Of a DNA stretch of 64,000 nucleotides, positions 1-64,000 are shown one piece after another; positions within the stretch are counted from its first letter, which is position 1; every line of letters begins with the position of its first letter. Source of the DNA: Paraburkholderia ginsengiterrae (GTDB lineage Bacteria > Pseudomonadota > Gammaproteobacteria > Burkholderiales > Burkholderiaceae). Where the stretch lies: the NCBI RefSeq assembly GCF_001645125.1, contig NZ_LXKA01000371.1:186001-250000 (forward strand), read 5' to 3'. Under the pieces are notes generated by a model. That model did no database searches. It saw only the letters and a program-made list of their open reading frames with translations, and was not told where the DNA came from. A program made the translations under genes and the position numbers.

Positions 1-1
1 G

Positions 2-1075
2 CAGCGCGTGAGTCCGCGCGCCCACTTCGGCGCCGCGCTGATGGTGGCGATCGGCACGCTGATTTCGACCTTCTGGATTCTCGCCTCCAATAGCTGGATG
101 CAAACGCCGCAAGGCTTCGAAGTGGTGAACGGTCACGTCGTGCCGCTCGACTGGTTCAAGATCATTTTCAATCCGTCGTTCCCGTACCGGCTCGCGCATA
201 TGGCGCTGGCAGCGTTCATCGTCGCGGGGCTGGTGGTCTCGGCGGTCGGCGCGTGGCATCTGCTGCGCGGGCGGCGCGATCCGGCCGTCAAGAAGATGTT
301 CTCCATGGCGCTCTGGCTGCTGCTGATTCTCACGCCGATCCAGGCCTTCGTCGGCGATCAGCATGGCTTGAATACGCGCGAATATCAGCCGGCCAAGATC
401 GCTGCGATCGAAGGTCTGTGGGACACCGAGAAAGGCGGCACCGCGCTGAACCTGTTCGGCATTCCGGACATGCAGGAGGAAACCACGCGCTACGCCGTGT
501 CGATTCCGCACCTGGGCAGCCTGATCCTCACGCATAGCTGGGACGGCGAAATTCGCGGCCTCAAGGAATTCCCGCCGCAGGATCGGCCGAACTCGACGGT
601 CGTGTTCTGGAGCTTTCGCATCATGGCGGGCCTCGGCATGCTGATGATCTTGCTGTCGGCAACCGCGTGGGCGCTGCGCCGCCGCGAACGCCTGTTTGAA
701 TCGAAGTGGTTCCTGCGCTTTGCCGTGGCCATGGGCCCGACCGGTTTCATCTCGCTGCTGGCCGGCTGGGTGACCACGGAAGCCGGCCGTCAGCCGTGGG
801 TCGTGTACGGCGTGATGCGCACCGCGCAGGCCGTGTCGCCGCTGACCACGCAACAAGTCAGCGTCTCGCTGATGACCTTCGTGGTCGTGTACTTCCTCGT
901 GTTCGGCACCGGCGTCTACTACATGCTCAAGCTGATGCGCTCGGGTCCGGCGCTGCCAGGCAATAGACCGCACAACTCGCCGCACGGCACGCCGCATGAC
1001 GCGCCGGAGCGCCTGCCGAACCCGGCCGCGCGCCGCCCGCTCGCGAGCGCCGATCACATGATCGACGCCGTCTGA
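2..1075 (+). CDS. cydA: Cytochrome bd (CIO-type) ubiquinol oxidase subunit I, 5' end missing
   Basis: This is the C-terminal part of the quinol-oxidising, heme-bearing subunit of a bd-type terminal oxidase in the inner membrane, which reduces O2 to water. The reading frame is open to the window edge, so the true start lies upstream; the GTG at 8 is internal. Several hydrophobic helices are visible. The conserved GRQPW segment (EAGRQPWVVYG) sits in the C-terminal third, and the preceding quinol-binding loop is short, which is typical of the cyanide-insensitive (CioA) branch. The tail after the last helix is Pro/His/Arg-rich and probably cytoplasmic. It lies 37 bp before cydB in one operon. Confidence 0.93.
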   Translation, partial: QRVSPRAHFGAALMVAIGTLISTFWILASNSWMQTPQGFEVVNGHVVPLDWFKIIFNPSFPYRLAHMALAAFIVAGLVVSAVGAWHLLRGRRDPAVKKMFSMALWLLLILTPIQAFVGDQHGLNTREYQPAKIAAIEGLWDTEKGGTALNLFGIPDMQEETTRYAVSIPHLGSLILTHSWDGEIRGLKEFPPQDRPNSTVVFWSFRIMAGLGMLMILLSATAWALRRRERLFESKWFLRFAVAMGPTGFISLLAGWVTTEAGRQPWVVYGVMRTAQAVSPLTTQQVSVSLMTFVVVYFLVFGTGVYYMLKLMRSGPALPGNRPHNSPHGTPHDAPERLPNPAARRPLASADHMIDAV

Positions 1076-1112
1076 ACCTACCCTGCATCACTAGCTGCTT
1101 GCGAGAGAGAAA

Positions 1113-2117
1113 ATGGACGTAACCGTAGTGTGGGCCGCGATCATCGCGCTGGGCCTTTTCATGTATGTGGTGCTGGACGGCTTCGATCTGGGCATCGGCA
1201 TCGTGTTCCCGTTCTTCCCCGATGAGAAAGAACGCGACCTGATGATGAACACCGTCGCGCCGGTATGGGACGGCAACGAAACCTGGCTGGTGCTCGGCGG
1301 CGCAGGTCTGTTCGCCGTGTTTCCCGCGGTCTACTCGACCGTGCTGTCCGCGCTGTATTTGCCGCTGATCTTCATGCTCGTGTGTCTGATCTTTCGCGGC
1401 GTGTCATTCGAGATTCGCGCCAAGGCCAACCGCACGAAGCATCTGTGGGACCTGGCGTTTATTGGCGGCTCGACGGGCGCGGCGTTCTTCCAGGGCATCG
1501 CGCTGGGCGCGTTCCTGCAAGGCATCCCCGTGAGCGATGGCGCCTATGCCGGCGACGCCTTCGGCTGGCTCACCCCGTTCAGCCTGCTCACGGGGCTCGG
1601 ACTCGTCGTGACCTACGCGCTGCTCGGCTGCTGCTGGCTGGTGGCGAAAACCGAGGGCGATCTGCAACGCCGGCTGCATCGCGTGGTTTGGCCGCTGACG
1701 CTCGTGCTGCTCGGCTTCATCGCGATGGTCAGCCTGTGGACGCCGCTCCAGGATCCGACTATCGCGCAGCGCTGGTTCCACGACAACCTCTTCTACCGCC
1801 TGCTGCCGGCGCCGTTCCTCGTGGCCGTCTGCGCATTCTTCATGCATCGCGCGGTACGCGAGCGGCATCACAACACGCCGTTCGCGCTGGCGCTGCTGCT
1901 GGTGCTGCTCGGCTATGCGGGGTTGCTGGTGAGCTTGTGGCCGTATGCGATTCCGTCGAGCATGACGCTGTGGGAAGCCGCCGCGCCGCGCTCGAGTCAG
2001 ATGTTCACGCTGGTTGGCGCAGCGGTGATTCTGCCGGTCATCATTGCTTATACGACGATGGGTTACTGGGTGTTTCGAGGCAAGGTGCGTCATGGCGACC
2101 AACATCACTATCACTAA
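1113..2117 (+). CDS. cydB: Cytochrome bd ubiquinol oxidase subunit II
   Basis: Second integral subunit of the bd oxidase, forming the heterodimer with CydA. The 334-residue length fits the family. The N-terminus has the diagnostic LDGFDLGIGI motif in helix 1, followed by WDGNETWLVLGG, both hallmarks of CydB/CioB. About eight membrane helices can be read. An ATG preceded by GAGAGAGAAA serves as the start. The 3' end overlaps the start of a small membrane-protein gene by 26 bases, so the three genes are very likely co-transcribed and translationally coupled. Confidence 0.95.
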   Translation: MDVTVVWAAIIALGLFMYVVLDGFDLGIGIVFPFFPDEKERDLMMNTVAPVWDGNETWLVLGGAGLFAVFPAVYSTVLSALYLPLIFMLVCLIFRGVSFEIRAKANRTKHLWDLAFIGGSTGAAFFQGIALGAFLQGIPVSDGAYAGDAFGWLTPFSLLTGLGLVVTYALLGCCWLVAKTEGDLQRRLHRVVWPLTLVLLGFIAMVSLWTPLQDPTIAQRWFHDNLFYRLLPAPFLVAVCAFFMHRAVRERHHNTPFALALLLVLLGYAGLLVSLWPYAIPSSMTLWEAAAPRSSQMFTLVGAAVILPVIIAYTTMGYWVFRGKVRHGDQHHYH

Positions 2118-2295
2118 GCAGATCGATGCCGGTGTCAGGCCCGGCGCAACTCATAACGCATCCCCCGCGCCGGCGCGCAAACTGCCCGGCTGGCTGTGGT
2201 TCATCGCGCTATGGTGCGTCGGCGTGGGTTCGGCCATGTCGCTCGGCTTCGCGTTCAAGCTGCTGATGAATGCAACGCTTTTTGCAGTCAAATAA
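2092..2295 (+). CDS. DUF2474-like small membrane protein, probable accessory subunit of bd oxidase
   Basis: A 67-residue protein starting inside the end of cydB. Residues about 1-27 are polar with Pro/Ala. Residues about 28-60 form one hydrophobic helix beginning with a Trp-rich patch (LPGWLWFIALW). Single-helix proteins of the DUF2474 and CydX/CbdX kinds are encoded directly after cydAB and stabilise the oxidase. Placement, overlap and the tryptophan-rich helix fit DUF2474 best. The assignment rests on context and motif, not alignment. A longer frame opens upstream, but its N-terminus would lie wholly within cydB; ATG 2092 is preferred. Confidence 0.75.
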   Translation: MATNITITKQIDAGVRPGATHNASPAPARKLPGWLWFIALWCVGVGSAMSLGFAFKLLMNATLFAVK

Positions 2296-2652
2296 ACACT
2301 GTTCCAACGCGATTCGATCTGGCGCGCATAACCTTCGGAATCCTGCATGGCGGGCTTCAAAATTGGCCCTCGCGGCTCGTCTACCAAGCAAGCCGGAACC
2401 TATGCGCGGGAGACCTGCCTTACACATCGTGCAGAGCATCGGACCTGCCGGCGATCATACAAATAAAAACCCGTTCAGGCGGCGCCCTGGCGCAAGCCCT
2501 GCTGGGGCACACGCCAAATGGTGCACCGCGCCGCCGATCGGGCCTATGATCACGGGGTAGCCGGCCATGATGCGATTCACGAGCAGAAACGTAAAACGAA
2601 ACCTCATAACGGCAGTAGTCCACAACGGGCAGGTCCGACTCGCGGAGACATC
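2296..2652. other. Non-coding gap between the oxidase operon and the response regulator
   Basis: About 357 bases without a convincing gene. Open frames here have no family resemblance. The stretch must hold the 3' end of the oxidase transcript and the promoter of the response regulator. I see no strong hairpin with a U-tract and no clear -35/-10 pair. Confidence 0.4.
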
Positions 2653-3426
2653 ATGAAGTTTCTTGTGGCCGACGACCATGAACTGATCCGGCAAGGCGTC
2701 AAGACCATGCTGCGCGGCCTCGATCCCGAGGCCCAGTTCGACGAAGCCGACAACTGGGAAACGCTCGCCACCCTCGCACGGCCCGACGCCGATCACGATC
2801 TCGCCATCGTCGATCTGCATATGCCGGGCATGAGCGGCGCGACGTCGCTCGAAGTGCTGTTGAAGGCGAACCCCGCGCTGCCGCTCGTCGTCCTTTCCGC
2901 CGAAGAATCGCCCGACGAAATGCGCGCCGTGCTGGCCGCCGGCGCGCTCGGTTTTGTGCCGAAGCGCCAGCCCGCCAGCGTCATGCTCAAGGCGATCGAA
3001 CTGGTGCTGTCAGGCGGCGCTTATGTGCCGATGGAGGCCCTCAGCCTGCTGGGTTCGCGTGACACACCCCAGGCCACGCCCGCGCGTGGCGAAGTGGCCG
3101 CCGAACTGGCGCCCCACTCGGCGGCTCACGCGGGCGCGCACGCACCCAGCCAGGCCGGCGCCGCGCTCACCGAACCGCTCGCGCAGATACCGGCGTTGCA
3201 GCCGCACCAGCAGCATTTGCTGGAGAACCTGTCGCCGCGTCAACAGGACATCATGCGGCTCGTGCATCGCGGCTGGACCAACAAGATGATCGCGCGCGAT
3301 CTTGGCGTCGCGGAAGGCACGGTGAAAGTGCACCTTTCGGTGATCTTCCGGGCGCTCGGCGTGCACAACCGTTCGACCGCAATCGCCGTGATCAACGGCT
3401 GGCTCGAAGCCGGCAAAACGCTGTAA
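2653..3426 (+). CDS. LuxR/NarL-type response regulator
   Basis: Cytoplasmic two-component response regulator of 257 residues. The receiver domain covers residues 1-120, with the acidic pair D7-D8, phospho-acceptor D54 (VDLHMPGM) and K104 (FVPKRQ). A LuxR-type helix-turn-helix covers about 192-250 (LSPRQQDIMRLV through GTVKVHLSVIFRALG). The linker between them, about 122-190, is unusually long and rich in Ala, His, Pro and Gln; NarL-type linkers are usually shorter. The ATG at 2653 begins directly at the receiver fold, so earlier in-frame starts are not needed. It converges on a hybrid histidine kinase gene 43 bp away, its likely partner. The targets are unknown; the bd oxidase operon upstream is one guess. 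Confidence 0.9.
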   Translation: MKFLVADDHELIRQGVKTMLRGLDPEAQFDEADNWETLATLARPDADHDLAIVDLHMPGMSGATSLEVLLKANPALPLVVLSAEESPDEMRAVLAAGALGFVPKRQPASVMLKAIELVLSGGAYVPMEALSLLGSRDTPQATPARGEVAAELAPHSAAHAGAHAPSQAGAALTEPLAQIPALQPHQQHLLENLSPRQQDIMRLVHRGWTNKMIARDLGVAEGTVKVHLSVIFRALGVHNRSTAIAVINGWLEAGKTL

Positions 3427-3442
3427 CGCGAGCCCAACGACA

Positions 3443-3460
3443 GGCGGCGTGCGCGCCGCC
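3443..3460. terminator. GC-rich hairpin between convergent genes
   Basis: GGCGGCG-TGCG-CGCCGCC forms a perfect 7-bp stem with a 4-base loop, between the stop codons of the response regulator and the kinase. It has no good U-tract on either side, so it is at most a weak bidirectional terminator. Confidence 0.4.
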
Positions 3461-3469
3461 CGCTTGCAA

Positions 3470-5395
3470 CTACTTTTGCGGTTCGCTTTGGGACGGACTG
3501 CGCGCACCCACTTTTGCTTCGGCATCCGCCAAAGTCCCGGCGGCCCGCATCACGTCATTCCCCGCCTGGCCACCCGCATCATGCGCCGTTGGGTCCACGC
3601 GCGATTCCTGCGCGGCCGCCGCCCGCCCCTTGCTCAGTCCAGCCTGCTGCCACAGTATTTCCAGCGTGCGCCGCAAGCGCGCCGGCGTGACCGGCTTGTG
3701 AAGCACCGGAATCCCTTGCAACGAGAGCGCCGCCAACTCGGCCGACGCCATGTCGCCGGTGATCAGCAGCGTCACCGCATTGTCGTGGCCCGCACGCGCG
3801 AGCGCATTGCGCACGGCTGTCAGCGCCTGCGCGCCGGTGCGGTGATTCGCCAGCTGGTAGTCGCATAGCACGGCATCCGGCACGAAGCCGCCGGCGAGCG
3901 CCGCGAGCGCTTCGGCCTCGTCGCGTGCGCCTTGCACACTGCAACCCCAGCGCCCAAGCAGACTGACAAGGCCTTCGAGAATCGACGGTTCATCGTCGAT
4001 GCAGAGCACGCGCCGCCCTTGCGCGGACAATCCACCGACCACGGTTTCGTTCAGGCTGGCCACGATCGCACCGGCCTCGCCCGCCTGCACCGGAACGCGG
4101 AACACGGAGCCGCGGCCCGTCGCCGAACGTAATTGCAACTCGCCGCCAAGCAGTTCGACCAGACGCTTCACCGTCGGCAAACCGAGTCCGTGCCCCTGGC
4201 GCGCGTCGCGCTGCGGATTAGCGACCTGATAGAACTCTTCGAAAACGCGCTCATGCTCCTCGACTGGAATGCCGATGCCCGAATCGCGTACTTCGATAAA
4301 GCCGCCCGCCTGCCGGCCCGCGCGGCGAAAGCCCAGCCAGATCGCGCCCTCCTCGGTATAGCGCACCGCGTTCGACAACAGGTTGCTCAACACGCGTTCG
4401 AGCAGCACCGGATCGTCGTGCACGATCATCGCCGTCGGTGCGATGCGCAATGCCAGTCCTTTGGCGGCGGCCTGCGGACGGTACTGGCTGCCGACCCGTT
4501 CAAACAGTTCGGACAAGCGGAAATGCAGCCGTATCACCTGGGTCACGCCGCTTTCGAGCCGCGCCAGATCGAGCACCTGATTGAACAACTGGTTCAACGC
4601 CTCGACGTTGTAGACGATGTGCTCGGCTGTCTTCGCGTGTTGCACGGGCGTTGCCGCCGCGTCGTTGAGCGAGGCCGCGAGCAGGCCGATCGCATGCAGC
4701 GGTTGACGCAAATCGTGACTGGCGGCCGCGAAAAACCGCGTCTTGGCGAGGCTCGCTTCTTCGGCCAGCCGCTTTTGCGCGGCCAGCGATTCCGCCAGAT
4801 ATTGCTGATCGACACGCGCCTGCACGACCTGCCTGAACAGCTTGCGATAACTCAATGCGTAGACGTTGATCGCACAGAAGAAAAACGCGAGGACGATGGC
4901 GAGAATCGTACGGTCGAAGGTATGCGTGCCGAAATGCAGCACGATCGACGGAACCAGCAGAAACGGAATCGAAGTCGAAAAATTTAGCAGGTCGAAACCA
5001 TTCGACATGAACACGCCCGCAGCCAGCGTGACCAGCATGACCGTATGCAGGAGCGGCAAGTCGGTTTGCGGACTCTGAAACGCGAACCAGATCGCGAGGC
5101 CCGGCGCGCTGTACAGCAGCATGCCGCGCAGCGCGTGAAGATAGATCCAGCCGCGCGGCGAGACGAGCTGCGGATAGCGGCGGTTGCAGATCCACAGCGC
5201 GAGGCCGGCGCAATTGGCCGCGGCGTAGAAACCAAAGCACGCGATAAACAGGTGCGGCGACGGGATCGCCGGCCAATAGATCGCCACCAGCACGGCAATC
5301 GAAAACCAGTGCGAAAAGAAAGCGATCGGATCTTGCGCATACAGCACGCGCACCAGGTCTTCGTCGATGGCACGCTGGATCGGGTCGGCCCGCAT
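3470..5395 (-). CDS. Hybrid sensor histidine kinase with C-terminal receiver domain
   Basis: Inner-membrane sensor kinase of 641 residues. Residues about 20-185 hold six or so hydrophobic segments with little periplasmic domain, suggesting sensing at or in the membrane. A short coiled stretch leads to the HisKA box with H227 (ASHDLRQPLHA). The ATPase domain follows, with N-box (SNLLSNAVRY, about 337-346), G1 (RDSGIGIP) and G2 (GHGLGLPTVK). A receiver domain from about 462 has the DDE triad and phospho-acceptor D512 (CDYQLA). The Ala/Arg-rich tail lacks an Hpt domain. The ATG at 5395 is chosen because AAGGAGA lies just upstream; the frame is open further but without a better site. It is convergent with the LuxR-type regulator, its probable partner. 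Confidence 0.9.
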   Translation of the reverse strand: MRADPIQRAIDEDLVRVLYAQDPIAFFSHWFSIAVLVAIYWPAIPSPHLFIACFGFYAAANCAGLALWICNRRYPQLVSPRGWIYLHALRGMLLYSAPGLAIWFAFQSPQTDLPLLHTVMLVTLAAGVFMSNGFDLLNFSTSIPFLLVPSIVLHFGTHTFDRTILAIVLAFFFCAINVYALSYRKLFRQVVQARVDQQYLAESLAAQKRLAEEASLAKTRFFAAASHDLRQPLHAIGLLAASLNDAAATPVQHAKTAEHIVYNVEALNQLFNQVLDLARLESGVTQVIRLHFRLSELFERVGSQYRPQAAAKGLALRIAPTAMIVHDDPVLLERVLSNLLSNAVRYTEEGAIWLGFRRAGRQAGGFIEVRDSGIGIPVEEHERVFEEFYQVANPQRDARQGHGLGLPTVKRLVELLGGELQLRSATGRGSVFRVPVQAGEAGAIVASLNETVVGGLSAQGRRVLCIDDEPSILEGLVSLLGRWGCSVQGARDEAEALAALAGGFVPDAVLCDYQLANHRTGAQALTAVRNALARAGHDNAVTLLITGDMASAELAALSLQGIPVLHKPVTPARLRRTLEILWQQAGLSKGRAAAAQESRVDPTAHDAGGQAGNDVMRAAGTLADAEAKVGARSPSQSEPQK

Positions 5396-5436
5396 TGCGC
5401 GGTCTCCTTGAGTGTTCTGGTGCAGCCCCTTCTTTA

Positions 5437-5506
5437 TTGTCAGACGAATAAGACGCGTTTTATTGCCAGACGGCATTTTTTGCCGGATGGCGAATTTGCC
5501 AGATGG
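5437..5506. repeat. Four degenerate TTGCCRGAYGG repeats in a divergent promoter region
   Basis: Copies start at 5437 (TTGTCAGACG), 5463 (TTGCCAGACGG), 5480 (TTGCCGGATGG) and 5496 (TTGCCAGATGG), all in the same orientation, with steps of 26, 17 and 16 bases. They lie between the kinase gene (leftward) and the sigma-like gene (rightward). Direct repeats of this kind usually bind an oligomeric regulator; which protein binds is unknown. Confidence 0.55.
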
Positions 5507-5673
5507 TTTACCCGGCAGTTTACCCATCAGCTACCACTTAATCCATATAGGCGAAGCCGCCGCCGGAAACCATACTGATTTCACATTTCAGCGCGGCTTC
5601 AACCCCCGACATCCACACCCCGCCTGCCCACCAGGCTCACCGCGCTCCTTGCCTAACCCTTATGGAGGTTTTC

Positions 5674-6465
5674 ATGGGCGCAGTTCCCAGCCACGATTTC
5701 GTCCGCAATCTCGACGATGCGGTCCTGCCCGATTTGTGGCGCCGGCGTACCAGCCTGTCCGGCGACGAAATGGTCTCGATGGTCGAACTGGTCAAACGGG
5801 CGCTGCGGACCTATCACCCGCTCGAATTGCAGGCGCTTGGCGAGGACAAGGAAGAACTGGTCGCGCAGTTCATTTACGCGAAAGTGCTGCGTCTCGCGCC
5901 AGGCCACACGGAAACTCACGCCTGCGCCGACAGCGCGCCGTCCAACGGCTACGCAGTGTGCGCCTATTTCCGCCGCTATCTGATCGACTGCCTGCGCAGC
6001 GCGGGCCATCAGCGCAACGTGTCGATGGAAAACGAAGGCATGGCGCAGGAAATCGACCTGCACGCCCAGGCGCTCGAGGATCCGGTGGAAAGCGTGCTGC
6101 TGCAATACGGCCTCGACGAACAGCGCGTGCGGCTCTCGGCACGCGCTTTCATCGAAAGCCTCGACGAGCCGGAGCGGATCGTGCTCGCGGGCAGTCTCGG
6201 CTGGTGCTCCGAAGGCAAAGGCGGTTTGTCGGCAGTCGCGGCGCAACATCGGGTCCCCTCATATCACTATCGTGCCGTCAAACTCGGCGTCACCATGAAA
6301 AAGACGGCCGGCGCCGCTGAATTTTCCAATACCAAGATCGGCCGCTGGCTCACGGATGAACTCGGTATCGAGATTGCCGCCGACAATCGGGAGGCCATCC
6401 TGCTTGCGCTGAACCTGCTCGCCGCTGAGTCGAGCGACAGCGAGTTGAATGAAGTAGCCGCCTAA
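5674..6465 (+). CDS. Putative sigma-70/ECF-like regulatory protein
   Basis: A soluble 263-residue protein I cannot assign with certainty. Residues about 93-109 (YAVCAYFRRYLIDCLRS) resemble the core-binding helix of sigma region 2. Residues about 155-206 (a DEPERIVLAG helix, then SAVAAQHRVPSYHYRAVKLGV) resemble a region-4 helix-turn-helix. A shorter helical tail follows. A preceding ATG at 5662 is in frame, but GGAGG at 5664-5668 is spaced ideally for ATG 5674. It sits downstream of the repeats at 5437-5506 and 215 bp upstream of the large GMC fusion gene, which it might control. It could instead be a sigma-derived DNA-binding protein without sigma activity. Confidence 0.5.
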   Translation: MGAVPSHDFVRNLDDAVLPDLWRRRTSLSGDEMVSMVELVKRALRTYHPLELQALGEDKEELVAQFIYAKVLRLAPGHTETHACADSAPSNGYAVCAYFRRYLIDCLRSAGHQRNVSMENEGMAQEIDLHAQALEDPVESVLLQYGLDEQRVRLSARAFIESLDEPERIVLAGSLGWCSEGKGGLSAVAAQHRVPSYHYRAVKLGVTMKKTAGAAEFSNTKIGRWLTDELGIEIAADNREAILLALNLLAAESSDSELNEVAA

Positions 6466-6523
6466 AAGCACGCCTCGACGAGCACCCTCGCGCGCGCCGC
6501 TCGCTGGCGGTGATTGCGCCCGC

Positions 6524-6549
6524 CGTAGGCCCGGCACGCCGGGTCTACG
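6524..6549. terminator. Long hairpin after the sigma-like gene
   Basis: CGTAG-G-CCCGGC / GCCGGG-T-CTACG forms a stem of about 12 bp including one G-T pair and a tiny loop, 58 bases after the stop codon. No U-tract follows, so it may act as a partial terminator or RNA-stabilising element before the GMC gene. Confidence 0.45.
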
Positions 6550-6680
6550 CGCCGCATACGTCCCACCTTTGCTTGTTGCCGGACATTACCTAGGATACAA
6601 AAGCCGCAGCAGCACGCCGTCTTGCATCCGAAGTCCAGGTCTTCCCTTCCCTGTGTTCCGTTCCTGACGAGGTGGTCGTG

Positions 6681-9600
6681 ATGAACCGCTTATCGAGCGC
6701 CGTGACGGCAATCCAATCGCATTACGATGTGATCGTGGTGGGTTCAGGCTACGGCGGCGCAATTGCCGCCAGCCGCATGGCGCGTGCCGGCCGCCGCGTC
6801 TGCGTGCTCGAACGCGGGCGCGAATTCATGGCCGGCGAATTTCCCCGCACGCCGTTTCAAGGCACGGAGCAGGTGCAGTACAACACGGCCCTGGCGCACA
6901 TCGGCTCGCCGCTCGCACTGCTCGAAGTCCACGTGAACGAGGACGTGAATGCGGTGGTGGGCTGCGGTCTCGGAGGCACCTCGCTCATCAACGCGAACGT
7001 CGCACTCGAAGCCGACCCGCGCCTATGGGACGACGAACGCTGGCCCGCCGCGCTGCGTGCCGACAAGGCCGGCCGCGATCAGGGTTATGCGCGGGCGAGA
7101 GCCATGCTGCAACCGTCGCCGGTGCCTGACGACTATCCGGTCCTGCCGAAATTGCAGGCGCTCGAAATGTCGGCGCGGGGGCTGGAGTTGCACGCCCAAT
7201 TCAGCCGCCCGCCGATCACCGTCACCTTCACCGATGGGCCGAACGCCGCGGGCGTCGAGCAAAAGGCGTGCGTCGGCTGCGGCGACTGCAATTCGGGCTG
7301 CAACTACGACGCGAAGAATTCGACGCACATGAACTATCTGCCCGATGCCGTCGCGCACGGTGCGCAGATTTTCACGGGCGCGGCCGTGCATTCGGTGGTG
7401 CGCGACGCGACCACGCAGAAATGGACCGTGGGCTACCAGCTGGTTAGCCTCGGCCGCGAAAGCTACGGTGCGCCTGATCTGTTCGTCAGCGCGGATATCG
7501 TCATCGTGTCGGCCGGCACGATCGGATCGAGCGCCCTGCTGTTGCGCTCCCGTGAGCGGGGGCTGAGTGTCTCAGCCATGCTCGGCGAGCACTTCACCGG
7601 CAACGGCGACGTGCTCGCCTTCGCATACAACACCGAGCCTGTGATCAACGGCGTCGGCTGGGGTGCGCACGAACCGGGCGTGATCCCGCCGGTCGGCCCG
7701 ACCATCACCGGTCTCATCGATCACCGCGATACCGGCAATGTGAAGGATGGCTACGTAATCGAGGAAGGCTCGCTCGCCGGGGCGGTTGGCGCGGCGCTTG
7801 TCGGCGCGCTCGGCGCCGCCGCGCCGCTGGAAGGCGTCGATGTCACGCCGCGTTCGGCCGAACAGCAAGTCGCTTACGACGCCCGCGTGCTCGAGAGCTT
7901 CCTGCGCGGCCCCTATCATGGCGCGCTCAACCACACGCAAAGCTACCTCGTGATGGCCCACGACGACGAAAGCGGCCAGATCAGGGTGGACGGCAAAGGC
8001 CAGCCGCGCATCGTCTGGAAGAACGCCGGCACGCAGCCGGTTTTTCGGTCGATCGAGGAAGTCCTGAAGCAGGCGACCGTGGCCACCGGCGGCAAATACA
8101 TGCGTGATCCGATTTCCACGGATATTCTCGGCGACCGGACCGTTACCGTGCATCCGCTTGGCGGTTGCGGCATGGCCGACGACGCGGCACACGGCGTGAT
8201 CGACCACATGGGCCGCGTCTTCAGCGGCACCGAAGGCGCCGCGGTACACGACGGTTTGTACGTGATGGACGGCGCCGTCATGCCGATGTCGCTCGGCGTC
8301 AATCCGCTCCTGACGATTTCCGCGCTGGCGGAACGCAATTGCGCGCTGCTCGCGGCCGCGCATGGCTGGACCATCGACTATGTGGCGAAGGGCACCGCCG
8401 GCACGCCGCCGCCACAGAAGATCGGCCTGCGCTTCACGGAGACGATGGTCGGCACCTATACGCCGGCCGTGGCGGGCGATGCCGCCACCAGTCCAATCGA
8501 ATTCACGCTGACTGTCGAATCGGACGATCTCGCCGATATGCTCGGCAATCCGCAGCATCTGGCGCAAACGGCCGGCACGCTGACCTGCCCGGCATTGTCG
8601 GCGCAGCCCATGACGATCAGCAACGGGACCTTCAATCTGTTCGTGGTCGACGAATCGGACGTGGATGAGCGCAACATGACTTACCACATGACGCTCAATT
8701 CGACCGAAGGCAAGACCTACTATCTGAGCGGGAAAAAGATCATCACGCGCACGTCGCCGATCAATCTGTGGGAGCAGACCAACACGCTCTATACGGAGCT
8801 TCGCGAATCATCGCAAGCCGATGCCCCGTTGATCGGCAAGGCGACGCTGGTCGTCACCCCGGAAAATTTCCTCAAAGAGCAACGCACGCTCGAAGTCACC
8901 CACGCGCCGGATCTGGCGACGCGCCTCGAATGGACCTTGAAATTCGGCAAGTTTTTCGCGGGCGTGCTGTTCAACGAATACGGCGGTGTGGCCGCGCCCT
9001 TGCAGTTCTATAACCCCAATGCGCAACCGCGTTTGAAGCGCGCGCTGCGCGCACCCGCGCCCCAAGTCGTGTTCTTCGATACGCCCGACGGAACGAAGTT
9101 GAGGCTCACGCGCTTTCTCGACGCCGATCGCAAAGCGGCGCGCCCCGTTCTGCTGATTCACGGCTCCGGCGTATCGAGCCGGATCTTCTCCACCGACCTG
9201 ATCGCGACCAACCTTGTCGAGTATCTTTGCGCGTCCGGCTACGACGTGTGGCTCGTCGATCTGCGTGTCAGCATCGAAATGCCGAGCGTGCTGGTGCCGA
9301 CCAACGTCGACAAGGTAGCGCGCGAGGATATTCCGGCCGCCGTCGCCACCATCCGCAAGCTGACCGGCGCACCGGATATTCAGGTGCTCGCGCACTGCCT
9401 GGGCGGCCTGGCGTTCAGCATGTCGCTGATGTCCGGGCTCGAGGGCGTGCGTTCGGCGGTGATATCCCAGGTATCGGCGCATCCGGTGCCGGGCACGCTG
9501 GAGAAGATCAAGTGCGGGCTGCATATCCCTGACATCATGGAACATCTCGGCATACTCGATCTGACCGCCTATACGGAGCACAAATGCTGGCCGCAGAATC

Positions 9601-10088
9601 TGCTCGACGAAGCGCTCCCGTTCTATCCACTCAACCACAAGGAAGGCTGCGGCAGCCCGATCTGCCATCGCGCAACCTTCCTGTATGGCTTGCTCTACGA
9701 ACATGCGCAATTGAACGAGACGCTTCATGCGAATCTGCAGGAATTGCTCGGCGTGCACGACGTCGAAGTATTCAAGCATCTGGCCGCGATGGTGCGCGCG
9801 GGCAAAGTGGTCGACGCCGCGGGCAAGGATGTCTATCTGACCGGCGCGAACGGCATGAAAGGGCTGGAGGGCATGCGCCTGCCGATCGGGTTTATCCACG
9901 GCGAGAAGAACGAAACCTACCTGCCGATCAGCACGCAACGCACGTATGACATGCTGGTTGAGCGGTTCCCCGAACAGCCCTACGAACGGCATCTGATTCC
10001 GGACTACGGGCACATTGACTGTATCTTCGGCAAGAACGCCGCGGTGGATGTGTACCCGGTGATCGTGAAGTACCTGGACGCGCATTGA
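6681..10088 (+). CDS. GMC (cholesterol-oxidase-like) oxidoreductase fused to an alpha/beta hydrolase
   Basis: A two-enzyme fusion of 1135 residues. The N-terminal half is an FAD-dependent GMC oxidoreductase: dinucleotide-binding GSGYGG at 21-26, GCGLGGTSLIN near 94-104, and the C-terminal GMC segment HPLGGCGMADDA near residue 490. Within it, C197, C200, C203 and C207 form a CxxCxxCxxxC pattern. After a linker domain, a C-terminal alpha/beta hydrolase starts near 820 (LLIHGSG). Its nucleophile elbow reads AHCLGG with C906 instead of Ser, and the putative catalytic His is H1111 (YGHIDC). A sterol- or steroid-like hydroxy substrate, or a polyester precursor, is possible; the substrate is unknown. 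ATG 6681 follows GAGGTGG; an in-frame GTG at 6672 is less likely. No export signal is seen. Confidence 0.85.
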   Translation: MNRLSSAVTAIQSHYDVIVVGSGYGGAIAASRMARAGRRVCVLERGREFMAGEFPRTPFQGTEQVQYNTALAHIGSPLALLEVHVNEDVNAVVGCGLGGTSLINANVALEADPRLWDDERWPAALRADKAGRDQGYARARAMLQPSPVPDDYPVLPKLQALEMSARGLELHAQFSRPPITVTFTDGPNAAGVEQKACVGCGDCNSGCNYDAKNSTHMNYLPDAVAHGAQIFTGAAVHSVVRDATTQKWTVGYQLVSLGRESYGAPDLFVSADIVIVSAGTIGSSALLLRSRERGLSVSAMLGEHFTGNGDVLAFAYNTEPVINGVGWGAHEPGVIPPVGPTITGLIDHRDTGNVKDGYVIEEGSLAGAVGAALVGALGAAAPLEGVDVTPRSAEQQVAYDARVLESFLRGPYHGALNHTQSYLVMAHDDESGQIRVDGKGQPRIVWKNAGTQPVFRSIEEVLKQATVATGGKYMRDPISTDILGDRTVTVHPLGGCGMADDAAHGVIDHMGRVFSGTEGAAVHDGLYVMDGAVMPMSLGVNPLLTISALAERNCALLAAAHGWTIDYVAKGTAGTPPPQKIGLRFTETMVGTYTPAVAGDAATSPIEFTLTVESDDLADMLGNPQHLAQTAGTLTCPALSAQPMTISNGTFNLFVVDESDVDERNMTYHMTLNSTEGKTYYLSGKKIITRTSPINLWEQTNTLYTELRESSQADAPLIGKATLVVTPENFLKEQRTLEVTHAPDLATRLEWTLKFGKFFAGVLFNEYGGVAAPLQFYNPNAQPRLKRALRAPAPQVVFFDTPDGTKLRLTRFLDADRKAARPVLLIHGSGVSSRIFSTDLIATNLVEYLCASGYDVWLVDLRVSIEMPSVLVPTNVDKVAREDIPAAVATIRKLTGAPDIQVLAHCLGGLAFSMSLMSGLEGVRSAVISQVSAHPVPGTLEKIKCGLHIPDIMEHLGILDLTAYTEHKCWPQNLLDEALPFYPLNHKEGCGSPICHRATFLYGLLYEHAQLNETLHANLQELLGVHDVEVFKHLAAMVRAGKVVDAAGKDVYLTGANGMKGLEGMRLPIGFIHGEKNETYLPISTQRTYDMLVERFPEQPYERHLIPDYGHIDCIFGKNAAVDVYPVIVKYLDAH

Positions 10089-10102
10089 CACCGCGCGCGG
10101 TG
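10089..10102. terminator. Perfect 14-bp palindrome between convergent genes
   Basis: CACCGCGCGCGGTG starts directly after the stop codon of the GMC fusion and lies 24 bp from the end of the convergent oxidase gene. It may act as a bidirectional stop, but there is no U-tract. Confidence 0.3.
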
Positions 10103-10125
10103 CCGGTTCGCGCCGCGCGACACGG

Positions 10126-11541
10126 TCAGAACAGCTTGCCCGGATTCAGAATGCCGTGCGGGTCCAGCGCATGTTTGATCGCGGCCATTGCCGCCAATTC
10201 CGCGGGCGAGCGCGAGATCGGCAGGAACTCGCGCTTGAGCAGGCCAATGCCGTGTTCGGCCGAGACCGAACCGTGCAACGGCCTCAGCATCTCGTACACG
10301 AACGCGTACACCGCATGATGATCGACGCCGGGAATCGAATGACCGTCCACGGTGACATGCAGATTCGAATCGCCGATATGCCCGAAGAAATACGACGCGT
10401 TGCCCGGCCAGCGCTGATCGAGCGCCGCGCGGCAGTGATCGACGAACGCGCCGATCTCGCCGATCGGCAGGCTCACATCGAAGTTGACCGGATCGAGCCG
10501 CGCCGGAAACTCCGCGGTGCATTCGCGAATCGCCCATAGCGCGCGAGCGTCGGCGACTGACTGTGCGATCACGGCGTCGCGAATCGCGCCTGCTTCGAGC
10601 GCGTCGGTCAGCGCGGCCGAGAACCGGCCGCCGTCGTCACCCGCATCGAAGCTCGCATGTTCGATCAACGCGTAAAGCGGATGCGAATCCGCAAACGGCG
10701 AACGTGCCGTCGCGGTCCACGACACGCCGAGGTCGTAAAAGTCCGGCCACATGATCTCGAACGCGCCGATGTCGTTGCCAAACCGCGTCGACAGACGGCG
10801 CAGCAGGTTCACGGCGGCGTCATAGCCGTCGAGCGCAACCAGCGCCGTATGGCGGGCGGCCCGTTGCGGATGCAACCGCAGCACCGCGCGCGTGATGACG
10901 CCGAGTGTGCCTTCCGAACCGATGAACCAGTGCTTCAGATCGTAGCCGGTATTGTTCTTGACCATCTTGCCAAGCGAGGTCAGCACGTCGCCGTTCGCCA
11001 GCACGACTTCGAGACCGAGCACCTGGTCGCGCGCGGTGCCCGACTGGATCACGCGATTGCCGCCCGCATTGGTGGCGAGATTGCCGCCGATCTGGCACGA
11101 ACCGCGCGCGCCGAGATCCAGCGCAAGCTCGAAGCCGGCGTCCGCCGCGGCTTCCTGCGCGGCCTGCAAGGTCGTGCCGGCGCGCACCGTCAGTGTGGCG
11201 GAGGCAGCGTCCACTTCTTCGACGCCGCTCAGGCGTTCGAGCGATAACGCAATATCGGTCGAACGCGCGATCGCGCCGCCAGCAAGGCCGGTCATGCCGC
11301 CCTGCGGCACCACGGGCTGATAAGCCGCGTGACAGATGGCGAGCGCCTGCGCGACCTGCTCCGTACTGCGCGGCAGCAGCAACGCGGCGGGCCGCGTCGG
11401 CGCGTGGCGCGTCCAGTCTGTCATGGCCCGCTCGCCAATCTGCTCGCCCACGCGCACGCTGTCTTCGCCGAGCGCGGCGCGTAGCGCGCCGAGCGTTGCG
11501 GAAAGCGGCCGTGTCTCGCTCGCCGTGCTGTTGTCCGTCAT
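10126..11541 (-). CDS. FAD-linked oxidase (GlcD / D-lactate dehydrogenase family)
   Basis: A 471-residue flavoprotein of the FAD_binding_4 / FAD-oxidase_C type that oxidises 2-hydroxy acids such as D-lactate, glycolate or D-2-hydroxyglutarate. The FAD-binding core is visible as PVVPQGGMTGLAGGA (about 78-92), ARGSCQIGGNLATNAGGNRV (about 143-162) and GSEGTLGVITRAVLRLHPQ (about 207-225). The C-terminal half carries HIGDSNLHVTV and SAEHGIGLLK, both conserved in this family. It follows the oxygenase gene by 22 bp on the same strand, so the two likely form an operon divergent from the first ABC transport cluster and may process what is imported. The exact substrate cannot be read from sequence. Confidence 0.88.
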   Translation of the reverse strand: MTDNSTASETRPLSATLGALRAALGEDSVRVGEQIGERAMTDWTRHAPTRPAALLLPRSTEQVAQALAICHAAYQPVVPQGGMTGLAGGAIARSTDIALSLERLSGVEEVDAASATLTVRAGTTLQAAQEAAADAGFELALDLGARGSCQIGGNLATNAGGNRVIQSGTARDQVLGLEVVLANGDVLTSLGKMVKNNTGYDLKHWFIGSEGTLGVITRAVLRLHPQRAARHTALVALDGYDAAVNLLRRLSTRFGNDIGAFEIMWPDFYDLGVSWTATARSPFADSHPLYALIEHASFDAGDDGGRFSAALTDALEAGAIRDAVIAQSVADARALWAIRECTAEFPARLDPVNFDVSLPIGEIGAFVDHCRAALDQRWPGNASYFFGHIGDSNLHVTVDGHSIPGVDHHAVYAFVYEMLRPLHGSVSAEHGIGLLKREFLPISRSPAELAAMAAIKHALDPHGILNPGKLF

Positions 11542-11562
11542 GCCCTGGTTCCTTGCGTTGCT

Positions 11563-12540
11563 TCAGGCACCCGTTGCCTGCGCATGTTTCTTCCGATAGC
11601 CCATCGAATCGTTGATGCGGCCGAGAATATAGTCGCCCGCGGCCACCGGCTGATACTTCAGATCGGCGCCGCTCGTACCGAGATCGCGCGGATCGACCAG
11701 CGCGCCGTAGGTCGGATCATAAAACGTTGCGATGGAATAGCGCTCGCGCCCCGACGCATTGATCACGCGATGCAAGGTGGAACGGAAGCGGTCGTTGGTC
11801 CAGCGCGCCAGCAGATCGCCGACGTTCACCACGAAGCTGCCCTCGACCGGCGGCGCGTCCACCCAGGTATCGTTGGCGATTTCGCGCACCTGCAGGCCGC
11901 CTACCTGATCCTGCCATAGCAAGGTGATGCAGCCGTAGTCGGTATGCGGGGCGACGCCGAACTGATCTTCGTCGGATTGAGGCGGCTGCGGCGGATAGTA
12001 GACCATCTGCGTGCGCTGCATCCGCTTCGTGTAGCGCGGCGCAAAGAAATGTTCGTCGACACCGAGGCTCACCGCCACCGCCCGCAGCAGATCGGCGCCG
12101 CACGCCGCGACCGCCTCATAGTAGCCATACAGCGCGGGGCGCAACTCCGGCATGAAGTCCGGCCAGTTGTTCGGCCCGCGCAATGCCTGGCCTGCCTGCA
12201 CGTCGGGATCGTCTTCCGGCAATTCGAGGCCGATGCTGAAGAACTCCTTGTAGTCGGGGCGCTTGGCCTGATACATGGTCGCGTCGCCGAGTGCATTGAA
12301 ACCGCGATGCCGATGATTGACCGCCGCGCGCCGCTTGGTCTCCACCGGAAACGCGAAGAAGGTGCGCGCCGCCTGCGCGGCGGCGTCGATCACCGCTTGA
12401 GGCACGCCATGATTGACGATGTAGAAGAAGCCGATCGTCGTGCACGCTTCGCGAATCTCGTGCGCCACGCGCTGCAAGGCGTGAGGGTCGCCCGCGCGAA
12501 CGCCGGCGAGGTCGATGATCGGAATGCGGGTCACAGGCAT
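11563..12540 (-). CDS. 2-oxoglutarate/Fe(II)-dependent oxygenase, isopenicillin-N-synthase family
   Basis: A soluble 325-residue non-heme iron oxygenase. The N-terminal DIOX_N part begins with IPIIDLAGV and GFFYIVNHGVP. The iron facial triad is H199, D201 (HTDYG) and H257 (LHRVIN). R267 and S269 (RYSIATF) fit the 2-oxoglutarate carboxylate clamp. The ATG at 12540 is chosen because AGGAG lies just upstream; the open frame extends 24 codons further without a better signal. The substrate is unknown. It heads an operon with the FAD-linked oxidase and is divergent from an amino-acid ABC transporter; two GTATATAC palindromes lie between, suggesting shared HutC-family control. Confidence 0.87.
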   Translation of the reverse strand: MPVTRIPIIDLAGVRAGDPHALQRVAHEIREACTTIGFFYIVNHGVPQAVIDAAAQAARTFFAFPVETKRRAAVNHRHRGFNALGDATMYQAKRPDYKEFFSIGLELPEDDPDVQAGQALRGPNNWPDFMPELRPALYGYYEAVAACGADLLRAVAVSLGVDEHFFAPRYTKRMQRTQMVYYPPQPPQSDEDQFGVAPHTDYGCITLLWQDQVGGLQVREIANDTWVDAPPVEGSFVVNVGDLLARWTNDRFRSTLHRVINASGRERYSIATFYDPTYGALVDPRDLGTSGADLKYQPVAAGDYILGRINDSMGYRKKHAQATGA

Positions 12541-12630
12541 CGCGTTGCTCCTGAAGGGCCGGCGAAATCGACAGACGAAAGGGACGCATGGCTCATCCAT
12601 GAGATGAAGCATTCACGCCGTGCATTGCCG

Positions 12631-12642
12631 TTGTATATACCG
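12631..12642. promoter_or_regulatory. GTATATAC palindrome, operator candidate 1
   Basis: TTGTATATACCG contains the perfect palindrome GTATATAC at 12633-12640, in the divergent promoter between the oxygenase operon and the ABC cluster. HutC/GntR-family regulators bind AT-centred palindromes of this kind. The HutC-type gene at 16038 is the natural candidate. Confidence 0.55.
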
Positions 12643-12729
12643 CCAAAAGCGCGTTCGCAAGTTGCGCTGCGATACTTCACGTCAGGGCTTTTCTCTACTT
12701 GCGGGTTTATTTGTTTCGCGCGAAAACTG

Positions 12730-12741
12730 CGGTATATACTG
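12730..12741. promoter_or_regulatory. GTATATAC palindrome, operator candidate 2
   Basis: CGGTATATACTG holds a second GTATATAC at 12732-12739, 99 bases from the first and in inverted orientation with respect to the flanking GCGG. It lies about 75 bases before the binding-protein start codon and could overlap that gene's promoter. Confidence 0.55.
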
Positions 12742-12815
12742 CCCCGCATGAATCGCGCCGAAGCACGCTGGTGCATCAGATTCGCGCGACACCGCTTTGC
12801 CAACCGGAGAATCCC

Positions 12816-13643
12816 ATGAGCATCCTTGCAGGCTGGAAGTGTCGTTTGGTCATGCTGGCGTTGTGCGCGGCAAGCGTCACCGCCCACGCGGAAGACCAGC
12901 TCGCCAAAGTGAAGAAAGCCGGCGAACTGGTGGTCGGCACCGAGATGCAGTTCGCACCGTTCGACTTCCTTGAAAACGGCCAGCAAGCGGGTTTCAACAA
13001 GGATCTGTTCGCCGAGGTCGGCAAGGAAATGGGCGTGAAGGTGCGCTTTATCGATCTGCCGTGGCCCAGCGTGCTGCCGGGCCTGGAAGCCGGCAAGTTC
13101 GACATGGTGGGCGGCCCGCTCACCGTCACCAAGGCGCGCATGGAGCGCTATACGTACACCCTGCCGATCGCGGACGCGACCGACGCGCTGCTCAAGCGCG
13201 CGAACGATTCTTCCGTGAAGCAATCGGCGGATATCGCGGGCAAGACAGTCGGTGCAGGCAAGGGTTCGGCCCAGCTCGACCAGTTGAAGAGCTACGTTGC
13301 GACGTTGCCGAAACCGCCTGAAATCCGCGAATACGTCGATAACAATCAGGCTTACGCCGACCTCGCCGCCGGGCGGATCGCGGCCGTGGCGAACTCCATG
13401 ACCAACATCGCGTATGTGGCGAAGCAGCGTCCGGAGACGTTCGCCGTGGTGCAGCCGCCGTTCGGCGCCAAGGTGTACTTCGCGTACTGCCTGCGAAAAG
13501 ACGCGGACAGCAAGCCACTCGCCGACGCGTTTAACGCCGCGCTCGTCAAGATGCACAACGACGGACGCCTCGCCACGTTGCAGAAGAAATGGTTCGGAGT
13601 CGCAATGGATGCGCCGACCACCATGCCCACGCCGAACTATTGA
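12816..13643 (+). CDS. Amino-acid-type ABC transporter substrate-binding protein
   Basis: Periplasmic binding protein of family 3 (SBP_bac_3), 275 residues. A Sec signal peptide covers about 1-22 (hydrophobic core VMLALCAASV, cut after AHA). The mature part begins with LAKVKKAGELVVGTEMQFAPFDFLENGQQAGFNKDL in conserved family order. ATG 12816 is set by GGAGA upstream; longer in-frame starts lack a ribosome site and would mask the signal peptide. First gene of a binding protein-permease-permease-ATPase-HutC run, consistent with uptake of a polar amino acid or imidazole-like compound. The specificity is not readable. Confidence 0.9.
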   Translation: MSILAGWKCRLVMLALCAASVTAHAEDQLAKVKKAGELVVGTEMQFAPFDFLENGQQAGFNKDLFAEVGKEMGVKVRFIDLPWPSVLPGLEAGKFDMVGGPLTVTKARMERYTYTLPIADATDALLKRANDSSVKQSADIAGKTVGAGKGSAQLDQLKSYVATLPKPPEIREYVDNNQAYADLAAGRIAAVANSMTNIAYVAKQRPETFAVVQPPFGAKVYFAYCLRKDADSKPLADAFNAALVKMHNDGRLATLQKKWFGVAMDAPTTMPTPNY

Positions 13644-13763
13644 CCGCTCGATGTTCCCACACGCCACTGTTCCGATCCCGGTGCGCGTGGGTTGATGCAT
13701 GCGATGCGGTGCGGCCAGCACAACGCGCCGCATCGCCCTCCCCGCTCTAGCGAGTGCGACGTT

Positions 13764-14414
13764 ATGTTCAGCACAACCGTTTTCATCCAGGGCTTGCCGC
13801 TGCTGCTGCACGCGGCGCTTGCCACGATCGGCATTTCGCTGACGGGTCTGCTGATCGGTTTCTTCGTCGCGATTGGCGTATGCTCGGCGCGGCTGTCGCC
13901 CAATCGCGCGGCGCGCATGGCCGGCGGCGCTTACGTGTTCTTCTTTCGCGGCGTGCCGATGCTGGTGCAGCTGCTGCTGGTGTACTACCTGCTGCCGTTC
14001 GCGGGCATCAACGTGTCGCCGGTCGTGGCGGCGATCAGCGCCGTGTCGCTGTGCTCCGCTTCGTATATCGCTGAAATCCTGCGCGGCGGCTTTCTCAGCA
14101 TTCCGCCGGGCCATCTGGAAGCCGCGCGCATGCTCGGGCTCTCGCCGTTCGACATGCTGCGCCGCATTCTCGTGCCGCAAGCGTTTCGCATGACGCTGCC
14201 TTCGCTGGTCAATGAGATGGTGCTGCTCATCAAGGCCTCGTCGCTCATTTCCGTGGTGGGCGTGGCAGAATTGACACGCACTGCGCAGAATATCGCCGCC
14301 AGCACGTATCGGCCGCTCGAGGCGTACCTCGCGGCCGGGCTGATTTACTTCGTGATCTGCGGTGCGCTCGCGCTCGTCGCGCACGCCGCCGAATATCGCT
14401 TGCAGCACGCCTGA
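13764..14414 (+). CDS. Amino-acid ABC transporter permease (HisM/GlnP family)
   Basis: Inner-membrane permease of 216 residues with about five helices. The coupling EAA-type loop is HLEAARMLGLSPFDMLRRILVPQAFRM, near 115-140. The conserved YVFFFRGVPMLVQLLLVYY segment is typical of polar-amino-acid permeases. ATG 13764 is preferred because the protein then begins just before helix 1. It pairs with the permease at 14434. Confidence 0.9.
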   Translation: MFSTTVFIQGLPLLLHAALATIGISLTGLLIGFFVAIGVCSARLSPNRAARMAGGAYVFFFRGVPMLVQLLLVYYLLPFAGINVSPVVAAISAVSLCSASYIAEILRGGFLSIPPGHLEAARMLGLSPFDMLRRILVPQAFRMTLPSLVNEMVLLIKASSLISVVGVAELTRTAQNIAASTYRPLEAYLAAGLIYFVICGALALVAHAAEYRLQHA

Positions 14415-14433
14415 CCGACTCTGGGCCTCCGTC

Positions 14434-15096
14434 ATGCAAACGCTCGACCCCACCGTCATCACCCACAACCTTCAGCCGATCGCCGCGGGCCTTGCCACGA
14501 CGCTCGGCACCTGGGCCGCGGGCGTCGCGATCGGCATGCTGCTCGGCTTTCTGATCGCCGTGCTGCAACTTTTTTGCGGACGCTGGGTGCGCGGCGTATT
14601 GCGCGTCTATATCGAACTGTTTCGCGGCACGCCGTTTCTCGTGCAGCTCTTTCTGCTGTATTACGGCGGGCCATCCATCGGCCTCACGCTCGAACCCATG
14701 ACAGCCGGCGTGCTCGGGCTGGGCCTGTATGGCAGCGCGTATTTCGCGGAGGCCTTCCGCTCCGGGTTTCAGTCGGTGCCACCGGGTCATCTCGAAGCGG
14801 CGTCGTGTCTCGGGCTCACGCGCTGGCAGGCTGTCTTGCGCATTCAAGTGCCGCAAATGCTCGTGCTGATCGTGCCCGCGCTGACCAATCTGATCATCGT
14901 CCTGAGCAAGGAAACCGCCGTGCTGTCGATTGTCACCGTGCCTGAACTCACGTTCGTGCTGACCGGCATCGGTTCGGCCACGTTTGCTTTCGTCGAAACG
15001 CTGCTGGTGCTGTGCGTGTGCTATCTCGCCCTGGTCGAGCTGACCTCGCGCGCAGGCATGTGGGCCGAAAGCCGCATCGCGCGCTTCATGGCATGA
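14434..15096 (+). CDS. Amino-acid ABC transporter permease (HisQ/GlnP family)
   Basis: Second inner-membrane permease of the cluster, 220 residues. It shows the family segment [22 protein letters not shown] and the EAA loop [23 protein letters not shown]. It starts 19 bp after the stop of the first permease and ends 19 bp before the ATPase gene, indicating one transcript. The two permeases probably form a heterodimer. Confidence 0.9.
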
Positions 15097-15115
15097 ACGG
15101 AACCTGGACCCTCTT

Positions 15116-15985
15116 ATGAACGCCATCGCCGACATGCCCTCCTCCGCGTCCCACGCTGCGGCCGACGCCTCTCCCACTGCACCGCTGATCGACGTGCGCG
15201 GCCTGCGCAAACACTTCGGCGAAGTCGAAGTGCTGCGCGGCGTCGACCTGCAGATCGCGCGCTCCGAAGTGGTGTGCATCATCGGCCCGTCAGGCTCGGG
15301 CAAAAGCACGCTGCTGCGCTGCCTTGCCGCGCTCGAAACCTACGATCAGGGCGACGTGCGCATCGAAGGCGAACTGCTCGGTTACAGCGAGCGCAACGGC
15401 AAGCGCGTGCGGGCTTCGCAAAGCGAGATCAATCGCGTGCGGCGCAACGTCGGCATGGTGTTTCAGCAGTTCAATCTCTGGCCGCATATGACAGCGCTCG
15501 GCAACGTGATGGAATCCCTGCTGCGCGTGCGGCATCTGTCGCGCGACGAAGCGCGCCGCCGCGCCAACGCGATGCTCGAGACGGTTGGTCTCGCGCACAA
15601 AGGCGATGCATATCCGGCTAAACTCTCGGGCGGCCAGCAGCAGCGCGTGGCGATCGCGCGAGCGCTCGCCATGGAGCCGCACATCATGCTGTTCGACGAG
15701 CCCACCTCGGCGCTCGATCCGGAGCTGGTCGGCGAGGTGCTGCAAGTGATGAAGCAGCTTGCCCGCGACGGCATGACCATGGCCGTGGTCACGCACGAAA
15801 TGGGTTTCGCCGCGCAGGTCGCGGACAAGGTCATGTTCATCGATCAAGGCCGTATCGCCGTGCAGGGCAAACCGCGCGACGTCTTTCACGATGCGGGCCA
15901 GCCGCGTTTGCGGCAGTTCCTGCAAAATTACTTCGACCGCAACGCCTTCTGGACGCGCGGCCCCGACGACACGCAACCACTATGA
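15116..15985 (+). CDS. Amino-acid ABC transporter ATP-binding protein (HisP/GlnQ family)
   Basis: Cytoplasmic ATPase of 289 residues driving the import system. Walker A is GPSGSGKST (about 59-67), the Q-loop [12 protein letters not shown], the ABC signature [15 protein letters not shown], Walker [13 protein letters not shown] and the switch His in VVTHEMGFA. It has an N-terminal Ala/Pro-rich extension of about 22 residues and a C-terminal tail of about 15 beyond the typical GlnQ length. It lies 52 bp before the HutC-type regulator and is probably in the same operon. Confidence 0.93.
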
Positions 15986-16037
15986 ACACACGCCGTTTCC
16001 CGCCTGCCGCGCGCGGACGATAGCGCAAGAGCCACCG

Positions 16038-16844
16038 ATGTCCTCCTCCGTTCGCCATCAGCCTCACGACAAACAGCCCGCCGCCGCAGCGGCGGCGAAG
16101 ACCGCGCGCGCGGCCGACGAAGCGCCGGCCGCGCTCTACGAGCAGGTCAAGAACCATATTCGCCGGATCATCGAATCGGGCGAGCGCCGGGCGGGTGACC
16201 GGCTGCCCTCCGAACAGGACCTGGTCACCGCCCTCGGCATGTCGCGCATGACGGTCAATCGCGCGCTGCGCGAACTTGCTGACGCGGGGCTCGTGACGCG
16301 CGTGGCCGGCGTGGGGACCTTCGTCGCGCAAAGCAAGCCGCAATCTACCTTGCTGATGATCGCCCATATCGGCGACGAGATCCGCTCGCGCGGCCACGAA
16401 TACCGCTATGACACGGTCCTGTTGCAACGCGAAACGGCGTCGCTGATTGTGTCGAATGCGTTAGGCCTCGCGCCGGGCACGTCGGTCTTTCACGTGATTT
16501 GCGTGCATCGGGAAAATGGCTTGCCGGTCCAGCTCGAGGACCGCTACGTGAATCCCGCCATCGCGCCGGATTTTTTGCGGCAGGATTTTTCGGTGGTGAG
16601 ACCGTCGGAATATCTGTATGAGTTCGTGCCGGCTCATGACGTCGAGCACGTGGTCGATGCCAGCCTGCCGACGCACGCCGAAGCCGATCTGCTCGAGATC
16701 CGCCCCGAGGAGCCGTGCCTGACGCTGGTGCGCCGCACGTGGACGAGCGGCGTGGCGGTGACGTTCGCGCGTTTCGTGCATCCGGGATCGCGCTACCGGC
16801 TCGGTTGCCGATTTTCCCCGGATACGTCGCAGCGCCAGGGTTGA
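16038..16844 (+). CDS. HutC-type GntR transcriptional regulator, first cluster
   Basis: DNA-binding repressor of 268 residues. An N-terminal Ala-rich extension of about 30 residues precedes the winged helix (YEQVKNHIRRIIESG, GDRLPSEQDLVTALGMSRMTVNRALREL). The C-terminal UTRA effector domain includes HIGDEIRSRGH and LEDRYVNPAIAPDFL, the latter very close to HutC of histidine-utilisation loci. HutC proteins sense urocanate or related imidazoles; the effector here is unknown. It closes the first transport cluster and probably acts on the GTATATAC sites at 12631 and 12730. The ATG at 16038 keeps the wHTH complete. Confidence 0.9.
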   Translation: MSSSVRHQPHDKQPAAAAAAKTARAADEAPAALYEQVKNHIRRIIESGERRAGDRLPSEQDLVTALGMSRMTVNRALRELADAGLVTRVAGVGTFVAQSKPQSTLLMIAHIGDEIRSRGHEYRYDTVLLQRETASLIVSNALGLAPGTSVFHVICVHRENGLPVQLEDRYVNPAIAPDFLRQDFSVVRPSEYLYEFVPAHDVEHVVDASLPTHAEADLLEIRPEEPCLTLVRRTWTSGVAVTFARFVHPGSRYRLGCRFSPDTSQRQG

Positions 16845-16860
16845 ACGAAGGTTGAAAGAA

Positions 16861-16879
16861 CGCGCACACAAGGTGCGCG
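16861..16879 (-). terminator. Probable terminator of the leftward HutC/lyase operon
   Basis: CGCGCAC-ACAAG-GTGCGCG forms a perfect 7-bp stem between the convergent HutC-type genes. Read on the minus strand it is followed by TTCTTTC, a modest U-rich run, which suits termination of the leftward operon. Confidence 0.55.
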
Positions 16880-16889
16880 TCAAAACGCG

Positions 16890-17651
16890 CTAGACGTTGC
16901 CGGCCAGATGGAATCGCGACGCCGGGTGCCACAACTGCACCGACGTCGCCACCTCGTCGCCCACCCAAGTGCGGCGCCATAGCTGCAGACACGGCTCGCC
17001 GATTTCCATCATCAGATGCCGCCGCACGTAGGCGTCGGGCTTTTGCGCGTAGATGCGAAACTCCGCGCGCTGAATCGGCGCGAGCCGCACCATGTAGTGA
17101 TTCGGCGTCTCCACGGTGAAGTCCTGCTTCAGGTAATCGGGAAACACCTTCGGATTGACGTAGCGGTCTTCGTACTGGATCGGCTCGTCTTCCTCACTGT
17201 GCACGATGCACGAGTGAAACGCCGGGCCGCTGGCGAGGCCCAGCGCTTCGAGCGCCTGCGGGTCGTCGCTCGGCTCGAGCGTCAGCACGCGCGCCGAATG
17301 GCGATGACCGCGCGCGGCGATTTCGTCGGCGATATTGCGGATTTCCAGTACCGTCGATTCGTAGCGCCGGGGCGCGACGAACGTACCCGAACCCTGCACG
17401 CGCGTCAGCACGCGTTCGGACGTCAATTCGCGCAGCGCACGCGACACGGTCATGCGCGCCACGCCGAACTCCTTGACGAGTTCGGTTTCGGACGGGATCA
17501 AACCGCCCGGTTTCCAGTCCCCTTCGCTGATTCGCCGGATCACGTAGCGTTTGATCTGCTCATAGGCGGGCGTCGCCTTCGCAGGTGTCTCCCGGCTGCG
17601 ATCAGGCGAATCCTGCATCTCTACGGTTTGCGCGTTTATCGTTGTATTCAC
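16890..17651 (-). CDS. HutC-type GntR transcriptional regulator, second cluster
   Basis: DNA-binding protein of 253 residues, paralogous in layout to the regulator ending 46 bp away on the other strand. The winged helix covers about 28-90 (YEQIKRYVIRRISEGDW, LIPSETELVKEFGVARMTVSRALREL). The UTRA domain has RNIADEIAARGHRHSA and YEDRYVNPKVFPDYLKQDF, again HutC-like. The start is a GTG at 17651 with GAGG upstream; an ATG at 17618 is an alternative. It is the last gene of the leftward operon encoding an ABC importer and a histidine-ammonia-lyase homologue, which it likely controls through the TTGTATAGACAA-type sites near 22.8-22.98 kb. Confidence 0.9.
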   Translation of the reverse strand: MNTTINAQTVEMQDSPDRSRETPAKATPAYEQIKRYVIRRISEGDWKPGGLIPSETELVKEFGVARMTVSRALRELTSERVLTRVQGSGTFVAPRRYESTVLEIRNIADEIAARGHRHSARVLTLEPSDDPQALEALGLASGPAFHSCIVHSEEDEPIQYEDRYVNPKVFPDYLKQDFTVETPNHYMVRLAPIQRAEFRIYAQKPDAYVRRHLMMEIGEPCLQLWRRTWVGDEVATSVQLWHPASRFHLAGNV

Positions 17652-17694
17652 TCCGACCTCGTGGGTGGTACGCGGGTTATGCCCGGTTGGCTCG

Positions 17695-17741
17695 CCCGCC
17701 GGAAGTCCCTTGAGGGACGCCTTGACCGGTTCGCCGGCGGG
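17695..17741. repeat. Nested inverted repeats between regulator and lyase genes
   Basis: An outer pair CCCGCCGG (17695-17702) and CCGGCGGG (17734-17741) encloses the palindrome GTCCCTTGAGGGAC (17705-17718). It sits in the 117-bp gap between the lyase and the second HutC-type gene. It could fold in the mRNA to reduce regulator expression relative to the upstream genes, or be an operator. Confidence 0.45.
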
Positions 17742-17768
17742 TAAGCCCGCTCACCGGCGTAGTCTCCA

Positions 17769-19430
17769 TCATGCCGTGTGGGCGGCGGCTTGCCCGTCGT
17801 TGACTGGCTTATTCGCGGCCACGCTCGCGGCTGGGCGAACGTTGCCTGCGGCGGCCAGATGCGTGACCGAAGCGCGTGCAACCAGCGCCGCGCCTTCATC
17901 GGACGTGACCGGCCGGGGGCCCATATTACCGGGGTTTGGCAACGGCGGCGGCGCTTCGTCGGCGATCATGCGAAATGCGAGGCTCATGTCGTCCGCGAGC
18001 GGCCGGTCGTCGCGATAGGTCGGCACGACGCCGCGCACGCGTTGCCGGAGCGTCTCGGTGTGTGGGGCGCGCGGCGCGTCGATACGCTGCAGGTCGTAGG
18101 CTTGCGCCGCCGCCAGCAATTCGATCGCCACGATACGCCCGGCGTTGTCGACGATTTCCAGCGCCTTGATCGCGGCGGGCGTGGCGTGACACAGGTGATC
18201 TTCCTGCAAGCCCGACGTGATGCCGCCGTCGAGACTGGCCGGCAAGGCGAGACGCCGGTTCTGCGCGACCAGCGAGGCCGCCGTGTACTGCGCGATCATG
18301 AAACCGGAACAGGCGCCGCCCGGCTCCGCGAGGAACGCCGGCAAACCGCTGACCAGCGGATTGACGAGGCGGTCGAGGCGCCGCTCGGCCATCGCGGCAA
18401 CCTGGGCGATCGCGGTCGCGAGACTGTCCATGGCCAGCGCGATGGAGGTGCCCACCGCGTGTGCCTGCGAATACACGCGCGGTTCTTCCGGCGTGCCGGC
18501 GACGATCGGGTTATCGGTTATCGAGGCCAGTTCGCGATTGACCACATCGGCGGTCGCCGCCAATACGTCGCGCGCGGCGCCGTGAACGTGCGGAATGGTC
18601 CGCATGCTGAGCGGGTCCTGGGTGCGCTGTCCGACCACCGCGGCCAGAATGCGGCTGCCCGCCAGCGCCGTGCGCATGCGCTCGCCGACCAGATTCAGGC
18701 CCGGCGAAATGCGCAAGGCCAGCGAATCTTCGTCGAAAGCCGCGAGCTGGCCACGCAGATTCTCGAAGCTCATCGCGGCAACCATATCGGTCCAGTCGAG
18801 CAGGCGTTCGGAACGCGCCAACGCAAGAGCGGCGAGACCGGTCACGCACGGCGTGCCATTGACGAGGCTCAGCCCCTCCTTGGCTTCGAGCACCAGCGGT
18901 TCGAGCCCGAGCCGCTGCAACGCGTCGCGCCCCTTGAGCCGCTCGCCACGATAGCGCGCATAACCCTCGCCGATGCAGACTAGCGAGATATGCGCCATAT
19001 GGCTCAGATAACCGACCGAGCCGAATGCCGGCACTTCCGGCAAACAGTCCGCGTTGAGCAAGGCCACAAGACGGTCCGCGACTTCGAGGCGAACACCCGA
19101 GTGACCGTGCGCGAAATTGTTGACGGCCGCGGCCATGATTGCGCGCGTTTCGGCGACACCGAGGGGCACGCCGACGCCCACCGCGTGGCTCAACAGAATG
19201 TTGCGCGACAACGCGCGCTGTTCGGCCGGGGAGACGACCACGTCGCACAGCGCGCCGACGCCGGTATTCACGCCATACGCGCGAATGCCGCGCTCGACGA
19301 TCTGTTCGACCAGCACACGCGCCGCCGCAATGCGTGCGCGCGCGTCGGCGGAAAGCTCGAGCGGCTCGCCGGCGGCGACCGCCGCCACCTGGGCCCAGTC
19401 GAGAGGACGGTTGGAACGGATCACGGCCAT
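17769..19430 (-). CDS. Histidine/aromatic amino-acid lyase family protein lacking the MIO triad
   Basis: A 553-residue member of the HAL/PAL superfamily. Family landmarks are YGVNTG (52-57), N76 and SHAVG (81-85), GSVG (137-140), LVNGT (189-193) and QDPLSMR (271-277). Active HAL/PAL enzymes have Ala-Ser-Gly after GSVG, which cyclises to the MIO electrophile. Here GSVG runs straight into YLSHMAH, a clean in-frame loss of three residues. The residue equal to HutH Tyr280 is L274 and that equal to Glu414 appears to be Q390, while R277 is kept. A Pro/Ala-rich tail of about 50 residues follows. It is unlikely to be an ordinary histidase; MIO-independent relatives such as ergothionase are known. It shares an operon with an ABC importer (38 bp upstream) and a HutC-type gene. 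Confidence 0.85.
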   Translation of the reverse strand: MAVIRSNRPLDWAQVAAVAAGEPLELSADARARIAAARVLVEQIVERGIRAYGVNTGVGALCDVVVSPAEQRALSRNILLSHAVGVGVPLGVAETRAIMAAAVNNFAHGHSGVRLEVADRLVALLNADCLPEVPAFGSVGYLSHMAHISLVCIGEGYARYRGERLKGRDALQRLGLEPLVLEAKEGLSLVNGTPCVTGLAALALARSERLLDWTDMVAAMSFENLRGQLAAFDEDSLALRISPGLNLVGERMRTALAGSRILAAVVGQRTQDPLSMRTIPHVHGAARDVLAATADVVNRELASITDNPIVAGTPEEPRVYSQAHAVGTSIALAMDSLATAIAQVAAMAERRLDRLVNPLVSGLPAFLAEPGGACSGFMIAQYTAASLVAQNRRLALPASLDGGITSGLQEDHLCHATPAAIKALEIVDNAGRIVAIELLAAAQAYDLQRIDAPRAPHTETLRQRVRGVVPTYRDDRPLADDMSLAFRMIADEAPPPLPNPGNMGPRPVTSDEGAALVARASVTHLAAAGNVRPAASVAANKPVNDGQAAAHTA

Positions 19431-19468
19431 GTTAGCGCTCTTCTCTGTAAAGTACCTGGGATGACTGA

Positions 19469-20260
19469 TCAGTTGGTCGTGCGGTCCTGGTGGCTCGACA
19501 CGAACTGGCGGAAACGATCCGACTTGCATTCGACGAACACCTCGTCGGGCGTGCCGTCGGCTTCCACCTGCCCCTGGTGCAGGAACATCACGCGATTCGA
19601 CACATGGCGCGCGAAACCCATCTCGTGCGTGACGACCAGCATGGTGCGGCCTTCTTCGGCGAGCGAGCGCATCACGCGCAGCACTTCGCCCACCAGTTCG
19701 GGATCGAGCGCCGAGGTCGGCTCGTCGAACAGCATGACTTTCGGATGCATGGCGAGCGCGCGCGCAATCGCCACGCGTTGCTGCTGGCCGCCCGACAGAT
19801 GCGCCGGATAGTGGCCGCGCTTTTCCGCCAGACCGACTTTCGCCAGCAGCGCTTCGGCCTCTTCGATCGACTCGGCGCGGCTGCGTTTTTGCACGCGCAT
19901 TGGCCCTTCGATCAGGTTTTCCAGCACCGTCATGTGCGACCAGAGATTGAAGTTCTGGAACACCATGCCGAGTTGCGAGCGGACCCGGTCCACCTGGCGG
20001 CGATCGCTCGGTTGCAGCTTGCCGTCGCCGCGGCGCTTCATTTTCAGCTCTTCGCCGCCGAGCGCGACCGAGCCGTCATCCGGCGTTTCAAGCAGGTTCA
20101 GGCAGCGCAGGAACGTGCTTTTGCCCGACCCGCTCGCGCCGAGAATCGAGATCACGTCGCCTTGATGAGCATCGAGCGAAATGCCCTTGAGCACGTGATG
20201 TTCGCCAAACGATTTGTGAATGTTCTTGACCGACAGTGCAACGGGAGCCGTAGCGTTCAT
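19469..20260 (-). CDS. Amino-acid ABC transporter ATP-binding protein (HisP family)
   Basis: Cytoplasmic ATPase of 263 residues. Walker [11 protein letters not shown]-loop [12 protein letters not shown], signature [15 protein letters not shown], Walker [13 protein letters not shown] and VVTHEMGFA are all present. The ATG at 20260 has GGAGA at ideal spacing; an ATG six codons earlier (20278) has none. It is a close paralogue of the ATPase at 15116 and belongs to the second, leftward cluster between the permease and lyase genes. Confidence 0.93.
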
Positions 20261-20295
20261 GAGATTCTCCAGATTCATCCAGATGGGGCGGCCGT

Positions 20296-21051
20296 TCAGG
20301 GCGTGGCGCGGCGTGCTTCGGTAGTCGGCGACACCGGGCGGCTTGCCGGGGCCGTGGCGGGCGCTGCGCGCAGATGGCGTGACAGGCGCGTTTCGAGCAT
20401 GCCGAGCAGCCGCACGATGACGAAATTCAGGAACAGGTAGATCAGCGCGGCGCAGATGAACACTTCCGTCGTGCGATAGGTCTGCTGGATGATCTGCTGC
20501 GCAACACCGGTCACTTCCCACACGGTGACGAGACTCGCGAGCGCTGTCGATTTGACGAGCAGCACGGCTTCAGTCGAATACGCCGGCAGGCACTGACGCA
20601 ATGCGATCGGACCGATCACACGGCGCAGCAGCGCGAAGCCCGACAGCCCGATCGAATACCCTGCTTCGATCTGGCCGACCGGCACCGCCATCAAGCCGCC
20701 GCGAATGATCTCAGCGGTATATCCCGCCGTGCACAGCGCGAGCGACAGCACCGCGCACATGTAGGGTTCGCGCAGCACCGGCCACAGGAAGCTCTCGCGG
20801 ATTACGCCGAACTGGCCCATGCCGTAGTACACCAGGAACATCTGGATCAGCAGCGGCGAGCCGCGGAACACGAGAATATAGGCACGCGCAAAGCGGTTCG
20901 GCAGCCAGTGCGGCGACACCCGCATCGTGACGATCACGAGCGAGAGCAAGCCGCCGAGAATCAGTGAACAGAAGAACAGCCCGAGCGTGGTCGGCACGGC
21001 CGCGAGCAGCTGCTTGAGCGTGTCGAACAGAAAATCGAAGTCGAAGTTCAT
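20296..21051 (-). CDS. Amino-acid ABC transporter permease (HisM family)
   Basis: Inner-membrane permease of 251 residues: about five helices, the segment [20 protein letters not shown] and a coupling loop [22 protein letters not shown]. The C-terminus has an Ala/Pro-rich cytoplasmic tail. The ATG at 21051 lacks a clear ribosome site but lies 10 bp after the stop of the preceding permease, so translation is probably coupled. An ATG eight codons earlier would overlap that stop. Confidence 0.9.
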
Positions 21052-21061
21052 GATAGCCGCG

Positions 21062-21784
21062 TCAGTTGCGCGCAAAGTTGCGCTTGAAGGACCGGCCCAC
21101 GCGCGCTTCGGCGCGGTTGAAGACCCGGTTCGAGATGCTGGTCATGACCAGATAGAGCGCCCCGCCCACCACGAAGAACGTGAAGTACTGGTGCGTGGAA
21201 CCCGCCGCCACCTGGCTTGCGCGCAGCAATTCGGCGAGCCCCGTGACGGAGATCAGCGCCGAATCCTTCAGGCTCAATTGCCAGACGTTGCCGATGCCGG
21301 GCAACGCAAAACGCAGCACTTGCGGAATCAGGATTCGGCGCGCCATGGTCAGGGTCGGCATGCCGATCGAGCGCGCGGCCTCGAGTTCGCCGCGCGACAC
21401 CGCGAGCACCGCTGCACGGTACACCTCGGCCTGATACGCGCCGGAGATCATGCCGACCGCGAGCGCACCGATCACGAACGGCGGCACGCCGACAAAACCT
21501 TCCGCGCCGAACCATTGGCCGACGGTGGTCACGAGCGTGGAGCCGCCGAAGTAAAACAGATAGATGACGAGCAACTCGGGCACGCCGCGAAATACCGTGG
21601 TGTAGATGTCGCCGATCACGCGCAGCGTGCGATACCGCGACAGTTTGGCCGCCGCGATCAGCGCGCCGAACACGGCGCCGACCGCGAGCGCCGCCAGCGT
21701 CAGCACAACGGTCATCAATGCCGCGAGCAGCAGCACGCCGCCCCAGCCTTCCGGCCCGAAGCCGAGCATCTCTATCAGAGCCAT
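21062..21784 (-). CDS. Amino-acid ABC transporter permease (HisQ family)
   Basis: Inner-membrane permease of 240 residues. Family features are DIYTTVFRGVPELLVIYLFYFGG and the coupling loop ELEAARSIGMPTLTMARRILIPQ. GAGGG precedes the ATG. It lies 90 bp after the binding-protein gene and 10 bp before the second permease, within the six-gene leftward operon. Confidence 0.9.
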   Translation of the reverse strand: MALIEMLGFGPEGWGGVLLLAALMTVVLTLAALAVGAVFGALIAAAKLSRYRTLRVIGDIYTTVFRGVPELLVIYLFYFGGSTLVTTVGQWFGAEGFVGVPPFVIGALAVGMISGAYQAEVYRAAVLAVSRGELEAARSIGMPTLTMARRILIPQVLRFALPGIGNVWQLSLKDSALISVTGLAELLRASQVAAGSTHQYFTFFVVGGALYLVMTSISNRVFNRAEARVGRSFKRNFARN

Positions 21785-21874
21785 TTCATCCCTCTCATGC
21801 AGTACGGCGGATCAAACCAGCCGGCACGCCCGCCGTTGCGGCGCACATGCCGGCCTCTGCGAACGCTTGACGCA

Positions 21875-22735
21875 TCAAGGCGTCACGTCGGTCTTGAACC
21901 ACTTGTTGGAGAGCTTCTTGACGGTGCCGTCGGCGAGCGCCGCGGTGATCGCGGTATCGAACTTCGCTTTCAGATCGGCGTCCTGCTTGCGGAACGCCAG
22001 GCCTTCGCCCGGTCCCCAGATCGGACCGCCAATCTTCGGGCCGGCCATGACGATCGAGGCGGTTTCCTTCTTGTCGATGTTGGCGGCGTAATAGGTCACG
22101 TCGTCGAACGAGGCATCGATGCGGCCGTTGGCCAGGTCCAGATCGCGCTCCGGCGAAGTCTTGTACACGCGGATCGTGGCGATGTCCTTGAAGCCGTCAT
22201 TGATGAACTTGGTGTAGACCGTGCCGGACTGAATGCCGATGGTCTTGCCCTTCAACTGCTTGCGCAGTGCATCGACGGTCGGCTGATCGGCCTTGGGGTC
22301 GCCTGACAGCTTGACGACGCTCGCGCCCGGCGCCGCCTTGGGCAGCACCTTCGCGTCGGACACGGCGAACGTGGCCGGCGTGGCCGCGTACGGCTTCGAA
22401 AACGCGATGATCTTTTCACGCTCCGGCGTGATCGAGATCGCATCCATCAGGACATCGAATTTGCCGGCTTGCAGACCGGGAATCATGCCGTCCCAGTCCT
22501 GCGCGACGAGGTTGCATTGCAGCTTGATGCGCTCGCACAGGTTCGCGACCAGTTCAGGTTCGAAGCCGCCCAGCTTGCCGCCCGGCAACGTCAGATTCCA
22601 CGGGGCGTAACCGCCTTCGAGCGCGATCGTCACCGTCTTCCAGTCTTTGGCCTGCGCCGGTACTGCGAAAATGGCCGCGGCGCCGAGAACGGCGCCGATC
22701 AATGCTTGTGCTGCCGTCGTGCGCTTCACTTTCAC
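21875..22735 (-). CDS. Amino-acid-type ABC substrate-binding protein, second cluster
   Basis: Periplasmic SBP_bac_3 protein of 286 residues with a Sec signal (cut after VPAQA, about 29). The mature protein shows the family order IALEGGYAPWNLT, GGFEPELVANLCERI, DWDGMIPGLQAGKFDVLMDAISITPER. It ends with LADGTVKKLSNKWFKTDVTP. AGGAG precedes the ATG. First gene of the lyase/HutC operon, so its ligand is probably the lyase substrate. Basic-amino-acid and opine binders are the nearest recognisable types. Confidence 0.9.
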   Translation of the reverse strand: MKVKRTTAAQALIGAVLGAAAIFAVPAQAKDWKTVTIALEGGYAPWNLTLPGGKLGGFEPELVANLCERIKLQCNLVAQDWDGMIPGLQAGKFDVLMDAISITPEREKIIAFSKPYAATPATFAVSDAKVLPKAAPGASVVKLSGDPKADQPTVDALRKQLKGKTIGIQSGTVYTKFINDGFKDIATIRVYKTSPERDLDLANGRIDASFDDVTYYAANIDKKETASIVMAGPKIGGPIWGPGEGLAFRKQDADLKAKFDTAITAALADGTVKKLSNKWFKTDVTP

Positions 22736-22792
22736 GTCGAAACTCCTTTGATTGAGAGACCTGCCGAGCTGAGTGTTGAATCGTCGCTAAAT

Positions 22793-22804
22793 TTGTATAG
22801 ACAA
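22793..22804. promoter_or_regulatory. TTGTATAGACAA, HutC-type operator candidate
   Basis: TTGTATAGACAA is an inverted repeat (TTGT/ACAA with TATAGA centre) 58 bases upstream of the binding-protein start at 22735. It resembles HutC-family operators and probably serves the HutC-type protein encoded at the end of this operon. Confidence 0.6.
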
Positions 22805-22965
22805 GTCTGCATCAGTCAATAAGACGTCGCAAGAGGATTTATCAAAAATCGCCCGGAATACCGGGTAAGCCCCTAGACAATCCCGTCCGGCATGGCTTTC
22901 CGGGGAGCTCTTAATGCGTGGGGGTGAGATGGAACGAGCCGCCGCGTGCACCAGCGTGGCTCGTT

Positions 22966-22977
22966 TTGTCTAGACAT
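22966..22977. promoter_or_regulatory. TTGTCTAGACAT, second HutC-type operator candidate
   Basis: TGTCTAGACA at 22967-22976 is a perfect palindrome of the same pattern as the site at 22793, 173 bases farther upstream. Two sites could support looping or separate promoters. The 286-bp region 22736-23021 holds no gene. Confidence 0.5.
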
Positions 22978-23021
22978 GTTGGTGCACACAGCGACCCGCG
23001 GCAATGGCGCGCAGGTGCGTC

Positions 23022-23702
23022 CTACCAGATGAACGGCACGAAGCGGTAGCGCACGCGTGCCATGTAGTCGGTGTAACCGTCGAGTTGCGCGGCCAGCAGA
23101 CGCTCTTCGCGTATCGCGCGCCAACCCATGCCGGCCACCAGGACCGGCACGACGGCGAGCCCCCACCATGACCCGAGCAGCAACGGCGTGCCGACAAACA
23201 GCAGCAGCGCCGCGGCATACATGGGGTGGCGCACGTGCGCGTAAAGACCGGTGTCGATCACCTTATGACCGCGGCTCGCCTGGATCTTCACGACCGGCGC
23301 GGCATAACTATTGGCCTGGAAGACGAAGCGGCACATGAAGATGCAAAGAAACACACAAACCGAGCCGAGGCTGACAAGCGCCACTGGCAGCGGCGCGGAC
23401 CAGTGAAAGCGCATCGCGTCGAATGCCATCAGGATCAGCCAGCCGCACCACGCCACCGCGACGCTAATCATGAAGATGCGGTCCCAGCGGCTTTGCTGTT
23501 GCTGCACGAGCGGTGACAAGCGCTCGGCCAGCAATGCGGGATCATGGCGCGCGAGCCACAGCCCCACCCACAGAGTCAGCACGCCCAGTTCGATCACATA
23601 CCACCACGCCGCCGGCCATGCGAGCGTGCCCGCCGCGCCGAACAGCAGCGCGCTCATGCACACCAGCCAGACCACCGTTTGAAAGACGAGGCGCGTGACC
23701 AT
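23022..23702 (-). CDS. Isoprenylcysteine carboxyl methyltransferase (ICMT)-like membrane protein
   Basis: Integral membrane protein of 226 residues with five to six helices. The C-terminal half carries the family signature RHPMYAAALLL followed about 40 residues later by REERLLAAQL, the pattern that binds S-adenosylmethionine in ICMT/PEMT-like methyltransferases. Bacterial members methylate unknown, probably lipid or small-molecule, substrates. It is followed 11 bp upstream by the arylamine acetyltransferase gene on the same strand, so the two may be co-transcribed. Confidence 0.8.
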   Translation of the reverse strand: MVTRLVFQTVVWLVCMSALLFGAAGTLAWPAAWWYVIELGVLTLWVGLWLARHDPALLAERLSPLVQQQQSRWDRIFMISVAVAWCGWLILMAFDAMRFHWSAPLPVALVSLGSVCVFLCIFMCRFVFQANSYAAPVVKIQASRGHKVIDTGLYAHVRHPMYAAALLLFVGTPLLLGSWWGLAVVPVLVAGMGWRAIREERLLAAQLDGYTDYMARVRYRFVPFIW

Positions 23703-23713
23703 GGCGTTACCTG

Positions 23714-24550
23714 CTATGCCGCGTTCGCCGGCGTGCGCACACGCTCGAAAATCGCGGCAATGTCGATATCGCCGGTATTCAGGCCGAATCGATCACGCAG
23801 ACACGCCGCGAGTTCGCCCGCGCTGCACAGTCGTTGCGTGCCGATGATCTCGCCGTCCGCGGCGCGCTCGTTCAACTGGTCGTTGAGCAGCGTGAGGCGC
23901 GCTTCGGGCAGTACGCGGCTCACAATCAGGTTGCTGGCGAAAATCGCCTCCGGCGAGGTGGACGTGTACCAGTTCGAGGTTTCATAGTCGATCCACTCGA
24001 CCGGATGCAGATCGAACCGGTAGACGCGCGCCCAGCTTTCATCGCGCGCCTGTACTTCGAGACACAGCGCGCCACGCGATGCGTCGGCGAGACGGAACGT
24101 GCCGAGCGCAGTGGGCTGAGCCAGACCCGCCGACAGGCGCAGTGGTGCGGTCAGCGTCACGCTGCCGAAGCCGACGTCGGCGATCCACGCCTCGTTGTCG
24201 AGGTCGATGCGCAGGACCATATGCGTGCGCGGCGGCATGGCGTCCGAGTCGCGGCCCCACAGCACGCGCGCGAGCAAAGGCGTGACCTTGAATCCCAACT
24301 GCATCAGCACGTTCGCAAACAGCGCGTTCTGTTCGAAGCAATAGCCGCCGCGGTGCTCGGCGACGAGTTTGCGCTCGACCGATTCGAGGTCCAGTTTGAC
24401 GGGCCGCCGCGTGAGCGGGTTCAGGTTCTCGAACGGGATGGCCCGCGGGTGCAAGCCGTGAAGCACCCGCAGAACCTCCAGCGAGGCCGCGCGCGGGCCT
24501 TCGTAACCCATGCGGGAGAAGTAGTTGTCCAGATTCACGGTGTATGACAT
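23714..24550 (-). CDS. nat: Arylamine N-acetyltransferase
   Basis: Cytoplasmic acetyl-CoA-dependent transferase of 278 residues, the usual bacterial NAT length. The catalytic triad is C71 (RGGYCFEQN), H110 (RTHMVLRI) and D125 (IADVGFG). The N-terminus has the expected YFSRMGYEGPR and IPFENLNPL motifs. It acetylates aromatic amines, hydrazines or endogenous substrates. It is probably transcribed with the ICMT-like gene 11 bp downstream. Confidence 0.95.
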   Translation of the reverse strand: MSYTVNLDNYFSRMGYEGPRAASLEVLRVLHGLHPRAIPFENLNPLTRRPVKLDLESVERKLVAEHRGGYCFEQNALFANVLMQLGFKVTPLLARVLWGRDSDAMPPRTHMVLRIDLDNEAWIADVGFGSVTLTAPLRLSAGLAQPTALGTFRLADASRGALCLEVQARDESWARVYRFDLHPVEWIDYETSNWYTSTSPEAIFASNLIVSRVLPEARLTLLNDQLNERAADGEIIGTQRLCSAGELAACLRDRFGLNTGDIDIAAIFERVRTPANAA

Positions 24551-24694
24551 CGACAGGGTTCCGATAGGGTTTTGGGCGCGGCACGCCGATGGACTGCACG
24601 CGGCCGCGCGGTGTCAGAAAACGATCATAGCCGCTTTTCCCGCCTGCTCGCGACGGTGTCTTTCACCTGTTTCCGTAGTCATCCACTATGGGTT

Positions 24695-25387
24695 TCACTG
24701 ACCGCCCTTCAATGCCGAGGTCGCGATCGACGGCACGCTAATGCCATGACTCGACGCGTACTGCACCGCCGAGCTCAGCGTCGACATCAGCGATTGCAAC
24801 TGGCCCGGCGCCGATTGCGCGATGTATGCCGCAGCCTGCGCCGTCTGCGGATTCGCGCCGGACTGCAGCAGCGACGACGGACTCATCTGACCGATGCTGC
24901 CCAGCCCCGACTGCAAGCTCGAATACTGACTCACGCCTTTACCCAGCGACGACAGCCCCTCGGTGAACGCCTGCTTGTTGACTGGCGTGGCCGACGCGCC
25001 GCCGCTCGCGCCGTTTGCGAAGGCCTGGGTCAGCGATTGCGAGAGCGACTGCTGCGTGTTGCCCGCCTGCGTCAGTTGACTCACCGAGGGCGTCCCACCG
25101 CTCAGCAATCCGGCCGCCTGTTGCGCCTGTCCTGCGGCGCTGCTCATTCCCATGGCGGACGCAAGCGCCGACTGCCCGCTCAACACCTGCTGGTTCGCGC
25201 CGACATAGGTCTGCAGCAATTGCGACATGCCGCCCGATGACGTTGCCGCGCCGGCACCCGCTGAGCTGTCACCGCCTATGCCGAACTGTTTGAGGTTCAA
25301 CTGTGCATTCGATACGCCGCTCATCATCAAACCGCCGCTCGCCAGCAATGAAATCAGCAGGCTGCGTTTGCTCCAATGTTTGTTCAT
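24695..25387 (-). CDS. Exported Ala/Gln/Ser-rich protein of unknown function
   Basis: A 230-residue protein I do not recognise with confidence. It begins with a Sec signal peptide (MNKHWSKRSLLISLLASGG, cut near VSNAQ). The mature part is low in complexity, rich in Gln, Ser, Ala and Gly, with recurring QSG, SGG and SQ segments and probably amphipathic helices. The final stretch SHGISVPSIATSAL is the least repetitive. It vaguely resembles DUF2501 (YjjA-like) exported proteins. ATG 25387 has AGGAGAG upstream. It is divergent from the iron operon across a 336-bp gap. Confidence 0.6.
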   Translation of the reverse strand: MNKHWSKRSLLISLLASGGLMMSGVSNAQLNLKQFGIGGDSSAGAGAATSSGGMSQLLQTYVGANQQVLSGQSALASAMGMSSAAGQAQQAAGLLSGGTPSVSQLTQAGNTQQSLSQSLTQAFANGASGGASATPVNKQAFTEGLSSLGKGVSQYSSLQSGLGSIGQMSPSSLLQSGANPQTAQAAAYIAQSAPGQLQSLMSTLSSAVQYASSHGISVPSIATSALKGGQ

Positions 25388-25565
25388 CTCACTCTCCTGA
25401 ATTGGCGTTCCGAGGGACTCGTGCGGATTCGACACCCCGTTCCGGAAGGCGTTCGATAAGACCACAACCATACAATTTAATTACGTCAATATTATTTTTA
25501 ATTTACACACAAATGCCTTTTAGCTGGGGGCCGTAAAAATTAGAATTACATCGCAGTAATATTGA

Positions 25566-25580
25566 TGCGAATCGTTCTCA
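25566..25580. promoter_or_regulatory. Fur-box-like site before the iron operon
   Basis: TGCGAATCGTTCTCA matches the Fur 7-1-7 consensus TGATAATnATTATCA at 10 of 14 defined positions. It lies 144 bases upstream of the porin start, in an AT-rich region (about 25450-25560) that stands out from the GC-rich background. The six downstream genes include a Dyp peroxidase and ferric ABC transporter, which supports iron control. Confidence 0.65.
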
Positions 25581-25723
25581 TTTGTGTTGACGCAATTATT
25601 CCGCATGCGTACGATCTCGCCATGTGCTGCATCTGGCGTCGCGAACCGATGCGGCAAATAGCGGAAAGGCGGCGACGCTCCGCGATGACTCAAACAGTCG
25701 ATACAACACCAACAAGGATTTCG

Positions 25724-27247
25724 ATGAAGTTCGCCAACTCCAGCGGCCACGCCGTTCAAGCGCGCCCGTTTCGCGACCCGGCGCAGCGCACCGGCGCCAC
25801 ACGCCGCTCCCGTCTGCCCGCCATGCGGCGCACCGTCCTTTGCACGGCGTTCGCCTGGGCAACGCTAACCGCCGGCACCGCGATGGCCGAGGCCAATCCC
25901 GACGCCGCACCGGAAGCGCCCGAAGCCGACCTGAACATCAAGGCAAGCCAGACGGACCAGTGGACCGGCTTCTGGAACCGCCAGCAGATGCTCGGCGACA
26001 TCGGCGGGCTGCGCCCGTGGCTTGGCAAATATGGCGTGACGTTCGCGCTCACCGAAACCAGCGAAGTGCTCGCCAATCTGCGTGGCGGTCTGGCGCGCGG
26101 CGCGGACTACGACGGTCTGACGACCGCCACCGTGCAGGTGGACACGCAAAAAGCGTTTGGCCTGCCAGGCGGCCTGTTTAACGTCAGCGGCTTGCAGATC
26201 CACGGCGCCAATCTCAGCGCCAACAAGCTCGGCACGCTGAATACGGCAAGCGGTATCGAAGCGGATGACAGCACCCGCCTGTGGGAGCTGTGGTACCAGC
26301 AGTCGTTCCTGAACAAGCGCGTCGACGTGAAGATCGGTCAGCAGAGTCTCGACCAGGAATTCATCGCCAGCACCTACTCGGCGCTGTTCGTCAACACGAT
26401 GTTCGGCTGGCCCGCCCTGCCCTCGTACGACATGCCGTCCGGCGGCCCGGCCTATCCGCTGTCCGATCTCGGCGTGCGCGTGCGCGGTCAGATCACGCCT
26501 TCGTTGACGGCGTTAGCCGGCGTGTTCGACGGCGATCCGCTCGGCAACAACCCGAACAACAAGAGCGGCACCAACTTCAATCTGCACAACGGCACGCTGT
26601 TCATCGGCGAGCTGCAGTACGCGATCAATCAGCCGGCCGACGGCGAAATGGTCGGCGCGGGCGGCGGCGGTCTGCCGGGCACCTACAAGCTCGGTGTCTG
26701 GTACAACAACGGCAGCTTTGCGGATCAGCGCTTCGACAACACCGGCTTGTCGCTCGCGAACCCGGCCTCCACCGGCGTGGCCGCGAATCATCATGGCGAC
26801 TACAGCTTCTACGCCGTGGCCGACCAGATGGTCTGGCGTCCGGACCCGGACGAGCCGCGCAGCATCGGTGTGTTCGCCCGTGTGATGGGCGCGCCCGGCG
26901 ACCGCAACCTGGTGAGCCTCGCCGCCAACCTCGGCGTCGTGATGAAAGCGCCGTTTCGCGGCCGCGACAACGACAGCGTGGGCCTCGCGCTGACCTACAT
27001 CAAGGTGGGCAACAACGTTCACGGGCTCGATCAGGATAACCTGGCATTCAGCGGTGGCTCGTACGGTGTGCGCACCAGCGAAACCACGCTTGAAGCGACC
27101 TATCAGTATCAGGTCAATCCGTGGTGGCAGTTGCAAGCCGACGCGCAATACACGTTCAACGCCGGCGCCGGCCAGAATCCGGGCGACCCGACGCAACCGC
27201 TGCGCAACACGTTCGTGGTCGGCCTGCGGACCAACATCACGTTCTGA
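25724..27247 (+). CDS. OprB-family (carbohydrate-selective type) outer-membrane porin
   Basis: Outer-membrane beta-barrel of 507 residues. A long N-terminus precedes an Arg-rich stretch and the signal core (RRTVLCTAFAWATLTAGTAMA), cut near residue 65. The mature part carries the OprB order WTGFWNRQQMLGDIGGLRPWLGKYGV, then many alternating beta-strands, and ends in a C-terminal Phe (NITF) as barrel proteins do. ATG 25724 follows AAGGA; a second in-frame ATG nearer the signal core (about residue 33) is also possible. OprB members usually pass sugars. Its place behind a Fur-like box and before iron-uptake genes suggests it admits an iron complex instead; this is inference. Confidence 0.85.
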   Translation: MKFANSSGHAVQARPFRDPAQRTGATRRSRLPAMRRTVLCTAFAWATLTAGTAMAEANPDAAPEAPEADLNIKASQTDQWTGFWNRQQMLGDIGGLRPWLGKYGVTFALTETSEVLANLRGGLARGADYDGLTTATVQVDTQKAFGLPGGLFNVSGLQIHGANLSANKLGTLNTASGIEADDSTRLWELWYQQSFLNKRVDVKIGQQSLDQEFIASTYSALFVNTMFGWPALPSYDMPSGGPAYPLSDLGVRVRGQITPSLTALAGVFDGDPLGNNPNNKSGTNFNLHNGTLFIGELQYAINQPADGEMVGAGGGGLPGTYKLGVWYNNGSFADQRFDNTGLSLANPASTGVAANHHGDYSFYAVADQMVWRPDPDEPRSIGVFARVMGAPGDRNLVSLAANLGVVMKAPFRGRDNDSVGLALTYIKVGNNVHGLDQDNLAFSGGSYGVRTSETTLEATYQYQVNPWWQLQADAQYTFNAGAGQNPGDPTQPLRNTFVVGLRTNITF

Positions 27248-27347
27248 TGACGTTCGCACCAACTTCACACGCTATCGACCCATCTGATTCCATGCTTTCG
27301 ATCATGACCACCACTACCGCTTTGTGCGCAGGCACGGAGGCTCAATC

Positions 27348-28499
27348 GTGACTCTTTCCACGCGCAAGTTGTCGCCGCGCACCGCGCGGGCCCTGATCGC
27401 CGTCGCCGCCAGCGCCGCTGCTTTCGCAACGGCCGGCAGCGCGCACGCCGACCCGCAAGGCTTCCTCGAAACCGTCAAGCATCACACCACGCTGATCAAC
27501 ACCGTGCCGGACAACGGCGACCAGAACCCGTACGCGGTCGTGGTCGCACCGGTCTCGGCGGGCACCGTCAAGCAAGGCGACGTGCTGGTCGGCAACTTCA
27601 ATAATTCGACCAATCTGCAAGGCACCGGCAGCACGATCATCAACTATCATCCGGACACCAAACAGATGACGGTGTTCGCCACCGTGCCGCGCGATCTGAA
27701 GGAATGCCCGGGCGGTATCGGCCTGTCCACCGCGATGACGATGCTGAAGTCCGGCTACGTGATCGTCGGCAGCACGCCGAGCAACGACGGCACGACCGGC
27801 ACCAAAGGCGCCGGCTGCCTGATCGTGATCGATCCGCAGGGCAAGGTTGCGTCGACCATCACCAGCCCGAACATCAACGATCCGTGGGGCAACATGGCGG
27901 TCGTCGACAACGGCACGAGCGCCACGCTGTTCGTGAGCAACGCCGGCTTCGGCGTGGGTGGCGCGGACGGCAATCCGCCGGTGTTCAAGCAGGCCACCGT
28001 GCTGCGACTGGACCTCGACGTGCCGGCCGGCAAGCCGCCGGTCGTGAAGAAGGAAACTGTGGTGGGCAGCGGCTTCGGCGCGCAGGCCGACAAGGGCGTG
28101 TTCCTCGTCGGTCCGACCGGACTCGCGCTCTCGGCCGATCAGAAACTGCTGTACGTGTCCGACGCGATCGGCAACCGCATCACCGAAATCGACGAACCCA
28201 TGACGCGCGACACGAGCGCGGGCGTCGGCCGTCAAGTGACCGCCGACGGCCTGCTGCACCGGCCGCTCGCGATGGCGAGCGCGCCCAACGGCCACCTGCT
28301 CGTGACCAACGCGCTGAACGGCCAGATCGTCGAAATCGATCCCGCCGGCGGCAAGCAGCTTTACGCGCGCTGGATCGACACCGATAAGGCGCAATCGCCG
28401 CCCGGCAACGGTGATCTGTTCGGCCTCGCCATGACGCCCGAGGGCGACGGTTTCTACTACGTACAGGACGACGTGAACACCCTGGTGCTCGCGAAATAA
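27348..28499 (+). CDS. Secreted NHL/SMP-30-like beta-propeller protein
   Basis: Exported protein of 383 residues. The signal peptide (ALIAVAASAAAFATAGSAHA) is cut near residue 34. The rest reads as repeating propeller blades, such as GPTGLALSADQKLLYVSDAIGNRITEID and RPLAMASAPNGHLLVTNALNGQIVEIDP. The start is GTG 27348 with GGAGG seven bases upstream; an earlier in-frame start lacks this. No catalytic motif is obvious. Similar propellers bind ligands or hydrolyse lactones. It lies 100 bp after the porin and 37 bp before the Dyp peroxidase, implying a periplasmic role in the same iron pathway. Confidence 0.75.
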   Translation: MTLSTRKLSPRTARALIAVAASAAAFATAGSAHADPQGFLETVKHHTTLINTVPDNGDQNPYAVVVAPVSAGTVKQGDVLVGNFNNSTNLQGTGSTIINYHPDTKQMTVFATVPRDLKECPGGIGLSTAMTMLKSGYVIVGSTPSNDGTTGTKGAGCLIVIDPQGKVASTITSPNINDPWGNMAVVDNGTSATLFVSNAGFGVGGADGNPPVFKQATVLRLDLDVPAGKPPVVKKETVVGSGFGAQADKGVFLVGPTGLALSADQKLLYVSDAIGNRITEIDEPMTRDTSAGVGRQVTADGLLHRPLAMASAPNGHLLVTNALNGQIVEIDPAGGKQLYARWIDTDKAQSPPGNGDLFGLAMTPEGDGFYYVQDDVNTLVLAK

Positions 28500-28536
28500 G
28501 CAAAACACCCCACAGAAAAATGAAGGTGAAGTAGCC

Positions 28537-29925
28537 ATGTCAAACGATCAACCCCCGCGGCCCTCACGGCGCGGGTTTCTCAAGGCCGGCGGCGCGGCGG
28601 TCGCGGCAGGCGCGAGCCTGGGCGCAGGTCTCGCGGCATCGCAGGCCGCCCAGGCCGCGACCGCTAAAACGGCCGCGCATAGCGCCGATCCGCAGATGGC
28701 TGTCGAGCCGTTCTACGGTACGCATCAAGGCGGCATCGTCACACCGCAGCAGAGCCACACCTATGTCGCCGCGCTCGATCTCACGACCGAGAAGCGCGAA
28801 GACGTGATTGCGCTGCTGCGTGCCTGGACCGACGCCGCCGCGCGGATGACGCAGGGCAACACGGCCGCGCCGCTGCCGGCCGGTGGAACGGCCCAAGCCG
28901 CCCAGCCCGCCGACAACCTGACCGACGGCAACGCCGACAGCCAGGCCAAAAACCAGAGCTACAGCCAGGCCGCCAAAGCCGCACCCGATTCCGGCGACGT
29001 GCTCGGTCTCGGCCCCTGCGGTCTGACGATCACGTTTGGCTTCGGCCCGGGCCTGTTCACGAAAGACGGCAAGGATCGCTACGGCCTCGCCGCGCGCCGC
29101 CCCGCCGCGCTCGTCGATCTGCCGCGTTTTAACGGCGACCAGCTTATCGCCCAGAAGACCGGCGGCGACCTGTACATCCAGGCCTGCGCGAACGATCAGC
29201 AAGTGGCGTTTCACGCGATCCGGCAATTGTCGCGCCTCGCCTCCGGCACCGCGGTCATGCGCTGGGGCCAGGCCGGATTCGTGTCGGGTCCGCGCGGCCA
29301 GACGCCGCGCAATCTGATGGGCTTCAAGGACGGCACCAACAATCCGTCCACCGCGAAGCCGCAGTTGATGAACGAATTCGTGTGGGCCGGCCACACCGAC
29401 GACGCGCCGTGGATGGAAGGTGGTACCTACACCGTGTTCCGGCGCATCCGCATCACGCTGGAACACTGGGACAACACCGAGGTGGGCTTCCAGGAGCAGG
29501 TGTTTGGACGCCACAAGTACAGCGGCGCGCCGATCGGCAAGAAGAACGAGTTCGATCCGGTGGACCTGAAGGAAGAAGACAAGGACGGCAACCCGGTGAT
29601 TCCGGAGAACTCGCACGTGCGTCTGTCGAATCAGGCGAGCAACAACGGTGCGCAGATCTTGCGCCGTTCTTACTCGTACAACGACAGCACAGACTTCTAT
29701 ATCGAGCGCTGGCCGCCGTGGCGCCAGGAAACCGAGTACGACGCGGGGCTGGTTTTCGTCGCTCACCAGAGCGACCCGCGCAAAGGCTTCATTCCGATCA
29801 ACGACAAGCTCGCGAAGTTCGACATGATGAACCAGTTCACGACGCACGTCGGCAGCGCGATTTTCGCCGTGCCGCCGGGCGCGAAGCCGGGTTCGTATAT
29901 CGGCGCGGGTTTGTTCGAGACGTAA
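28537..29925 (+). CDS. efeB: Tat-exported Dyp-type heme peroxidase / deferrochelatase (EfeB type)
   Basis: Periplasmic heme enzyme of 462 residues. The Tat signal SRRGFLK is at 10-16. The Dyp fold is marked by PFYGTHQGGIVTPQQ (58-72), GFKDGTNNP (262-270, carrying the distal Asp) and the proximal heme ligand H360 (ENSHVRLSN). EfeB proteins are peroxidases of the Efe iron system and have been proposed to release iron from heme. Compared with E. coli EfeB, residues about 108-152 form an extra Ala/Gln/Pro/Asn-rich low-complexity insert. It sits between the propeller and ferric transporter genes; efeU and efeO are not next to it. ATG 28537 has AAGGTGAAG upstream. Confidence 0.92.
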   Translation: MSNDQPPRPSRRGFLKAGGAAVAAGASLGAGLAASQAAQAATAKTAAHSADPQMAVEPFYGTHQGGIVTPQQSHTYVAALDLTTEKREDVIALLRAWTDAAARMTQGNTAAPLPAGGTAQAAQPADNLTDGNADSQAKNQSYSQAAKAAPDSGDVLGLGPCGLTITFGFGPGLFTKDGKDRYGLAARRPAALVDLPRFNGDQLIAQKTGGDLYIQACANDQQVAFHAIRQLSRLASGTAVMRWGQAGFVSGPRGQTPRNLMGFKDGTNNPSTAKPQLMNEFVWAGHTDDAPWMEGGTYTVFRRIRITLEHWDNTEVGFQEQVFGRHKYSGAPIGKKNEFDPVDLKEEDKDGNPVIPENSHVRLSNQASNNGAQILRRSYSYNDSTDFYIERWPPWRQETEYDAGLVFVAHQSDPRKGFIPINDKLAKFDMMNQFTTHVGSAIFAVPPGAKPGSYIGAGLFET

Positions 29926-29985
29926 TGTGAGCGCGTAGCCCATAAAATACCGATCAATCACAACATCACAACGGATTTCTGCATC

Positions 29986-31017
29986 ATGGCTCATACCTGG
30001 TTTGGCACCCGCCTGCGCCTTCTCAGCAGCGCCGCCGCGCTGACGCTGGCCGCTTTCGCGTCGTTGCCGTCGGCGGCCCACGCCGCGTCGATCACGCTGT
30101 ATAACGCGCAGCACGAGCAGGTCGTCAACGTGCTCGCCAAAGACTTCGAAAAGGAGTCGGGCATTACGGTGAAGATCCGCAACGGCGAAGGCCCGGCAAT
30201 GGCCGCGCAGATCGTCGCGGAAGGCGCGGCCACGCCCGCCGACGTGTACTTCACGGAAAACTCGCCGGAACTGATGCTGCTCGAAGAGAAAGGCCTGCTG
30301 AACAAGGTGGACGGCGCGACGCTCGCCACCGTGCCGGCTCGCTTCAACTCGCCGACTGGCGCATGGGTCGCGGTGACCGCGCGTGAAAACGTGCTCGCCT
30401 ACAACACCGCCAAGGTCCAGGCATCGCAGCTGCCGCAATCGCTGTTCGACCTCGCCAAGCCGGAATGGAAAGGCAAGGTCGGCATTGCACCGAGCGACAG
30501 CGACTTTCTGCCGCTCGTGAGCGCCGTCCTCGCACTGAAGGGCGAAGCGCAAACCGTGCAATGGCTGAAGGGCCTGAAAGCCAATGCGCAGATTTTCGAC
30601 GACGAGGAAGGCGTGGTCGCCGCGGTCAATCGCGGCGGCGTGGCCACCGGCATCATCAACAACTACTACTGGGACCGCCTGCACGCGGAACTGGGCGACG
30701 CGAAAACCCGCAGCGCGATTCATCACTTCGGCAACGGCGACGTTGGCGCTGCGGTGAACGTGTCGGGCGCGGGCGTGCTGAAATCCGCGCACAACACGGA
30801 CGGCGCACAGAAGTTTCTCGCCTATCTGGTCAGCGAGCGCGCTCAGCAGTTGATGGCGAAAAGTCACGTGATGTTCGAATATCCGCTGCACGCGGGCGTC
30901 GCGCCGGACCCGATCCTCAAGCCATTCGCTGAACTGAGCCCGCCGGCACTGACGATCCAGCAACTCGGCGACGACAGCCAGGCCGGCAAGCTGCTGCGCC
31001 AGGCAGGCCTGCTGTAA
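29986..31017 (+). CDS. Ferric-iron ABC transporter substrate-binding protein (FbpA/FutA type)
   Basis: Periplasmic iron-binding protein of 343 residues. A Sec signal peptide covers about 1-33 (cut after AAHA). The mature protein begins ASITLYNAQHEQVVNVLAKDFEKESGITV, standard for FbpA-like transferrins. The tandem tyrosines Y227-Y228 (NNYYWDRL) fit the ferric-iron ligands of the family. The stop codon abuts the permease ATG exactly (TAA-ATG), so expression is coupled. It is the binding component of the iron importer fed by the upstream porin and peroxidase genes. Confidence 0.92.
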   Translation: MAHTWFGTRLRLLSSAAALTLAAFASLPSAAHAASITLYNAQHEQVVNVLAKDFEKESGITVKIRNGEGPAMAAQIVAEGAATPADVYFTENSPELMLLEEKGLLNKVDGATLATVPARFNSPTGAWVAVTARENVLAYNTAKVQASQLPQSLFDLAKPEWKGKVGIAPSDSDFLPLVSAVLALKGEAQTVQWLKGLKANAQIFDDEEGVVAAVNRGGVATGIINNYYWDRLHAELGDAKTRSAIHHFGNGDVGAAVNVSGAGVLKSAHNTDGAQKFLAYLVSERAQQLMAKSHVMFEYPLHAGVAPDPILKPFAELSPPALTIQQLGDDSQAGKLLRQAGLL

Positions 31018-32622
31018 ATGAGCGACGCCTTGTCAGCCGGACCACCGGCTGTCCCCACCGCCCCGGTGCGCGCCCATGCGCGCGCGCCGCGCGGATTGGT
31101 TGCCGCAGCAGCACTCAGCGCTTTGCTGGTGTTGCTGCCGATTGCGTTTACGTTCTGGCGCGCCGCGAGCTACGGCGCCGGCGAAGCGATCGACCTGGTG
31201 TTCCGGCCGCTCGTCGGCGAACTGCTGGTCAACACGTTGATGATCACCGTCTCGACCACGCTGGTCAGCGCCGTGATCGGCACGGCCGCCGCATGGTTCG
31301 TCGAGCGTACGCATTTGCCGGGGCGCCGCGCGTGGGCTGTGTTGAGCGCCGCGCCGCTCGCCATGCCGGCCTTTATTTCCAGCTATGCGTGGGTGTCGCT
31401 GAGCCAGGATCTGCAGGATTTCAACGGCGCGTTGCTGGTGCTGACCTGCGCGTATTTTCCGCTCGTCTATCTGCCGGTGGCTGCCGCGTTGCGCGGCATG
31501 GACCCCGCGCTCGAAGAAAGCGCGCGCGCGCTCGGTTGCAACCGCTGGAGCACGTTCATTCGCGTGGTGCTGCCGCAACTGCGCCCCGCCCTGCTCGGCG
31601 GCATGCTGCTGGTCGCGCTCGGCGTGCTGTCGGAGTTCGGCGCGTTCACGCTGCTGCGCTTTCGCACGTTCACCACGCAGATCTACGCCGAATTCCGCAC
31701 CAGTTTCGACGGCGGCGGCGCCTCGCTGCTCGCGTGCCTGCTGATCGTGATCTGCCTGATCGTGCTGGCCTTCGAGTTTCGCGTGCGCGGCGCGGCGCGC
31801 TATGAACGCGTCGATCGCGGCACGCGTCGCGCGGTATTGCGCTACGAACTCGGCGCATGGCGCTGGGTGGTCGTAGCCGGTTTTGCGCTGCTGACGATCA
31901 CGACGCTCGGCGTGCCGCTTGGCATGATCGGCTACTGGCTGACCCAGCCCGGCGCGGCCGCGGTCACGCCGGCCGATGTCTCGCCCGAGCTGCTGTTCAA
32001 CGCCACGCTCTCGTCGCTCGGTTTCGGCCTCGCCGCCGCGCTGCTGACCACGCTGCTGGTCGTGCCGCTGGCGTTCCTGCTGGTGCGCTACCCCACCCGT
32101 TTCGCGACGCTGTTCGAACGCACGGTGTTTCTCGCGCAAGGCGTGCCGGGGCTGGTAATCGCGCTCGCGGTCGTGTCGCTCACGGTGCACGCGCTGCAAG
32201 CGCTTTATCAGAGTGCGACGCTGCTGGTGATCGCGTACGCAATGCTGTTCATGCCGGTGGCCCTCGTCAGCGTGCGTGCCGCCTTCATGCAGGCGCAGCC
32301 GCGCCTCGAAGAGACCGCCCGCGCGCTCGGCCTGAACTGGACGCAAACCCTGCTGCGGGTCGTGTTGCCGCTGGCGGGGCCGGGTCTCGGCGCGGCCGCG
32401 GCGATGGTGTTCATCTCGGTCGTCACCGAACTGAACGCAACACTGCTGCTCTCGCCCATCGACACGCAAACGCTCGCCACCCAGGTCTGGTCCGACACGT
32501 CGACCATGGCGTTCGCCGCGGCGGCGCCCTACGCGGCGCTGCTTACCGGCATTTCGCTGTTCGCCTCGGGCCTGCTTTTCGCGCTGCTCGGCAAATCGGC
32601 GCTACTCGGCGAACGCGGCTGA
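31018..32622 (+). CDS. Ferric-iron ABC transporter permease (FbpB type)
   Basis: Inner-membrane permease of 534 residues made of two homologous halves, each with about six helices. Two EAA coupling loops are visible: LEESARALGCNRWSTFIRVVLP in the first half and LEETARALGLNWTQTLLRVVLP in the second. This duplicated architecture is typical of FbpB/AfuB. It starts at the base after the binding-protein stop codon and precedes the ATPase by 37 bp. Confidence 0.93.
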   Translation: MSDALSAGPPAVPTAPVRAHARAPRGLVAAAALSALLVLLPIAFTFWRAASYGAGEAIDLVFRPLVGELLVNTLMITVSTTLVSAVIGTAAAWFVERTHLPGRRAWAVLSAAPLAMPAFISSYAWVSLSQDLQDFNGALLVLTCAYFPLVYLPVAAALRGMDPALEESARALGCNRWSTFIRVVLPQLRPALLGGMLLVALGVLSEFGAFTLLRFRTFTTQIYAEFRTSFDGGGASLLACLLIVICLIVLAFEFRVRGAARYERVDRGTRRAVLRYELGAWRWVVVAGFALLTITTLGVPLGMIGYWLTQPGAAAVTPADVSPELLFNATLSSLGFGLAAALLTTLLVVPLAFLLVRYPTRFATLFERTVFLAQGVPGLVIALAVVSLTVHALQALYQSATLLVIAYAMLFMPVALVSVRAAFMQAQPRLEETARALGLNWTQTLLRVVLPLAGPGLGAAAAMVFISVVTELNATLLLSPIDTQTLATQVWSDTSTMAFAAAAPYAALLTGISLFASGLLFALLGKSALLGERG

Positions 32623-32659
32623 AACGGCCGGCCTGACAAGCTTTTATCACTAGGTCTAC

Positions 32660-33718
32660 ATGAGCGAACTTCGTATCCGCGGGCTGAAAAAATCGTTCGA
32701 CGGCCATCCGGTGCTGCACGGCATCGATCTGTCCGTCGAGCGCGGCACGCTGCTGGCGCTGCTCGGCCCCTCGGGCAGCGGTAAAACCACGTTGCTGCGC
32801 CTCCTGTGCGGTTTCGAGCGCGCGGATGGCGGCAGCGTCGAAATCGACGGCCGCCGCGTGGCCGGCGACAATCTGCATGTCCCGTCCGAGTTGCGCCATA
32901 TCGGCTATGTGCCGCAAGAAGGCGCGCTGTTTCCGCATCTGTCCGTGGCGGATAACATTGTGTTCGGCTTGCCGCGCACGCAACGGCGCGCACGGCATCG
33001 CGTGGCGGAGTTGCTGGAACTGGTCGGCCTGCCGGCGAACTTCGGCGAGCGCGCGCCGCAGCAGTTGTCGGGCGGCCAGCAGCAACGGGTCGCGCTGGCG
33101 CGCGCGCTGGCACCGGCACCCAACCTGGTGATGCTCGACGAACCTTTCTCTTCGCTCGACGCCGCCTTGCGGCTCGAAACCCGGCAAGCGGTGGCGAGCG
33201 CTCTCGCCGCAACCGGCGCGACCGCCGTGCTGGTCACGCACGATCAATCCGAAGCGCTCTCGCTCGGCGATGAAGTGGCGGTGTTGTGGAATGGCCGGCT
33301 GATCCAGACGGCGAGCCCGGAGACGCTCTATCGCCGGCCCGTCACGCGTGAACTGGCATCGTTCATCGGCGAGGCGGTGTTGCTGCCGGGTGTCGTCATG
33401 CAGGATCGCGTGAGCTGCGAGCTAGGTGACTTGCCGTTATCGGCGCCGATGAACCAGGGCGCTGTCGACGTCATGGTGCGGCCCGAGCAGATCCGCCTGC
33501 TGCGCGCTGGAGAAACGGTGACCGACGGCGCCGCGGCTCATGACGCCGTGGTCACGGAGGTGATTTTTCAGGGGCAGGACGCGAGCGTCACGCTGCGCTT
33601 GCAGTCCGGTACGCAGACCGTCGTGCGTGCCAGGGTGGCGGGCTATCTCTGCCCCCGACCGGGCGAGCAGGTGCGCCTTGTCGTGGACGGCGAGGTGACG
33701 GCTTACGCTCGCAGTTGA
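32660..33718 (+). CDS. Ferric-iron ABC transporter ATP-binding protein (FbpC type)
   Basis: Cytoplasmic ATPase of 352 residues. Walker A is GPSGSGKTT, the signature [17 protein letters not shown], Walker B LVMLDEPFSSLDAALR and the switch His in VLVTHDQSEAL. A C-terminal regulatory/TOBE-like domain runs from about 235 to 350 (VMVRPEQIRLL), as in FbpC and PotA-like ATPases. Last gene of the iron operon that begins at the porin. Confidence 0.93.
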   Translation: MSELRIRGLKKSFDGHPVLHGIDLSVERGTLLALLGPSGSGKTTLLRLLCGFERADGGSVEIDGRRVAGDNLHVPSELRHIGYVPQEGALFPHLSVADNIVFGLPRTQRRARHRVAELLELVGLPANFGERAPQQLSGGQQQRVALARALAPAPNLVMLDEPFSSLDAALRLETRQAVASALAATGATAVLVTHDQSEALSLGDEVAVLWNGRLIQTASPETLYRRPVTRELASFIGEAVLLPGVVMQDRVSCELGDLPLSAPMNQGAVDVMVRPEQIRLLRAGETVTDGAAAHDAVVTEVIFQGQDASVTLRLQSGTQTVVRARVAGYLCPRPGEQVRLVVDGEVTAYARS

Positions 33719-33820
33719 GCGGCGAGTCAGGCGGCGACTCAGGTGATGATTCACGCGGCGGGCTGAGCGCCGCTTCAAGGCACCACACGCTCTCATCAAA
33801 GCGACTGCGACGCTGACGCC

Positions 33821-34711
33821 TCAACCTGGCGCCGCCGGTGCGCCACGCATCGGCCCCGGCAACGACAAATCCTGCATCATCTGCGCGGCCAGGTAATCGC
33901 AAGTCGGCCGGTCCGATTTGGCGCTGCGCGCCACCACGATCTCCAGCGGTGCGATCTTCGGCAAGCCCTGTGCTTCGCCGAGGATGGCGAGCCGCGACGG
34001 CACGCTACAGCGCGTGAGCGCGACCACCGAAAGCCCCGCATCCACGGTTGCGACGAGGCCCATCAGGCTGGCGCTGCTGAACGCCGCGCGATAGCGGATG
34101 CGCGCGCCGTCCAGCGCGGCCAGCGTATGCTGGCGCGCCACACAGCCGGGCTCGTAGAGTCCCACCGGCAGCGGCGACGCCGCCAGCACCGGCGTATCCA
34201 CCGACGCTCCCACCCACACCATCGGCTCGCTGCGCACGAATTCGCCGCGCAATTTGCGGTCGCGCGTGACGAACGCGAGATCGATTTTGTTATCCGCCAG
34301 CATCGGCGCGAGCGACGTGCTTTGCGCGCAAACAATCTCGATCTCCACGTGCGGATACAGATTCGAGAACCGCCGCAACACCGGCGACAACAGCGAGGAC
34401 ACATAGTCGTCCGGTGCGCCGAGCACCACGCGCCCGGTGACCTCGGGCCGCACGATCGCCGACCACGCCTCCTCATGCAGCGCCAGCACACGCCGCGCAT
34501 ATTCGAGCAGTGTGTTGCCGGGGCGCGTGAGCGACAGGTTGCGCGTGTCGCGAGCGAACAGCGTGGTGCCGAGCATGGTCTCGAGCCGTTTGATCTGCAT
34601 GCTGACCGCCGCCTGCGAGCGATGCACGCTCGCCGACGCCTTCGTGAAACTGCCTGTTTCCACGATCGCGACAAAGGTGCGCAGCAGATCGACGTCGAAT
34701 TCGGGGTGCAT
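33821..34711 (-). CDS. LysR-family transcriptional regulator
   Basis: DNA-binding regulator of 296 residues. The N-terminal wHTH is FDVDLLRTFVAIVETGSFTKASASVHRSQAAVSMQIKRLE; the C-terminal half is the periplasmic-binding-like effector domain starting near GRVVLGAPDDYVSSLL. It is divergent from the EamA-type exporter gene across about 100 bp and probably controls it. The effector is unknown. Confidence 0.9.
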   Translation of the reverse strand: MHPEFDVDLLRTFVAIVETGSFTKASASVHRSQAAVSMQIKRLETMLGTTLFARDTRNLSLTRPGNTLLEYARRVLALHEEAWSAIVRPEVTGRVVLGAPDDYVSSLLSPVLRRFSNLYPHVEIEIVCAQSTSLAPMLADNKIDLAFVTRDRKLRGEFVRSEPMVWVGASVDTPVLAASPLPVGLYEPGCVARQHTLAALDGARIRYRAAFSSASLMGLVATVDAGLSVVALTRCSVPSRLAILGEAQGLPKIAPLEIVVARSAKSDRPTCDYLAAQMMQDLSLPGPMRGAPAAPG

Positions 34712-34812
34712 GATTTATCAATCCGGCTTATGGAATTTCTCAATTTAATTCGTTTGTCGGTGGCGTGCAAGCCGCGCAATACTCGGGGCATTGCCTCACG
34801 GAGCCGCTTTGC

Positions 34813-35733
34813 ATGTCCCTCACCCAACGTCAACAGGGCGCCATCACGCTGGCCAGCGGCGGGCTGCTGATGGGCACGATCGGCGTCTTCGTCGAGGAGG
34901 CGCGGCTCGGCGCGCTGACGCTCGTGTTCTTTCGCTGCCTGTTCGGCTTTCTCTCGCTCGCCGCGTATTGCGCGTGGAAGGGCTACTTCACGCGCGCGCA
35001 TTTCACGCGCCGCACCGCCATGCTGGCGCTGATCTCCGGTGTGCTGATGGTCACGCAATGGGTCGGCTTCTTCGACGCGATCCATCGCACCAGCATCGCG
35101 GTTGCGACGGTGGTGTTCCACGTGCAGCCGTTCTGGGTCGTGCTGATCGGCGCGGCGCTCTTCAAAGAGCGGCTCGGCGCGGACCGGCTGGGCTGGATCG
35201 CGACGGCATTCGTCGGACTCGTGCTAGCGTCGGGTGTCGCGGCCACGGAGCATTTACAGGGCCATACGAGCTATCTGATCGGCATTGGCGAAGCGTTGGC
35301 CGGGTCGGTGCTCTATGCGAGCGTGACGCTGATCGCCAAGGGGCTCGGCGATTTGCGGCCGCATCTGCTCACGCTCGCGCAATGTGCGGTCGGCGTGGTG
35401 TGTCTGCCGTTCATCGCGCCGCTCACCGCCGTGCATATCGGCCCGATGCAATGGTTCTGGCTGATCGGCATGGGCGTGCTGCATACGGGGCTTTCGTACG
35501 TGCTGATTTACGGCGCGCTGCCCAAGCTGAGCACGCCGATCATTGCTGTTCTGCTGTTCGTCTATCCGTTGACGGCAATCGTGGTCGATGCGGTGGTGTA
35601 CGGGCGGGCGTTGTCGATGCCGCAACTCGCGGGCATGGCATTGATCGTGACCGCGAGCCTTGGAGTAAATCTCGGTTGGCCGCTGTTGTCGTTGTGGCGT
35701 CCCGGTGGGCGCGCGCGGCGTCACGCGGACTGA
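34813..35733 (+). CDS. EamA/DMT-family transporter
   Basis: Inner-membrane protein of 306 residues with ten predicted helices in two EamA repeats (about 5-130 and 145-285). DMT proteins export amino acids or other metabolites, or exchange them. ATG 34813 has GGAG upstream; an earlier in-frame start would add 16 residues without a ribosome site. It is divergent from a LysR gene and closed by a strong terminator at 35782. Confidence 0.88.
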   Translation: MSLTQRQQGAITLASGGLLMGTIGVFVEEARLGALTLVFFRCLFGFLSLAAYCAWKGYFTRAHFTRRTAMLALISGVLMVTQWVGFFDAIHRTSIAVATVVFHVQPFWVVLIGAALFKERLGADRLGWIATAFVGLVLASGVAATEHLQGHTSYLIGIGEALAGSVLYASVTLIAKGLGDLRPHLLTLAQCAVGVVCLPFIAPLTAVHIGPMQWFWLIGMGVLHTGLSYVLIYGALPKLSTPIIAVLLFVYPLTAIVVDAVVYGRALSMPQLAGMALIVTASLGVNLGWPLLSLWRPGGRARRHAD

Positions 35734-35781
35734 GACTCGGGCTGAGACGCGGGCACCGCGCCTCGCCGGCACGCTCAACGG

Positions 35782-35810
35782 AAAACCGGGCGTTGCGCCC
35801 GGTTTTTTTT
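35782..35810 (+). terminator. Strong intrinsic terminator of the EamA gene
   Basis: ACCGGGCG-TTG-CGCCCGGT forms an 8-bp stem, extended by AAAA/TTTT, and is followed by a run of eight T. It ends the rightward EamA transcript. The A-run on the other side gives some bidirectional activity for yoeB, whose stop codon overlaps the last T. Confidence 0.9.
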
Positions 35811-36060
35811 AGCCGTCGTAGTGAAAGCGGCATGCCAGCACGTAGATCTTTCCGTCTCTCGGCAAGTAGACCAGACGATCGGCGTGCGTGATGCGACGCG
35901 ACCAGAACCCGCTCAGACTGCCGGCCAATGGCTCCGGTTTTCCCGTGCCGTGATACGGATCGCGCCGGCACTCCTCAAGCAACGTATTAATCTTGCGCAA
36001 GACCTTGCGGTCGGCCTCTTGCCAATACAGATAGTCGTCCCACGCTTCGTCGGTGAACAT
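35809..36060 (-). CDS. yoeB: YoeB-type mRNA-interferase toxin (Txe/YoeB)
   Basis: Ribosome-dependent endoribonuclease toxin of 83 residues, matching the 84 of E. coli YoeB. It begins FTDEAWDDYLYWQEADRKVLRKIN and ends CRFHYDG. The catalytic set is visible: Glu in KPEPL, Arg in WSRRI and the terminal His-Tyr. The ATG at 36060 lies 10 bases after the yefM stop. A longer in-frame ATG at 36114 would overlap yefM by 44 bases and add 18 residues; the shorter form fits the family better. Its activity is held in check by the YefM protein. Confidence 0.9.
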   Translation of the reverse strand: MFTDEAWDDYLYWQEADRKVLRKINTLLEECRRDPYHGTGKPEPLAGSLSGFWSRRITHADRLVYLPRDGKIYVLACRFHYDG

Positions 36061-36070
36061 AAAAATACTG

Positions 36071-36364
36071 TCAGCCTTGGCGGCCTCCTCGTTTCGGCTT
36101 CTGTGTTTGTTCATCGGTCAGCAGTTCGCGCGCGGACGCACCGCCGGCATTCAACTGAGCGATAGACCTGGCGAGCCGCTGGGCATTCTTCGACGAGCTC
36201 AACAGATACAGCGTCTCCTGCATCGCGTTGAAATCCTCGAGCGAAACCATGACCACATTTTCGCCACTCTGCCGCGTGATCAGCGTGGGAATGTGATCGC
36301 GGCAGACGTCGTCCATCGCTTGCTTAAAGCCGGCACGCGCCTCGCTGTAAGTAAGGACGTTCAT
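36071..36364 (-). CDS. yefM: YefM-type antitoxin (Phd/YefM family)
   Basis: Antitoxin and autorepressor of 97 residues. The N-terminal DNA-binding part MNVLTYSEARAGFKQAMDDV and the ENVVMVSLEDFNAMQETLYLLSS core are classic YefM. The C-terminal tail, which wraps YoeB, is longer than in E. coli and Arg/Gly/Lys-rich at its end. The ATG at 36364 matches the family start; a TTG 15 codons earlier is in frame but unneeded. It probably represses its own promoter through the paired TGTAC sites at 36508-36525. Confidence 0.9.
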   Translation of the reverse strand: MNVLTYSEARAGFKQAMDDVCRDHIPTLITRQSGENVVMVSLEDFNAMQETLYLLSSSKNAQRLARSIAQLNAGGASARELLTDEQTQKPKRGGRQG

Positions 36365-36507
36365 TCGTTTTCTCGACCTGAGAGGTTTCCCTCCAGTCGC
36401 TCCTGTCAAAAGTTAGGGACGATTTCGCCGTTGCATGAATGCACTCTTGGACGACGAACCCGACGCGCCGCTCCAGGGAATGCTTAACGCTGGGACACGG
36501 CAATCAT

Positions 36508-36525
36508 TGTACAATCCTCTGTACG
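36508..36525. promoter_or_regulatory. yefM: YefM-type operator, paired TGTACA motifs
   Basis: TGTACA (36508-36513, inside the palindrome ATTGTACAAT) and TGTACG (36520-36525) lie exactly 12 bp centre to centre. E. coli YefM-YoeB binds long and short repeats with TGTACA cores at this spacing. On the minus strand the first overlaps a TACAAT -10-like box. The site is about 144 bp upstream of the yefM ATG, implying a long leader. Confidence 0.7.
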
Positions 36526-36622
36526 AAATTGCCACTCCCAGGCAACGCCCGAACACGTCACCTAACCGATAGAGAGGATGCCTGCGGAGATCCCGCCGCG
36601 CCACTCAGCCGAACGGCCAACC

Positions 36623-37936
36623 TTACTGCGGCAACGTTTCGCCCTTCGTCTCCGGTGCAAACGGAATCACGAACAGGCCGGCGACAAACGCGAGCGCGGT
36701 CAGCGCCACCGGCACCCCGAGCGTATGCATGTGGAGCACCGCCGCACCGAGCAGAAAGTTGACGCCGGCACCCACGAACCGCCCGAACGAGGTGCAAAAC
36801 GCAAACGCCGTCGCCCGCACACGGGTTTCGAACTGCTCCGGCAGCCACAAGCTGAACAGCGCGAAGTTGCCGCCGAAGAAACCCAGCACGAAGAGCCACG
36901 CGATGAACGGCGCGAGTCCGTTCGGCAGATAGAACGCCCAACCGAAGCTGCCGGCAATCGCCACCGCCATACCCATGAAATAGAACGCCAGCGTCTTCTT
37001 GCGGCCAATGCGCTCGGCGAGCGGCGGCAGCGCCAGGCAGCCGAGAATCGTCCCGATGGACAGCAGCCCCGTTGCCAGCGACGCGGTTTTGAGCGCCTCG
37101 CCCTTGGCCATGCCGGCCTTGGTCGCCAGTTGAATCACGGCGGACGGCTCGTAAACCGCCCCGGCCCACAAACCGATGATGGCGATCGTCAGGAGAATGC
37201 ACGCCACCCAGGTACGGCGCCGGTAGGCCGGCCCCATAATCTCGCGCAGCGGTGTGACCCGCACGGTTTGCGCTTCAGCCCGCGCTTCGGCTTTCTGCCA
37301 CTTGTCCGATTCCTTCACGCGCAGCAGAACCAGAATCGCGACCACTACCGGCACCGCTCCGGTCAGGAACATCGCGCGCCAGCCGTAATGCACGCCGATC
37401 GTGTAATTCAGCGCCGCGGCGAGAAAGAAGCCGGCGTAGTAGCCGGTTTGCAGATAGCCGGCGCCCATCTTGCGCCGGTCTTCCGGCCACGATTCCGCCA
37501 CATACGTTCCAGCCAGCGCCCACTCGCCGCCTATGCCCACCCCCGCGATGAAGCGATAGATGCCAAGCTCCCACACGTTGTGCGAAGTCGCCGCGAGCCC
37601 CGTGAAAATGGCGAACGTGAAGATGGTGCCGGCCAGCACCTTGGTGCGGCCGAAGCGATCGGCGAGCGGCCCCCAGATGAACGAGAGCCCCCACCCAACC
37701 AGGAACAGCGCGAATAGAATCGAACCGGCAAGGCCGACATTCGCCGGCGTGGCCGCATAGCCGGAACGCGGCAGCAGTTCGGTCAAGGCCGGTGTGAGCA
37801 CGAGTGCGTAGATGAACGAATCCATTCCGTCGAGCGTCCAGCCGGCCCAGGCACCCCAAAACCCTGCAATCTGCGAACCATTGAGCGGCGTGCGGCGCCG
37901 CGTGACCGACGTGCGATCGGTGAGTGAACTCATCAT
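36623..37936 (-). CDS. MFS transporter, metabolite:H+ symporter type (candidate malonate permease)
   Basis: Inner-membrane permease of 437 residues with 12 helices. The MFS loop motif GPLADRFGRTKVL follows helix 2 and a related LAERIGRKKTL follows helix 8. Helix 1 carries the Asp-rich WTLDGMDSF seen in carboxylate/aromatic-acid symporters. GGAGGAGC precedes the ATG pair. It is divergent from the GntR regulator of the malonate decarboxylase operon. No mdcL/mdcM transporter genes are present, so malonate uptake is a reasonable inference for this protein. Confidence 0.85.
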   Translation of the reverse strand: MMSSLTDRTSVTRRRTPLNGSQIAGFWGAWAGWTLDGMDSFIYALVLTPALTELLPRSGYAATPANVGLAGSILFALFLVGWGLSFIWGPLADRFGRTKVLAGTIFTFAIFTGLAATSHNVWELGIYRFIAGVGIGGEWALAGTYVAESWPEDRRKMGAGYLQTGYYAGFFLAAALNYTIGVHYGWRAMFLTGAVPVVVAILVLLRVKESDKWQKAEARAEAQTVRVTPLREIMGPAYRRRTWVACILLTIAIIGLWAGAVYEPSAVIQLATKAGMAKGEALKTASLATGLLSIGTILGCLALPPLAERIGRKKTLAFYFMGMAVAIAGSFGWAFYLPNGLAPFIAWLFVLGFFGGNFALFSLWLPEQFETRVRATAFAFCTSFGRFVGAGVNFLLGAAVLHMHTLGVPVALTALAFVAGLFVIPFAPETKGETLPQ

Positions 37937-38084
37937 GCTCCTCCAGCCCTACGGTTGATGTACGTAACTGAAACGACGAGATGGCGCGCTTGTTATGGAT
38001 CGGGTGTCCTTGCCCTTCGGGTGAGAAGACGGAGCAGACAGAGTTCTGGCGCTTCCGGGTTCGCTCACTTGCAAACGCGCATTT

Positions 38085-38094
38085 TTATATATAA
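38085..38094. promoter_or_regulatory. AT-rich palindrome at the GntR gene promoter
   Basis: TTATATATAA is a perfect palindrome inside an AT-rich island in the 169-bp divergent region between the MFS and GntR genes. It overlaps a TATAAT at 38090-38095, with TTGCAA 15 bases upstream. The GntR start codon is only 10 bases beyond the -10-like box, so the site could be an autoregulatory operator and the transcript nearly leaderless. Confidence 0.4.
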
Positions 38095-38105
38095 TATTTG
38101 AAATC

Positions 38106-38882
38106 ATGAACGACGCAATTAATGGTTTCCCCCTGGACGCCCCGGCGCACAGCTCGCTTTTACCGGCGGCGGCGCCGCGTGAGAGCACGTCCCGCATGAT
38201 CGCGGAGGCGCTGCGGGCGGCGATTGTCGACGGCACGCTGGAGCCAGGCGCGCCGCTGCGGCAAGACGCCATCGCGCGGCACTTCTCGGTCAGCGCTATT
38301 CCCGTGCGTGAGGCTTTGCGGCAGCTCGAGAGTGAAGGCTGGGCCAAAGCCGCAGTGAATAAAGGCGCAACGGTCGCGCCTTTGTCGGCGCAGGAAGCGC
38401 GCGAGATCTACGAGATCCGCTCCGCGCTGGAGAGCCTCGCCATCGGGCTTGCGATTCCCAATCACACGGCGGCCACGCTGAGCGAATCCGCCGGTCTGTG
38501 CCGCGCCGCCGAGCGCGAAGCGGACCCCTCGTTGTACGTCGCGCGCAATGTCGCGTTTCACACGAGCCTGTATGCGCCGGCTGCCCGGCCGCAACTCGAG
38601 GAAATGATCGGAGCGCTGCACCGGCGCGGTGAAAGATATTTGCGCCTGAAGTTCGGCTTGCCATTGCACAAGGGCGAATCCGACAAAGAACACGCGGCAA
38701 TACTCGACGCCGTCGAGCGCCAGGACATCCCTACCGCGCAGGCGCTGGTCGCCGCGCACCTGCTGGGCACCGGCGATCTGCTTTTTCGTTTCCTGACCGA
38801 GCGCGCCGAGGCTGAAGCCGCGCTCGCCAAACAAGCCAGGCCGCGCGGCAGACGCGCGCGCACCACTACCGGGAGTGATTGA
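38106..38882 (+). CDS. GntR-family (FadR subgroup) regulator, probable regulator of malonate genes
   Basis: DNA-binding protein of 258 residues. The wHTH covers about 28-95 (MIAEALRAAIVDGTLEPGAPLRQDAIARHFSVSAIPVREALRQLE); the helical FCD effector domain follows to about 230; the tail is Arg-rich. The malonate operon of Acinetobacter is repressed by a GntR protein (MdcY). The position here, 4 bp before mdcA and divergent from an MFS permease, fits the same job. No ribosome site precedes the ATG. Confidence 0.88.
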   Translation: MNDAINGFPLDAPAHSSLLPAAAPRESTSRMIAEALRAAIVDGTLEPGAPLRQDAIARHFSVSAIPVREALRQLESEGWAKAAVNKGATVAPLSAQEAREIYEIRSALESLAIGLAIPNHTAATLSESAGLCRAAEREADPSLYVARNVAFHTSLYAPAARPQLEEMIGALHRRGERYLRLKFGLPLHKGESDKEHAAILDAVERQDIPTAQALVAAHLLGTGDLLFRFLTERAEAEAALAKQARPRGRRARTTTGSD

Positions 38883-38886
38883 TCCG

Positions 38887-40548
38887 ATGAACCGACCCGC
38901 CGAAGCGCCGCCCGCCGCACGCTCATGGACTACGCGTCGCGACGAAAAGAATCGTCGCCTCGCGGCCATTGCACCCTGGCTGGAAGACGGCGTACTGCCG
39001 CCAAACCGCATCGTCGACGCACTCGAAACGCTGATTCAACCGGGCGACCGCGTCGCCCTCGAAGGCGACAACCAGAAGCAGGCCGACTTCCTGTCCCGCT
39101 CGTTCGCCAAAGTCGATCCGCAAAAAATTCACGACGTGCACCTGCTGATTTCCAGCATTAGTCGTCCTGAGCATCTGACGCTGTTCGAACGCGGCATCGC
39201 GCACAAGGTCGATTTTTCGTTCGCCGGTCCGCAGAGCTTGCGGGTCGCGCAACTGCTCGAAGACGGTCAACTGGAAATCGGCGCGATCTACACCTACGTC
39301 GAGCTGTACGCGCGCATGTTCGTGGATCTGACGCCGCAGGTTGCGCTGCTGTGCGCGGAAAAAGCCGACCGTCACGGCAATCTGTACACCGGCCCGAATA
39401 CCGAAGACACCCCCACCATCGCCGAAGCTGCCGCGTTCCGTCACGGCATCGTGATCGTGCAGGTCAACGAGATCGTCGACGAACTACCGCGCGTCGACAT
39501 TCCGGGTTCGTGGGTGGACGTGGTCGTGCAGGCGGATCGGCCCTTCGCCGTCGAGCCGCTGTTCACACGCGACCCGCGCCATATCGGCGACCTGCAGGTG
39601 CTCACCGCCATGATGGTGATTCGCGGCATCTACGAGCCGTATGGCGTCACGTCGCTCAATCACGGCATTGGCTTCGACACCGCCGCGATCGAATTGCTGC
39701 TGCCCACGTATGGCGAGTCGCTCGGCCTGAAGGGCAAGATCTGCCGCAACTGGACACTCAATCCGCACCCCACCATGATTCCCGCGATCGAGTCGGGCTG
39801 GGTCGAGAGCATTCACTGCTTTGGCAGCGAGGTCGGCATGGAGGCGTACATCGAGGCACGTCCCGACGTCTTTTTCACCGGCAACGACGGCAGCCTGCGC
39901 TCGAACCGCGTGCTGTGCCAACTGGCCGGCCAATACGGCGTCGATCTGTTTATCGGCTCGACCTTGCAGATCGATGCCGACGCGAATTCGTCCACCGTCA
40001 CGCGCGGTCGGCTGGCCGGTTTCGGCGGCGCGCCCAACATGGGCCACGATCCGCGCGGCCGGCGCCATTCGAGCGAGGCGTGGCTCAAGCTGCTGAAAGA
40101 TCAGGCTCCGGTGTCGCGCGGCCAGAAGCTCGTCGTGCAGATGGCCGAGACCTACAAGAAAGGCGGTGAACCGACTTTCGTCGATGAACTCGACGCCGTG
40201 GCGGTCGGCGCAAAAAGCGGCATGCCGATAGCGCCCGTCATGATCTACGGCGACGACGTCAGCCATGTCGTCACCGAAGAAGGCATCGCGCATCTGCACA
40301 AGGCCGAAGGTGTCGACGAGCGCCGCGCGGCGCTCGCCGCCGTAGCCGGCGTAACGCCGATCGGGCTGCGCGCGAAGCCGGAGAAAACGGCGGAACTGCG
40401 CCGGCGCGGTGTCGTCGCTTATCCCGAGGATCTCGGCATTCGGCGCGGCGAAGCGAAGCGTTCGCTGCTGGCGGCACGCAGCATCGACGATCTGGTGACG
40501 TGGTCGGGCGGTCTGTACGCGCCGCCGGCGCGCTTCAGGAGCTGGTAA
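38887..40548 (+). CDS. mdcA: Malonate decarboxylase alpha subunit (acetyl-S-ACP:malonate ACP transferase)
   Basis: Cytoplasmic CoA-transferase-like subunit of 553 residues, the usual MdcA length. It swaps acetyl for malonyl on the ACP subunit so that malonate can be decarboxylated without CoA. Recognisable blocks include ALETLIQPGDRVALEGDNQKQADFLSR near 40-70 and LNHGIGFDTAAIELLLPTYGES in the middle. ATG 38887 is used; a GTG four codons earlier overlapping the upstream stop is possible. Heads the tight run mdcABCDEGH. Confidence 0.95.
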   Translation: MNRPAEAPPAARSWTTRRDEKNRRLAAIAPWLEDGVLPPNRIVDALETLIQPGDRVALEGDNQKQADFLSRSFAKVDPQKIHDVHLLISSISRPEHLTLFERGIAHKVDFSFAGPQSLRVAQLLEDGQLEIGAIYTYVELYARMFVDLTPQVALLCAEKADRHGNLYTGPNTEDTPTIAEAAAFRHGIVIVQVNEIVDELPRVDIPGSWVDVVVQADRPFAVEPLFTRDPRHIGDLQVLTAMMVIRGIYEPYGVTSLNHGIGFDTAAIELLLPTYGESLGLKGKICRNWTLNPHPTMIPAIESGWVESIHCFGSEVGMEAYIEARPDVFFTGNDGSLRSNRVLCQLAGQYGVDLFIGSTLQIDADANSSTVTRGRLAGFGGAPNMGHDPRGRRHSSEAWLKLLKDQAPVSRGQKLVVQMAETYKKGGEPTFVDELDAVAVGAKSGMPIAPVMIYGDDVSHVVTEEGIAHLHKAEGVDERRAALAAVAGVTPIGLRAKPEKTAELRRRGVVAYPEDLGIRRGEAKRSLLAARSIDDLVTWSGGLYAPPARFRSW

Positions 40549-40550
40549 GC

Positions 40551-41543
40551 ATGGCGCCCGCTGCCTTGCTTTCTCGTGCGCAAGCGCCGTGCGCTCGTCC
40601 CCTAGGCGTGACGCCGCCGGATGCACATGCAGACGTCGCCAACGCGCTGCACGCTGCAGCCCGCGCCGTCCACATCGCGTCCACGCCCAGCGACGCGCAA
40701 CTGGCCCGTTACGCCGTCACCGCGCTGATCGAAGAAGCCCGGCTCACGCCCAAGCCCGCGCTGGTCGACCAGCGCGGCAGCGGCGCGCATCGCGACCTCG
40801 ATCTCGACATCATGCTGCGCTCGGCGAACGCGCTCGAACCCACGTTTGCGGCCCTCGCACGCGCCGCGCGGCACCGTGGCGAACCGTCCGCCGTATTGCG
40901 CACCGAGCTCGCGCAAATCGGCCGAGCCGGCGAGCAGGACATGCTTCTCGCAACCGGCGGCAGCAACGCGCATCGTGGCGCGATCTGGATCATCGGCTTG
41001 CTGGTCGCGGGCGCGGCGCTGCCCGGCGGCGTGACGCGCCTCGCCTCGCCGCAAATCGCCGCACGCGCCGCGCAGATCGCCTGCTTCCCGGACCGCTTCG
41101 CCGCGCCGTCCAACAGTCACGGCGAGCGCGCGCGTCAGCGCTACCAGGTAGGCGGCGCGCGCCGTGAAGCGCAGGACGGCTTCCCGCACGTCATCCATAC
41201 CGGCCTGCCCGCGTTGCTCGCGGCGCGCGAACGCGGCGTCCACGAAAACGCCGCGCGTCTCGACGCCCTGCTCTCGATCATCGCGACACTCGACGACACC
41301 TGCCTGCTGCACCGTGCCGGCCTGGCGGGTTTGCACGCCGGGCAGCGCGGCGCGCAACGCGTGCTCGCGGCCGGAGGAAGCTCGACGCCCGCGGGCCGCG
41401 CCGCACTTGCCGCACTCGAACACGCACTGCTGTCGCTCAACGCCTCGCCTGGCGGCGCAGCGGATCTGCTCGCCGCCACTCTCTTTCTCGACATGCTGGC
41501 GCATCACGACGCCGGCCGGAGCCCGGAATCATGGAACATCTGA
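40551..41543 (+). CDS. mdcB: Triphosphoribosyl-dephospho-CoA synthase
   Basis: Makes 2'-(5''-triphosphoribosyl)-3'-dephospho-CoA from dephospho-CoA and ATP, the precursor of the ACP prosthetic group. The protein has 330 residues. CitG-family motifs seen are EEARLTPKPALVDQRGSGAHRDLD (about 62-85) and GSNAHRGAIW. AGGAGC is placed well before the ATG, which follows the mdcA stop by 2 bp. The end overlaps mdcC by 13 bases. Confidence 0.93.
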   Translation: MAPAALLSRAQAPCARPLGVTPPDAHADVANALHAAARAVHIASTPSDAQLARYAVTALIEEARLTPKPALVDQRGSGAHRDLDLDIMLRSANALEPTFAALARAARHRGEPSAVLRTELAQIGRAGEQDMLLATGGSNAHRGAIWIIGLLVAGAALPGGVTRLASPQIAARAAQIACFPDRFAAPSNSHGERARQRYQVGGARREAQDGFPHVIHTGLPALLAARERGVHENAARLDALLSIIATLDDTCLLHRAGLAGLHAGQRGAQRVLAAGGSSTPAGRAALAALEHALLSLNASPGGAADLLAATLFLDMLAHHDAGRSPESWNI

Positions 41544-41845
41544 CCTTCGACTATCCGGCACAACGCGCCGTCACGACCCGCGCCCATGTCGGCGTGGTGG
41601 GCTCGGGCGACCTGGAAGTGCTGCTCTCGCCCGTCACGCAGGACGGCGCGCTGTCCGCGCATGTGGTTGTGCGCACCAGCGTGGACGGCTACAGCCACAT
41701 CTGGAAAAGCGTGCTCGACCGCTTTTTCACGCGCTACGACGGCGCCGCGCAAATCGAAATCAACGACTTCGGCGCGACGCCAGGTGTAGTGGCGCTGCGC
41801 CTGGCCGAAGCCGTCGAAGCCGCGGAACAGGGAGGCGACGCATGA
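41531..41845 (+). CDS. mdcC: Malonate decarboxylase acyl-carrier subunit (delta)
   Basis: Small ACP-like subunit of 104 residues that carries the malonyl/acetyl thioester on its phosphoribosyl-dephospho-CoA arm. The Ser attachment site is expected in the GVVGSGDLEVLL segment near 25-36, where the family has a conserved SGD motif. It overlaps mdcB and ends with an ATGA overlap with mdcD, so translation is coupled throughout. Confidence 0.93.
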   Translation: MEHLTFDYPAQRAVTTRAHVGVVGSGDLEVLLSPVTQDGALSAHVVVRTSVDGYSHIWKSVLDRFFTRYDGAAQIEINDFGATPGVVALRLAEAVEAAEQGGDA

Positions 41846-42729
41846 ACACGGTTGCGATGACCACTTCTCCCGCATCGATGCTGCGCAACAGTTTCATCGA
41901 ACTGCCGGCGCGCGAGCGCGCCCGCGCGCTGCTTGATCCGGGGACCTTCCGCGAACTGCTCGGCCCGTTCGACAAGATCGAGTCGCCGTGGCTGCCGCTG
42001 CAAGGCATCGTTTGCCAGGCGGATGACGGTTGCGTGATCGCACGTGGCACCATCGATGGCGAACCGGCTGTGGTTGCGGCGATCGAGTCCGCGTTCCAGG
42101 GCGGCAGTATCGGCGAAGTGTCGGGCAGCAAGATTGCCGCGGCGCTGGAGCTTGCCTTGCGCGATTGCGAACGCGGCAAGATCGTGCGCCCGGTCGTGCT
42201 GTTCGAAACCGGTGGCGTGAGGCTTCAGGAAGCCAATCTCGGTCTCGCCGTGATCGCAGAGATTCAGGCGGCGATTGTCGCGCTGCGCCGGCATGTGCCG
42301 GTGGTCGGCGTGATTGCGGGCATGGTGGGTTGCTTTGGCGGCATGTCGCTCGCGGCTGCGCTGTGCTCGTATCTGGTTGTGACGAAGCAAGGCCGGCTTG
42401 GCATGAACGGCCCCGAAGTGATCGAACAGGAAGCCGGCATCGAGGAGCTCGATTCCAGCGACCGGCGCCGCATATGGCATCTGATCGGCGGCGAACAGCG
42501 AGCGGCGACCGCGCTGGCAGACCGGCTAGTCGACGACGACGCCGACGCGGTCAGCACCGCCGTGCGCGCCGCCTTCGCGCAAGGTGTGCCGGGCGCGCAT
42601 CGCAGTGAGCAGGTCGAGGCTTTTCTGCAGCGCCTCACGCGAATCGATCCCGCCGGCGTTACGCCGGAATCCATGCGCGACGTGTTCAACGCGCAAACGC
42701 AAAACGCAGCGCGCAAGGAGCAAGCATGA
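41842..42729 (+). CDS. mdcD: Malonate decarboxylase beta subunit
   Basis: One of two carboxyltransferase-like subunits that decarboxylate malonyl-S-ACP. It has 295 residues. Crotonase-fold features are visible: GTIDGEPAVVAAIESAFQGGSIGEVSGSKIAAALELA and a glycine-rich oxyanion-hole region GMVGCFGGMSLAAALCSYLV. GGAGG lies upstream of ATG 41842. A longer frame extends back into mdcC but is not coding. Confidence 0.94.
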   Translation: MNTVAMTTSPASMLRNSFIELPARERARALLDPGTFRELLGPFDKIESPWLPLQGIVCQADDGCVIARGTIDGEPAVVAAIESAFQGGSIGEVSGSKIAAALELALRDCERGKIVRPVVLFETGGVRLQEANLGLAVIAEIQAAIVALRRHVPVVGVIAGMVGCFGGMSLAAALCSYLVVTKQGRLGMNGPEVIEQEAGIEELDSSDRRRIWHLIGGEQRAATALADRLVDDDADAVSTAVRAAFAQGVPGAHRSEQVEAFLQRLTRIDPAGVTPESMRDVFNAQTQNAARKEQA

Positions 42730-43544
42730 GCGACACAACACTCAGCCGCGGCGCGCTCTGGTTCCACGCGCTCGCCGGCGACTCATCCAGCCGGCCGCCC
42801 GTCTGGAGTAGCGACGCAACGCTAGGTGGCGAGACCGCGCGCTTCATCACGGTCGTGCCCGATCCCGCCAACCGGTTCCCGCGCGCGACCGACAATGTCG
42901 TCGGCCTCGAACAGGGCTGGCAACTCGCGCGGGCCGTACGCGATGCGATCGCGCGGGACGCAGCGAGCGCCACCCGCCGCCCCATCGTCGCAATCGTCGA
43001 TGTGAAAAGCCAGGCCTACGGTTATCGCGAAGAAATGCTCGGCATTCACCTCGCCTGCGCCGCGGCGGTCGACGCGTATGCGTCGGCGCGCGAAGCCGGT
43101 CATCCGGTGATCGCGCTGATTGTCGGCCCGGCCATGTCGGGCGCATTCCTCGCGCACGGCTATCAGGCCAAGCGCATCGTCGCGCTCGACGCACCCGGCA
43201 CCATGGTTCACGCCATGGGCAAAGAAGCGGCGGCACGCGTCACGCGCCGCACGGTCGAAGCGCTCGACGAACTCGGCGAAACCATTGTGCCGATGTCTTA
43301 TTCGATGGCGTCGTTCGCGAAGCTCGGGCTGCTCGATCAGCTGATCGGCGGCGTCGATGCCGACGCGCCGGACTCCGCGCAAATCGAGCGCGTGCGTCAG
43401 GTATTGATCGAGCAGATTCGCAGCGCGCGCGACGACGGCCGCCGCAACCTGGCGCATCGGCTGGAATCGGATGCGGCGCGAACAAACCGCGCGGCGTCGA
43501 TTGAAGTGCGCCGGCGTCTCGCCGAACAATGGGATGCCGTGTGA
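42726..43544 (+). CDS. mdcE: Malonate decarboxylase gamma subunit
   Basis: Partner of MdcD in the decarboxylase, 272 residues. Family segments include IVDVKSQAYGYREEMLGIHLACAAAVDAYASAREAGHPVIALIVGPAMSGAFLAHGYQA and MVHAMGKEAAARVT. ATGA overlap with mdcD and TGATG overlap with mdcG keep the run coupled. Confidence 0.94.
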   Translation: MSDTTLSRGALWFHALAGDSSSRPPVWSSDATLGGETARFITVVPDPANRFPRATDNVVGLEQGWQLARAVRDAIARDAASATRRPIVAIVDVKSQAYGYREEMLGIHLACAAAVDAYASAREAGHPVIALIVGPAMSGAFLAHGYQAKRIVALDAPGTMVHAMGKEAAARVTRRTVEALDELGETIVPMSYSMASFAKLGLLDQLIGGVDADAPDSAQIERVRQVLIEQIRSARDDGRRNLAHRLESDAARTNRAASIEVRRRLAEQWDAV

Positions 43545-44245
43545 TGCAGGTTTGCGCCGCGCCGCCGTTTGCAATCGATCACGCGCTGTCATACGACGCG
43601 CGCTGGCGGTCGCACGACTTGCTGCGTTTGCGCAGTTTGCCCGTCTCGGATAACGAACCGGCGTGGGTGCGTGACGCTTTCGAGCGCACGCCGTACGCGG
43701 TCGTGCGGCGCGCGCTGGCCGCGGAGGATTTCGTCGCGATCGGCGTGCGCGGAGTCGGGCGGTCACAACGTTATGGCGCGTGGGCGCGCTCCGCCGACGT
43801 GGTATCGACAGTGTCTCCGGAAGCGCTGACGTCATGCCGTCCTCTAGCCACACGAAGCGCGTTGCCCGCATTCACCGCCCTCGCTGCGTTGGGCGACGAC
43901 GCGACCGGCGCACTGAGCCCCTTCGTGTGGGGACCAACGGGAAGCACCGGTTTCGAACTGGCGACACAGAGACCAACAGTCACCGAGTCGAGCGATCTCG
44001 ACCTGCTTATCCGAACCCTCGAGGCCCCCCTCGCGCGCAACGACGCAAGCGAATTGCTGGCCTATTTGCAGGCGCTTGCGCAACGTGTCGGCATTCGTCT
44101 GGACGCGCAACTCGAGACACCCGCGGGTGGCGTCGCACTGGCCGAGTGGGCAGCGGGCAAGCCGCGCGTGCTGGCGCGCCATGCGCGCGGCCCGCATCTG
44201 ACTGCCGATCCGTGGGCCGCCATGAATTACGGCGGCGAACCCTGA
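43544..44245 (+). CDS. mdcG: Phosphoribosyl-dephospho-CoA transferase
   Basis: Attaches the prosthetic group to the apo-ACP (MdcC). The protein has 233 residues. The nucleotidyltransferase metal site is SSDLDLLI (residues about 149-156), and the end reads HARGPHLTADPWAAMN. ATG 43544 shares its A with the mdcE stop codon. A GTG one codon earlier is in frame. Confidence 0.92.
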   Translation: MQVCAAPPFAIDHALSYDARWRSHDLLRLRSLPVSDNEPAWVRDAFERTPYAVVRRALAAEDFVAIGVRGVGRSQRYGAWARSADVVSTVSPEALTSCRPLATRSALPAFTALAALGDDATGALSPFVWGPTGSTGFELATQRPTVTESSDLDLLIRTLEAPLARNDASELLAYLQALAQRVGIRLDAQLETPAGGVALAEWAAGKPRVLARHARGPHLTADPWAAMNYGGEP

Positions 44246-45177
44246 TGCTCGCCCTGCTCTTTCCCGGCCAAGGCGCGCAGACCGACGGCTTCCTGCACCG
44301 TCTGCCCGAGCACCGCGCAGTGCGCGAAACACTCGCGGAAGCGTCACATGTGCTCGACGTCGATGTGCTCACGCTGGACACGCCGGAAGCATTACGCTCA
44401 ACCGTCGCGGTACAGATCGGTTTGACGGTCGCGGGCGTGACCGTCGCGCGCGCGCTCGCCGATGAACAGTTCGTGCCGGAAATCAGCGCGGGGTTGTCGG
44501 TCGGCGCGTACGCGGCGGCGGTGAGTTGCGGCGCGGTTCAATTCGAGCACGCATTGCGAATGGTGCGCCGGCGAGCCGAGCTGATGGAAACCGCGTACCC
44601 CTCAGGCTACGGTCTCGCGGTGATCTCGGGTTTGACCGAGCATGAAGTGGCGGCGCTCGCCGCGCTGCATGTGGATGAAGACTCACAACGCGTCTACATC
44701 GGCAATGTGAACGCGCCACGCCAGATTGTCGTGGCGGGCGCGAATGCCGTGCTGGACGCCTTTATCGAACGAGCATTGGCAGCCGGCGCACGCAAGGCCA
44801 CTCGCCTCGCGGTGAGCGTACCCTCGCATTGCGAATTGCTCGCGCACGCCACGGACAAGCTGGTTGCGTACGCCAGCGAAGTTCCCTTTCAGACGCCGCA
44901 CAGCACCTACATCGGCAATCGCGGTGGCCGGCCTCTGTACACCGCGGACGCGATCCGCGACGATCTCGCGACGAATATGCGCTACACCGTGCGCTGGTTC
45001 GACGCGCTGACGGTCATGCAGGAAATGGGCGCGCGCGTGCTGATCGAAGCACCGCCGGGCCAGGTGTTGACCGACATTGCACGCGAGTACTTTCCGGATA
45101 CCACCGCGCTCGCGGCCAGCACTTTCTCGTTCGACCGGCTCGTGGCAACCGCGCGGCGGCGTCTGGAAGAAAACTAG
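44245..45177 (+). CDS. mdcH: Malonyl-CoA:ACP transacylase of the malonate decarboxylase system
   Basis: Primes MdcC with a malonyl group. The protein has 310 residues. FabD-like motifs: LLFPGQGAQ at 5-13, active-site S85 in AGLSVGAYAA (family GHSLG; here His is replaced by Leu) and H of VSVPSHCELL near 193. ATG 44245 overlaps the mdcG stop. A longer open frame upstream lies within mdcG and is rejected. Last gene of the operon. Confidence 0.93.
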   Translation: MLALLFPGQGAQTDGFLHRLPEHRAVRETLAEASHVLDVDVLTLDTPEALRSTVAVQIGLTVAGVTVARALADEQFVPEISAGLSVGAYAAAVSCGAVQFEHALRMVRRRAELMETAYPSGYGLAVISGLTEHEVAALAALHVDEDSQRVYIGNVNAPRQIVVAGANAVLDAFIERALAAGARKATRLAVSVPSHCELLAHATDKLVAYASEVPFQTPHSTYIGNRGGRPLYTADAIRDDLATNMRYTVRWFDALTVMQEMGARVLIEAPPGQVLTDIAREYFPDTTALAASTFSFDRLVATARRRLEEN

Positions 45178-45193
45178 GCGCGTCGCGTCGCAT

Positions 45194-45208
45194 CGGGCCA
45201 TCAGCCCG
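45194..45208. terminator. Short hairpin between mdcH and the convergent LysR gene
   Basis: CGGGC-CATCA-GCCCG forms a 5-bp stem right after mdcH. The downstream T content is weak, so termination is possible but modest. Confidence 0.35.
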
Positions 45209-45211
45209 GCC

Positions 45212-46150
45212 TCACCGTTTCTCAATCAACTGCCGTCCCATCGCCTTCGCGTACTGATCGCACGCGCTGCGCGCCACTCGTGATGCGGCCAGCACGCCCA
45301 CGTCGGCATCGTCGCGGTAGTACATCGCCACATTGATCGGCGGCGGCAGCGGCCGCACCTGCAACTGCCCCAGTTCGCCGCTGCGCAGATAAGGCTCGAC
45401 GAACAGCGCGGGCACCGCCGCGATCCCATAGCCATCGCGCAGCAGCTTGACGATCACCGCGACCGAAGGCATGCAGGTCACCTGGGTCTGCGCGAGCGGC
45501 ACACCGGCGCGCTTCGCGAGTGCCTGCACGATCGCCTCGACGGCGACTTGCGGCGCGGTGCCGCGACCGAATGTCAGCACCGGTTTGCTCAATACGGTCT
45601 GCACGTGCTTCACGCGGCTCGCCGGAATCAGATCGCTGCGCGCGATCCAGCGCACCGGATAGCTCGCCAGCAACGACGACACGATCGACGCCTCGTGGTC
45701 GCCGGTTTCCTCCACCTGAATCACCAGATCCAGCTCGCCGCTGCGCAAGCGCGGTCCGAGTACCGCGCTGGAATCGACCGTGAGGTCCACCACGATGCGG
45801 TTGTACTCGGCGTTCAGCATGCGGATGTAGTCCGGTAGCCAGCTATGCACCACCGTTTCGATCACCCCCAGCCGCAGGCGTGTGGCGACTTGCGACTCAT
45901 CCTGCGCGGCCAGTTGCAGCGAGCGCGTGGCCTGCACGACGGAGCGCGCATGCGCGAGCAGCCGGTCGCCGTTGGCGGTAAGGCGGAAGTCCGCGGCCTC
46001 ACGCTCGATCAGCTCGACGCCCAGTTCTGCTTCGAGCGTCTTGATACGCAGCGAAATCGCGGCAGGCGTGGCGTGCATCGCGGCGGCCGTCGCGCGAAAA
46101 CTGCCCAGACGGGCGAGTGTCAGAAACGTCTCGACGAAGCGGGTATTCAT
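45212..46150 (-). CDS. LysR-family transcriptional regulator
   Basis: DNA-binding regulator of 312 residues. The wHTH is MNTRFVETFLTLARLGSFRATAAAMHATPAAISLRIKTLEAELG; the effector domain begins near LRLGVIETVVHSWLPDYI. It converges with mdcH but is divergent from the DUF1445-MFS pair 203 bp away, the more likely target. A T-N11-A type palindrome lies in that gap. Confidence 0.9.
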   Translation of the reverse strand: MNTRFVETFLTLARLGSFRATAAAMHATPAAISLRIKTLEAELGVELIEREAADFRLTANGDRLLAHARSVVQATRSLQLAAQDESQVATRLRLGVIETVVHSWLPDYIRMLNAEYNRIVVDLTVDSSAVLGPRLRSGELDLVIQVEETGDHEASIVSSLLASYPVRWIARSDLIPASRVKHVQTVLSKPVLTFGRGTAPQVAVEAIVQALAKRAGVPLAQTQVTCMPSVAVIVKLLRDGYGIAAVPALFVEPYLRSGELGQLQVRPLPPPINVAMYYRDDADVGVLAASRVARSACDQYAKAMGRQLIEKR

Positions 46151-46181
46151 TGCCTGGCTCTCTCAACAGCGGCGGGATGCC

Positions 46182-46198
46182 GTTAAGTTTAGTTTAAC
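46182..46198. promoter_or_regulatory. LysR-type box
   Basis: GTTAA-GTTTAGT-TTAAC is an inverted repeat with a 7-base centre, giving the T-N11-A pattern of LysR operators. It is 32 bases upstream of the LysR start and 155 bases before the DUF1445 start, well placed for autoregulation and activation of the divergent pair. Confidence 0.55.
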
Positions 46199-46352
46199 GA
46201 AACGCAAGAATAACTCGCTGGATGGATATTTTTGGCGTGACTAATCTGCGCTGTATATCTTGCTCACCAACAGGGCATACAGCGCGGGCACACAGCGCGG
46301 GCTGACAGCGCTGGGTTGAATCAGCAGAGTTTTATCTGGAGTCGAGCCGTTC

Positions 46353-47132
46353 ATGTCCTACACGCCATCCGAGTTTCGCCAGCAGATTCGCAGCCGACGC
46401 CTGTCCGGCCCCACTGCGGGCTATTGCGGCGACTACGCGCAAGCCAATCTCGCCATTCTGCCAAGGCAATACGCCGACGATTTCCTGCGCTTCTGCACGC
46501 TCAACCCGAAGGCGTGTCCGCTGCTGGGCATCGGTGAGCCGGGCGACTGGCGCGTGCCCGCGCTCGGCGCCGATCTCGACATCCGCAACGACGTGCCCGC
46601 GTTTTACGTGTACCGGCACGGCGAGCGCGCCGAGGAAGTGCGCAGCCTCGACGAACTGTGGCGCGACGATCTGGTGGTGTTCGCGATCGGCTGTTCGTTC
46701 TCGTTCGAGGAGATGCTGCGGCGCGAAGGTATTGCGCTGCGCCATATCGAACAGCAGGTCAACGTACCGATGTACCGCACGCGCGAGCGCAACGTCGCCG
46801 CCGGCGTATTCGGCGGCAACCGCGTCGTGTCGATGCGGCCGATGAAAGCCGCCGACGCGATCCGCGCGATCCAGATCACGAGCCGCTTTCCCGCCGTGCA
46901 CGGCGCGCCGGTCCACCTGGGCGATCCGTCGCTGATCGGAATTCGCGATCTGGCGCGGCCCGATTTCGGCGATGCCGTCGAGGTGCGCTGCGACGAAATA
47001 CCCGTCTTCTGGGCTTGCGGCGTCACGCCGCAAACCGCGATCGAAAGCGCGCGTTTGCCGTTTGCGATCGCGCACAAGCCGGGACATATGCTCGTCACCG
47101 ACATTCTCAACACCACGCTGGCCGTGCTGTAA
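46353..47132 (+). CDS. DUF1445-family putative hydro-lyase (D-glutamate cyclase-like)
   Basis: Soluble 259-residue protein of the DUF1445/YcsI family. Conserved blocks visible: [50 protein letters not shown] and [20 protein letters not shown]. The mitochondrial relative DGLUCY makes 5-oxo-D-proline from D-glutamate, and bacterial members often sit near oxoprolinase genes; the reaction here is unproven. It is followed 72 bp later by an MFS permease and is divergent from a LysR gene, suggesting a small uptake-and-conversion pathway for an organic acid. Confidence 0.87.
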
Positions 47133-47204
47133 ACGCGGCGCGCCCGCCCCCATCCACGAGCCGCGCGGCAAGACGCGGTCCACCACGACGACCGGAGCTC
47201 TAGC

Positions 47205-48506
47205 ATGAAAACCGAAGCGCAGTTGACTGGGGACGCCGCACGTCACGATGCGTCCATCACAGGAAGCGGTCCGTTCGCGTGGTACCGGCACATTTCCGCG
47301 AGCGAAAAACGCGCCTTCTGGAGTTGCAAGATCGGCTATGTGCTCGACGCGATGGATACGCAGTTCCTGAGCTTCGTGATTCCGACGCTGATCGCGACGT
47401 GGGGCATCACGCGCGGCGACGCGGGGCTGATCGGCACCGTCACGCTGCTGAGTTCGGCCGTCGGCGGATGGGCCGCCGGTGTGCTGTCGGATCGGGTCGG
47501 CCGGGTGAAGACCTTGCAGATCACGATTCTGTGGTTCGCGATCTTTACCCTGGCTTGCGCGCTGGCACAGAACTTCAGCCAACTGCTATGGGCACGCGGG
47601 CTGATGGGCCTCGGCTTCGGCGGCGAGTGGACGGCGGGCGCGGTGCTGATCGGCGAAGTGATCCGTCCGCGTGACCGCGGCAAGGCCGTGGGACTCGTGC
47701 AGGCGGGTTGGGCGATCGGCTGGGGCATTTCGACACTGCTGTTCATGGCCGTGTTCTCGCTAATGCCGGCGGATTACGCGTGGCGCGTGCTGTTTGCCAT
47801 CGGCATTGCGCCCGCGCCATTCGTGATCTGGATTCGCCGCTTCGTCGAAGAACCCGAGGTGCACCGGCAGCAGAAGGCCGCGCAGGCGGCCACGCAAACG
47901 CGGACTTCGCTGCTCGATATCTTCCGCGGCGAGATCGTCTGGACCACGCTGCGCGCTTCCATTCTGGCGACCGGCGTGCAAGGCGGCTACTACGCGGTAA
48001 CCACGTGGCTGCCGACCTATCTGAAAACCGAGCGGCATCTGAGCGTGATCGGCACCGGCAGTTACCTTGGCGTGGTGATCGTCGGCTCGTATTGCGGCTA
48101 TCTGACGGGTGCCTATGTGAGCGACAAGATCGGCCGCAAGCGCGCGTTCATCGCGTTTGCGCTGGCCTCGTGCGCGATTGCATTGATCTACACGCAACTG
48201 CCGCTCGACAACCTCTCCATGCTCGCACTCGGTTTCCCGCTCGGGTTCTGCGCATCCGGCATTTTTTCAGGCATGGGCGCGTTCCTCACCGAACTGTTTC
48301 CCACGCGCATTCGCGGCTCCGGCCAGGGGTTCTGCTACAACTTCGGGCGAGCGATCGGCGCGACGTTCCCCTTCTTGATCGGCCATGTTTCGCAAACAAT
48401 GTCGCTTGGTCATGCCATCGGCGTGTTCGCGGCGGCGGCGTACGGCGTCGTGATTCTCGCCGCGCTGACGCTGCCCGAAACCAAAGGGCGGCAACTCAGC
48501 GCGTGA
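47205..48506 (+). CDS. MFS transporter, sialate/organic-acid:H+ symporter type
   Basis: Inner-membrane permease of 433 residues with 12 helices. The MFS motif GVLSDRVGRVKTL follows helix 2 and YVSDKIGRKRAF follows helix 8. The start of helix 1 has LDAMDTQFLSFVIP, with the acidic pattern of proton-driven carboxylate symporters. It shares a transcript with the DUF1445 gene and probably imports its substrate. Confidence 0.87.
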   Translation: MKTEAQLTGDAARHDASITGSGPFAWYRHISASEKRAFWSCKIGYVLDAMDTQFLSFVIPTLIATWGITRGDAGLIGTVTLLSSAVGGWAAGVLSDRVGRVKTLQITILWFAIFTLACALAQNFSQLLWARGLMGLGFGGEWTAGAVLIGEVIRPRDRGKAVGLVQAGWAIGWGISTLLFMAVFSLMPADYAWRVLFAIGIAPAPFVIWIRRFVEEPEVHRQQKAAQAATQTRTSLLDIFRGEIVWTTLRASILATGVQGGYYAVTTWLPTYLKTERHLSVIGTGSYLGVVIVGSYCGYLTGAYVSDKIGRKRAFIAFALASCAIALIYTQLPLDNLSMLALGFPLGFCASGIFSGMGAFLTELFPTRIRGSGQGFCYNFGRAIGATFPFLIGHVSQTMSLGHAIGVFAAAAYGVVILAALTLPETKGRQLSA

Positions 48507-48553
48507 GGTAACGCATGAGGCAGCGCGGCGCGCGCTGCGTGTGTGGCGCGCAC

Positions 48554-49651
48554 TCATGCCTGTTCTGGCGCGCGTCCGATCACATGCGAATCCGACGCCG
48601 CCGCGCCGTCAGCGTGTCCACGCTCGCGCCCCGACGTCACAACCGCGCCGGTGCCGCCCGTACGCCCCACCGACTTCGCGTGACGCTCGATCAGCCTTTG
48701 CAACAGGCAGAACGCGCACAGCAACGCGCCGATCACGATGCGGGTCCACCAGGAACTGAGCGTGCCGTCAAAGGTAATCAGCGTCTGGATCGTGCCGAGA
48801 ATGCCCACACCGAACAGCGACCCGATCACGTACCCCACACCGCCCGTCAGCAGCGTGCCGCCGATCACGGTCGCCGCGATCGCGTCGAGCTCCATGCCCT
48901 GCCCTTGCAAACCATAGCCGGACAGGACGTAGAACGTGAACACCGCCCCGCCGAGCGCCGAGCAGAAACCGCTCAGCGCATAGACGCCGATGCGGGTGTG
49001 TGCCACCGGCAAACCCATCAGCAAGGCCGAGCGCGCATTGCCGCCGATCGCGTACACGTTGCGGCCAAAGCGCGTGAAATGCGCCACGTAGATCGCCGCA
49101 AGTAAAGCGATGAGGGCGATCAGCACATTCGCCGTAACGGAGCCAATGCCGATGCTGAGACGAAACGCCGAGATGGCCTGAAAAGTCGGATCGGTAATGG
49201 TGATCGACTGCGTCGTGATCAGAAAGCACAGGCCGCGTGCGAAGAACATGCCGGCCAGCGTCACGATGAAAGCCTGCAAACGGAAGAAATGAATCAACGC
49301 CCCCTGCACGGCGCCGAACACGGTGCCCATCAGCAACACAGCAGGCAGGATCACCCAGATCGGCCAATGCAGGTGTTCGGCCAGCACCGCCTCGACGATC
49401 GTGGTCAGCGCCACCACCGAACCCACCGACAGATCAATCCCGCCAGACACGATCACGAACGTCATGCCGATCGCCACGATCAGCAGGAAGGCGTTGTCCA
49501 CCAGCAGATCGAGCAGCACCTGCCACGAGAAGAAGCCGGTGTACATCACCGAACCGAAACCGAACAGCGCGCAGAACAGCAGAATCGTGACGGCGATCGG
49601 CAGCGTGCGCGGATCGACGATATGAGCCCAGGCGTCGAGCAGGCGTCTCAT
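48554..49651 (-). CDS. yjfF: Sugar ABC transporter permease, YjfF type
   Basis: Second permease of a galactofuranose-type importer, 365 residues. Family features: GMTFVIVSGGIDLSVGSVVALT near 57-78, AIGGNARSALLMGLPV and GTLLTGGVGYVIGSLFGV. The C-terminus has an extra hydrophilic tail of about 40 residues rich in Gly, Ala and Arg. The ATG at 49651 shares ATGA with the stop of the preceding permease. The open frame continues upstream over the whole of that gene but is not coding there. Confidence 0.9.
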   Translation of the reverse strand: MRRLLDAWAHIVDPRTLPIAVTILLFCALFGFGSVMYTGFFSWQVLLDLLVDNAFLLIVAIGMTFVIVSGGIDLSVGSVVALTTIVEAVLAEHLHWPIWVILPAVLLMGTVFGAVQGALIHFFRLQAFIVTLAGMFFARGLCFLITTQSITITDPTFQAISAFRLSIGIGSVTANVLIALIALLAAIYVAHFTRFGRNVYAIGGNARSALLMGLPVAHTRIGVYALSGFCSALGGAVFTFYVLSGYGLQGQGMELDAIAATVIGGTLLTGGVGYVIGSLFGVGILGTIQTLITFDGTLSSWWTRIVIGALLCAFCLLQRLIERHAKSVGRTGGTGAVVTSGRERGHADGAAASDSHVIGRAPEQA

Positions 49652-50691
49652 CGTGCCACCCCGCGCGGCTTGAGGAGCGAGGTGGCGAACGACACGGCAA
49701 GTGCGCGCGCCGCCGGCGACTGGATCACGCTCACCGCGAGCACCACGGCCGCCTTGACGACGAGCGTGGCTTCCGGCGGCACGCCGATCGAGTAGGTGGT
49801 ATAGGTCAGCGTCTGGATGATCAGTGCGCCCAACACCGTGCCCGCGAGACTGAAACGTCCGCCCAGCAGCGACGTGCCGCCGAGTGTCACCGCGAGAATC
49901 GCGTCGAGTTCGAGCAGCAGTCCTGCGTTGTTGCCGTCGGCGCTGCGCACGTTCGAGCTGATGAGAATGCCGGCCATCGCCGCGGTCAGTCCCGAGAAGC
50001 TGTACACCGCGAACACGAGTGCCTTGGAGCGCAGCCCGACCAGCCGCGTCGCGACCGGATTGACGCCGATCGCGCGAATGAACAGCCCGAGCGCCGTGCC
50101 TTCCACTAACGCGGCGGTCGCCAGCACCGCCACCGTGGCGATCCAGACCGAGCACGGCACGCCGAGCCAGTATCCGCCGCCGACGAACAGATAGCCCGGT
50201 GCGCCGATCGGAATGATCTGCCCGGCCGTCAGTAATTGCGCGATGCCGCGGCCGGCCACCATCAGAATAAGTGTTGCGATGGTCGGCTGCATGCAGACGA
50301 AGGACACCAGCACGCCATTCCACATGCCGCTCAGCACGCCGACGATCAACGCCGCCACCAGCGCCTGCGCGATCAGTCCGGCATCCGGCAGCGGTTGCGT
50401 CGCGAGAATCGTGGCTGCGGCGGCGCCCGCTATCGCCACCACCGCGCCGACTGAAATATCGATGCCGCGCGTCGCGATCACCAGCGTCATGCCGGTCGCG
50501 ACGAGGACCAGCGGCGCGGCGCGATTCAGCACGTCGATCGGTGCGCCGAACAGATGGCCGTCGAGCATCCGCAGCGACAGAAAATGCGGATTCACCCACA
50601 GGTTCAGGCCGCACAACAGCGCCAGCGTGATGCACGGCCAGATCAGCGGACGCTCGGCACCGTCGCGCGCGAACCAGTTCGATAGCTTCAT
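49648..50691 (-). CDS. ytfT: Sugar ABC transporter permease, YtfT type
   Basis: First permease of the importer, 347 residues and about ten helices. Family features: GMTLVIATRGIDISVGAVVAIAGA and GGTSLLGGRFSLAGTVLGALIIQ. GGGGAGCGG stands before ATG 50691, which overlaps the ATPase stop by four bases (ATGA). Confidence 0.92.
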   Translation of the reverse strand: MKLSNWFARDGAERPLIWPCITLALLCGLNLWVNPHFLSLRMLDGHLFGAPIDVLNRAAPLVLVATGMTLVIATRGIDISVGAVVAIAGAAAATILATQPLPDAGLIAQALVAALIVGVLSGMWNGVLVSFVCMQPTIATLILMVAGRGIAQLLTAGQIIPIGAPGYLFVGGGYWLGVPCSVWIATVAVLATAALVEGTALGLFIRAIGVNPVATRLVGLRSKALVFAVYSFSGLTAAMAGILISSNVRSADGNNAGLLLELDAILAVTLGGTSLLGGRFSLAGTVLGALIIQTLTYTTYSIGVPPEATLVVKAAVVLAVSVIQSPAARALAVSFATSLLKPRGVAR

Positions 50692-52277
50692 TCGCCGCTC
50701 CCCGCGATGAGTCGATAGATATTGTCTTCGTTCGAGGCCTGGCCGGCGACCTCGGCAATCTTGCGCCGGTCGCGCAGCACCGCGACGCGATGACTGACGC
50801 GCAGCACCTCGTTGATCTCCGAGGAAATGAACAGGATGCTCAGGCCGTTCGCGCACAGCGCCAGCAGGCGGTCCATGATGTCGAACTTGGCGGCGACGTC
50901 GATGCCGCGCGTGGGCTCATCGAGAATCAGCAGCTTGGGATCGGTGGCAAGCCAGCGCGCCAGAAGCGCTTTCTGCTGGTTGCCGCCGGACAGCAGACCG
51001 ATCGGCTGGTCCGCGTCCGCCGCCTTGATGCCAAGCCGTTCGATCCACAGATCGGCCAGATCGCGCGCGCGTTGCCGGCTGATCTTGCGCCACCAGCCGC
51101 GCCTCGCCTGCAGCGCCAGCACGATGTTCTCGCGGATCGACAGTTCCGCGACGATGCCTTCCTTCTTGCGATCTTCCGCGCAGTAGCCAATGCCGTGGCG
51201 CACGGCGTCGCGCGGCGAGCGCAGTTTGACGGGCCGGCCTTCCACTAGGATCGTGCCGCTGTCGGCGCGGTCCGCGCCGAACAGCAGCCGCGCGGTCTCG
51301 GTGCGGCCCGAACCGAGCAAACCGGCAAGGCCCAGGATCTGGCGAGGCTGCACGTCGAGGTCGATCGGCTGCAGCGTGCCCCGCCGTCCGACGCCGCGCA
51401 ATTCGACAAACGGCTGCGCCGCCTGTGCGCACGGGGGGCCTTCGCGGTCAGCGTGGCCTTCGCGCGCGGCATCGCGCAGGCGCGCGCTCATGCGCTCGTG
51501 ACCGACCATCTTCGACACGAGTTGATCGGCCGGCAGGTCGCGCGCGAGATATTCGCCTTCCCGCTCGCCGTTGCGCATGACCGTAATGCGATCGGAGATG
51601 GCATACGTCTGCTCGATAAAATGCGTGACGAACAGAATCGCAATGCCCGATTGTTTAAGATGCCGAAGTATTTTGAAAAGCTGGGCGACTTCGCTGTCGT
51701 CAAGGCTCGAAGTCGGTTCGTCGAGGATCAGCACGCGTGCATCGACCGAGAGCGCTCTCGCGATCGCCACCATCTGCTGCACGGCGATCGGATAGGCGTC
51801 GAGCGAGCGGGTGACATCGAGCGCCACGTCGAGGCGGGCCAGCGCGGCTTGCGCGCGCCGCTTGATGTCGGGCCAGTCGATCGCGCCAAAGCGCCTGGGC
51901 TGCCTGCCCGCGAAAATGTTCTCCGCGACCGACAGGTTGGGACATAGATTGACTTCCTGATATAGCGTACGGACCCCCGCCGCTTCGGCCTCCTGCGGCG
52001 AAGCGAATGCGACAATCTCGCCAGCGAGGCGGATCGTGCCGGCGTCCGGTGCGACCACGCCGGTTAGCACGTTGATCAGGGTGGATTTGCCGGCGCCGTT
52101 CTGCCCCATCAGCGTGTGAATCTCGCCGGGGAACAGGCGAAAGTCGACGCATTGCAGCGCCTTCACGCCCGGGAATGTTTTGCTGACGCCGGCGGTGGCC
52201 AGAATAGGTTCGGGCGTATTCGTCGCGTCCGTGGCAGTGCCGGCTGGCGGATTCGGTTCGGAAGCGGGATGGGTCAT
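50688..52277 (-). CDS. ytfR: Sugar ABC transporter ATP-binding protein, YtfR type
   Basis: Cytoplasmic ATPase of 529 residues with two nucleotide-binding domains. The first has GQNGAGKST, VRTLYQEVNLCPNLSVAENIF and LILDEPTSSLD. The second has a degenerate Walker A (LLGSGRTETARLL) and the signature LSGGNQQKALLARWL with LILDEPTRGIDVAAKFDIM. This is the standard RbsA-type layout. ATG 52277 leaves an N-terminal extension of about 27 residues. It follows ytfQ after a terminator-like hairpin. Confidence 0.93.
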   Translation of the reverse strand: MTHPASEPNPPAGTATDATNTPEPILATAGVSKTFPGVKALQCVDFRLFPGEIHTLMGQNGAGKSTLINVLTGVVAPDAGTIRLAGEIVAFASPQEAEAAGVRTLYQEVNLCPNLSVAENIFAGRQPRRFGAIDWPDIKRRAQAALARLDVALDVTRSLDAYPIAVQQMVAIARALSVDARVLILDEPTSSLDDSEVAQLFKILRHLKQSGIAILFVTHFIEQTYAISDRITVMRNGEREGEYLARDLPADQLVSKMVGHERMSARLRDAAREGHADREGPPCAQAAQPFVELRGVGRRGTLQPIDLDVQPRQILGLAGLLGSGRTETARLLFGADRADSGTILVEGRPVKLRSPRDAVRHGIGYCAEDRKKEGIVAELSIRENIVLALQARRGWWRKISRQRARDLADLWIERLGIKAADADQPIGLLSGGNQQKALLARWLATDPKLLILDEPTRGIDVAAKFDIMDRLLALCANGLSILFISSEINEVLRVSHRVAVLRDRRKIAEVAGQASNEDNIYRLIAGSGE

Positions 52278-52333
52278 AGGCCTCGCTCGATCAGCGGTGC
52301 GTGAATTCGGCAAGCTCCACCGGCATGGGTCGG

Positions 52334-52370
52334 AAAAGAGGCCGCCCGCTGCCGAAGCAGCCGGGCGGCC
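52334..52370 (-). terminator. UUCG-loop hairpin between ytfQ and ytfR
   Basis: Read leftward, GGCCGCCCGGCTGC-TTCG-GCAGCGGGCGGCC forms a 13-bp stem with one bulged base and an extra-stable cUUCGg tetraloop, followed by TCTTTTCC. It lies about 90 bases after the ytfQ stop. It looks like a partial terminator and 3'-end stabiliser that keeps binding-protein mRNA more abundant than ATPase/permease mRNA. Confidence 0.7.
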
Positions 52371-52458
52371 AGGCACCGCTGGAGAAACCTCTTCGATCAG
52401 TCCGTGCTGTATTTCTGTCTTGCGCCTGCCATCAATCAGTAACCCTGACTAACTCACA

Positions 52459-53445
52459 TCAGTACTTGCGCGTCGGCAAGGTCTGTGCGGCCACGCTCAT
52501 CGGGAACACCGTCTCCTGCGTGAGAATGCGCTTGGGCAACGGCTTGCCGGCCACCACGTCCTTGACCGCGGACATCAACTGCGGCCCCAGCAACGGACTG
52601 CACTCCACGTCGACGTTCATCTTGCCCGCCGCCATGGCCTGGAAACCACCCTTGGTTGCATCGAACGACACGACGGTGATGTCCTTGCCCGGATGCATGC
52701 CGGCCTCTTCCATCGCCTGAATGGCACCCAGCGCCATGTCGTCGTTATGCGCATAAACTACATTTATTTTATTTCCATAAGTTTTTATAAACGCTTCCAT
52801 GACCTGCTTGCCGCCGGCCAGTGTGAAGTCGCCGCTTTGCGACGCAATGATCTTGAATTTGGGATCGTTCTTAATCACCTCGAGAAGACCCGAGTGCCTG
52901 TCGTTCGCCGGCGCCGAGCCGACCGTTCCCTGCAGTTCGGCGATATTGATGGGGCCTTGCTCGTTCTTATAGTGGTCTGCGAGCCAGTGACCGCCACGCC
53001 GCCCTTCTTCGAGGAAGTCCGAGCCGATCATCGTGACGTAAAGGGAGGTGTCTTTCACGTCGATGTTGCGGTCAGTGAGAATGACCGGAATCTTCGCGGC
53101 TTGAGCCTCACGCAGCACCGGTTCCCAGCCTGATTCGACAACGGGCGAAAACGCGATCACATCCACTTTCTGCGCGATGTAGGAGCGGATCGCCTTGATC
53201 TGGTTTTCCTGTTTCTGCTGAGCATCGGAAAATTTCAGTTTGATCTTCGCATCCGCCGCTGCGGATTTGACCGACTCGGTGTTGGCGGTTCGCCATGCAC
53301 TTTCCGCGCCGACCTGAGCGAAACCCAGCGTGATCTGTTTGTCTTGCGCGTAGGCACCCTGGGCGGCTAGCGTCAGCGCACCGAAGCCCGCGCACAGTGC
53401 GAGCGCGCCCAATGCACGGCATGCGGCGCGTCGTGAATTCGCCAT
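52459..53445 (-). CDS. ytfQ: Galactofuranose-type sugar ABC substrate-binding protein
   Basis: Periplasmic binding protein of 328 residues with a Sec signal (cut after GAYA, about residue 33). The mature start QDKQITLGFAQVGAESAWRTANTESVKSAA is very close to E. coli YtfQ. Other landmarks are DVIAFSPVVESGWEPVL and VYAHNDDMALGAIQAMEEAG. AGGAGA precedes ATG 53445. It leads the operon ytfQ-ytfR-ytfT-yjfF in E. coli order. The sugar is inferred by homology to be a furanose such as galactofuranose. Confidence 0.92.
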   Translation of the reverse strand: MANSRRAACRALGALALCAGFGALTLAAQGAYAQDKQITLGFAQVGAESAWRTANTESVKSAAADAKIKLKFSDAQQKQENQIKAIRSYIAQKVDVIAFSPVVESGWEPVLREAQAAKIPVILTDRNIDVKDTSLYVTMIGSDFLEEGRRGGHWLADHYKNEQGPINIAELQGTVGSAPANDRHSGLLEVIKNDPKFKIIASQSGDFTLAGGKQVMEAFIKTYGNKINVVYAHNDDMALGAIQAMEEAGMHPGKDITVVSFDATKGGFQAMAAGKMNVDVECSPLLGPQLMSAVKDVVAGKPLPKRILTQETVFPMSVAAQTLPTRKY

Positions 53446-53559
53446 GACTGTCTCCTGATCGTTGTTGTGTAGGTGACCCATCGGCTTCGCCCGGCCCTTG
53501 CAGCACTCGCGGCGCCTGGATCGTGATCTAGCGTAGTGGGTGGGGCGTTACCCGTCCAA

Positions 53560-54195
53560 TCATATGATTCGCGTCGGCGATACCATTTTTGGTATAGCGC
53601 GCGGTGTCACCCATCGAAACGTCAGGTTGATTCGCTCACCGGTCACACGAGGCTCCTTCGGCACCCGATGCCGCCATTGCGCCTGTGTGTCGCCCTTCAT
53701 CACCAGCAAGCTGCCGCCTTTGAGCAAAAAGGACTGCACGACACCGGTCTTGTTGTGCCGCAGATCGAAGGTGCGAGCCACGCCCAGGCTCACCGAGGCG
53801 ATCACCGGCTGTGGCCCGAGTTCGGGCTCGCGGTCCGCATGCCAGCCCATGCTGTCGGTGCCGCTGCGGTAGCGATTGATCAGCACGCTGTTAAAACGCA
53901 CGCCACAAACCGACTCAGCGGCTTCCCTCAGTTCGGCGACGGTCGGCGTCCACGGTTGCGGCACGTTACGAATGCCCGAGTAGACATAGATCGCGTCAGG
54001 CTCGCCCTGCCAGGCCGTTAGCCGTGGCAGCGGCACGCGGCCGGCGGGCGTGCCCATCGTGTCCTGACGCCACTCGACTTCATCGATAAGGTGCGCCAGG
54101 GCCCTCGCCGCCGTCTCGGGCGTGAGCCAGTCGGGATGCCAGTCGACGTCGGGCGTCGGCAGCGCATTGGAAGAGTCCGCGAAAAGATCCGTCAT
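53560..54195 (-). CDS. alkB: AlkB-type 2-oxoglutarate-dependent DNA/RNA demethylase (ALKBH2/3-like)
   Basis: Repairs 1-methyladenine and 3-methylcytosine by oxidative demethylation. The protein has 211 residues. The iron site is H119 and D121 (WHADREPELG) and H176 (WRHRVPKE); R188 and R194 (ERINLTFR) fit 2-oxoglutarate binding. NRYRSGTDSMGWHAD and ASVSLGVARTF are typical of the ALKBH2/3-like bacterial branch. No ada or alkA is next to it. Confidence 0.93.
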   Translation of the reverse strand: MTDLFADSSNALPTPDVDWHPDWLTPETAARALAHLIDEVEWRQDTMGTPAGRVPLPRLTAWQGEPDAIYVYSGIRNVPQPWTPTVAELREAAESVCGVRFNSVLINRYRSGTDSMGWHADREPELGPQPVIASVSLGVARTFDLRHNKTGVVQSFLLKGGSLLVMKGDTQAQWRHRVPKEPRVTGERINLTFRWVTPRAIPKMVSPTRII

Positions 54196-54352
54196 GAAAT
54201 TTCTGGGCGCGATCGTGCACGCAAAATGTGGCCGGGGGGAACCTTGGATATTATGGCGGCAACGGCGACGGCCCCGACATCCGCAGCTTGCGCTTTGATC
54301 GGGTGTTGTCGTCCCTCCTTTTCATGCAAGCAACCTTCAAGGGACATTCACC

Positions 54353-54937
54353 ATGATTCTTTCCGACCAGGCGCTCGATCAGCTTTTTCGCGAAGCTCGC
54401 ACGCATAACGGCTGGCAGGAAAAGCCGGTCGACGACGCCGTGCTCGAGCAACTCATGAAGCTCGTCCTGCTCGGCCCGACCTCGGCCAATTCGAGCCCGG
54501 GCCGCTTCGTCTTCGTCAAAACGCCGGAAGGTAAGGAAAAGCTGCGCCCGGCTTTGGCGCCAGGCAATCTCGAGAAAACCATGGCTGCGCCGGTCACGGC
54601 GATTGTCGGTATGGATATGGCGTTCTACGAGCATTTGCCGAAGCTGTTCCCGCACGCGGACGCCCGCAGCTGGTTTGCCGGCAACGACAAATTGATTGCC
54701 GATACGGCCTTTCGGAATTCGACACTGCAAGGCGGTTATCTGATTCTCGCCGCCCGCGCGCTCGGTCTGGACACGGGTGCGATGTCGGGCTTCGACGCCG
54801 CCAAGGTCGACGAAGCATTCTTTGCCGGCACGACCGTGAAGTCGAACTTCCTGATCAATCTGGGCTACGGCGACCCGGCGAAGCTGCTCCCGCGCAGCCC
54901 GCGCTTCACGTTCGACGAAGCCGCCCGGATCGTCTGA
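54353..54937 (+). CDS. RutE-like NAD(P)H nitroreductase / malonic semialdehyde reductase family
   Basis: FMN-dependent oxidoreductase of 194 residues, the RutE/HadB/YfaC type of the nitroreductase fold. N-terminal [41 protein letters not shown] and [22 protein letters not shown] are characteristic. In E. coli, RutE reduces malonic semialdehyde during uracil catabolism. The other rut genes are absent here, so the substrate is open. GGGAC precedes the ATG. Confidence 0.9.
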
Positions 54938-54964
54938 TGCGAGGCGCCTTGCCTGCCGGCGCGG

Positions 54965-55294
54965 TCAACTGAAAATCGCGACGTAGAACACCACCGCGCC
55001 GACCAACGCTCCGACAAAGCAGAACCCTTCCCCGGCGTCGTCGCCATTGGACCGCACCCATGCGCCGACGACGCCGAACAGCCCCGCGATACCCAACGCG
55101 ACGCTCAGCATCACCACATCGAAAAGCGCGCTCTTGCCCAACTCGGAGAAGTCGATACCGCGTACGCCGAAGTACAAGCCGACCGCCATCAACGATATGA
55201 CCACGAGCGGCAGCATGACATGGCTGCCCTCATACCCGACGTGATGGGCATGGTGTGGGTGGTGCAACGAATTGCCTGATCTGCGCAGTTTCAT
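54965..55294 (-). CDS. Small membrane protein with His-rich N-terminus, unknown function
   Basis: A 109-residue protein I cannot place in a named family. Residues 11-18 read HHPHHAHH, a possible metal-binding patch, with another His at 25. Three hydrophobic helices follow (MLPLVVISLMAVGLYFGV, ALFDVVMLSVALGIAGLFGVVGAW, FCFVGALVGAVVFYVAIF). AGGAGG is ideally placed for ATG 55294; longer in-frame starts exist but lack this. It converges with the nitroreductase gene. Confidence 0.65.
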   Translation of the reverse strand: MKLRRSGNSLHHPHHAHHVGYEGSHVMLPLVVISLMAVGLYFGVRGIDFSELGKSALFDVVMLSVALGIAGLFGVVGAWVRSNGDDAGEGFCFVGALVGAVVFYVAIFS

Positions 55295-55672
55295 GGTGCG
55301 CCTCCTGCTTCGCCCTTGGCTGGCGAACAAATCGAACCGCTCCCGCGGTGCGGCGGCCTTCGCTGAGACCTTCATACGAGCCGGTTCTATTTTGAGAATA
55401 GTCCACCGTCGAACACAATTCAAAGCCCATTTAATTCGATCGATGTGGCCGGACAGCCACATTCAAAACCGCAGCAGAATTGCTGCAAAGCACTAGTTAT
55501 TTAAGCGCCTTCAGGCATGCACACATGGCGGCGCGGGCCGTAATTTGTGCGCTGCCGGCAAGGGTTTGCACATCTCGGTAGAATGGGCCGGCTTGCTCGC
55601 CGCGCCTACGCCATTGCATCGCTGCGACCGGCCAACCGACACGCGACAGCCCTTCCCGCCCTGATCCTCCCT
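55295..55672. other. Gap before the metallophosphoesterase gene
   Basis: About 378 bases with relatively AT-rich parts (55380-55510) and no convincing gene. It must hold promoters for the leftward small membrane protein and the rightward phosphoesterase. I see no clear operator or terminator. Confidence 0.35.
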
Positions 55673-56836
55673 ATGCGCCGCTCATCGTTCTTTGTTCGCT
55701 TCATTCTGATTGGCATTCTGCTGCACATCTACGTCGGCTTGCGTCTGATACCCGACATGCCGATCGATACGGCTGGCCGATGGCTGTGCGCGTTGTGGCT
55801 CGTGCTCTCGATCTTTCTGATCCCGCTAGGCATGCTGGCGCGCACCATCGAACAGCAGCCGCTCAGTGACCGGCTAGCGTGGGTCGGCCTGTTGGCGATG
55901 GGCTTCTTCTCCTCGCTGCTGATGCTGACCTTCGCACGCGACCTCGTGCTCGCCTCGTTGTTGACTGTCGATGCAATCTGGCCGAACACCATTGCCATTC
56001 ACCACTGGCGGATCGGCTCGGCGGCAGCCGTGCCGTTGCTCGCTTTGCTTGTGACGCTGGTCGGCCTGTTCAACGCGCGCCGTCGCGCCAAAGTGGTGAC
56101 GATCGAAGTGCCGATTGACGACCTGCCCGCCGCGCTCGACGGCTTCACGATCGTTCAGATCAGCGATATTCACGTGGGCCCGACGATCAAACGCCGCTAT
56201 GTCGATGCGATCGTCGACGCGGTAAATCGCCTGAAGCCGGATCTGATTGCCGTTACCGGCGACGTCGTGGATGGCAGCGTGCCGCAGTTGACCCAGCACA
56301 CGCAGCCACTTTCACGGTTGAGTGCGCGTCACGGCGCCTTTCTCGTGACCGGCAATCACGAGTACTACGCCGGCGCGAACGCCTGGATCGACGAATTCAG
56401 GCGCCTCGGGCTGAACGTTCTGCTGAACGAGCACGTGATTGTGGATCACGACGGCGCACGCGCTGTGATTGCCGGGGTGACCGATTATTCGGCCGGCCAC
56501 CATGACCCGGCGCACCGCAGCGATCCTGCTGCGGCGCTCGCCGGCGCACCCGGCGACGTGCTGATCAAGGTGCTGCTCGCCCACCAGCCACGGTCTGCCG
56601 AAGCCGCCGCGGCAGCCGGCTTCACGCTGCAGCTATCCGGCCACACGCACGGCGGCCAGTTCTTCCCGTGGAATTTCTTCGTGCGGCTCCAGCAGCCATT
56701 CACCGCGGGTCTTGCGCGGCTGAATGGACTTTGGGTGTACACGAGCCGAGGCACCGGCTACTGGGGACCACCCAAGCGTCTGGGCGCCCCCTCCGAAATC
56801 ACGCGCTTGCGCCTCGTGCCCGGCGAGCCGGACTAA
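55673..56836 (+). CDS. Membrane-anchored metallophosphoesterase (YaeI-like)
   Basis: A 387-residue protein. About four N-terminal helices (residues 5-140) precede a calcineurin-like phosphoesterase domain. Metal-binding motifs are in order: QISDIHVG, TGDVVDG, GNHEYY and SGHTHGGQ. Such proteins (YaeI/YkuE) may hydrolyse lipid-linked phosphodiesters or pyrophosphates. ATG 55673 is chosen as it starts just before helix 1; ATGs at 55547 and 55583 are in frame and cannot be excluded. Confidence 0.85.
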   Translation: MRRSSFFVRFILIGILLHIYVGLRLIPDMPIDTAGRWLCALWLVLSIFLIPLGMLARTIEQQPLSDRLAWVGLLAMGFFSSLLMLTFARDLVLASLLTVDAIWPNTIAIHHWRIGSAAAVPLLALLVTLVGLFNARRRAKVVTIEVPIDDLPAALDGFTIVQISDIHVGPTIKRRYVDAIVDAVNRLKPDLIAVTGDVVDGSVPQLTQHTQPLSRLSARHGAFLVTGNHEYYAGANAWIDEFRRLGLNVLLNEHVIVDHDGARAVIAGVTDYSAGHHDPAHRSDPAAALAGAPGDVLIKVLLAHQPRSAEAAAAAGFTLQLSGHTHGGQFFPWNFFVRLQQPFTAGLARLNGLWVYTSRGTGYWGPPKRLGAPSEITRLRLVPGEPD

Positions 56837-56844
56837 GTCGCGCC

Positions 56845-57369
56845 TTACTGCGCGGGCGCCACCGCCACGCTGACTTGCGACGCGAACGCCACTACCACCT
56901 GCATGCCCGGCGTTACCCCGGCGATCTTTGCCGGGTCGCGGCCCTGGATATGGAACACAGAGCCGTTCGGACCTTTGAGCGCCATGACTCCGGAGGCGTG
57001 ATCAATGGCCTGGACTTCGGCGCTCACGGTTTGAACAGTGTTCGGCTGAGCGCTCGGAGCAGCTGTGGTGTGCCCGTCGGCACCACGCGTGATGGTGATC
57101 ACCGCATTACGCATCATGCGGATGTGGACCTTGCCGCCTTGCTTGATCTGCGCGAGATTGTGCGTGTCGGTTATGTTGAACGACCCTTCGCCGCCCTGTG
57201 CGTCGAGTACCCTTATCGAGTGATTTGCCAGGTCAACTGACTTCACGATGCCATCTGCCTGAAGCGTGCTGCTGCCTTCAAATGGCGCCGGCAAACCCGC
57301 GGCAAACGACGCGAACGGAGCAACAGCGATCAACGCGCTGGCAATCACGCCAAGAGCTTTAACTTTCAT
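56845..57369 (-). CDS. Exported protein of unknown function
   Basis: Periplasmic protein of 174 residues with a Sec signal peptide (KALGVIASALIAVAPFASFA). The mature part contains two similar beta-rich segments, one with GIVKSVDLANHSIRVLDAQG and one with EVQAIDHASGVMALKGPNG, each followed by a binding-like loop (QIKQGGKVHIRM, VTPGMQVVVAF). This resembles a duplicated OB-like or copper-binding-type small domain. GAGGAA lies before ATG 57369. Function unknown. Confidence 0.75.
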   Translation of the reverse strand: MKVKALGVIASALIAVAPFASFAAGLPAPFEGSSTLQADGIVKSVDLANHSIRVLDAQGGEGSFNITDTHNLAQIKQGGKVHIRMMRNAVITITRGADGHTTAAPSAQPNTVQTVSAEVQAIDHASGVMALKGPNGSVFHIQGRDPAKIAGVTPGMQVVVAFASQVSVAVAPAQ

Positions 57370-57729
57370 ACATTCCTCAATTGGGATGAACGGCGGAAAC
57401 ACGACGAAGGCGGGTGGATCGCAGTGCGGCGACACCTGGACAACGCGTGAACGGAAGCGCGAAAAATCAAACGCGAATTGAGCGCAAGCGCATCTCGACG
57501 TGTTCCGGTCTATACAGACAGTGTGTTTTCCGGGATGGCTGTCGTCAACATTCGGAGTCCGTATTTATGTGGGAATAACTCCATATTCGATGCAGAAAAT
57601 TCCCCAAACCATGAACGCAAATCGGTCGCCGAAACGCCATGATTTTTAGCGCGACGCTTCATCGAGTAAGACGCACCGTTGTCATGCATGGGGTTCACAC
57701 TGTGCGAACCCACGTCTCACTTCTTATCA
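57370..57729. promoter_or_regulatory. Gap with a GGGTTC/GAACCC hairpin before the MgtC-like gene
   Basis: About 360 bases without a supported gene. A near-perfect hairpin, GGGTTC-A-CAC / GTG-C-GAACCC (57691-57711), ends 18 bases before the MgtC-like start. It could be a leader structure affecting its translation or a palindromic operator. Confidence 0.4.
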
Positions 57730-58437
57730 ATGACCATTGAATTCGTCTTGCGGCTTCTCGCCGCCTTCGCCTGCGGCGTCGCCATCGGCCTCGAACGGCA
57801 AATGCGCCAGCGCACTGCCGGGTTGCGCACCATCACGCTGGTCGCCAGCGGCGCGTGCCTCTTCGTCACGCTCGGCGTGCTGACCGGCACCGGCACAGGC
57901 GGCATTACCCAGATTGCCGCTTATGTTGTCTCCGGCGTGGGTTTTCTCGGCGGCGGCGTGATCATGCGCGACAAGGGCTCCATTCAGGGGATCAACACGG
58001 CCGCAACCCTGTGGTGTTCGGCGGCGGTGGGCGTACTGTGTGGGGCGGGTCATTATGGGCCGGCGCTTGCCGGCACCGCGGTCGTGCTGTTGACCAATAC
58101 CGTGCTGCGTGAAGTTAGCCGCACTATCAACGCGACACCCGTATCGAATGCCGACCTGGTTCGCGAGTACATATTGACGATAGTCTGCCGGGAGCCCGAC
58201 GAGATTCACATTCGCACGGCCATCTCCAACTCGATGTATTCGGCGCCGCTGTCGTTTCAAAGCCTGATGAGCGAAGACGTCGAAGGCGAGCCTGGACGCA
58301 TTCGCGTGACGGCAACACTGCGGCTGCATCCCAAAGACCAATCGAAGCTAGAACAGATGGCCAGCCGTCTCAGCATGGAACAGAGCGTCTCGAGCGTCAG
58401 TTGGACGGCCAAAGAAGCGGAACCCACGCCGGAGTAA
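57730..58437 (+). CDS. MgtC/SapB-family membrane protein
   Basis: Inner-membrane protein of 235 residues. The N-terminal MgtC domain (about 1-135) has the conserved RLLAAFACGVAIGLERQMRQRTAGLRT and GVGFLGGGVIMRDKGSIQGINTAATLWCSAAVG. The C-terminal cytoplasmic part (about 140-220) is an ACT-like domain. MgtC proteins bind or modulate F1Fo-ATPase, phosphate or Mg homeostasis and support growth at low Mg. ATG 57730 fits the family; an ATG 17 codons earlier lies within the upstream hairpin. Confidence 0.88.
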   Translation: MTIEFVLRLLAAFACGVAIGLERQMRQRTAGLRTITLVASGACLFVTLGVLTGTGTGGITQIAAYVVSGVGFLGGGVIMRDKGSIQGINTAATLWCSAAVGVLCGAGHYGPALAGTAVVLLTNTVLREVSRTINATPVSNADLVREYILTIVCREPDEIHIRTAISNSMYSAPLSFQSLMSEDVEGEPGRIRVTATLRLHPKDQSKLEQMASRLSMEQSVSSVSWTAKEAEPTPE

Positions 58438-58598
58438 GCGTCGCGCGTAAGCTCCCCATATTCGCGCGCATCGTCTACACTTACTTTGCAATAGATTTAG
58501 ACAATGTTAATTCCGCGTCCTGAATATGGACTGTCCCATAACCTTCGACTAAGCTCTGTCACCGTGATTTTTTCTCACTCAACCATGGAGTCTCGATT

Positions 58599-58853
58599 AT
58601 GGAACACGGCATCATTGCATGGCTTATCATCGGCGCGATCGCTGGCTGGCTGGCAGGCGTGCTCGTCAAGGGCGGCGGCTTTGGCCTGATCGTCGACATC
58701 ATCGTCGGGATTATCGGCGCTTTCATCGGCGGCTGGCTGGCCGGCGTGCTGCACATTTCGCTGGGCGGCGGCTGGATCGGCTCGATCATCACTGCGGTAA
58801 TCGGCGCGGTTATCCTGTTGTTTGTTATCCGGCTCATCCGACGAGGCAGTTAA
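58599..58853 (+). CDS. GlsB/YeaQ/YmgE-family small membrane protein
   Basis: An 84-residue protein of three Gly-rich helices: GIIAWLIIGAIAGWLAG, FGLIVDIIVGIIGAFIGGWLAG and IGSIITAVIGAVILLFVIRLI. This is the transglycosylase-associated (YeaQ/YmgE) family, often induced by general stress. The exact role is unknown. It stands alone between the MgtC-like gene and the leftward CoA-transferase gene. Confidence 0.9.
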   Translation: MEHGIIAWLIIGAIAGWLAGVLVKGGGFGLIVDIIVGIIGAFIGGWLAGVLHISLGGGWIGSIITAVIGAVILLFVIRLIRRGS

Positions 58854-58931
58854 GCGTAGTATCTGATGCCGCACGGCGTCAGGGGCGAACGCCACCTGAC
58901 GCCGGTTTGACCTGAAAATCCACCTTTAGAG

Positions 58932-60440
58932 TCACACCTCTATCGCCGGCAACATCGAGCCGGTGTCACGCAAGCGCGTATGCCAGGCGAATGCCTGGTC
59001 CAGCTGATGCGGTGTTTGCCCTCCTCCCTTCAAAGCCTCCCGATAGTAGTCGCGCAGTAGATCGCGATACAGCGGATGCACGCAATTCTCGATGATCAGC
59101 ACGGCGCGTTCCCGCGGCGCGAGTCCGCGTAGATCGGCAAGGCCCTGCTCTGTGACGACCACATCCACGTCGTGTTCGTTGTGGTCGCAATGCGGCACCA
59201 TCGGCACGATGCTCGAAATGCGGCCGCCCTTGGCCATCGACTTGGTGGCGAAGATCGCACACGACGCGTTGCGCGCGAAGTCACCCGAACCGCCAATGCC
59301 GTTCATCATGTGCGTGCCACCCACGTGGGTCGAATTCACGTTGCCGTAAATGTCGAATTCCAGCGCGGTGTTCAGCGCGATCAAACCGAGCCGGCGAATC
59401 ACTTCAGGATGATTGCTCACTTCCTGCGGACGCAACACGAGGCGATCGCGATAACGTTCGAGCTCGCCGAACACTTGCGCCTGGCGCGCGGCCGACAATG
59501 TGATCGACGCACCCGAGGCGAACGTCACCTTGCCGGCGTCCATCAGATCGAAAGTCGAATCCTGCAGCACTTCTGAATAAATCTGGAAGGCGTCGAACGG
59601 CGAATCGACGAAGCCGGCCAGCACTGCATTGGCAATTGTTCCGATGCCGGCCTGCAACGGCGGCAAACGCGAAGCCATGCGCCCGCGCGAAACTTCATGC
59701 TGGAAAAACTCGATCAGATGGCCTGCGATCTGTTCTGTCTCGGTGTCTGCCGGCAGTACGGTCGACGGGCTATCCGCCATGTCGGTGATAACGATCGCGG
59801 CGATTTTTTCGATTGGAATGTTGATCGCCGGCGTGCCCACCCGGTCTTGCGGGTGAACGATCGGCAGCGGCTCGCGGTTCGGACGGCGGCCCGGAATCCA
59901 GATGTCGTGCAGCCCTTCGAGCGCCAGCGGCTGGGCAAGATTGATTTCGACGATAACCTTGTCGGCGAGAATCGCGAAGCTGGCTGAATTGCCGACCGAG
60001 GTGGTCGGCACAATGCCGCCGGTCTCGGTGATCGCGGCGGCTTCGATAATGGCGATGTCGAGTTTGCCGAGCTGGTTCGCGCGCAGCATCTCAACCGTTT
60101 CGGACAGGTGCTGATCGACGAACATGACCTCGCCGCGATTGATCGCGTCGCGCAGCGTCTTGTCCACCTGGAACGGCAGGCGGCGAGCCAGCACGTGTGC
60201 TTCGGTCAGCATGCGGTCCACGTCGTGACCGAGCGATGCGCCGGTCATCAAGGTGATGCGCAACGGCTGGCCTTCCTGACGCACGCGCTCAGCGAGCGCA
60301 ACGGGGACGGCTTTAGCGTCGCCCGCGCGCGTAAAGCCGCTGGCGCCGACGCACATGCCGTCGTGAATCAGAAGCGCCGCCTCGGCGGCTGAAGTGATTT
60401 TGTCGCGCAGCGCGGCACAGCGGATTCGATCTTGGTACAT
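58932..60440 (-). CDS. Acetyl-CoA hydrolase / succinyl-CoA:acetate CoA-transferase family
   Basis: Cytoplasmic enzyme of 502 residues, length typical of the SCACT/Ach1 group. Conserved features: VGASGFTRAGDAKAVPVAL near 30, the catalytic-Glu block IYSEVLQDSTFDLMDAGKVTFASGASI and GTHMMNGIGGSGDFARNA. It moves CoA between acetate, succinate or propionate, or hydrolyses the thioester. ATG 60440 is chosen; an ATG eight codons earlier is in frame. Confidence 0.92.
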   Translation of the reverse strand: MYQDRIRCAALRDKITSAAEAALLIHDGMCVGASGFTRAGDAKAVPVALAERVRQEGQPLRITLMTGASLGHDVDRMLTEAHVLARRLPFQVDKTLRDAINRGEVMFVDQHLSETVEMLRANQLGKLDIAIIEAAAITETGGIVPTTSVGNSASFAILADKVIVEINLAQPLALEGLHDIWIPGRRPNREPLPIVHPQDRVGTPAINIPIEKIAAIVITDMADSPSTVLPADTETEQIAGHLIEFFQHEVSRGRMASRLPPLQAGIGTIANAVLAGFVDSPFDAFQIYSEVLQDSTFDLMDAGKVTFASGASITLSAARQAQVFGELERYRDRLVLRPQEVSNHPEVIRRLGLIALNTALEFDIYGNVNSTHVGGTHMMNGIGGSGDFARNASCAIFATKSMAKGGRISSIVPMVPHCDHNEHDVDVVVTEQGLADLRGLAPRERAVLIIENCVHPLYRDLLRDYYREALKGGGQTPHQLDQAFAWHTRLRDTGSMLPAIEV

Positions 60441-60632
60441 GAAACTCAGTCTCTCCAGTATCACCAGTCCAGTCTCACGGTGCGCACGTCTGCGGTGTGC
60501 TTCGCTCGGTAGCCGGATTGTCGCACTCGCCGCGGCGTCTCGATGGGACGGCGTCGCGGCCAGGTCTTTCGTCGCGCGTCAAATGGCTGCGACGGGTCTT
60601 GCCGATAACTCGGGTATTACGCGTGGCGCTGC

Positions 60633-60860
60633 TTAGCTGCCGAAGTAAATGTTGCAAAAGCTCACGGGGCCGACGCACTCTTCTGCCTTGACTGCCGGCA
60701 CGGCGATGCGGCGTTGCGTGTCAGCACTCGTAGCGCGCTGCGCTTGCACTTGAACTTGCGATTGAACAACCTGTTGTTCCGGGGCGGCCGGTGCCGTTTG
60801 TGCATGAGCGACGGCAGCGGACAAAGTGCAGGCAATCAGGGCAACCTTCAACACATTCAT
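60633..60860 (-). CDS. Small exported protein of unknown function
   Basis: A 75-residue protein with a Sec signal peptide (cut after VAHA, about residue 20). The mature part is a Gln/Val-rich stretch (QQVVQSQVQVQAQRA) followed by a C-terminal part with two Cys (ECVGPVSFCNIYF) that could form a disulfide. GGAGAA precedes the ATG. No family recognised. Confidence 0.65.
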   Translation of the reverse strand: MNVLKVALIACTLSAAVAHAQTAPAAPEQQVVQSQVQVQAQRATSADTQRRIAVPAVKAEECVGPVSFCNIYFGS

Positions 60861-61035
60861 TTCGTTCTCCAGTACTTTCAGTTACTCCCCAAAGAAAGGC
60901 TCTTTGGGGACTGCTTGGCAGTGAGGAAACTATATGACTGCCATTCGCCTGGATAAACGGGGCTGTACGGAAGTGATCCTTCCAAATGGCACAAGGATCG
61001 GAACGCTCAGCCGGTCGCGGCAAGCCTCGCGCCGT

Positions 61036-63201
61036 TCAACGCACGTTAAACGGCGCATCCTTGTCGAGCAGCGCGGTCCGGATGAAGTGCAGGCAACTCA
61101 GAATGCGCTGCAGATCATGCCGCTTATCGCGTTCGGCATGAACCGCTTGCAGCATGTCCTGCGCGATCCATGTGGCTGAGCGGACGGATACCAGCGCTCG
61201 CTCGAGAGCGCCTGCGTCTGGCCGCTCGAAGAGTCGCGCGAGATCATCGCGCGTGCGCTCGACGGTACTGCTCCAGCGCGGATGCAGTGCATCCACGTAG
61301 CCGGCGCGTGCCACTTCGTTGCGCAGGTCGATCACGGCATGACCCACCTCGAGTGTCGCCAACATCCAGCGCAAGGCATCGCGCCGACGTCTGGAGCGCC
61401 TCGTCAACAGCATGCGCAGCTGAAACGTCAGATCGTGGACGCGCGATTGAAAACGTTGATTGAGACCGGGCGGTTCGTCCTTGCACGCGGACACGACTTG
61501 CATGCGCAGATCGGTCATGATTCTGCCGATGAGCCAAGGCATGTCTGCGGGGAAAACGACTGCGAAAACCAGCGCTGCCACCAGCATCGACGCGGTGAGT
61601 GCGATACCGTTGTTGATAAGCAGGTCCGGTGCGTAAGTCACCACATTGTCCGGCCCGGCAAGCAGGCAGAAGAACACTGAGAAACCGATGCCGTATCCTG
61701 CCGCGTGTTTACGAGTGGCGATGAATGCGCCGAGTGCGAGCACTGGTGCGAGCATCGTGCAGAGCAGCGGAAAACCGTCGATGTTGGGATAGACGTAGCA
61801 GGTGAACAGATAACCGGTCATGGTCGCGAGCACCGCGCCGGCGGCCATCTGCAGGGTCATTTTCGACGGGTTCGGCGCAGTGGATGTCAGCGCGCACGCG
61901 AGCGCCGCGCCGATCACGGCTAGGCCTCCGCTCGGCCAGTCTGTCGCGATCCAGAACCAGCCCACAATCGCCATGACCACAGCCGAGCGGACAAACGTGA
62001 ACGCGACCGCGAAACCATTCGTTTTGCTTAGGTAGCGGCTGGGATTGCGCGACTGGCTTTCCGGCTTGCGCCGTGCCAAAGACGCATAGGTCTCCGAGTA
62101 CCGGATCCATTCGTCGACAAACCGGTACAACAGTTCCGCCGCCGTATCGAATTCCGCTAGCGATTCGACGGGCACCGCTTCCAGCGGCCGCCTCGTCTCA
62201 CGAACGCGCCGCGGCAAACTCGCCTGAAAATGCTGCAGCCGGGCCGCCATGCGCGACGCGTCGACCACGGCGTCGGGTTGCAGCGCCATGAGCGTGGCCA
62301 GTTCATGAAAGTACGGTTCGATCGCCGCGACCAGCGGCGCCGAACCGTTCACGCGCAGGCGTTTCAGCAGTTGGTTCAGCGCGTGCAGGCGTGCGCAGGC
62401 GTCCATGAACTCGCTGTTCAGACGGCCGAGATGCTGGTTGCGCGAACGCATGGCTGGATCTTCGAAGGCGGCAAAAATACGCGTCGCCTCGAACCCGACG
62501 ATCTCGTCCACGAGGCCCGCAAAGCGCCGCTCGAACTGGCCCCGCTCGATACCGCAGTCCAACACGCCGGCAGCGAACGCAGTAAAATTTGCGTATCTGA
62601 GTTGCAGTGCGCGCCGTAACGCGAGGCTGGACCGTTGCGGCACGATGAGCGCGCTCACTGCGCTCGACGACACGATGCCGACCGCGACTTCCGCCGCACG
62701 CGTGAGTGCCGCGAGGAACAGTTCGTGTGGCACCGTCACGTTCGGAATGCCGATCAGCGCCGCGGTGTAACCCGCGAGAACGAATCCGTACCACCTCAAA
62801 TGCCGATACCGGACCGCTGCCGCGATGCAGGCGCTCACCCAACTGATCATGCCGAACATGTACAGTTCGGGCTGCTGGACGAACAACGCGCCAAGTATCA
62901 AGGCCGCGACCGTGCCCACTGCGGTCCCGAGTATCCGGTAGAAACTCTTGGCGAGCACCATCCCGCTGAACGGCTGCATGAGCACGAACACCGTGGTCAT
63001 CGCGATGCGTGGCTGCGGCAGATCGAGCAGCATGGCTATGCCCAGCGCCAGCAGGCCCGCGGTGACCGTTTTCAGCAGATGCAACCAGATCAAACCATCG
63101 CTTGTCGCCCAGTCCCTGACAGCGGGACTGAGAGTCTGCGACACGACGCCCTGCTCCCGGCGGGGGGCCGCCGTCGGTTCGATCGCATGTTCGCGTTTCA
63201 T
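61036..63201 (-). CDS. FUSC-family (AaeB/YccS-like) efflux or aromatic-acid transporter
   Basis: Inner-membrane protein of 721 residues. Two membrane blocks of about five helices each (about 40-185 and 400-555) each precede a cytoplasmic helical region, the usual FUSC layout. Motifs: PQPRIAMTTVFVLMQPFSGMVLAKSFYRILGTAVGT in the first, and a related SGGLAVIGAALACALTSTAPNPSKMTLQMAAGAVLATM in the second. Relatives export aromatic acids or fusaric acid. ATG 63201 fits; a start 34 codons earlier is open but lacks a ribosome site. It is divergent from the LysR gene at 63418. Confidence 0.87.
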   Translation of the reverse strand: MKREHAIEPTAAPRREQGVVSQTLSPAVRDWATSDGLIWLHLLKTVTAGLLALGIAMLLDLPQPRIAMTTVFVLMQPFSGMVLAKSFYRILGTAVGTVAALILGALFVQQPELYMFGMISWVSACIAAAVRYRHLRWYGFVLAGYTAALIGIPNVTVPHELFLAALTRAAEVAVGIVSSSAVSALIVPQRSSLALRRALQLRYANFTAFAAGVLDCGIERGQFERRFAGLVDEIVGFEATRIFAAFEDPAMRSRNQHLGRLNSEFMDACARLHALNQLLKRLRVNGSAPLVAAIEPYFHELATLMALQPDAVVDASRMAARLQHFQASLPRRVRETRRPLEAVPVESLAEFDTAAELLYRFVDEWIRYSETYASLARRKPESQSRNPSRYLSKTNGFAVAFTFVRSAVVMAIVGWFWIATDWPSGGLAVIGAALACALTSTAPNPSKMTLQMAAGAVLATMTGYLFTCYVYPNIDGFPLLCTMLAPVLALGAFIATRKHAAGYGIGFSVFFCLLAGPDNVVTYAPDLLINNGIALTASMLVAALVFAVVFPADMPWLIGRIMTDLRMQVVSACKDEPPGLNQRFQSRVHDLTFQLRMLLTRRSRRRRDALRWMLATLEVGHAVIDLRNEVARAGYVDALHPRWSSTVERTRDDLARLFERPDAGALERALVSVRSATWIAQDMLQAVHAERDKRHDLQRILSCLHFIRTALLDKDAPFNVR

Positions 63202-63373
63202 CTGAAAACAATGCGCCCCGGTTGGTCGCTGAAAGAAGCGCCGGCGGTCAGTGCACACACCGGCAGGCAAGGCGCCGATTGTAGGAGCAGGCGATGCTCG
63301 CATTAAGACGACAGCAGCGGAACGTCCCTTCCAGAACGAACAACAATGCGCTTCGTGGACAGGCGGACAATAG

Positions 63374-63404
63374 GGTTTCTGCCGTGATACGGTTTCTGCC
63401 GTGA
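63374..63404. repeat. 17-bp tandem direct repeat before the LysR gene
   Basis: GGTTTCTGCCGTGA occurs at 63374-63387 and again at 63391-63404, a period of 17 bases, in the divergent promoter between the FUSC and LysR genes. It may be a regulator-binding site. Confidence 0.5.
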
Positions 63405-63417
63405 AATAGAAGGATCG

Positions 63418-64000
63418 ATGGATACGTTACAAAATATGCGAGTGTTCGTGCGCGTGGTCGAAGCCGGCAGTTTTACAGCCGCCGCGCAGTCGCTCAATTC
63501 AACGACCGGCGCTATGTCCCGCGCGGTCTCGGAACTCGAAGCACACCTGCGGACCCGGCTGCTCAACCGTTCGACGCGCCGGCTTGCGCTTACCACCGCG
63601 GGCGAGCGTTATCTGCAGCGATGTCAGCAGATACTGGCAGATGTCGACACCGCGGAAGAAGAAGCCAGTTGCGCGCATGAGCGCCCGAGCGGTGCGCTGC
63701 GCATGCATAGCTTCGCCAGCATCGGACAGCATTATGTGCTGCCGGCCATCTCGCGCTATCGAACGCTGTATCCGGAGGTGACGGTCGAACTGACTTTGTC
63801 GCAGCGCATGCCCGATCTTTTTGAGGGTAGCGCTGACGTTGCGGTGATTGGCGCGTCGACCTTGCCTGATTCTGATCTTGTGTCGCTTCCACTAGGGACG
63901 ACTTTTAGCATTTTGTGCGCTTCGCCAGCCTATGTCCGCGCGCATGGCGCCCCGCAAAAGCCGGCCGATCTGGCGCGTCACGAGTGTCTGATTCTGCACA
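63418..64000 (+). CDS. LysR-family regulator, 3' end beyond the window
   Basis: The first 194 codons of a LysR protein. The wHTH is MDTLQNMRVFVRVVEAGSFTAAAQSLNSTTGAMSRAVSELE; the effector domain starts near SGALRMHSFASIGQHYVLPAI. AAGGA lies at ideal distance before ATG 63418. The frame is open to the window end. It is divergent from the FUSC transporter and probably regulates it, as AaeR does for aaeAB. Confidence 0.92.
   Translation, partial: MDTLQNMRVFVRVVEAGSFTAAAQSLNSTTGAMSRAVSELEAHLRTRLLNRSTRRLALTTAGERYLQRCQQILADVDTAEEEASCAHERPSGALRMHSFASIGQHYVLPAISRYRTLYPEVTVELTLSQRMPDLFEGSADVAVIGASTLPDSDLVSLPLGTTFSILCASPAYVRAHGAPQKPADLARHECLILH

Follow-up and report, generated by a model that had tools for sequence, protein, structure and literature searches.

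A histidine ammonia-lyase relative without the MIO triad in Paraburkholderia ginsengiterrae: a probable hercynine trimethylamine-lyase

A gene of Paraburkholderia ginsengiterrae that is currently annotated as encoding a histidine-degrading enzyme probably has another function. Sequence comparison and genomic context point to a cofactor-free member of the histidine ammonia-lyase (HAL) family, which would split hercynine (Nα,Nα,Nα-trimethyl-L-histidine, or histidine betaine) into trimethylamine and urocanate; the substrate, the reaction, and the roles of single residues are those that we infer for this lyase. The gene lies in the window, the whole 64,000-nucleotide stretch of contig NZ_LXKA01000371.1 that was analyzed, within an apparent operon (Table 1). 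The family of enzymes without MIO to which its product belongs is real, old, and widespread, and its members are probably hercynine trimethylamine-lyases. No report of a hercynine lyase was found among the matches listed in the open-access literature, and we do not claim priority.

The lyase gene and its operon

The reading frame of 553 amino acids is unbroken, and the product matches PF00221 along the whole domain (512.1 bits with a cut-off of 27.3; profile positions 1-465 of 466), in agreement with the original prediction of an intact gene for a protein of the HAL/PAL family. It is 91% identical to its counterpart in P. xenovorans LB400. A pseudogene was considered and rejected, since the frame is unbroken and 30 of 30 loci (the window gene and 29 relatives) are alike. 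The protein stays below the cut-offs of the HutH profiles TIGR01225 (469.8 with a cut-off of 539.15) and NF006871 (472.7 with a cut-off of 524), and the Ala-Ser-Gly triad, which forms MIO in HutH, is absent. By sequence, it resembles ergothionase as a HAL-family protein without the MIO triad; in place of the ergothionase-type gap and Lys, a combination that is our own unpublished criterion, it has a different gap and Tyr382. It carries the marks of a hut-linked MIO-less clade, namely the motif GS[VA]GY[LI]xH without the triad, Leu at the place of HutH Tyr280, and a supported position within that clade.

Table 1. Features of the lyase operon in the window
Feature	Positions	Strand	Evidence or remark
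HutC-like GntR/UTRA regulator, last gene of apparent operon	16890..17651	-	TIGR02018, 278.3 bits (above cut-off 220)
MIO-less HAL-family lyase (proposed hercynine trimethylamine-lyase)	17769..19430	-	PF00221, 512 bits; no triad; start codon matches orthologues
GSVGYLSH codons, residues 137-144 (HutH: GSVG-ASG-D)	18999..19022	-	Translation and alignment, counted from 19430
ABC transporter ATPase (HisP-like)	19469..20278	-	PF00005; best NCBIfam HisP, 365.6 bits (below cut-off 466)
ABC permease (ArtM/HisM type)	20296..21075	-	PF00528
ABC permease (HisQ type)	21062..21784	-	PF00528
Periplasmic solute-binding protein	21875..22735	-	PF00497
HutC-type operator-like site TGTATAGACA	22794..22803	.	One mismatch; ~60 bp upstream of binding-protein gene

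The genes for the binding protein, the two permeases, the ATPase, the lyase, and the HutC-like regulator are all on the minus strand and are presumably co-transcribed. Both the importer and the regulator expected beside the lyase are present by profile matches. The ATPase gene probably starts at an internal ATG (20278) of a longer open reading frame (19469-20521). The nearest solved relatives of the binding protein are octopine- and nopaline-binding proteins (215 bits for 5ore, and 213 bits), compared with 101.5 bits for HisJ (1hpb). Opines are Nα-substituted amino acids.

A second importer module (12632-16844, plus strand) is convergent with the lyase operon and consists of a binding protein, two permeases, an ATPase, and a HutC-like regulator, with no enzyme; 23 of 87 loci have a similar module behind the lyase operon. 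The window also encodes (6672-10088, plus strand) a protein of 1138 residues whose first half contains GMC oxidoreductase domains, while the second half has no Pfam match at 1e-8 and looks, by eye, like an alpha/beta hydrolase.

Loss of the MIO triad

The lyase reads GSVG-YLSHMAH where Pseudomonas putida HutH reads GSVG-ASG-DLAPLAH. Every locus classified carries the motif without the triad: 30 of 30 in the family search, 23 of 23 in the phylum search, and 80 of 80 in the scan of named genomes. These 133 loci are not independent families, since the family and phylum sets both include the window gene and have a few genomes in common, and the MIO-site loop in them was assessed from alignments alone. 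Since all these loci share it, the motif is neither misread nor a sequencing error, and the alignments with P. putida HutH and with the relatives gave no sign of a triad present but misread. The loss is old, fixed, and family-wide, and the Asp that follows the triad in HutH is also replaced, by Tyr. The predicted absence of the triad is thus borne out; the exact loss of nine bases proposed with it does not hold as a literal event, given this old family-wide state and the Tyr in place of Asp.

Tyr52, His82, Asn191, Gln271, Arg277, and Glu410 are conserved in all 33 rows of the clade (the window protein and 32 proteins picked for diversity out of 175 such reading frames) and likewise in all 22 HutH rows. 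As predicted, Leu274 stands at the place of HutH Tyr280, with Leu in 33/33 clade rows versus Tyr in 22/22 HutH rows. Tyr382 is present in 33/33 clade rows, and HutH residue 329 aligns with Ala325 (pairwise with 1eb4, which has Ala at 329; 1b8f has Phe). The alignment with HutH and ergothionase, which upheld the triad loss and Leu274, overturned the supposed loss of Glu414: this residue aligns not with Q390 but with Glu410 (LQEDH), conserved in 33/33 clade rows, and Q390 aligns with a different HutH glutamate (SENK) and is variable within the clade.

A HAL relative with GSVGYLGPEGHLALV (L238, genome G361) has no triad and has Tyr as in the lyase; it keeps Tyr280 and forms a long branch outside the lyase clade.

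Phylogeny and distribution

In a tree of 72 rows, one branch (support 100) sets off the 33 MIO-less rows and another (support 100) the 22 canonical HutH rows, with the ergothionase-like rows elsewhere; the tree was built by a quick method with the triad columns removed, its supports are SH-aLRT values only, and it carries a long-branch warning that includes the Treponema ergothionase. The proteobacterial MIO-less clade sits beside canonical HutH in this free tree. Forcing the 33 rows together with seven ergothionase-like rows lowers the likelihood by 13.4 log units, and the AU test does not reject this arrangement (p-AU 0.08); with this value for a single common MIO-less clade, separate losses of MIO in the lyase clade and in the ergothionase group are, on the sequence data, favoured only.

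Matches at E ≤ 1e-100 are present in 67 of the 300 genomes of the Burkholderiaceae sample (four of them partial), and 23 of the 398 genomes of the phylum sample have a match at E ≤ 1e-140. A further MIO-lacking group (L194, L195, L196, and L197) has the motif GT[VL]GEGDL and forms a separate long branch. One candidate at a contig end (L004) was rejected as an additional lyase, being the first 75 residues of a canonical HutH with 100% identity.

Link to urocanate degradation

For the comparison of gene neighbourhoods, flanking sequence of up to 8-9 kb was taken at 99 loci, of which 7 lie on plasmids, 80 come from named genomes, and 12 are among the 23 of the phylum search. At 75% identity, they form 21 clusters, the largest of which contains 56 loci, nearly all from Burkholderia and Paraburkholderia. 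A hut gene, mostly the hutC-like regulator, is nearby in 91 of the 99 loci (16 clusters), and a hut catabolic enzyme in 29 loci (13 clusters). In the Burkholderia and Paraburkholderia loci, the MIO-less gene is in its own importer operon without hutH. Hut operons containing it occur in Aureimonas, Caballeronia-type, pseudomonad-type, and other genomes; G603 is termed pseudomonad-type on the basis of its canonical HutH, which scores 863.6 bits with the P. putida enzyme.

In particular, the MIO-less gene occupies the place of hutH in a full hut operon of Aureimonas AU20, as seen on its plasmid. In eight Caballeronia-type loci, the importer and lyase genes are followed by hutU-hutD-hutI-hutF-hutG. 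The hutU directly behind the MIO-less gene is the sole urocanase in three of the Caballeronia-type genomes searched (G689, G690, and G691), and the fourth (G688) has a second, divergent urocanase. These HutU neighbours are canonical (70-73% to HutU of the window genome, and 92% in Trinickia). On Rhizobium leguminosarum p2, the MIO-less gene adjoins hutC, hutF, hutI, and a canonical hutH. Finally, in genome G601 the MIO-less gene is part of a hut operon, and none of the three PF00221 genes encodes a canonical HutH, so that the MIO-less protein could serve histidine there. Neither hut genes nor betaine importers were found within these flanks in five of the 21 clusters, from gammaproteobacterial MAGs (L128, L135/L136, and L138) and from L207 and L212.

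The window genome has one match to the urocanase family (PF01175), adjoining its canonical HutH, and it also encodes HutI. Among the Burkholderiaceae, urocanase is present in 64 of 67 genomes with the lyase versus 153 of 233 without it (Fisher p 1.4e-7), an association inflated by kinship and by reduced genomes that lack both genes. A Caballeronia locus (L192) contains a divergent urocanase (5172-6911, 43% to canonical HutU) beside a histidase relative with Ala-Ser-Gly (8373-9986); the pair also adjoins amino-acid importer genes and perhaps belongs to a modified-histidine pathway.

Betaine-type importers and HutC-type operators

The importer that accompanies the lyase is an amino-acid ABC system in the window and likewise in Burkholderia, Paraburkholderia, Caballeronia, and some alphaproteobacteria, and one of the OpuAC glycine-betaine type in other rhizobia and in pseudomonad-type genomes. 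In Sinorhizobium meliloti Ak57 (pSymB, L039), OpuAC-type ABC genes precede the MIO-less gene; in Aureimonas, an OpuAC gene follows the hut operon on the opposite strand; and in two gammaproteobacterial loci (L205 and L206), a BCCT carrier gene lies between hutU and the lyase gene. With an identity threshold of 40%, betaine importers, either glycine-betaine ABC or BCCT, were found in 7 of 21 clusters versus 0 of 18 canonical hutH loci; three of the latter show no more than a weak ATPase match (37-38%). As controls, these 18 loci were taken from 16 genomes, all carrying the MIO-less gene elsewhere, and hutH in a shared operon was excluded; the reference proteins for the importer and hut counts were drawn from loci of the lyase clade itself. 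As amino-acid ABC genes are also found beside some canonical hutH genes (L268 and L199), only the betaine-type importers discriminate. Together with the hut operons of other genomes, they narrow the substrate.

According to one report, HutC targets TGTA-N2-TACA and is released by urocanate (PMC12977541). Two matches to TGTATATACA with at most one mismatch lie in the window, one at 22794-22803 and one at 12632-12641, both directly preceding the first gene of an importer operon; 0.13 occurrences were expected, and two were reached in 1 of 100 shuffles. A longer pattern with two mismatches gave an extra match at an unrelated place (38083). Of the 99 loci, 90, many of them close kin, have a binding-protein gene on the lyase strand. 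In 64 of these 90, a site with at most two mismatches to TTGTATATACAA lies within 300 bp upstream of that gene, compared with 2.1% of 1,800 random stretches from the same loci.

Proposed function and alternative explanations

In HAL, MIO turns the primary amine of the substrate into a leaving group. A quaternary ammonium is already a leaving group and is unable to attack MIO, which would make the triad dispensable. In the proposed hercynine lyase, Tyr52, His82, Asn191, Gln271, Arg277, and Glu410 would serve substrate binding and removal of the β-proton, and Tyr141 and Leu274 may reshape the MIO site. Hercynine would be taken up through the neighbouring importer, and the urocanate formed would enter the ordinary HutU-HutI pathway. 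Urocanate would also act as an inducer by freeing the HutC-type repressor, so that the operon would be self-inducing.

Urocanate as the product is suggested by the MIO-less gene in the place of hutH or upstream of the sole canonical hutU, and a betaine as the substrate by the OpuAC-type and BCCT importers nearby and by the similarity of the binding protein to opine-binding proteins. The canonical HutH also encoded in the window genome argues against histidine deamination. With MIO lost, the other catalytic-site residues kept, a link to HutU, and importers of betaine or opine type, Nα-trimethylhistidine is the simplest substrate. The S. meliloti importer HutXWV reportedly takes up histidine, proline, and betaines, which fits histidine betaine. 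The hut and betaine-importer context in other genomes gives good support to two further points of the original prediction: that the enzyme is functional with a different reaction, and that histidine betaine could be its substrate.

Urocanate and an amine could also arise from a different histidine derivative substituted at Nα, for example the opine histopine or Nα,Nα-dimethylhistidine. The urocanate-linked neighbourhood fits such a substrate equally, and the solved opine-binding relatives of the window binding protein agree with it; this reading is nevertheless unlikely, since the glycine-betaine ABC and BCCT carriers that accompany the lyase in other lineages suggest a quaternary ammonium. 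Slightly less probable is an ergothionase, which would convert ergothioneine to trimethylamine and thiourocanate. It would be a MIO-less enzyme of the same family with the same Leu at the Tyr280 place, the AU test leaves one common clade unrejected (p = 0.08), and an ergothionase is known from a Burkholderia (PMC13405746). However, the free tree puts the lyase beside HutH and apart from the Treponema enzyme, and the two differ in the gap (three residues in the lyase, one in Treponema), in Asn191 versus Ser, and in Tyr382 versus Lys. Elsewhere, the neighbouring canonical hutU-hutI-hutF-hutG genes handle urocanate, and the window genome has a single match to the urocanase family (PF01175), to which thiourocanate hydratase also belongs.

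It is likewise improbable that the protein still deaminates histidine without MIO or assists HutH. HutH is indeed the nearest clade, the neighbourhood and the operators are of hut type, the G601 operon lacks a canonical HutH, and S. meliloti hutX and hutH2 mutants are said to show 30% less growth on histidine as the nitrogen source. On the other hand, the window genome has a canonical HutH, the Burkholderia and Paraburkholderia loci form their own importer operon without hutH, and known HAL enzymes need MIO.

If the preferred assignment of hercynine trimethylamine-lyase is true, the second "histidase" of the Pseudomonas hut operons, dispensable on histidine, acquires a function, and histidine betaine has a possible sink in soil. 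This betaine is depleted in biocrust soil water, with no uptake by the isolates tested (PMC4595634). Annotation as hutH would then be no proof of a histidase, since genes of this name may not encode histidases and may release trimethylamine. It would also illustrate that a built-in cofactor can turn dispensable once the substrate supplies its own leaving group. A broader proposal, which we make tentatively and hold slightly more open to doubt than to belief, is that cofactor-free hercynine lyases are widespread but hidden in hut operons under the name of histidase. They could form an undescribed route from histidine betaine to urocanate and trimethylamine and explain the dispensable hutH1-type genes, MIO having been lost in HAL-type enzymes more than once, always with a shift to a quaternary-amine substrate.

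Comparison with known systems

The MIO-less relative of known structure is a lyase that releases trimethylamine, and ergothionase is also known from a Burkholderia (PMC13405746), Burkholderia sp. HME13. The Treponema denticola ergothionase (PDB 6s7j/6s7q) resembles the lyase as a HAL-family protein without the MIO triad, with Leu at the Tyr280 place and with equivalents of Glu414, Arg283, and Gln277 retained, and the two would share the elimination of trimethylamine from a histidine-type betaine. It differs in the motif SSIGEGDITT, one residue shorter than HutH, whereas the lyase clade is three shorter; in Ser at the place of HutH Asn195, kept as Asn191 in the lyase; and in Lys at the Tyr382 place, also seen in 5/5 relatives examined out of the 10 in the tree. 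It is placed apart in the free tree (a common clade is not rejected, p 0.08), and the lyase clade is tied to canonical hut genes. Scores of up to 288 bits with histidine ammonia-lyases, compared with 184 for ergothionase, place the lyase closer to the former. As a precedent, ergothionase serves mechanistically, but the lyase is outside its group in the free tree and has Tyr instead of Lys.

Several proteobacterial relatives of the Treponema ergothionase (L193, L242/L248, L243, L244, and L205 at 4561-5994) carry GSIGAAD or similar, and their residue at the Tyr382 place is Lys. In L248 and L205, the adjoining genes encode OpuAC glycine-betaine binding proteins and ornithine-cyclodeaminase-like proteins, types that were absent among the neighbours tested at L193 and L243. 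A Labrys protein with GSIGAADLAP matches the Treponema ergothionase with 285 bits and HutH with only 229; relatives of this kind were found in 0 of 300 Burkholderiaceae genomes at E ≤ 1e-85, a search without a positive control and thus uninformative.

HutH of P. putida (PDB 1b8f/1gkm) represents the nearest clade and shares most active-site residues, the hut neighbourhood, and HutC-type control. The lyase differs from it in lacking Ala-Ser-Gly, in Tyr141 in place of the Asp that follows the triad, and in the changes of Tyr280 to Leu274 and of Phe329 to Ala325 (pairwise). By gene order alone, the lyase gene resembles hutH1 of P. fluorescens SBW25: in the pseudomonad-type loci L201 and L202, the order is hutU, permease, OpuAC-type ABC, MIO-less gene, and canonical hutH. 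Similarly, we take S. meliloti hutH2 to be a counterpart of the MIO-less gene, again matched by gene order.
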